Of a stretch of DNA of 18,886 bases, positions 1-18,886 are shown piece after piece. Made by a program: the position numbers and the translations under genes. How positions within the stretch are numbered: the stretch's first letter is position 1; every line of letters starts with the position of its first letter. The notes under the pieces are model-generated. The model was not told the DNA's origin. It was given only the letters and a program-made list of their open reading frames with translations, and ran no database searches. Source of the stretch: a bacterium (lineage in GTDB: Bacteria > Patescibacteriota > Microgenomatia > Levybacterales > UBA12049); assembly GCA_021852095.1 (NCBI GenBank), contig JAJZOC010000045.1, positions 1 through 18,886 of the forward strand, read 5' to 3'.

Positions 1-1
1 T

Positions 2-613
2 TGCCAGTCAAGAAAAATACATAGGATTGATTCTTATAATCGTGATGAGGTTGAAATTGCTTTTATAAATTTACTTAAAACTATTACTTACGATAAGGAT
101 TTTTTAATCTGGTATACAGAGATTATTAAAGAAAAATATCATAGACAATATGATGAGATACTTCGAGCAAATAAAATAATTGAACAGGATATTGAGGAAT
201 TGGAAGCGGCAAAGAAAATTTCAAGACAAAAGAATGTAAAAGGTATTTATACAGACGAAGAATATTTGGAAATGAAAAACGAATACAGCGCAGAAATAGT
301 AACTAAAAAAGGATTGCTTGCGGAAAAAAAGATGATGGAATTGGACATTGACGAAATACTAAAGTTTATTGTCTTTTATTTTTCTCATTTGGATAGAGTA
401 TGGCTTGACGCAACGCCTGAAGGCAGAGTTGCTATTGCTTGTTCGATATTTCCTGATGGCGTTGTTTGGAATGGCAAGCAATTTCGAACCGCAAGGCTTG
501 GGCTCGGATACGAGGCTGTAAAAAAGGCAAAAAATGCTTCTATGAATTCGGGTGAGCCGGGAGGGATTCGAACCCACGACCAAGAGCTTAAAAGGCTCCT
601 GCTCTACCCCTGA
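2..613 (+). CDS. Serine recombinase, C-terminal part (cut by window edge)
   Basis: The frame is open from the left edge, so the catalytic resolvase domain and zinc ribbon lie outside the window. What remains is a charged, helical, probably coiled-coil stretch containing the motif IYTDEEYLEMKNEY, followed by a compact end with FPDGVVWNGKQFRTARLGL. This is the usual tail of large serine recombinases: a turn-and-EEY helix, then a short beta region of the type 'FPdGVvwdG..fRT'. A possible TTG at 200 is internal and not a real start. The last 20 or so codons (GEPGGIRTHD onward) are the antisense reading of the tRNA-Lys gene, and the TGA stop at 611-613 is inside that tRNA. The protein therefore probably belongs to an integrated element that used the tRNA as its target. 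Family assignment rests on the C-terminal half only; the nucleophilic serine cannot be checked. Confidence 0.75.
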   Translation, partial: CQSRKIHRIDSYNRDEVEIAFINLLKTITYDKDFLIWYTEIIKEKYHRQYDEILRANKIIEQDIEELEAAKKISRQKNVKGIYTDEEYLEMKNEYSAEIVTKKGLLAEKKMMELDIDEILKFIVFYFSHLDRVWLDATPEGRVAIACSIFPDGVVWNGKQFRTARLGLGYEAVKKAKNASMNSGEPGGIRTHDQELKRLLLYP

Positions 614-624
614 GCTACCGGCCC
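553..624 (-). tRNA. tRNA-Lys (anticodon TTT)
   Basis: The minus strand folds as a 72-nt tRNA. The acceptor stem is GGGCCGG with CCGGCTC (one G-U pair), the D stem GCTC/GAGC, the anticodon stem GGAGC/GCTCT with loop CTTTTAA (anticodon TTT, lysine), and the T loop TTCGAAT. The discriminator is A and the following bases are CCC, so CCA is not encoded. The T stem is GTGGG against CCCTC, leaving a U50-U64 mismatch (positions 576 and 562) where CCCAC would be expected. The rest is regular and the promoter is excellent, so the gene is probably expressed. The 3' end faces, and overlaps, the recombinase reading frame. Confidence 0.93.
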
Positions 625-637
625 AAACAATAGTAAT

Positions 638-666
638 ATTATACATGCCGATTAAGCACTTGACAA
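638..666 (-). promoter_or_regulatory. Promoter of tRNA-Lys
   Basis: On the minus strand the -35 element TTGTCA (661-666) is separated by exactly 17 bp from a perfect TATAAT (638-643). The predicted start of transcription, near 631, lies about 7 nt before the tRNA 5' end at 624. This is the strongest sigma-70-type promoter in the window. Confidence 0.85.
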
Positions 667-689
667 GGTTAGAATAATTTATCTAAACT
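660..689 (+). promoter_or_regulatory. Possible promoter for the MscS-like gene, overlapping the tRNA-Lys promoter
   Basis: TTGACA at 660-665 is a perfect -35 box on the plus strand, with a weak -10 candidate TAAACT at 684-689 (18-bp spacer). Its -35 shares bases with the -35 of the tRNA-Lys promoter on the other strand. The weak -10 makes this tentative. Confidence 0.35.
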
Positions 690-774
690 AAACTTGAATG
701 CCAAAAACTAAAAAACATCCTTTTCGAAAAATATATTTAAGTCAATATGAAATTGAGAAAGGGGGTGAAAAAGT

Positions 775-1437
775 TTGACAACAAATATCGGTCAAGCATT
801 GCTTGAATCTATTAATAATGGCCTGCAGGGCATAATTGTGTTTATCCCAAAATTTGTCGCAGGCACAATAATTTTATTGATAGGTATCATAATTGCTTCT
901 ATTCTTAAACAAGCCTTAATAGAAATTTTTAAAGCGGCAAATGTGGAAGGCCTTTTAAAGAAATATGGCGTGCCGGAAGGAAAAAAAGAGCTTAGCTGGA
1001 CAAACATACTGGCCGAAATAGTAAGATGGTTTGTTGTTATAGTCTTCTTGATTCCAACAACAGACATTTGGGGACTGCCCCAAGTCGTAACCGTTCTTAA
1101 CACATTCTTACTATATTTGCCGAATGTTTTTGTTGCGGCTATTATTGCCCTTATCGGATTTGTAGTTGCAAGATTGGTACACGATATCGTTTTGGCATCA
1201 TCCAGAGAAATATCGCCTGAAACATCTCACACGATCGCGTCTGCAGCCAGATGGGCAATAAGCATATTTGTTATTCTTGCTGTTTTAAATCAACTAGGAG
1301 TAGCAAATGATCTTGTTCGGATTCTATTTACGGGTTTTGTAGCTATGATAGCTATTGCCGGCGGGATTGCCTTTGGGTTGGGCGGTAAAAACGCGGCGGA
1401 AGATATAGTTAACGAAATAAGAGGCAAGATAAAATAA
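775..1437 (+). CDS. MscS-like / conserved TM-helix membrane protein
   Basis: A 220-residue integral membrane protein with four or five hydrophobic segments, roughly residues 18-45, 82-98, 108-135, 160-175 and 182-202. The last segment ends in a Gly/Ala-rich run, AIAGGIAFGLGGKNAAEDIV, the signature of the pore-lining helix in the MscS and CmpX-type 'conserved TM helix' families. The soluble beta and alpha/beta domains that follow this helix in MscS are missing, so it is a membrane-only variant, perhaps an oligomeric pore or a structural protein; channel activity is an inference. The start is TTG at 775, chosen because AAAGGGGGTG lies 8-10 bases upstream, the clearest Shine-Dalgarno in the window. 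No other start in this frame has such support. The gene stands alone between two tRNA genes. Confidence 0.78.
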   Translation: MTTNIGQALLESINNGLQGIIVFIPKFVAGTIILLIGIIIASILKQALIEIFKAANVEGLLKKYGVPEGKKELSWTNILAEIVRWFVVIVFLIPTTDIWGLPQVVTVLNTFLLYLPNVFVAAIIALIGFVVARLVHDIVLASSREISPETSHTIASAARWAISIFVILAVLNQLGVANDLVRILFTGFVAMIAIAGGIAFGLGGKNAAEDIVNEIRGKIK

Positions 1438-1462
1438 ATTAGCTAAACGTAGTATTTTTTTG

Positions 1463-1468
1463 TATAAT
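1463..1468 (+). promoter_or_regulatory. -10 box of the tRNA-Glu promoter
   Basis: A perfect TATAAT lies 15 bases before the tRNA-Glu 5' end, placing the transcription start at about 1475. The -35 region near 1440-1445 is a poor match to TTGACA. Confidence 0.6.
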
Positions 1469-1483
1469 GCAAATAGGTTTTTT

Positions 1484-1557
1484 GCCGCGTTCGTCTAGTG
1501 GCCTAGGACAGTGGGTTTTCAGCCCATTAATCAGGGGTTCGACTCCCCTACGCGGTA
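1484..1557 (+). tRNA. tRNA-Glu (anticodon TTC)
   Basis: A 74-nt cloverleaf: acceptor GCCGCGT with ACGCGGT (terminal G-U pair), D stem GTCT/GGAC, anticodon stem GTGGG/CCCAT with loop TTTTCAG (anticodon TTC, glutamate), and T stem AGGGG/CCCCT with loop TTCGACT. The discriminator is A and the next bases are CTC, so CCA is added after transcription. Only one base separates it from the stop codon of the convergent obg gene, leaving no room for a terminator between them. Confidence 0.95.
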
Positions 1558-1558
1558 C

Positions 1559-2530
1559 TCAATGCAAAATGATCAGTTCGGACATCAGGATTTCTTTTAA
1601 AACATTTATACTCTCTGGATCATAAAGAGAATAAGTAAGTACAGCTTTTTTTGTCTTCTTTAAAATAGATACCATTTCTTTTAATTTTTTTTCGCTTATT
1701 AAATCTATTTTGGTTATAAGAATAATTTCCGGCTTATTGAGAAGCAATGGATTAAATTGTTTAAATTCATTTCTAAGAGCTTGATATGTTTTTTTAGGGT
1801 TTTCACTTGTAGCATCTACACAATGAATTAATATTTTGGTTTTTTCAATATGTTTTAAAAATCCAATCCCTAAACCTTTACCCCTTGATGCTCCCTCTAT
1901 TAACCCCGGAATATCTGCAATTGTATAATTTCCAAACATTCCAATATTAGGTTCAAGGGTTGTAAAAGGATAATTTCCGATTTTAGGCGTAGCATTGGTT
2001 AAAATCGCCAACAGACTGCTCTTGCCGGAATTGGGAAATCCGATAAGTCCAACTTGGGCAATAATTCGCAGTTCTAAGAATAATTCTTTCTTTTCTCCTG
2101 CTGTACCTTGTTCGGCAAATTTGGGCGACTGATTTGTTGAGGTTTTGAATTGATTATTGCCTCTTCCTCCTTTTCCGCCTTTGGCTATAAGAATGGAATC
2201 AGATGTATTTGTTATTTCGTAGACGATATTATTCTTTAAGTCTGTGATTCTTGTTCCAAGAGGAACAAAAATTGTTTTGTCTGGGGCATTTTTTCCATAC
2301 AAATTTTTATGTTTTCCAGGTATTCCGTTTTCTGCGGTAATTTTTTTCTGATGTTGAAATTGACTAAGATCATTAAGATTACTTGAACCTTGAATATAAA
2401 TGCTTCCGCCGTTACCTCCGTTTCCACCGTCCGGTCCTCCTTTAAACTTCTGAGCATTACGTAAAAAAGTTGCCGCTCCGTTTCCGCCGTTTCCCGCTCT
2501 AACTAAAAGGTTAATATTATCAATAAGCAT
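1559..2530 (-). CDS. obg: GTPase Obg/CgtA, short form without C-terminal domain
   Basis: An essential ribosome-associated GTPase of large-subunit maturation and stress control. The glycine-rich Obg fold fills residues 1-157, with the typical run GGPDGGNGGNGG at 31-42. The G domain follows: G1 GFPNSGKSS (164-172), G2 region PFTTLEPN (188-195), G3 DIPGL (206-210), G4 TKID (273-276); G5 is weak. At 323 residues it ends right after the G domain, so the OCT extension present in many Obg proteins is absent. ATG at 2530 opens the canonical start of the fold; a weak GGTAAG precedes it. The gene follows the zinc-ribbon gene by 14 bp and is probably co-transcribed with it. Its stop codon nearly touches the convergent tRNA-Glu. 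Confidence 0.96.
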   Translation of the reverse strand: MLIDNINLLVRAGNGGNGAATFLRNAQKFKGGPDGGNGGNGGSIYIQGSSNLNDLSQFQHQKKITAENGIPGKHKNLYGKNAPDKTIFVPLGTRITDLKNNIVYEITNTSDSILIAKGGKGGRGNNQFKTSTNQSPKFAEQGTAGEKKELFLELRIIAQVGLIGFPNSGKSSLLAILTNATPKIGNYPFTTLEPNIGMFGNYTIADIPGLIEGASRGKGLGIGFLKHIEKTKILIHCVDATSENPKKTYQALRNEFKQFNPLLLNKPEIILITKIDLISEKKLKEMVSILKKTKKAVLTYSLYDPESINVLKEILMSELIILH

Positions 2531-2544
2531 CTTACCATAAAGAA

Positions 2545-3084
2545 TTAATTGTTTTCCGGTTCAGGCGGAAGAAATTCTTCTCCCCCGCTATTATCAACTT
2601 GCTTGTTAGGAACAGCTTTGAGCCATTCTATGTATGTACAGCCGGTCGCAGTACGTTTCGCGCTATCCCAACCTGCGGTCGAGCATTTTTTCATCCTTTT
2701 ACCTGCGTTCGTAGTAAAAAGCACCAACGGTTTACCGCACTTTGGGCACTCTTCATCGGTTTTCTCTGTTGTTCCGTTAATCCATTCTACATAATCGCAT
2801 CCTATTACCTTTTTTGTTTCCTTGTCCCAGACACCAGTTGAGCACTTCTTCATTTTTTTACCAAAGCGCGTAAATTGCACAACAAGAGGAGCTCCGCATT
2901 TGGGACATTTTTCATCCAGAGGTTGAGGCGGAACTTCTAACCATTTTATATAATTACATCCTTCGTTCTGTCTTGTTTCTTTATTCCAGCTCCCTTTAGA
3001 ACAACGCTGGAGTCTTCGTCCTGTGGCAGTTTCTGTTATTGGATTAAGTATAGATCCGCATTTGGGACACACATCTTCATTCAT
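2545..3084 (-). CDS. Stand-alone protein of three topoisomerase-type zinc ribbons
   Basis: This 179-residue protein consists of three tandem repeats of about 50 residues, each reading CPKCG, then about 18 residues, a conserved (K/R)CS, then about 14 residues, GC-x-Y-(I/V)-(E/K)-W. The four cysteines per repeat match the C4 zinc finger found at the C-terminus of bacterial topoisomerase I (zf-C4_Topoisom), but no topoisomerase catalytic domain is present. The tail (about 165-179) is acidic and proline-rich. Such ribbons bind single-stranded nucleic acid in TopA, so a DNA- or RNA-binding role is likely; the target is unknown. The ATG at 3084 has a good Shine-Dalgarno, GGAG, about 9 bases upstream. 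It sits 14 bp before obg in the same direction, suggesting one transcript. Confidence 0.85.
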   Translation of the reverse strand: MNEDVCPKCGSILNPITETATGRRLQRCSKGSWNKETRQNEGCNYIKWLEVPPQPLDEKCPKCGAPLVVQFTRFGKKMKKCSTGVWDKETKKVIGCDYVEWINGTTEKTDEECPKCGKPLVLFTTNAGKRMKKCSTAGWDSAKRTATGCTYIEWLKAVPNKQVDNSGGEEFLPPEPENN

Positions 3085-3159
3085 AATAAGAACTCCAATT
3101 TACATTCTACAACTTTTTCATAGTCTATGCTCACTGAATATAACTTATAGACTGAAATA

Positions 3160-4068
3160 TTAGTTGCCTGTTTGATTAAACGGCGAATATCTCTTAAAAA
3201 GAAGGGGGAATTTTTCTATGCCTAGCTCTAGTATATTTTTTTTCGCACAAATTTGTTTTAACTGGGCAATATCCGCCGGCGAAGCGCTTATGGTTCTTGT
3301 TGTATACGGATACATGATGGCGTTTGGATCCTGTTCGTGCTGCATTCCAAGCGAGTGTCCCAATTCATGCGCTAAAGTGTGTATTAGTTCATTATGATTC
3401 GTGTCAAAATAAACCGTTATCGTATCAGCATTAGGATCATATAAACCCTCTTCCGGTTTAAGAGAAAGCGCATTATTAAATGTATTTATTGTATTGTTTA
3501 ACTCGCTGACTTTTTGGTTATATTGATTTGTGGAAATATTTAGCCTATCCGCGAGTTGATTAAGTTGGTCTGCTTCATTTTTAAGATTCTGCTGTTCTGA
3601 TTTTAGTTTATCATAAACATCCTGCGGTGCTCCCCCTTTGGCATTCCACATATTAACTTGATTGTTAAAACTGCTAAGTTTTTGCTGAAAATCTTGAGAC
3701 AACATTTCATACTGCTGGACTTCTGGATTTATAGACTGCTTACCGCTCTGTACCTGATTTTTCAGATTATTTATCTGATTATCCAAAGCCTGTCTCTGAT
3801 CGAATACAAGACTTATTTTTAGGTTCGCCTGCCGGTTATATTTAAATAAAGCTTTACCGTAGGCATTTCGCCAAATATTCGTAGCTTCTTTTATATCCGC
3901 CAGAAATGCACTATCTGTTATATTAAATCTTGGATCAACTGTTCCAAGACTATACTCAATCGGCGTGTCGCAGGGAGACACATACAGAAAATTATCCGCA
4001 TAACTTATTATCTGTTTGTTAAAAATAATTATGCCCGCAATCAGTAAAAGAAAAACAAATTTTTTCAT
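3160..4068 (-). CDS. Secreted or membrane-anchored matrixin-like zinc metalloprotease with coiled-coil insert
   Basis: The N-terminus (MKKFVFLLLIAGIIIF) is a signal peptide or anchor, so the protein acts outside the membrane. The zinc site is HELGHSLGMQH at 234-244, the extended HExxHxxGxxH of metzincins, followed by a Met-turn candidate IMYPY at 251-255, as in matrixins and related M10/M57-type peptidases. The catalytic fold starts around residue 37 (IEYSLGTVDPRF) and is interrupted by about 100 Gln/Asn-rich, heptad-like residues (95-200), predicted to be a coiled-coil hairpin, before the motif. There is no obvious cysteine-switch propeptide. ATG at 4068 begins a convincing signal sequence. 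It lies 75 bp upstream of the zinc-ribbon gene on the same strand; co-transcription is possible but not shown. The substrate is unknown. Confidence 0.85.
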   Translation of the reverse strand: MKKFVFLLLIAGIIIFNKQIISYADNFLYVSPCDTPIEYSLGTVDPRFNITDSAFLADIKEATNIWRNAYGKALFKYNRQANLKISLVFDQRQALDNQINNLKNQVQSGKQSINPEVQQYEMLSQDFQQKLSSFNNQVNMWNAKGGAPQDVYDKLKSEQQNLKNEADQLNQLADRLNISTNQYNQKVSELNNTINTFNNALSLKPEEGLYDPNADTITVYFDTNHNELIHTLAHELGHSLGMQHEQDPNAIMYPYTTRTISASPADIAQLKQICAKKNILELGIEKFPLLFKRYSPFNQTGN

Positions 4069-4100
4069 AAAAGTATGATACTAATTTTAACCTATTTATT

Positions 4101-4158
4101 TTAAAAAAACAAAAGCCTATACCACTCTGCAATGATTTTGCAATAAAAATGGTGTATA
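4101..4158 (-). terminator. Terminator-like hairpin downstream of the first IS
   Basis: On the minus strand an imperfect stem (4118-4124 with 4150-4158) encloses a perfect inner hairpin, TGCAA/TTGCA with a 5-nt loop (4128-4142). It is followed by the T-rich tract GGCTTTTGTTTTTTT (4103-4117). It lies after the transposase of the first IS and before the protease gene, so it could stop read-through from the IS. The outer stem is weak. Confidence 0.4.
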
Positions 4159-4221
4159 TCTTCGAAACATTCAAAATCGTAGCTTAAACTGTCAGTCCAA
4201 AATAGAAATGTCCGCTTTTGA

Positions 4222-5502
4222 CTAACTTTTTATCTTGCCATATTGTCTCCATGGATGATCTGCCGAGGGTTGCCAATTTAGTTTATGCCTTGTAAGGATT
4301 ATTGGTTGTCTGGAAATCTTTTTAGGTTTTTCCGGTAAGATTGTGTAATTAAGGTAAAGTTTTTGTAAGCTAAAATGGATTGTACCGTTAAGCCGCTCTT
4401 CTACAATTACTATCTCTTTTGGCCTAACTGTTGTAGGTTGGATTTCAGCTAATTGATACCAGTTGTTTTTAAACTGGATAGTGAAATCATTGTTAATTTT
4501 TCTTGTTGATTGGATGGAGAAAATACTAGTTAAGTTATTTTTATCAGTTTCAGAAAGTGGTTTATGAAGATTCCCTTCTTTTGCGGGAATAACAGAAAAT
4601 TTATTGTTAAATGCCGGAAGAAAAACATTTTCTAAAAAGATATTTGCCTGAGTTGGTGTATTAATCTTTGCCAGCCTCATTTCCTTAACCAGCCTGTCTT
4701 GTAAGGTTTGAAACAGCCTTTCAATCCTGCCTTTGGCTTCTGGTGAATGGGCAGTAATCAATTGGATTCCTAAAGTTTGCATAGTCCTTTGGAACTGGGT
4801 TAAAAGATCACTGTTGTCAACTGCTGCTTTATGATTAATTTTGTAAGTACTAAATTTATCCAGATAAATACTAATTGGTTTTCCGTGTTTGAGGATATAT
4901 TCTTTCCAGAAGGTAAAAACCGCAATTACTCCTTCATTGGCAGCAAAAGCGGCTTTTGTTATCTTGCCGGTTGCATCATCAATTGAGGCAAGTAAACAGG
5001 TCTCCAAAGAGTCCCCATTTTTATCTAAAAGCCTGTTTTCAAACCAGAGATGGTAAGAACCATCAAATTGCTCCATCTCTCCAAAGTAGTCTTTTCTGGG
5101 TCTCCAGGATTTGTACTTTACTGCTTTTTGCTTACGTGATTTCCATAGTCCTGTTTCTATCATCCATAATCTTGTTGTCTCTGGACTAATCGCAATAGCA
5201 TAGTTTTCCTCAAGTTTTTCTGTCGCAAATGTTGGCTTAAAATCAAAGTAGGTTTCTTTGATAGCTGTAATTGCTTTTTTCTTCACCCCCAAATCAATAT
5301 GATGATTTCCAGGTTTGCCTTTTAACTTATGGACAGTGGCAGATACGCCTTCTTCTCTTACCGCAATTTTGAGTCTTCTAACCTGACGGGTAGAAATACC
5401 AAGAAGCTTAGCAGCTAATCCTGGTTTTATTTCTTTTTTAAGAACCTTTGTGATAACATCAAATTTATATTGTTCTTCGGAAGAATGAATAGCATCTGCC
5501 AT
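4222..5502 (-). CDS. Transposase, ISNCY family (ISDol1/IS1202-like), copy 1
   Basis: A DDE transposase of about 426 residues. An N-terminal helix-turn-helix (KPGLAAKLLGISTRQVRRLK) is followed by an rve-type catalytic core with acidic residues recognisable in EQFDGSYHLWFE, SIYLDKFSTYK and AKGRIERLFQTLQDR. The pattern 'H/NSPxAKGRxERxFxTLQDRLVKEMRL' is typical of the ISNCY group. The C-terminal beta region (NDFTIQFKNNWYQL) is also conserved. I chose ATG at 5502; an in-frame TTG at 5511 would add three residues, and neither has a Shine-Dalgarno. No frameshift or stop is visible and the catalytic residues are present, so it may be active. By eye it is roughly two-thirds identical to the neighbouring copy. 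Confidence 0.92.
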   Translation of the reverse strand: MADAIHSSEEQYKFDVITKVLKKEIKPGLAAKLLGISTRQVRRLKIAVREEGVSATVHKLKGKPGNHHIDLGVKKKAITAIKETYFDFKPTFATEKLEENYAIAISPETTRLWMIETGLWKSRKQKAVKYKSWRPRKDYFGEMEQFDGSYHLWFENRLLDKNGDSLETCLLASIDDATGKITKAAFAANEGVIAVFTFWKEYILKHGKPISIYLDKFSTYKINHKAAVDNSDLLTQFQRTMQTLGIQLITAHSPEAKGRIERLFQTLQDRLVKEMRLAKINTPTQANIFLENVFLPAFNNKFSVIPAKEGNLHKPLSETDKNNLTSIFSIQSTRKINNDFTIQFKNNWYQLAEIQPTTVRPKEIVIVEERLNGTIHFSLQKLYLNYTILPEKPKKISRQPIILTRHKLNWQPSADHPWRQYGKIKS

Positions 5503-5560
5503 AACATACAAAAAGTAGCAGGCAGTGTTTTACACTGTAGCATTTTCTTGATTTTAAAAA

Positions 5561-5597
5561 GCGGACGTTTCTAATTAAAGGAAAGCGGACGTTTCTA
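5561..5597. repeat. Doubled right-end motif of IS copy 1
   Basis: GCGGACGTTTCTA is present at 5561-5573 and again at 5585-5597, in direct orientation with a 24-bp period. Copy 2 has the same arrangement at the same period, so this is a retained part of the right end, probably two transposase-binding sites. Confidence 0.75.
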
Positions 5598-5604
5598 TAT
5601 TGGA

Positions 5605-5626
5605 GTAATAGATAACAAATTTGAAT
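5605..5626. repeat. 22-bp repeat, first unit (end of IS copy 1 plus 8-bp flank)
   Basis: A 22-bp string starting GTAATAGATAACA is identical to 7012-7033. It combines the last 13 bases of the IS right end, the 8-bp flank AATTTGAA (5618-5625) and one further T. Confidence 0.85.
5618..5625. repeat. 8-bp direct repeat AATTTGAA, left side of IS copy 2
   Basis: AATTTGAA abuts the TGT tip of IS copy 2, and the same eight bases follow its ACA tip at 7025-7032. This is the expected position for a target-site duplication. Confidence 0.65.
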
Positions 5627-5653
5627 GTCAAACGACAATAGAAATGTCCGCTT

Positions 5654-6919
5654 TTAGCATTGTTGTTTAAATGCTTTTCTCCATGGGTGATTTGCCGACG
5701 GTTTCCAATTAAGTTTGTGAGTTGTTAGAATTAACGGGTGTTTGTTTGTCTTTTTTGGTCTTTCAGGTAACAGGACATAGTTAAGATATTTGTCTCTTAA
5801 AGAAAAACGTACTGTCTTATCAAGCCATTCTTCTACGAGTACCCTGTTTTTAGCTCTTACTGTTATTGGCTGAAGTTCCATTAACTGATACCAGTTGTTT
5901 TTAAACTGAATTGTGAAATCATTGTTGACTTGTCTTTTGGATTGAATAGAAAAGACGCGGTTTAGATTCTTTTTATCAGTCTCTGATAGAATCTTATGAA
6001 CATTTCCGTCTTTTACCGCAATAACAGCAAATCTTCTGTTAAATTTTGGCAGAAAAACAACTTTCAGGAATATATTTGCCTCCTCCGGCGTATTGATACC
6101 AGCTAGTCTCATTTCTTTTATCAGTCTGTCCTGAAGGGTTTTAAAAAGCCGCTCTATTCTTCCTTTTGCCTGCGGTGAATTAGCGGGGATAAGATGAATA
6201 TCTAAGTCCCTTGACGCTCTTTGAAACTGTGTTAAAAGATCATAATTATCAACTGCCGATTTATGGTTAATTTTATAGGTTGAGAATTTATCAAGATAGA
6301 TACTTACGGGTTTGCCAAGCTCCAAAACATACTCTTTCCAGAAGTTAAATACAGCCGTCACTCCTTCATTGGCGGAAAAGGAAGCTTTGGTAATTTTTCC
6401 TGTTGCATCGTCAATACTGGCTAACAAACAAACTTCGATTGGATTACCATTTCTATCAACTAACCTATTCTCAAACCATAAGTGGTAGGAGCCGTCAAAC
6501 TGCTGTAATTCTCCGTAATATTCTTTTCTGGGACGCCATGAGCGGTAAGTGTCCTGCTTTTGTTTTCGTATTCTCCACAAATCTTTTTCTGCCATCCACC
6601 GCCGCAGTGTCTGTGGATGAACAGAAAGATGTTCGTTTTCAGCTAATTTCTCCGCTGCAAACGCAGGTTTAAAATCACTATATTTTTCCCTAACAATCTC
6701 AAGAGCTTTCTTTTTCAACGTTTCGTTAAGACAATGGTTACTTTTTCTCCCCTTCAATTTATGCACAACTGCTTTTTCTCCGTCATCAAGAATTGCATAC
6801 TTAAGTCTTCTTATCTGATGGGTAGAGATACCAAGAAGTTTGGCTGCCAATCCAGGCTTTATTTCCTTATTGATTATCTTTGTGATAATCTCAAATTTAT
6901 ATTGCTCTTTTGAAGTCAT
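5654..6919 (-). CDS. Transposase, ISNCY family (ISDol1/IS1202-like), copy 2
   Basis: A 421-residue DDE transposase homologous to copy 1 over its whole length: helix-turn-helix KPGLAAKLLGISTHQIRRLK, catalytic motifs QQFDGSYHLWFE, SIYLDKFSTYK and AKGRIERLFKTLQDR, and the same C-terminal region NDFTIQFKNNWYQL. The ATG at 6919 (MTSKEQYKF) aligns with the start region of copy 1; no Shine-Dalgarno is visible. The reading frame is intact. Many scattered substitutions show the two copies are not a recent duplication of each other but two related elements, or a very old pair. Confidence 0.93.
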   Translation of the reverse strand: MTSKEQYKFEIITKIINKEIKPGLAAKLLGISTHQIRRLKYAILDDGEKAVVHKLKGRKSNHCLNETLKKKALEIVREKYSDFKPAFAAEKLAENEHLSVHPQTLRRWMAEKDLWRIRKQKQDTYRSWRPRKEYYGELQQFDGSYHLWFENRLVDRNGNPIEVCLLASIDDATGKITKASFSANEGVTAVFNFWKEYVLELGKPVSIYLDKFSTYKINHKSAVDNYDLLTQFQRASRDLDIHLIPANSPQAKGRIERLFKTLQDRLIKEMRLAGINTPEEANIFLKVVFLPKFNRRFAVIAVKDGNVHKILSETDKKNLNRVFSIQSKRQVNNDFTIQFKNNWYQLMELQPITVRAKNRVLVEEWLDKTVRFSLRDKYLNYVLLPERPKKTNKHPLILTTHKLNWKPSANHPWRKAFKQQC

Positions 6920-6967
6920 AGCAGAAGAGCAGTATTGTCTACTGTAGCATTTTCTTAATTTTAAAAA

Positions 6968-7004
6968 GGGGACGTTTCTATTGTGCTAAAGGGGGACGTT
7001 TCTA
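6968..7004. repeat. Doubled right-end motif of IS copy 2
   Basis: GGGGACGTTTCTA occurs at 6968-6980 and 6992-7004, with the same 24-bp period as in copy 1. In this copy the C of the GCGG core has become G in both units, suggesting the units evolve together or match the transposase's specificity. Confidence 0.75.
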
Positions 7005-7011
7005 TTGTGGT

Positions 7012-7033
7012 GTAATAGATAACAAATTTGAAT
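7012..7033. repeat. 22-bp repeat, second unit (end of IS copy 2 plus 8-bp flank)
   Basis: Identical to 5605-5626. It contains the last 13 bases of IS copy 2 (7012-7024) and the flank AATTTGAA (7025-7032). Its edge supplies part of the upstream region of the PEGA/SH3 gene. Confidence 0.85.
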
Positions 7034-7067
7034 TGTAAAGCTGGATACTTCTGTGTTATAGTATAAT
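7033..7067 (+). promoter_or_regulatory. Promoter of the PEGA/SH3 gene
   Basis: A perfect TATAAT at 7062-7067 would start transcription near 7074, leaving a leader of only about six bases before the ATG at 7080. An alternative is TTGTAA (7033-7038), 18 bp, TATAGT (7057-7062), whose -35 lies at the junction with the IS flank. The short leader suggests near-leaderless translation. Confidence 0.55.
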
Positions 7068-7079
7068 CTCTAAAGAGAT

Positions 7080-7931
7080 ATGAAAAAACTGCTGTTTTTT
7101 ATATTGCCTTTTCTTCTTGCTGGAAGCATATTCTTTGCGTTCTTATTTATTCAAAGTAAAAATTCTGGACAGGGAGCGCTTCAGGTTACTGCCAATCCCA
7201 AAAGCCGTGTTTACCTAAACGGACAACTTATTGGTGAAACTCCGCTTTGCAAATGTGAAGGAAAAGATATGATAGCAACGGGTAAATACACTTTAAAGAT
7301 TGTACCCGATAACCCAAAGCTTTCTCCTTTTGAAAACGATATAAATATTAATAAATCCGTCTTAACCGTTGCCGACAGAACTTTTGCGCAAACAGGCGCC
7401 TCTTACGGAAGCATTATTACACTTGATCCTTTATCGAATAAAAAATCCAGTGAACTATTAATCGTATCTTTGCCGGATAATGCCAATATATATCTGGATG
7501 AAAACAAAATAGGCAAAACGCCCAGCCTATTAAAGACAGTTACTAATTCCAATCATACTATTAGACTTTCTAAATCCGGATATCAAGATCTAACTATTCA
7601 TATAAAAACAGTTGAGGGTTATAAATTAACAGCTACATTGTTTTTGGGCATCAATCCCTTTCTTAAATCTCAAACACCTGCTACATCCTCGCCGAGCGCG
7701 ATTTTAAAAGCCTCTTCGAGTGCTTCGATTTCCGCTCAAAAAGTTTTGATACAAAGCTCAATAGGCTATGTAAATGTGAGAGATGAAGGTTCATTATCTG
7801 GAAAAAAGATAGGGGTTGTCAATTCCGGAGAAACTTACGATCTTATAAGCGAAAAGAACGGATGGTTTGAAATAAAACTTAAGAACGGAAGCTCCGGCTG
7901 GATAGACGCTTCCTACGCCAAAAAAGAATAA
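7080..7931 (+). CDS. Membrane-anchored PEGA and SH3-domain envelope protein
   Basis: The 283-residue protein starts with one hydrophobic anchor (residues 4-24). Two PEGA domains follow: the first around 32-60 (VTANPKSRVYLNGQLIGETP), the second around 123-178 (SLPDNANIYLDENKIGKTPS). A Ser/Ala/Thr-rich linker (about 195-222) leads to a bacterial SH3 domain at 226-283, with the hallmarks VNVRDEGSLSGKKIG and GWFEIKL...SGWIDASY. PEGA and SH3b domains are extracytoplasmic modules often associated with cell-wall or surface-layer binding, so an envelope scaffold role is likely; no enzyme domain is present. The ATG is only a few bases after the predicted transcription start; AAAGAG just before it is a poor Shine-Dalgarno. 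Its TAA (7929-7931) directly abuts the stop codon of the convergent phosphoribosyltransferase gene. Confidence 0.85.
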   Translation: MKKLLFFILPFLLAGSIFFAFLFIQSKNSGQGALQVTANPKSRVYLNGQLIGETPLCKCEGKDMIATGKYTLKIVPDNPKLSPFENDININKSVLTVADRTFAQTGASYGSIITLDPLSNKKSSELLIVSLPDNANIYLDENKIGKTPSLLKTVTNSNHTIRLSKSGYQDLTIHIKTVEGYKLTATLFLGINPFLKSQTPATSSPSAILKASSSASISAQKVLIQSSIGYVNVRDEGSLSGKKIGVVNSGETYDLISEKNGWFEIKLKNGSSGWIDASYAKKE

Positions 7932-8885
7932 TCAAGCTCCGATAACGTAAATAACAAATATCACCGATATCATCCATATACATACCGTAACAAGAAGCGG
8001 TGTATCCGAAATCAGAACCTTCTCCGGACTTTCTCCCTGCTGTTTTTCGTATATATCCTGAAGATAACGCATAAGACCATAAACAACAGGAAGAATTGTT
8101 ATCATAAGCCATTTTCTTTGAAAGAATACAGGCAGAAAGTCCGGCATAAAAAGATTAAAAGAAACCTTTATACCGTGAGGGTTTTCCAAAAAAGTGAAAA
8201 GAGCGTAAGAGATAAAAGTAGAAGTGGCAAAGATAGAGGCATATACATCAAGCAGTCTTTCCGAATAATGGGATAAAGATTTCCTTATCTGTAAAATTGT
8301 TGAATCCGAATAGTTGGAGACTAGCGTTAACTCGGAACGTCTTTTCCCAACAGCGATAAAAAGCGAAAATGCAATCGCTGTGAGTAAAAGCCATACCGAG
8401 ATATGAAAACCAGAAGCAAATTCACCGGCATAGACCCGCAAAATGTATCCTGCGGCAATAGCCAGTATATCCATGATAGCGATTTGCTTTAACACTAAAG
8501 AATAGGATACCTGGAGTATAATATATACTACAACAGATATAAAAAAAGCAGGAGTTATAGACCATGATATAACAATAGAGATCACCGCAAAAATAACGGC
8601 CAATATAAAAGAGATCGGCGCAGAAACGTCATTATGAGCCAATGGACGAAATTTCTTAAAAGGGTGGAGTTTGTCTTTTTCTATATCAAAAAAATCATTT
8701 ATGATATACATTGATGACGAAAGAAAACAAAATGCCACAAAGCCTAAAGAAACATAAATAAAGCTAGATGAAAAAAGCTGTCCGCTAAAGGTAATAGCCG
8801 CAAATATGGCAAGGTTTTTAATCCATTGTCTGGGGCGAGAAAGCCTGAACAAATTATAAAGCAGTTTGCCTATTTTTATTTTCAT
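7932..8885 (-). CDS. UbiA-family decaprenyl-phosphate phosphoribosyltransferase-like protein
   Basis: A 317-residue polytopic membrane protein of the UbiA superfamily with about eight or nine hydrophobic segments. The first Asp-rich motif is NDFFDIEKDKLHPFKKFRP (63-81), the NDxxDxxxDxxHPxKxxRP form of decaprenyl-phosphate phosphoribosyltransferases, which move 5-phosphoribose from PRPP to a polyprenyl phosphate on the route to decaprenyl-phosphoryl-arabinose. The second region is YSLVLKQIAIMDI (128-140), and GKRRSE (180-185) matches the conserved basic motif of the same group. The ATG at 8885 overlaps the preceding gene by 32 bp, so translation is probably coupled. It is the last gene of the glycan cluster and suggests a lipid-linked pentose donor for the glycosyltransferases upstream. 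Which polyprenol is used cannot be told from sequence. Confidence 0.88.
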   Translation of the reverse strand: MKIKIGKLLYNLFRLSRPRQWIKNLAIFAAITFSGQLFSSSFIYVSLGFVAFCFLSSSMYIINDFFDIEKDKLHPFKKFRPLAHNDVSAPISFILAVIFAVISIVISWSITPAFFISVVVYIILQVSYSLVLKQIAIMDILAIAAGYILRVYAGEFASGFHISVWLLLTAIAFSLFIAVGKRRSELTLVSNYSDSTILQIRKSLSHYSERLLDVYASIFATSTFISYALFTFLENPHGIKVSFNLFMPDFLPVFFQRKWLMITILPVVYGLMRYLQDIYEKQQGESPEKVLISDTPLLVTVCIWMISVIFVIYVIGA

Positions 8886-9942
8886 CTATGTTATCTATAA
8901 ATAAATGTAAAAAAGTAAGCACTCCTATAACGACAATAAACAAAGTCGCTATGGCGAAGAACTTGCCCCGACTTGAAAGAGAAAGCGAAATTGCTCCCAA
9001 TATAGCAGAGATCAACCAATAAAACAATGCCACAAAGGGCTGTTTAATTCCCATACGAAGCAAAATATGATGAAGATGTTTATTATCATGTACAAAAGGC
9101 GAGTGGCCTGTTGTAATTCTCCTTACTAAAGTAAATATCCCATCTATCATAGGAATACCCAAAACAAGTACAGCAGTTGCCAATTTTGCTCCTGAAATAA
9201 TGGCAACAGCGGCAAGAAGAAGATAAATTGATGTTGCTCCGTAACCCGGGAAAATTTTTGCCGGGTAAAAATTGAAAATCAAAAACCCAAGACAACTACC
9301 CGCTATCGCAAAAGATAAGCGAGATGCAATAATAGAATTCGAATCAATGGAGGCGAAACGCATGCTCAAAATGCCTATAACAATAGCTGATATCGCGACT
9401 AATCCCGGCATTTGCCCATCCACTCCGGTACTCCAATTTATCATGTTCATTACCCACATAATCCAAACAAGAGCAATAATATCTGAAAATAAAAGGATAG
9501 AATGCGAGCCAAAAAAATTAAACGTAAGCCTTATTGTATCTAAATGAATAACTCCACCGACAAATGGATTAGTTACAAAGGGTATCCCAACTCCGGATCC
9601 TACCACAATAAGAGCAACAACCATATTAAGAATCAGTCTTATAATTGGAGCTATGTCCATCTTGTCATCGATGGTTCCAACCAGAAGAGCGATAAAAGAT
9701 GCAAACATAAGACCAACGGTAACCTTTGCCAATGGCAAAAATAATAAAGCTGATATAAATACTCCGATAAAAAGAGGTATGCCTCCGCCTCGCGGAACAG
9801 GTTTTTTATGAAGCATGGCAGGATGTTTATGGATTCTGGGATCGTCTATAAGTTTCCAACGCCTAATAAGAATTAATGCTAAAGGAGTTGCTATAACCGT
9901 TCCTAGAAAGGAAACTACTAGAGGAAAAAATATATTCTCCAT
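8854..9942 (-). CDS. Polyprenyl-phosphate sugar-1-phosphate transferase (WecA/TagO-like, GT4 family)
   Basis: A 362-residue integral membrane protein of the MraY/WecA superfamily, with about ten membrane segments. Such enzymes transfer a sugar-1-phosphate, commonly GlcNAc-1-P, from a UDP-sugar to undecaprenyl phosphate on the cytoplasmic face, the first step of lipid-linked glycan assembly. Visible motifs are HKKPVPRGGGI (45-55), the Mg-binding GTIDDKMD (89-96), NMINWSTGVDG (166-176), and HDNKHLHH (285-292), the WecA-type His motif. Odd point: the usual 'GDxG' after FNFxPAKIF reads FPGYGATS (231-238), so the acidic residue of that motif is a Tyr. ATG at 9942; one base separates it from the stop of the small membrane gene upstream, and it overlaps the downstream UbiA gene by 32 bp. 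Confidence 0.92.
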   Translation of the reverse strand: MENIFFPLVVSFLGTVIATPLALILIRRWKLIDDPRIHKHPAMLHKKPVPRGGGIPLFIGVFISALLFLPLAKVTVGLMFASFIALLVGTIDDKMDIAPIIRLILNMVVALIVVGSGVGIPFVTNPFVGGVIHLDTIRLTFNFFGSHSILLFSDIIALVWIMWVMNMINWSTGVDGQMPGLVAISAIVIGILSMRFASIDSNSIIASRLSFAIAGSCLGFLIFNFYPAKIFPGYGATSIYLLLAAVAIISGAKLATAVLVLGIPMIDGIFTLVRRITTGHSPFVHDNKHLHHILLRMGIKQPFVALFYWLISAILGAISLSLSSRGKFFAIATLFIVVIGVLTFLHLFIDNIDENKNRQTAL

Positions 9943-9943
9943 A

Positions 9944-10297
9944 TTATATAATCATTTGTGCTGTTTTAATAATGAAAATAAAAACTAACAATGAAGCGAT
10001 TGCAAAGGTTACGGAAAGTATTCTAGACAAAAGAGGTGTTGTTTTATATACATGAAAAGACAGTAACAAATTAACCGTCATAATGACTATAACAAGCATA
10101 ATAGGAATAAATATATCTTTTTTTTCCGCTATTCTTGCGTCTCCCCACGGAAGCTGATTAAAAACAGGAATAAGAGGAGGTAAAAGCCGATATGAAAAAA
10201 ACATATAGAGGACTGATGCGATTATTAAAAATAAACCGGAAGAAAAACAGTAAAATATAATTTTATCCTTTAATATATGTTTAAAAAATTCGTTCAT
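9944..10297 (-). CDS. Small membrane protein of unknown function in the glycan cluster
   Basis: 117 residues with about three membrane helices (residues 12-33, 62-82, 90-115) and one longer extramembrane stretch between the first two, containing LPPLIPVFNQLPWGDARI. I do not recognise a named family, though a 'LPPxIPxxxxxPWG' stretch seems familiar from small uncharacterised membrane proteins of this bacterial group. It is tightly embedded: its start overlaps the end of the GT39-type gene by 17 bp, and its stop is one base before the sugar-phosphate transferase. This spacing implies translational coupling and a role tied to the glycan pathway. Confidence 0.75.
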   Translation of the reverse strand: MNEFFKHILKDKIIFYCFSSGLFLIIASVLYMFFSYRLLPPLIPVFNQLPWGDARIAEKKDIFIPIMLVIVIMTVNLLLSFHVYKTTPLLSRILSVTFAIASLLVFIFIIKTAQMII

Positions 10298-11732
10298 AAA
10301 TAACTGCCTTATTTATTTGAAAAAGCAAAGCATAATGCGACATGTTATAAGGAATAGTATCATCCGTTGTAGATATTATATATTTTGGTTTAACTAAGTT
10401 TAAAGACATCTGTGTTTCATTTATATATCGTGGCTTTGCCAACATATGATACTCCACTATAAAACGTCCAGGAGGAAGCTTGTTTGCAAGACGATAAATT
10501 TGAGCATCGTTTCCAAAAAGGAATATGGAAGCATTGGGATTTTTGGTCTTTAGATAATCCGCAACTGCGTAATCCGTAGGCGTGCTTTTATCAAAAAACT
10601 CCCTATAGGAATATACGCTTTCTTTATTCGTTAAAAAACGGAAGAAATTATCGTAGTAACCAAGTGTTTTTTTATATATAGGAAAATGTATTAATGCAAC
10701 AATAATGATTGTTATCGTCAAAAGCTGCGCGAATCTTTTTAAAAAAATTTGTTTTCCTGTTTCTCCAAAAGACCAGAAAAGTAAAAGAATAAATGAAGGA
10801 ATAAGAACCAAAAGATAATGCGTCCATGGTCTCTCGGAAAAAAAGGCGTTAAAAAGAGAAAAACCGACCCAAAGAAAAATAAACAACAGTTTATGATCTA
10901 TCGTTTTCCTTTTTAGAAAAATAAAAGTTAAAAATGCAAAAAGGGCTATTAATTTTAGCAAAAGAAAACCCTGCGGGATTATAAATTTGTTAGCATAGGC
11001 TACATACCCAATATTCTGCGTAAAAACGGCATGAACGAAAAAAGAAAAAGCATTCTTATAAACAAAAAATAGCATAACAGCTATTATGGGAAGAGTAAAA
11101 CTCAACATAAAAGGAATAAGATTTTTTACTTGCTGTTTTATATGATTTTTGTATGTTGATAAAAAAATAAAAATAAAAAATGCAGAGGCATCAAAAACAG
11201 CTACAACCTTAAACAAAAATGCGACAGAAAGGAGAAAACCCGACGCATAAAGAAGTAAAGATTTTTCGGTTTTAACATATTCCAATACAAAAAATCCTGC
11301 TGCTAGAATAGGAAGCATCATAAAATTCTCCGCATTAGCGATGTTTCCTTCCAGGAGAGGCGTAGCAAAAAGCAATGTAAATAAAACAGAAGATATGTAA
11401 ATATTTCTTTGTTTTAAAAATAATTTCTTGGTTATTAAAAAGAAAAAATATAAAGACAAAATTCCAAATACTAAAGACACAAGTCTTATTACAAACTGGT
11501 CGGACGCAAACAAAGCATAAAGCAAATACAGAAAAGGCGGTTTATTATCCCAAATATCCCGGTATAAAAGCCTTCCGCTCCTAATTCCCATTGCTACCAC
11601 GTCATAAACGCCTTCATCTCCGTACCAATAAGGTTCAAAAAGGGACGGAAGGCGGAGGAGAAAAAACAGGAAAGTAGTGCCTACTAGAAAATAGAAATCT
11701 TTACTTTTCTCGAGTCTCTCCAGTATTCTCAT
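10281..11732 (-). CDS. GT39/ArnT-type membrane glycosyltransferase
   Basis: A large integral membrane protein (about 483 residues) with ten or more hydrophobic segments. The first extracytoplasmic loop carries WYGDEGVYDVVAMGIRSG, with the conserved acidic pair of the GT-C superfamily (PMT, ArnT and related GT39/GT83 enzymes), followed by RDIWDNKPPFLYLLY, also typical. These enzymes use polyprenyl-phosphate-linked sugars as donors outside the membrane. A soluble C-terminal region of about 120 residues follows the last helix. I chose the ATG at 11732 (MRILERLEKSKDF). The longer frame from TTG at 11807 would be encoded by an inverted repeat and lacks any hydrophobic or conserved content. Acceptor and sugar are unknown; the neighbouring lipid-sugar genes make a lipid-linked donor likely. 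Confidence 0.86.
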   Translation of the reverse strand: MRILERLEKSKDFYFLVGTTFLFFLLRLPSLFEPYWYGDEGVYDVVAMGIRSGRLLYRDIWDNKPPFLYLLYALFASDQFVIRLVSLVFGILSLYFFFLITKKLFLKQRNIYISSVLFTLLFATPLLEGNIANAENFMMLPILAAGFFVLEYVKTEKSLLLYASGFLLSVAFLFKVVAVFDASAFFIFIFLSTYKNHIKQQVKNLIPFMLSFTLPIIAVMLFFVYKNAFSFFVHAVFTQNIGYVAYANKFIIPQGFLLLKLIALFAFLTFIFLKRKTIDHKLLFIFLWVGFSLFNAFFSERPWTHYLLVLIPSFILLLFWSFGETGKQIFLKRFAQLLTITIIIVALIHFPIYKKTLGYYDNFFRFLTNKESVYSYREFFDKSTPTDYAVADYLKTKNPNASIFLFGNDAQIYRLANKLPPGRFIVEYHMLAKPRYINETQMSLNLVKPKYIISTTDDTIPYNMSHYALLFQINKAVIYERIF

Positions 11733-11753
11733 ATGCAGGAAACGATTGTTTAT

Positions 11754-11816
11754 ATTGTTAAATTGTTCTATTGTTAATTCCGAAATAGCAATGCAGCAAT
11801 GAAACAATTTAACAAT
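11754..11816. repeat. 14-bp perfect inverted repeat between GT39 and GT2 genes
   Basis: The left arm ATTGTTAAATTGTT (11754-11767) and right arm AACAATTTAACAAT (11803-11816) are perfect inverted copies, separated by 35 bases that contain further ATTGTT/CAATG-like units. It fills the gap between the stop of the GT2 gene and the start of the GT39 gene. It lacks a GC-rich stem and T tract, so it is not a standard terminator; it may be an intergenic repeat family or an RNA processing hairpin. Confidence 0.7.
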
Positions 11817-11819
11817 GGG

Positions 11820-13313
11820 TTATATCTTCTCCGTAACTTTATATTCTATACGTTTTCCAAACATCAGTTGAGTATGGGAAATTAAAGCCGGAAGAGTGGA
11901 GAGAAAAAACCCAGCTATGGGGAGCAAGATGAATTCAAGAGGAAACAAAAATTGCCTTGCAGTTAAACCTTTAGAATCTTTAGGACGATTTCTGAAATCG
12001 ATAATAATCATTGCTAAAATTGCGAATAAACACGAAGTTAATATAAGACCAGATAAACGCGGCAAATTATAACCGATTGTTGTACGGTAAAAAGCTGGAT
12101 TTACTAAAGGCATAATAATTGCGGCAACAGTAATAATAAACCAGTTAACAGGCCACAATAAATGATCCAATAAAACATTAACCAGCATGAAACTTTTACG
12201 CATAAATGGTACATTAGGTACTGTTAAAAACCATTTTATAAACAATGGATCATCGGATACACCCCATGACCATCGCCTTTCCTGATTGTATTTATTTTTC
12301 AGACTCCCTATATAATTATTGGACAGAGGCGCGTCCATAGAAGTTTTTAAAAACAAAGGTTCTACCCAAACCTGCCCCGCGAGACGATAAAACGCTTTAA
12401 AGAATATTCTATAGTCTTCCGGAATAACATCTGTGTCCCAAAACCCAATATTCTTAAGGAGATTAAAAGATAAAGAGTAGGTTGAATTAGAAATAAGTCT
12501 ATCTTTCTGCACAAGCAGTCCTGTTCTCCAAAGACTGCCAAAAAAAGAAATAACCCTTATGGCCGCTGGCACACTCCAAAAATTATTATAATTTACATTT
12601 GCCGATTGCCAAAATTTGTTATAACGCTTCTCATCTATAAGAAAATTATATGAAAGATAGGCAAAATACTGTCTGTCGAATACGGAATCCGCGTCAACGG
12701 ACGATACGGTCGCGTAATCTATATCTATAAACCCTTTTTTTATAAGTTTTCTGTATATAAATTTTCCAGCAAAAGCCTCATTAGAAGATTTACCTTTTAC
12801 CTCTCCTTCAACATCCGGGTGGAAAGCAAACTCCACAGCACCAAAAACTTCTCTAAATTCTTTCAAAATAATTCCCGCTTTTTCTCGTGCTTCTTTTTCT
12901 CTCTTCTCCATTGCCATAACGACCACTATCCTCTTTCTCGGAAAGGTTTGTTGCGCTAAGGACTCAAGAGAGATTCTTAATTTCTCAACCTTTTCTTTAT
13001 AATTCGGAATAATAACCACATGATAAACTTTATCAAAATTTCTCAACTTACCTGCTTTTTTAAGCCAGTCTTCTTTTTCCGCATTGCGGATTTTCTTTGA
13101 AGCTATATACGATGTCGCAACCAGTGAAAATGACTTATAAAACCAATAAACATCAAAGAAAAGTATGAAATAAGCAACAACGTATGGTATAAGAAATGAA
13201 CCCCAAACAGGAGAGAGTATAAGAGTCCAAGAAACAATACCTGGAATCAATTCCAACCCCCTTCTAGTTTTTACAGGATAACGGATAAATAATTTATTAA
13301 AAAAGTTAGTCAT
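11820..13313 (-). CDS. Processive membrane glycosyltransferase, family GT2
   Basis: About 497 residues. Two N-terminal membrane helices (about 25-65) precede a cytoplasmic GT-A domain, and several helices follow (about 372-475). Motifs: HVVIIPNYKE (98-107) at the nucleotide-sugar site, SVDADS (205-210, the DxD motif), PED (298-300) with the catalytic-base aspartate, and QERRW (344-348), the QxxRW of processive synthases such as cellulose or hyaluronan synthase. It therefore probably polymerises or extends a glycan while moving it through the membrane; the sugar is unknown. ATG at 13313 gives MTNFFNKLF; a TTG at 13328 is possible but lies inside a repeat-rich spacer. No Shine-Dalgarno. It appears to be the first gene of the glycan cluster, with an 87-bp gap to the next gene. 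Confidence 0.87.
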   Translation of the reverse strand: MTNFFNKLFIRYPVKTRRGLELIPGIVSWTLILSPVWGSFLIPYVVAYFILFFDVYWFYKSFSLVATSYIASKKIRNAEKEDWLKKAGKLRNFDKVYHVVIIPNYKEKVEKLRISLESLAQQTFPRKRIVVVMAMEKREKEAREKAGIILKEFREVFGAVEFAFHPDVEGEVKGKSSNEAFAGKFIYRKLIKKGFIDIDYATVSSVDADSVFDRQYFAYLSYNFLIDEKRYNKFWQSANVNYNNFWSVPAAIRVISFFGSLWRTGLLVQKDRLISNSTYSLSFNLLKNIGFWDTDVIPEDYRIFFKAFYRLAGQVWVEPLFLKTSMDAPLSNNYIGSLKNKYNQERRWSWGVSDDPLFIKWFLTVPNVPFMRKSFMLVNVLLDHLLWPVNWFIITVAAIIMPLVNPAFYRTTIGYNLPRLSGLILTSCLFAILAMIIIDFRNRPKDSKGLTARQFLFPLEFILLPIAGFFLSTLPALISHTQLMFGKRIEYKVTEKI

Positions 13314-13320
13314 AATTATG

Positions 13321-13474
13321 AAGATCAAAGATCAAATCTCAAAAATCAAAAACAAACTCAAAATTCAAAGATTTAAGAATAGAGACTTAAGATTAACGAA
13401 TAATCAAAAATTTTAAAAACATAAATCATATTTTTTAGCTTTGATCTAGGTTTTGATCTTTGCGCTTTGATCTT
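13321..13474. repeat. GATCAAA-repeat spacer with inverted ends
   Basis: This spacer between the tatD stop and the GT2 start carries AAGATCAAAGATCAAAT on the left (13321-13337). On the right are three units in the opposite sense: CTTTGATCT (13439-13447), TTTTGATCTTTG (13451-13462) and CTTTGATCTT (13465-13474). The outermost 10 bp, AAGATCAAAG and CTTTGATCTT, are a perfect inverted pair. The middle is very AT-rich, with degenerate 'ATCAAAA' units. No gene is visible. Confidence 0.65.
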
Positions 13475-14344
13475 TTATTTAAGACGGAATATCTTCTCTG
13501 CATTTTCTGTTGTTTTCTCTTTTACTTCATCAGCCGAAATACCTTTAATTCTAGCTATTGCCTCCGCAATTATTATAACATATTCAGGCATATTTCTGCT
13601 GCCTCGAAAAGGCTGCGGAGTTAAAAAAGGACTATCCGTTTCGGTTAAAATCCGATCAATCGGCGCATATTTTACTAACTCTTTAAGTTCTGTCGTCTCT
13701 CCGCGGGCTTTCCCATTATAGGTTATGTTGCCATCAAAACCTATATAAAAACCAAAATCAAGCACCTTTTTAAGAAAATCCAGATTACCGGACATACAAT
13801 GGAACATACCGGGCAGATTAAGAAGATGGGACTTATGGCTTATAAGAATATCTAGAATATCATCTCCTGCCTGACGATTATGAATTTGCAAAGGAAGTTT
13901 AAGCTTATAGGCAAGCTCTATCTGTTTTATAAATATCTCTTTCTGGATTTTTGGGTCAGTAATGCCGTTTGACTGATAATTGTAGTAATCCATCCCTATT
14001 TCGCCGATTGCCACAACTTTCGGCATTCGGGCAAGCGTTTCCAATTGTTCTATCCAATCATATTCCGTCATTCTGGCTTGTCCAGAATCGATTCTGGAGT
14101 CCTCTGGGCGAGCCAGAGTCCCCAGAATGACAGAGCCGAGTTTGTCCGCGTGGTGGGGATGGACTCCAACAATTGCGTAGAGATTGTCATATTCTTTAGC
14201 CAGCTCAACTGCTTTTTGACTTGACTCAAGACTCGTTCCGACATTAATAATGGTTTTTACACCGGCTTCGGCTGCGCTCTTTATCACAGCGTCATAATCC
14301 TCCTCAAAACTATGAAAATTCAAATGACAATGAACATCAATCAT
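13475..14344 (-). CDS. tatD: TatD-family metal-dependent hydrolase (DNase) with in-frame repeat insertion
   Basis: A TIM-barrel amidohydrolase-type nuclease. All metal ligands of TatD are visible: HCH at 5-7, Glu in VAIGEIGMDYY (111-121), His in LQIHNRQ, His in GMFHCMSG, and Asp in LTETDSPFLTPQP. Length is 289 residues, about 25 more than usual. The excess lies between HPHHADKL (62-69) and YDWIEQLE (95-102), and the DNA there (14067-14131) is a structured palindromic repeat. The insertion keeps the frame and sits in the surface loop after the HPH motif, so the enzyme may still work. ATG at 14344. The small membrane gene upstream on the same strand ends 50 bp away. Cellular substrate unknown: DNA 3' ends or repair intermediates are known for the family. 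Confidence 0.93.
   Translation of the reverse strand: MIDVHCHLNFHSFEEDYDAVIKSAAEAGVKTIINVGTSLESSQKAVELAKEYDNLYAIVGVHPHHADKLGSVILGTLARPEDSRIDSGQARMTEYDWIEQLETLARMPKVVAIGEIGMDYYNYQSNGITDPKIQKEIFIKQIELAYKLKLPLQIHNRQAGDDILDILISHKSHLLNLPGMFHCMSGNLDFLKKVLDFGFYIGFDGNITYNGKARGETTELKELVKYAPIDRILTETDSPFLTPQPFRGSRNMPEYVIIIAEAIARIKGISADEVKEKTTENAEKIFRLK
14067..14131. repeat. 65-bp palindromic repeat inserted inside tatD
   Basis: The outer arms GTCATTCTGG (14067-14076) and CCAGAATGAC (14122-14131) are perfect inverted copies. Between them are a 16-bp palindrome CCAGAATCGATTCTGG (14082-14097) and a hairpin CTCTGG/CCAGAG with a 5-base loop (14102-14118), so the strand can fold as a three-way junction. It is clearly more GC-rich than the surrounding gene. 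It covers codons 72-93 of tatD. The 'GTCATTC...GAATGAC' form resembles intergenic palindromic repeats seen in many bacteria. Confidence 0.85.
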
Positions 14345-14394
14345 AGATATTAGTATACAAAATCAAAAGTAATATTCAAAGAATACCATCGATT

Positions 14395-14754
14395 CTAGCC
14401 CTTGGAGTTTTTGAAGAGCAATTCTAAAGTTACAAAAAGAGCTAATAGAAGCAAAAGGAAAAATATGTTCCTGAATCCCAAGGCGCGGAGCAATAGATAT
14501 GAAACAGTAATAAATCCAACCAGTATTCCTTGAAATCTGCTTTTCGATAAAAACCAAACTAAGCATAACGTAAATAAAAAGAAAAACAAGTAGAATAAAT
14601 ATTCTACGGATAATTTTCCGTTCCCTAAAAAAATAAATGACGGTATAACGAATTTAGAGCTGGGAGAGAATTGAAAAATTAGATAACAAAGAGCTATGGC
14701 AAAAACTAAAGCAGACAATAATACAGAAACAGATCTTTTATTTCTTTTCATCAT
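14395..14754 (-). CDS. Small membrane protein of unknown function
   Basis: 119 residues, strongly hydrophobic, with four probable helices (about 9-27, 48-66, 74-90, 94-113) joined by short loops and a basic N-terminus (MMKRNKRS). The topology and a C-terminal 'LLLLLLALFVTLELLF'-like helix are all that can be described; no motif or named family is recognised. It starts at one of two adjacent ATG codons (14754 or 14751), without a Shine-Dalgarno, and lies upstream of tatD on the same strand with a 50-bp gap, so the two may be co-transcribed. It is divergent from the membrane-protein/Clp-like pair. Confidence 0.65.
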   Translation of the reverse strand: MMKRNKRSVSVLLSALVFAIALCYLIFQFSPSSKFVIPSFIFLGNGKLSVEYLFYLFFFLFTLCLVWFLSKSRFQGILVGFITVSYLLLRALGFRNIFFLLLLLALFVTLELLFKNSKG

Positions 14755-14803
14755 TTATATTCTACTACAGAACCAAACATTCATCCATTAACTTTTATTT
14801 CAT

Positions 14804-14832
14804 TTGTAATTGTTGATTAAAATATCTATACT
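14804..14832 (+). promoter_or_regulatory. Promoter of the small membrane protein / Clp-like operon
   Basis: TTGTAA (14804-14809), 17 bp, TATACT (14827-14832): a good sigma-70-type pair. Transcription would start near 14839, 23 bases before the ATG at 14862. It lies in the intergenic region between divergent genes. Confidence 0.65.
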
Positions 14833-14861
14833 GAAAATAAGTTAAACTTACTTTTAGAATA

Positions 14862-15191
14862 ATGTTTTATCTAAAACTTCCTTTTGTTTTTATCAAGTTC
14901 TGGTTTATGGAATGCCCAAGGGGAATTTTTGCCTTTTTTACCTCTTTGAATGCTTCTTTCTTAAGGCTTTTTTCTCTGCCCATCTTGGTAAAAACCTATT
15001 TTAAGCCCTGGAAGAATGAGTACAGACAAGGCTTGGTGGGATTTTCCATCGGCATGGGCATGTTTGTTAAAACCTTTGTTATCTTAACAGATATTATTTT
15101 ATTTTTTATATTGATAATATTTGAGGCGATTTTCATGTTAGGCTTCCTACTACTGCCAATCATAGCAGTATTTTTACTATTTGAGGGATAA
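14862..15191 (+). CDS. Small membrane protein, partner candidate of the Clp-like ATPase
   Basis: 109 residues: an N-terminal hydrophobic stretch (about 4-30), a short basic segment LVKTYFKPWKNEYRQGLVGF (43-62), then two strong helices (about 64-82 and 84-107). I do not recognise a characterised family. Its stop at 15189-15191 is five bases before the ATG of the downstream AAA+ gene, and the end of this gene supplies GAGGGA as the Shine-Dalgarno of that gene. The two are thus almost certainly one operon. Because the ATPase is itself membrane-anchored, this protein could be its membrane partner or adaptor; that is inference from position and topology only. Confidence 0.75.
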   Translation: MFYLKLPFVFIKFWFMECPRGIFAFFTSLNASFLRLFSLPILVKTYFKPWKNEYRQGLVGFSIGMGMFVKTFVILTDIILFFILIIFEAIFMLGFLLLPIIAVFLLFEG

Positions 15192-15196
15192 GATTA

Positions 15197-17554
15197 ATGG
15201 AAGAGTACGCAAGAATATATTATATCTATAAAACTCCTGGACTAAAGCTCTTAAGGCTGACTGTTCTTGTGGTATTTTTTATTACCATTGTTACAACTTT
15301 TGAGAAGTATTATACGCCTTCTACAGCTATTGCTTTACTAATATTTTTTGCTATGTGGGAGGTCTTTTTCTTCTTTAAGATTTCTAGAATGAAACCAAAA
15401 AGCCTGGTGACTCGTAACAATGGTGAAAACATATACGAATCTTTTACTCTAGACGCTCTATCCGTATTCATAATGAGAGAAAACGTAATACCTATTGTCA
15501 AAAGTCTTCTCCGAAAACCCAACATTAAATTCATACTGAAAAAAGCAAATATACAGATTAGGGAAATTAAATTCACGGATGCAGCAAAAGATGAAATAGC
15601 AAAACTGGCTTTTGATCTTGCCAAAAACAACAATTGTTTATTTGTAACAACTAGCGACCTATTCTGCGCATATATTTTATATACAGAACCTCAGACGAGA
15701 TTATTATTTTCCAAAGAACTAAAAGAGAAAGATTTTTTACATATTTTGTATTGGGCGCATAGTAAATTTGTTTTGGAAGAACAAAAAAAACCTATCAGAA
15801 TAAGGTTCTCCGAAGAAGGAATAGGAGAAAATTGGGTCTATGGCTGGACTCTAGAAACGAAGAAATACACTAATGACATTACAGCGCAGGTATTAAAAGA
15901 ACGGCCTGTTTTAGTAGGAAGAGATACTCAATATAAAGAAGTTATAGAAGCTCTTATGGATACTGAAAAAAACAGTACAGTCTTAGTAGGTAATCCCGGC
16001 GTTGGTAAAACAGCCATGATAAAATATCTGGCTTTTGAGAGCTTTGTCGGAAATACAAAAGGAACATTAAAACATAAACGTTTTTTGGAACTTATGGTAA
16101 GTGTGCTTCTTGCCGGTACTTCAAACCAAGGAGAATTACAAACAAGACTAACAAATATTATGGAAGAAATATCCCATGCCGGAAATGTTATTTTGTATAT
16201 TCCTAAATTGGAAGATATTCTCGGGTCAGAATCTCTAAGTCTTAATCTCTCCTCATCCCTTATGCCTTATGTCAGAGACGGAAAAATAAATATAATTGCA
16301 ACTTCTACTCCTTCTAATTATAAAACATACATCGAGCCCATGCTGGATTTTATTCAGTTTTTTGATGTTATAAAACTGAATGATCCGGATATGGACTCCG
16401 CAATTCAAATGGTCATGGAAAAAGCTTCTCAGATAGAAAAAGCATATAAAATTTCTATAACGTATAAAGCGGTAGAGTCTTCTGTCATGTACGCAAATCG
16501 ATACTTAAGAGATAAATCTCTGCCCGGTTCAGCCGTTACGTTACTCAATGAAACTGCGAACAGTGCTATCCTTACCCAAAAAAAAATTATTGATAAAGAG
16601 GACGTAATTGCCAAAATCGAAGAAGCAATACATGTTCAGATTGATTCACCAAATAAGGAAGAAACAGAGTTATTACTTCATTTCGAAGATAAAATGCACA
16701 AAAAAATAGTTGGCCAAGAAGAAGCAGTAGTCTCTATTGCCACAGCTTTAAGAAGACTCCGAAGCGGCATAACAAGAAAGGATAAACCAATCTCTTTCTT
16801 ATTTTTAGGTCCAACGGGGGTTGGAAAAACAGAGACCGCAAAAACTCTAGCCAATTTATATTTTAAAGAGGACAACAGCATGATTAGAATTGATATGAGC
16901 GAATATAATACCCAAGATTCTGTAAAACGTATTATTGACGGCGAATTAACACAAACTATTTATGAACATCCCTTTTCTTTAATCCTACTGGATGAGTTTG
17001 AAAAAGCACATCCTGATATCCTTGATCTGTTCCTGCAGGTTTTAGACGACGGAAGGCTTACCAACAGCCGCGGCAAAACAGCATCTTTTTTGGACGCCAT
17101 CATTATTGCTACTTCCAACGCCGGATCAGAATTAATTAGAGAGCAACTAAAAAACGAACAAAAAGAGATCGATTCGTTTTCTAAAAAACTGCTTGATACT
17201 CTACAAGAAAAGGGAATATTTAAACCCGAACTTTTAAACAGATTTGACAGCATAGTAATATTTAAACCTCTAGGACAAAAAGAAATTTATGAAATTACGG
17301 GACTTCTTCTAACAAAGATTGTACAAAAGCTTAAAGAAGAAGATATAAATGTATTTTTTGACGAAAAAATTAGACATAAAATAGCGCTGGAAGGGTTTAA
17401 TGAAGAATTTGGAGCAAGACCTCTTCGCCGCTTTATTCAAAATAATATAGAAAACGCCTTGGCTCAAAAAATACTTGCTTCGGAAATAACCAGAGGAAAT
17501 ACGGTAATGGTATCAACAGACACTAACAACAATATTACCTTCTCTATAAATTAG
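15197..17554 (+). CDS. Membrane-anchored Clp-like tandem AAA+ protein with inactive first module and no pore loop
   Basis: 785 residues. Two membrane helices (20-34 and 43-61) are followed by a degenerate Clp N-domain (about 125-190) and two AAA+ modules. D1 keeps Walker A GNPGVGKT (265-272), but Walker B reads VILYIPKLED (331-340), with Pro-Lys where Asp-Glu belongs. The arginine-finger segment 'ERRF' reads FIQF, and the pore loop AGTKYRGE reads AGTSNQGE. D2 has Walker A GPTGVGKT (538-545), Walker B SLILLDE (594-600), sensor 1 IATSNAGS, arginine finger LLNRFD (679-684) and sensor 2 GARPLRR (739-745). Where ClpB/ClpC carry about 11 residues including the GYVG pore loop, D2 runs directly from DSVKRII to DGELTQ (574-586). 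There is no ClpB middle domain and no evident ClpP-binding IGF/IGL loop. The ATG has GAGGGA upstream. ATP hydrolysis by D2 is likely; classical threading is doubtful. Confidence 0.92.
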   Translation: MEEYARIYYIYKTPGLKLLRLTVLVVFFITIVTTFEKYYTPSTAIALLIFFAMWEVFFFFKISRMKPKSLVTRNNGENIYESFTLDALSVFIMRENVIPIVKSLLRKPNIKFILKKANIQIREIKFTDAAKDEIAKLAFDLAKNNNCLFVTTSDLFCAYILYTEPQTRLLFSKELKEKDFLHILYWAHSKFVLEEQKKPIRIRFSEEGIGENWVYGWTLETKKYTNDITAQVLKERPVLVGRDTQYKEVIEALMDTEKNSTVLVGNPGVGKTAMIKYLAFESFVGNTKGTLKHKRFLELMVSVLLAGTSNQGELQTRLTNIMEEISHAGNVILYIPKLEDILGSESLSLNLSSSLMPYVRDGKINIIATSTPSNYKTYIEPMLDFIQFFDVIKLNDPDMDSAIQMVMEKASQIEKAYKISITYKAVESSVMYANRYLRDKSLPGSAVTLLNETANSAILTQKKIIDKEDVIAKIEEAIHVQIDSPNKEETELLLHFEDKMHKKIVGQEEAVVSIATALRRLRSGITRKDKPISFLFLGPTGVGKTETAKTLANLYFKEDNSMIRIDMSEYNTQDSVKRIIDGELTQTIYEHPFSLILLDEFEKAHPDILDLFLQVLDDGRLTNSRGKTASFLDAIIIATSNAGSELIREQLKNEQKEIDSFSKKLLDTLQEKGIFKPELLNRFDSIVIFKPLGQKEIYEITGLLLTKIVQKLKEEDINVFFDEKIRHKIALEGFNEEFGARPLRRFIQNNIENALAQKILASEITRGNTVMVSTDTNNNITFSIN

Positions 17555-17571
17555 ATCTTCTTTATTACAAG

Positions 17572-18654
17572 TTAACCAAGATAGTCTCGTAGTTTATTAC
17601 CGCGGGAAGGGTGGCGAAGTTTTCTTAAGGCTTTTGCCTCTATTTGACGGATTCTCTCTCTGGTTACCGCAAACATCCGTCCTACCTCTTCCAGAGTTTT
17701 TGGTCTTCCGTCTTTTAATCCAAATCTCTCTTCTAAAACCCTTTTTTCGCGATCCGAAAGTGTTTCCAAAACTTCTTCTACCTGCTCTTTTAAAAGCTCT
17801 CTGGACGCGGCGTCAAAAAGAGTTGGAGCAGAAGAGTCATGTATGAAATCTCCAAGTCTCGAATCTTCTTCATCTCCAACAGGAGATTCTAAACTTGCCG
17901 GTTCTTGAGATATTTTTATAATCTCGAGTGCCTTTTCCGGATCTATATCTAACACCTTTGCAACCTCTTCCGGGGTTGGCTCGCGGCCTAACTCCTGCAT
18001 CAATTTTCTGGAAGCACGCAGAAATCTATTAATATTTTCTACCATATGAACAGGGATCCTTATTGTACGCGCCTGATCCGCAATTGCCCTTGTTATAGAT
18101 TGTCTGATCCACCATGTGGCGTAGGTAGAAAATTTAAAACCCCGCCTCCAGTCATATTTTTCAACAGCACGTATTAATCCCTGGTTTCCCTCTTGTATTA
18201 AATCCAGAAGTGTGAGTCCGCGTCCGACATATTTTTTGGCAATGGACACGACAAGACGAAGATTAGAATTTATGATTTTCTTCTTTGCTTCTCTGTCTCC
18301 TTTTTCTACCCGTTTGGCAAGCTCTATTTCCTGTTCAAAGGTTAAAAGAGGTATCCGGCCAATTTCCTTAAGATACATACGGACAGGATCGGAAACAGTT
18401 CCTTCTGTTAAAACCGTTAACGCCTCCAATTCCTTTTCCAAAATCTCAATCGGTTTACCATTATCCTGTTCTTCTGTTACGTTCTCAAAAACGTCAACGT
18501 TTGCCCGCAAAAGCCTGTTATAAAGCTCGTCAAGTTCTGATACGCGCTCTTCAGGCTTAGGGAATATAGATAGAATTTCTTCCTGGGTGATATACCCCCG
18601 TTTTTTAGCCGAAGCCAATACCTCGGGGAAAACCCCTGATAATTTTTGTTTCAT
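17572..18654 (-). CDS. rpoD: Primary RNA polymerase sigma factor (RpoD/SigA)
   Basis: 360 residues, the size of a compact SigA. Region 1.1-like sequence opens the protein ([15 protein letters not shown], 14-28). Region 1.2 follows at [16 protein letters not shown] (89-104), region 2 at [38 protein letters not shown], with the -10 recognition segment [16 protein letters not shown] (176-191), region 3 at [10 protein letters not shown], and region 4 at the C-terminus with the helix-turn-helix [20 protein letters not shown]. All are intact, so it should read promoters of the TTGACA/TATAAT kind found in this window. ATG at 18654, without a clear Shine-Dalgarno. It follows the probable dnaG gene by six bases, the classical dnaG-rpoD arrangement, and is convergent with the Clp-like gene, 17 bp apart. 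Confidence 0.98.
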
Positions 18655-18660
18655 ATCGGT

Positions 18661-18885
18661 CTATTTTACATCATTTAAACCTGCTTGTAAAAGCGAAATC
18701 ATTTTTGACAATTTCTCCCGCAGACTATTTATTTCTTCATCTGTACCTTTTTTTTCTTTTTCTTTTATTTTCTCTCCCAAATCCCTTATTTCCTGCTTTG
18801 CGTATATCGCTTTTAATTCCTCTGCCACTTTTACAGCCTCTGCAAGATACTTATTTTTTAAATAATCCGCATTTGGCAACAATAA
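18661..18885 (-). CDS. dnaG: Probable DNA primase DnaG, C-terminal end (cut by window edge)
   Basis: The frame is open to the right edge; about 75 C-terminal residues are present, ending at TAG (18661-18663). The segment is entirely charged helix (YLAEAVKVAEELKAIYAKQE, then EEINSLREKLSKMISLLQAG), like the C-terminal helical region of DnaG that contacts the replicative helicase. The sequence alone is not diagnostic; the call leans on position, six bases upstream of rpoD on the same strand, as in the macromolecular-synthesis operon. The TTG at 18882 is internal. Confidence 0.65.
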   Translation of the reverse strand, partial: LLLPNADYLKNKYLAEAVKVAEELKAIYAKQEIRDLGEKIKEKEKKGTDEEINSLREKLSKMISLLQAGLNDVK

Positions 18886-18886
18886 A

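Follow-up and report, generated by a model that had tools for sequence, protein, structure and literature searches.

Analysis of an 18,886-nucleotide stretch of a Patescibacteria genome (contig JAJZOC010000045.1; the window below) revealed a gene encoding a membrane-anchored ATPase of the Clp/Hsp100 type (A), preceded by a gene for a small integral membrane protein (P). The putative functional unit is this pair of genes, which recurs across a phylum of tiny bacteria, most of them uncultured. With somewhat better than even likelihood, A is a non-threading two-ring Hsp100 remodeling or quality-control ATPase that is anchored in the membrane, acts in complex with P, and resembles the torsins in its logic. 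The D2 ring retains its complete set of ATPase motifs, and the aromatic residue of its pore loop has been lost in nearly all members of the A family. The features of the window are summarized in Table 1.

Table 1. Features of the P-A locus in the window
Feature	Positions	Strand	Basis
Partner gene P, 109-aa integral membrane protein	14862..15191	+	No Pfam, NCBIfam, PHROG, or PDB relative
Gene A, membrane-anchored Clp/Hsp100 ATPase, 785 aa	15197..17554	+	ORF, frame, and coordinates confirmed
N-terminal membrane hairpin of A, residues 13-63	15233..15385	+	Hydropathy and AF2 helices
N-domain of A, residues 66-204, helical, divergent	15392..15808	+	AF2 helices, low conservation
D1 ring domain, residues 236-485	15902..16651	+	Alignment to ClpC D1; AAA_lid_9 400-484
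D1 Walker A GNPGVGKT, residues 265-272, kept	15989..16012	+	Sequence motif
Pro336-Lys337 replacing D1 Walker B Asp-Glu	16202..16207	+	Alignment
D2 ring domain, residues 486-775, retained ATPase	16652..17521	+	AAA_2, ClpB_D2-small, motifs
D2 Walker A GPTGVGKT, residues 538-545	16808..16831	+	Sequence motif
Junction of 11-residue D2 pore-loop deletion, residues 579-583	16931..16945	+	Alignment; within predicted helix 573-590
D2 Walker B ILLDEFEK, residues 596-603	16982..17005	+	Sequence motif
D2 sensor 1 ATSNAG, residues 638-643	17108..17125	+	Sequence motif
D2 arginine finger PELLNRFD, NRFD 681-684	17225..17248	+	Sequence motif
D2 sensor 2 GARPLRR, GAR 739-741	17411..17431	+	Sequence motif

Domain organization and predicted fold of A

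The open reading frame of A was confirmed in the frame and at the coordinates given in an earlier note on this DNA. It contains no internal stop codon and starts 5 nucleotides past the stop codon of P. Pfam analysis assigned the domains AAA_2 (residues 530 to 686), ClpB_D2-small (residues 692 to 772), and AAA_lid_9 (residues 400 to 484). In NCBIfam, A scored 430 bits against ClpB (cutoff, 1232) and 386 bits against ClpA (cutoff, 993), and none of the families listed for A reached its cutoff. Searching PDB sequences with phmmer revealed ClpC as the best match, with ClpB also among the closest. The AlphaFold2 (AF2) monomer of A, based on 52 aligned sequences, had a mean pLDDT of 87.4, and a Foldseek comparison of this model with the PDB gave a best E value of 1.1e-52; all of the matches listed were ClpC, ClpC1, or ClpB. 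The D2 domain pair with its catalytic motifs and the predicted ClpC/ClpB-like fold indicate that A is a two-ring Clp/Hsp100 ATPase. A viral structure library returned generic Clp and AAA matches among those listed, and plasmid records searched with A returned Clp-type matches, every one below 60% identity.

Alignment of A with ClpC left about 10 residues between two aligned stretches where ClpC has about 70, and no M-domain was found in D1 in this alignment. No Pfam match to a protease domain was obtained for A. An IGF/IGL-type ClpP-docking tripeptide was absent from the window protein in a regular-expression search that detected the IGL of E. coli ClpA; the same search gave 3 matches among the 126 family members, two of them marginal and one an artifact, and none in the 19 Clp paralogues designated B.

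The two membrane helices that the earlier note had described were found both by hydropathy (residues 13 to 37 and 40 to 63) and in the AF2 model (residues 14 to 36 and 42 to 62). Hydropathy revealed one or more membrane-type segments among the N-terminal 200 residues in 125 of 127 family rows. The N-domain that follows the hairpin gave no match to Pfam Clp_N, and its resemblance to a Clp N-domain was judged by eye. The window genome comprises 0.66 Mb and is 57% complete; no second full copy of A was found in it. Promoter and terminator scans gave results close to the chance level.

The D2 ring retains its motifs and has lost its aromatic pore residue

Aromatic pore loops are conserved in Clp/HSP100 proteins and critical for processive unfolding, according to the accessible part of PMC5425593. 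In the window protein, Walker A, Walker B, sensor 1, the arginine finger, and sensor 2 of D2 are all present, as read in the earlier note, and each of them was found in all 126 distinct family members. The earlier note had also described a clean deletion of the D2 pore loop. This deletion is real in the window protein: the gap in the phmmer alignment with ClpC falls at the GYVG loop, and the stretch from DMSEY to Walker B comprises 29 residues compared with 40 in 19 of 19 paralogues B, so that 11 residues are missing. It does not extend to the whole family, however, in which loss of the aromatic residue is the fixed trait and loss of the loop is not. The same stretch spans 27 to 41 residues in the 124 members measured, and the window lies near the short end of this range. 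Loops in the taxonomic family of the window (the own family below) are mostly non-aromatic and acidic, of the GAPPGxGDERG type; several are shortened, and the full deletion in the window is the extreme. Unlike the aromatic loss, this full deletion could be private to the window.

In the AF2 monomer, residues 573 to 590 form one continuous helix over the missing loop (block mean pLDDT values of 85 and 82), and therefore the first D2 pore loop is gone in the model. The position of the pore Tyr is aromatic in all 26 Clp controls but in only 2 of the 126 family members, L225 (Tyr, within GYPGYEEGG) and L249 (Phe, within GFAG); in the other 124 it is non-aromatic or a gap, and no aromatic residue was found there among the 39 own-family members. 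A regular-expression count gave 3 aromatics, one of which (L188) precedes the loop, and the column count of 2 was used. Elsewhere between the loop start and Walker B, off the Tyr position, an aromatic residue occurs in 51 of the 126 members; in the window protein, Tyr589 is close to the end of the continuous helix. The DDGRLTD..G stretch of D2, which is presumably the second pore loop, is largely kept in the family.

Losses in the D1 ring

Walker A is present in D1 of the window protein, and the other features reported for this ring in the earlier note were recovered as well. Pro336-Lys337 occupies the place of the Walker B Asp-Glu, which is found in 26 of 26 Clp controls; the arginine fingers are missing, with FIQFF where the controls carry ERRF-type residues; and Asn310 lies in the column of the pore-loop Tyr. 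None of the 126 family members has Tyr, Phe, or Trp at this D1 position. Because only 6 of the 26 controls have Tyr or Phe there and all 19 paralogues B have His, the D1 pore-residue loss is weak evidence and less telling than the loss in D2. The losses of the D1 aromatic residue and of the ClpP-docking tripeptide are not special to A, since paralogues B lack both.

The D1 Asp-Glu pair was found in none of the 39 own-family members and in 22 of the 126 members overall, all 22 of them outside the own family. Three more own-family loci (L158 to L160) likewise lack the D2 aromatic residue and the D1 Asp-Glu. The loss in D1 is progressive across the family. As the D2 aromatic residue is kept in two members and the D1 Asp-Glu in 22, early forms of the family may have threaded their substrates.

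A small membrane protein, P, is encoded next to A

Directly upstream of A lies P, a gene that was absent from the earlier note. The P protein is predicted to consist of a helix (residues 2 to 36), a short helix (residues 39 to 44), a loop containing KPWKNEYRQG, and a long helix (residues 56 to 107); its structure model is confident (pLDDT, 95) and contains helices only. A motif of the FS..LL.KT.F.PWK type is conserved. None of 47 P members matched Pfam, and no match was obtained in NCBIfam, PHROGs, or plasmid records. Neither PDB sequences (best E value, 0.048) nor PDB folds (best E value, 4.9) contained a relative.

Linkage of P and A was analyzed over 115 loci. The two genes are adjacent in 93 loci and fused in 21, and P was detected by profile in 114; the one remaining locus, L148, rests on a weak search match. 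In the 39 own-family loci, which were picked by A, P is adjacent in 36 and fused to the N terminus of A in 3; 35 of the intergenic distances range from -53 to 17 nucleotides and one is 125 nucleotides, with a 4-nucleotide overlap in 14 of the 36. Of the loci picked by P, a first set of 36 has 28 adjacent and 7 fused A genes, L148 being the weak match, and a second set of 40, from the phylum and class, has 29 adjacent and 11 fused. Among 58 P loci from a named collection (49 labeled as Patescibacteria types and 9 only as "bacterium"), A follows or is fused in 57 as judged by coordinates, some of them cut by the contig end; in the exception, L096, the sequence ends 162 bases after P.

A wide P profile matched 220 of 379 Patescibacteria genomes of at least 90% completeness, with one match per listed row, and gave no match in the other 159; this number counts P and not A. 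A narrow P profile matched 70 of 379 phylum genomes in another draw (E value of 0.01 or less) and 37 of 281 genomes of the class. The true share of genomes with P may be higher than 220 of 379. In the genome tables, a P match is also listed for 17 of the 19 genomes whose ClpA-type locus is uninterrupted. The earlier description of the ATPase as specific to its lineage is too narrow in view of the spread of P over the phylum.

Family sample, phylogeny, and selection

Any match to A was found in 64 of 73 own-family genomes, and a match with an E value of 1e-150 or less in 57 of 73 and in 38 of the 42 that are at least 90% complete and at most 5% contaminated. The own-family sample of 39 consisted of the window and loci from 38 of 56 other genomes. 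To this were added 36 loci picked by P match (3 from the own family, 2 from a sister family of the same order, 11 from the class, and 20 from the phylum), 40 loci from 40 phylum and class genomes, picked by P match and spread over families, and 11 loci found with E. coli ClpA (12 of 20 were used, less L239, which duplicated L226), which were counted as family members before their tree placement agreed. The resulting set of 126 distinct members is not a random sample, because its class and phylum loci were picked by P or ClpA matches. The 26 controls were 19 paralogues B, 5 paralogues C, and E. coli ClpA and ClpB.

In a quick D2 tree of 152 rows, all 126 members fell on one side of a single branch (SH-aLRT, 99), and in a careful D1-plus-D2 tree of 50 rows, the 38 sampled members did so as well (99/97). 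The members with near-canonical loops, L183, L225, L235, L238, and L249, together with some others, adjoin the canonical proteins in the D2 tree (fork support, 86). This placement suggests that membrane anchoring preceded pore loss, an order that is not well supported. In six own-family pairs, values of dN/dS ranged from 0.047 to 0.192 by domain wherever dS was unsaturated, and in five of these pairs they ranged from 0.012 to 0.052 in the pore segment, a noisy estimate from 19 window codons. The low values in the pore segment indicate that the aromatic-free loop is itself constrained. Purifying selection on A is strong, and this includes the aromatic-free loop.

The earlier note had reasoned that sister homologues with an intact pore loop and D1 Walker B would make the losses a local degeneration. 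Such features do occur, the D2 aromatic residue in 2 and the D1 Asp-Glu in 22 of the 126 members; none of these belongs to the own family, where alignment showed the trait to be fixed (0 of 39 for either feature). This fixation, the 99/97 branch, and the low dN/dS values indicate that the trait is not a local degeneration.

Gene neighborhood

In the own family, the P-A pair is often located downstream of hrcA-grpE-dnaK-dnaJ, as assigned by Pfam. Of the 39 own-family loci, 25 have an upstream dnaJ gene in the same orientation, 9 of them within 1.5 kb, and 21 likewise have dnaK; in L032, the chaperone genes are on the opposite strand. Downstream of the pair, nusA was found in 34 of 39 loci, followed by genes that by eye we take to be infB, rpsO, and pnp. 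In a sister family within the order, dnaJ is again found immediately upstream (L155 and L157). Outside the order, HrcA, GrpE, DnaK, and DnaJ were found in none of 71 loci, many of which have only 1 to 2 kb of upstream sequence. The window itself has neither chaperone genes nor nusA beside the pair; a 119-amino-acid ORF and tatD lie upstream on the opposite strand, and rpoD lies downstream.

Among those listed, neighbors in other lineages are varied. In a Pfam scan of 80 proteins chosen from 133 neighbor proteins outside the own family, MraZ and group 1 glycosyltransferases were the commonest among the 25 of 76 families listed, each occurring in 4 of the 80. An operon function common to the phylum was sought in this way and rejected, with no listed neighbor family exceeding 4 of 80. 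The CIRCE heat-shock pattern, in the form that we assume for it, was found as an exact match in none of 254 loci, nor in the window with 3 mismatches allowed. The proximity of chaperone genes is a lead toward a role in proteostasis and possibly reflects block synteny.

Proposed mechanism and alternative explanations

In the proposed mechanism, A and P would form one membrane complex, a contact that we infer from the gene fusions and the gene overlap. A, ClpA-like in its layout with no M-domain and no ClpP-docking loop, would assemble as a hexamer, and both P and the helical hairpin of A itself would anchor it in the cytoplasmic membrane. D1 would serve as a structural or nucleotide-binding ring, and D2 would hydrolyze ATP. 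Since both rings lack an aromatic gripping residue, the ATP cycle would probably not be spent on threading of polypeptides; it would instead reshape the ring and whatever binds to the N-domain, the membrane hairpin, or P. The substrates would presumably be membrane or membrane-associated proteins. A motor at the membrane that is not used for classical threading had been proposed in the earlier note; the anchored Clp-type ATPase and a build unfit for classical threading were borne out, while the actual role is one that we infer.

The presumed second D2 pore loop that is mostly kept, the loops GYPGYEEGG of L225 and GFAG of L249, the other aromatic residues before Walker B in 51 of 126 members, and the ClpC/ClpB-like fold would all suit a different reading, in which A would have remained a membrane-bound threading unfoldase that grips weakly, through non-aromatic residues or the second pore loop, and feeds another partner. 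This is rather unlikely, because 124 of 126 members have a gap or a non-aromatic residue at the Tyr position and a continuous predicted helix replaces the loop in the window protein; the missing ClpP-docking tripeptide also argues against it, although paralogues B are without it too. That local degeneration, a sequencing error, or a pseudogene produced the features of A is very improbable and was rejected: A is in frame without a stop codon, orthologues with E values of 1e-150 or less exist in 57 of 73 family genomes, dN/dS is far below 1 in relatives, and members from across the phylum share the losses. In its favor are the window loop, which is shorter than in most relatives, and the composition of the 73 genomes searched, none of which is a second genome of the window's genus.

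Two further readings give A a supporting role. In the first, A would join an ordinary Clp ATPase, either paralogue B or paralogue C, as a regulatory or tethering subunit and recruit it to the membrane. Paralogue B, with canonical D2 and D1 Walker motifs, does occur in 19 of 40 family loci, 17 of them on the contig of A. A tether is nonetheless improbable for a protein that has the full D2 site, including the arginine finger, in 126 of 126 members; B was also not found in the window genome (57% complete), and no neighbor from outside the own family exceeds 4 of 80 among the families listed. Similarly improbable is a role for A in the assembly or regulation of envelope machinery, for example a type IV secretion system (T4SS) or type IV pili. 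In part of the Levybacteria, the pair adjoins a gene block that encodes B, a large membrane protein, and a protein matching T4SS_pilin, and T4SS are widespread in Patescibacteria according to the accessible part of PMC12102498. The B block, however, is on the contig of A in 17 of 39 family loci, compared with nusA following in 34 of 39, and the neighbors listed from other lineages are varied.

Significance

No description of the P-A family was found in the titles and opening abstracts of the open-access papers that the literature search listed. The terms "Clp" and "AAA" had no occurrences in the accessible main text of PMC12102498 and PMC10633639, nor were any found for the accessible part of PMC6744442; ClpB and ClpC of a Saccharibacterium are mentioned in the part of PMC10768705 that is accessible. 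The P-A pair thus looks undescribed so far. A large family under selection that has the D2 engine and no aromatic grip is a natural experiment on other uses of such rings, and what else a Clp-type ring can do is the same question that torsins leave open. Most of the protein families enriched in Patescibacteria are poorly annotated in function, as stated in the accessible part of PMC6744442, and P-A is a probable core membrane system of this phylum. The natural P-A fusions provide ready single-chain constructs for biochemistry that need no design.

Comparison with known systems

A has the D1-D2 order, the D2 motifs, and the fold in common with ClpA and ClpC, and ClpA likewise has no M-domain. 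It differs from both in its membrane hairpin and membrane partner, in the lost D1 Walker B and arginine fingers, and in the absence of aromatic pore positions and of a ClpP-docking loop. Paralogues B and C of the own family are also two-ring Clp ATPases, but all 24 have GYVG or GYIG and the D1 Asp-Glu, and they lie on the opposite side of the tree from A. The disaggregases ClpB, Hsp104, and ClpG share the Hsp100 fold, and A lies near dnaK-dnaJ in part of the Levybacteria; unlike these proteins, A is membrane anchored and has neither an M-domain nor aromatic pore loops. FtsH and Bcs1 are AAA+ rings carried on N-terminal membrane helices; they belong to other AAA clades and have a single ring. 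Their anchoring is like that of A. A has no protease domain match.

Torsins are relatives of Clp/Hsp100 proteins that are without aromatic pore loops, are membrane associated, and are controlled by cofactors; a torsin needs an arginine finger that is supplied by a cofactor of degenerate AAA+ fold (accessible part of PMC5425593). A, like TorsinA with LAP1/LULL1, is without aromatic pore loops, is associated with a membrane, and would act with a partner protein. In contrast to torsins, A comprises two AAA+ domains and supplies an arginine finger itself, the NRFD of D2, and the torsin cofactor is a degenerate AAA+ protein, whereas P is a small membrane protein with predicted helices only. Torsins reside in the eukaryotic endoplasmic reticulum and A in a bacterial membrane. 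With two rings, its own arginine finger, and a partner without the AAA+ fold, A is not a torsin. Tentatively, and with a likelihood a little short of even, the pair may be a phylum-spanning, pore-less two-ring Hsp100 with an integral membrane subunit, a convergent bacterial counterpart of torsin and its cofactor that remodels membrane proteins or the membrane through the shape of its ring, under strong selection in tiny genomes.

Variation of the D2 pore loop and of the N terminus among family members

Comparison of the membrane-anchored two-ring Clp/Hsp100 ATPases, in which the aromatic residue of the D2 pore loop is mostly lost, revealed four members from related genomes with near-canonical loops: GYPGYEEGG (locus L225), GQAGYQEGG (L183), GQVGYEEGG (L235), and GFAGAERGG (L249). 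Judged from these motifs, the four proteins represent possible intermediates on the way to pore loss. In the member at L206 (1872-5630, + strand), the D2 Walker A motif is interrupted by a large insert with intein-like ends, a putative intein judged by eye.

The members at L241 and L249 open with zinc ribbon-like CxxC pairs that precede the membrane region. The member at L181 is short (629 aa) and fused to the small membrane protein; its gene lies tail-to-tail with clpP- and tig-like genes, identified by eye.

Ordinary Clp paralogue in Levybacteria

At several loci of Levybacteria (L040:13310-18490, L047:2167-9588, and similar ones), the gene of an ordinary Clp ATPase has as neighbours a subtilase gene and a gene for either a pilin of the T4SS type or a large membrane protein. 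These ATPases comprise 842 to 1,433 aa, with long C termini in some of them.

Other genes of the window

Further features of the window, with positions and characteristics
Position	Feature	Characteristics
2-613	Recombinase-like ORF, 3' end (by eye)	Overlaps tRNA-Lys gene, opposite strands
550-625	tRNA-Lys gene	
2545-3084	Protein built of topoisomerase-type zinc ribbons	179 aa
3160-4068	Metallopeptidase, matrixin-like (M10)	Long insert in centre
4222-5511	Integrase- or transposase-like ORF (by eye)	429 aa; related to and in tandem with next ORF, same strand
5654-6919	Integrase- or transposase-like ORF (by eye)	421 aa

No match to a topoisomerase domain was obtained for the zinc-ribbon protein. 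The overlap between the recombinase-like ORF and the tRNA-Lys gene resembles the arrangement at an integration site.
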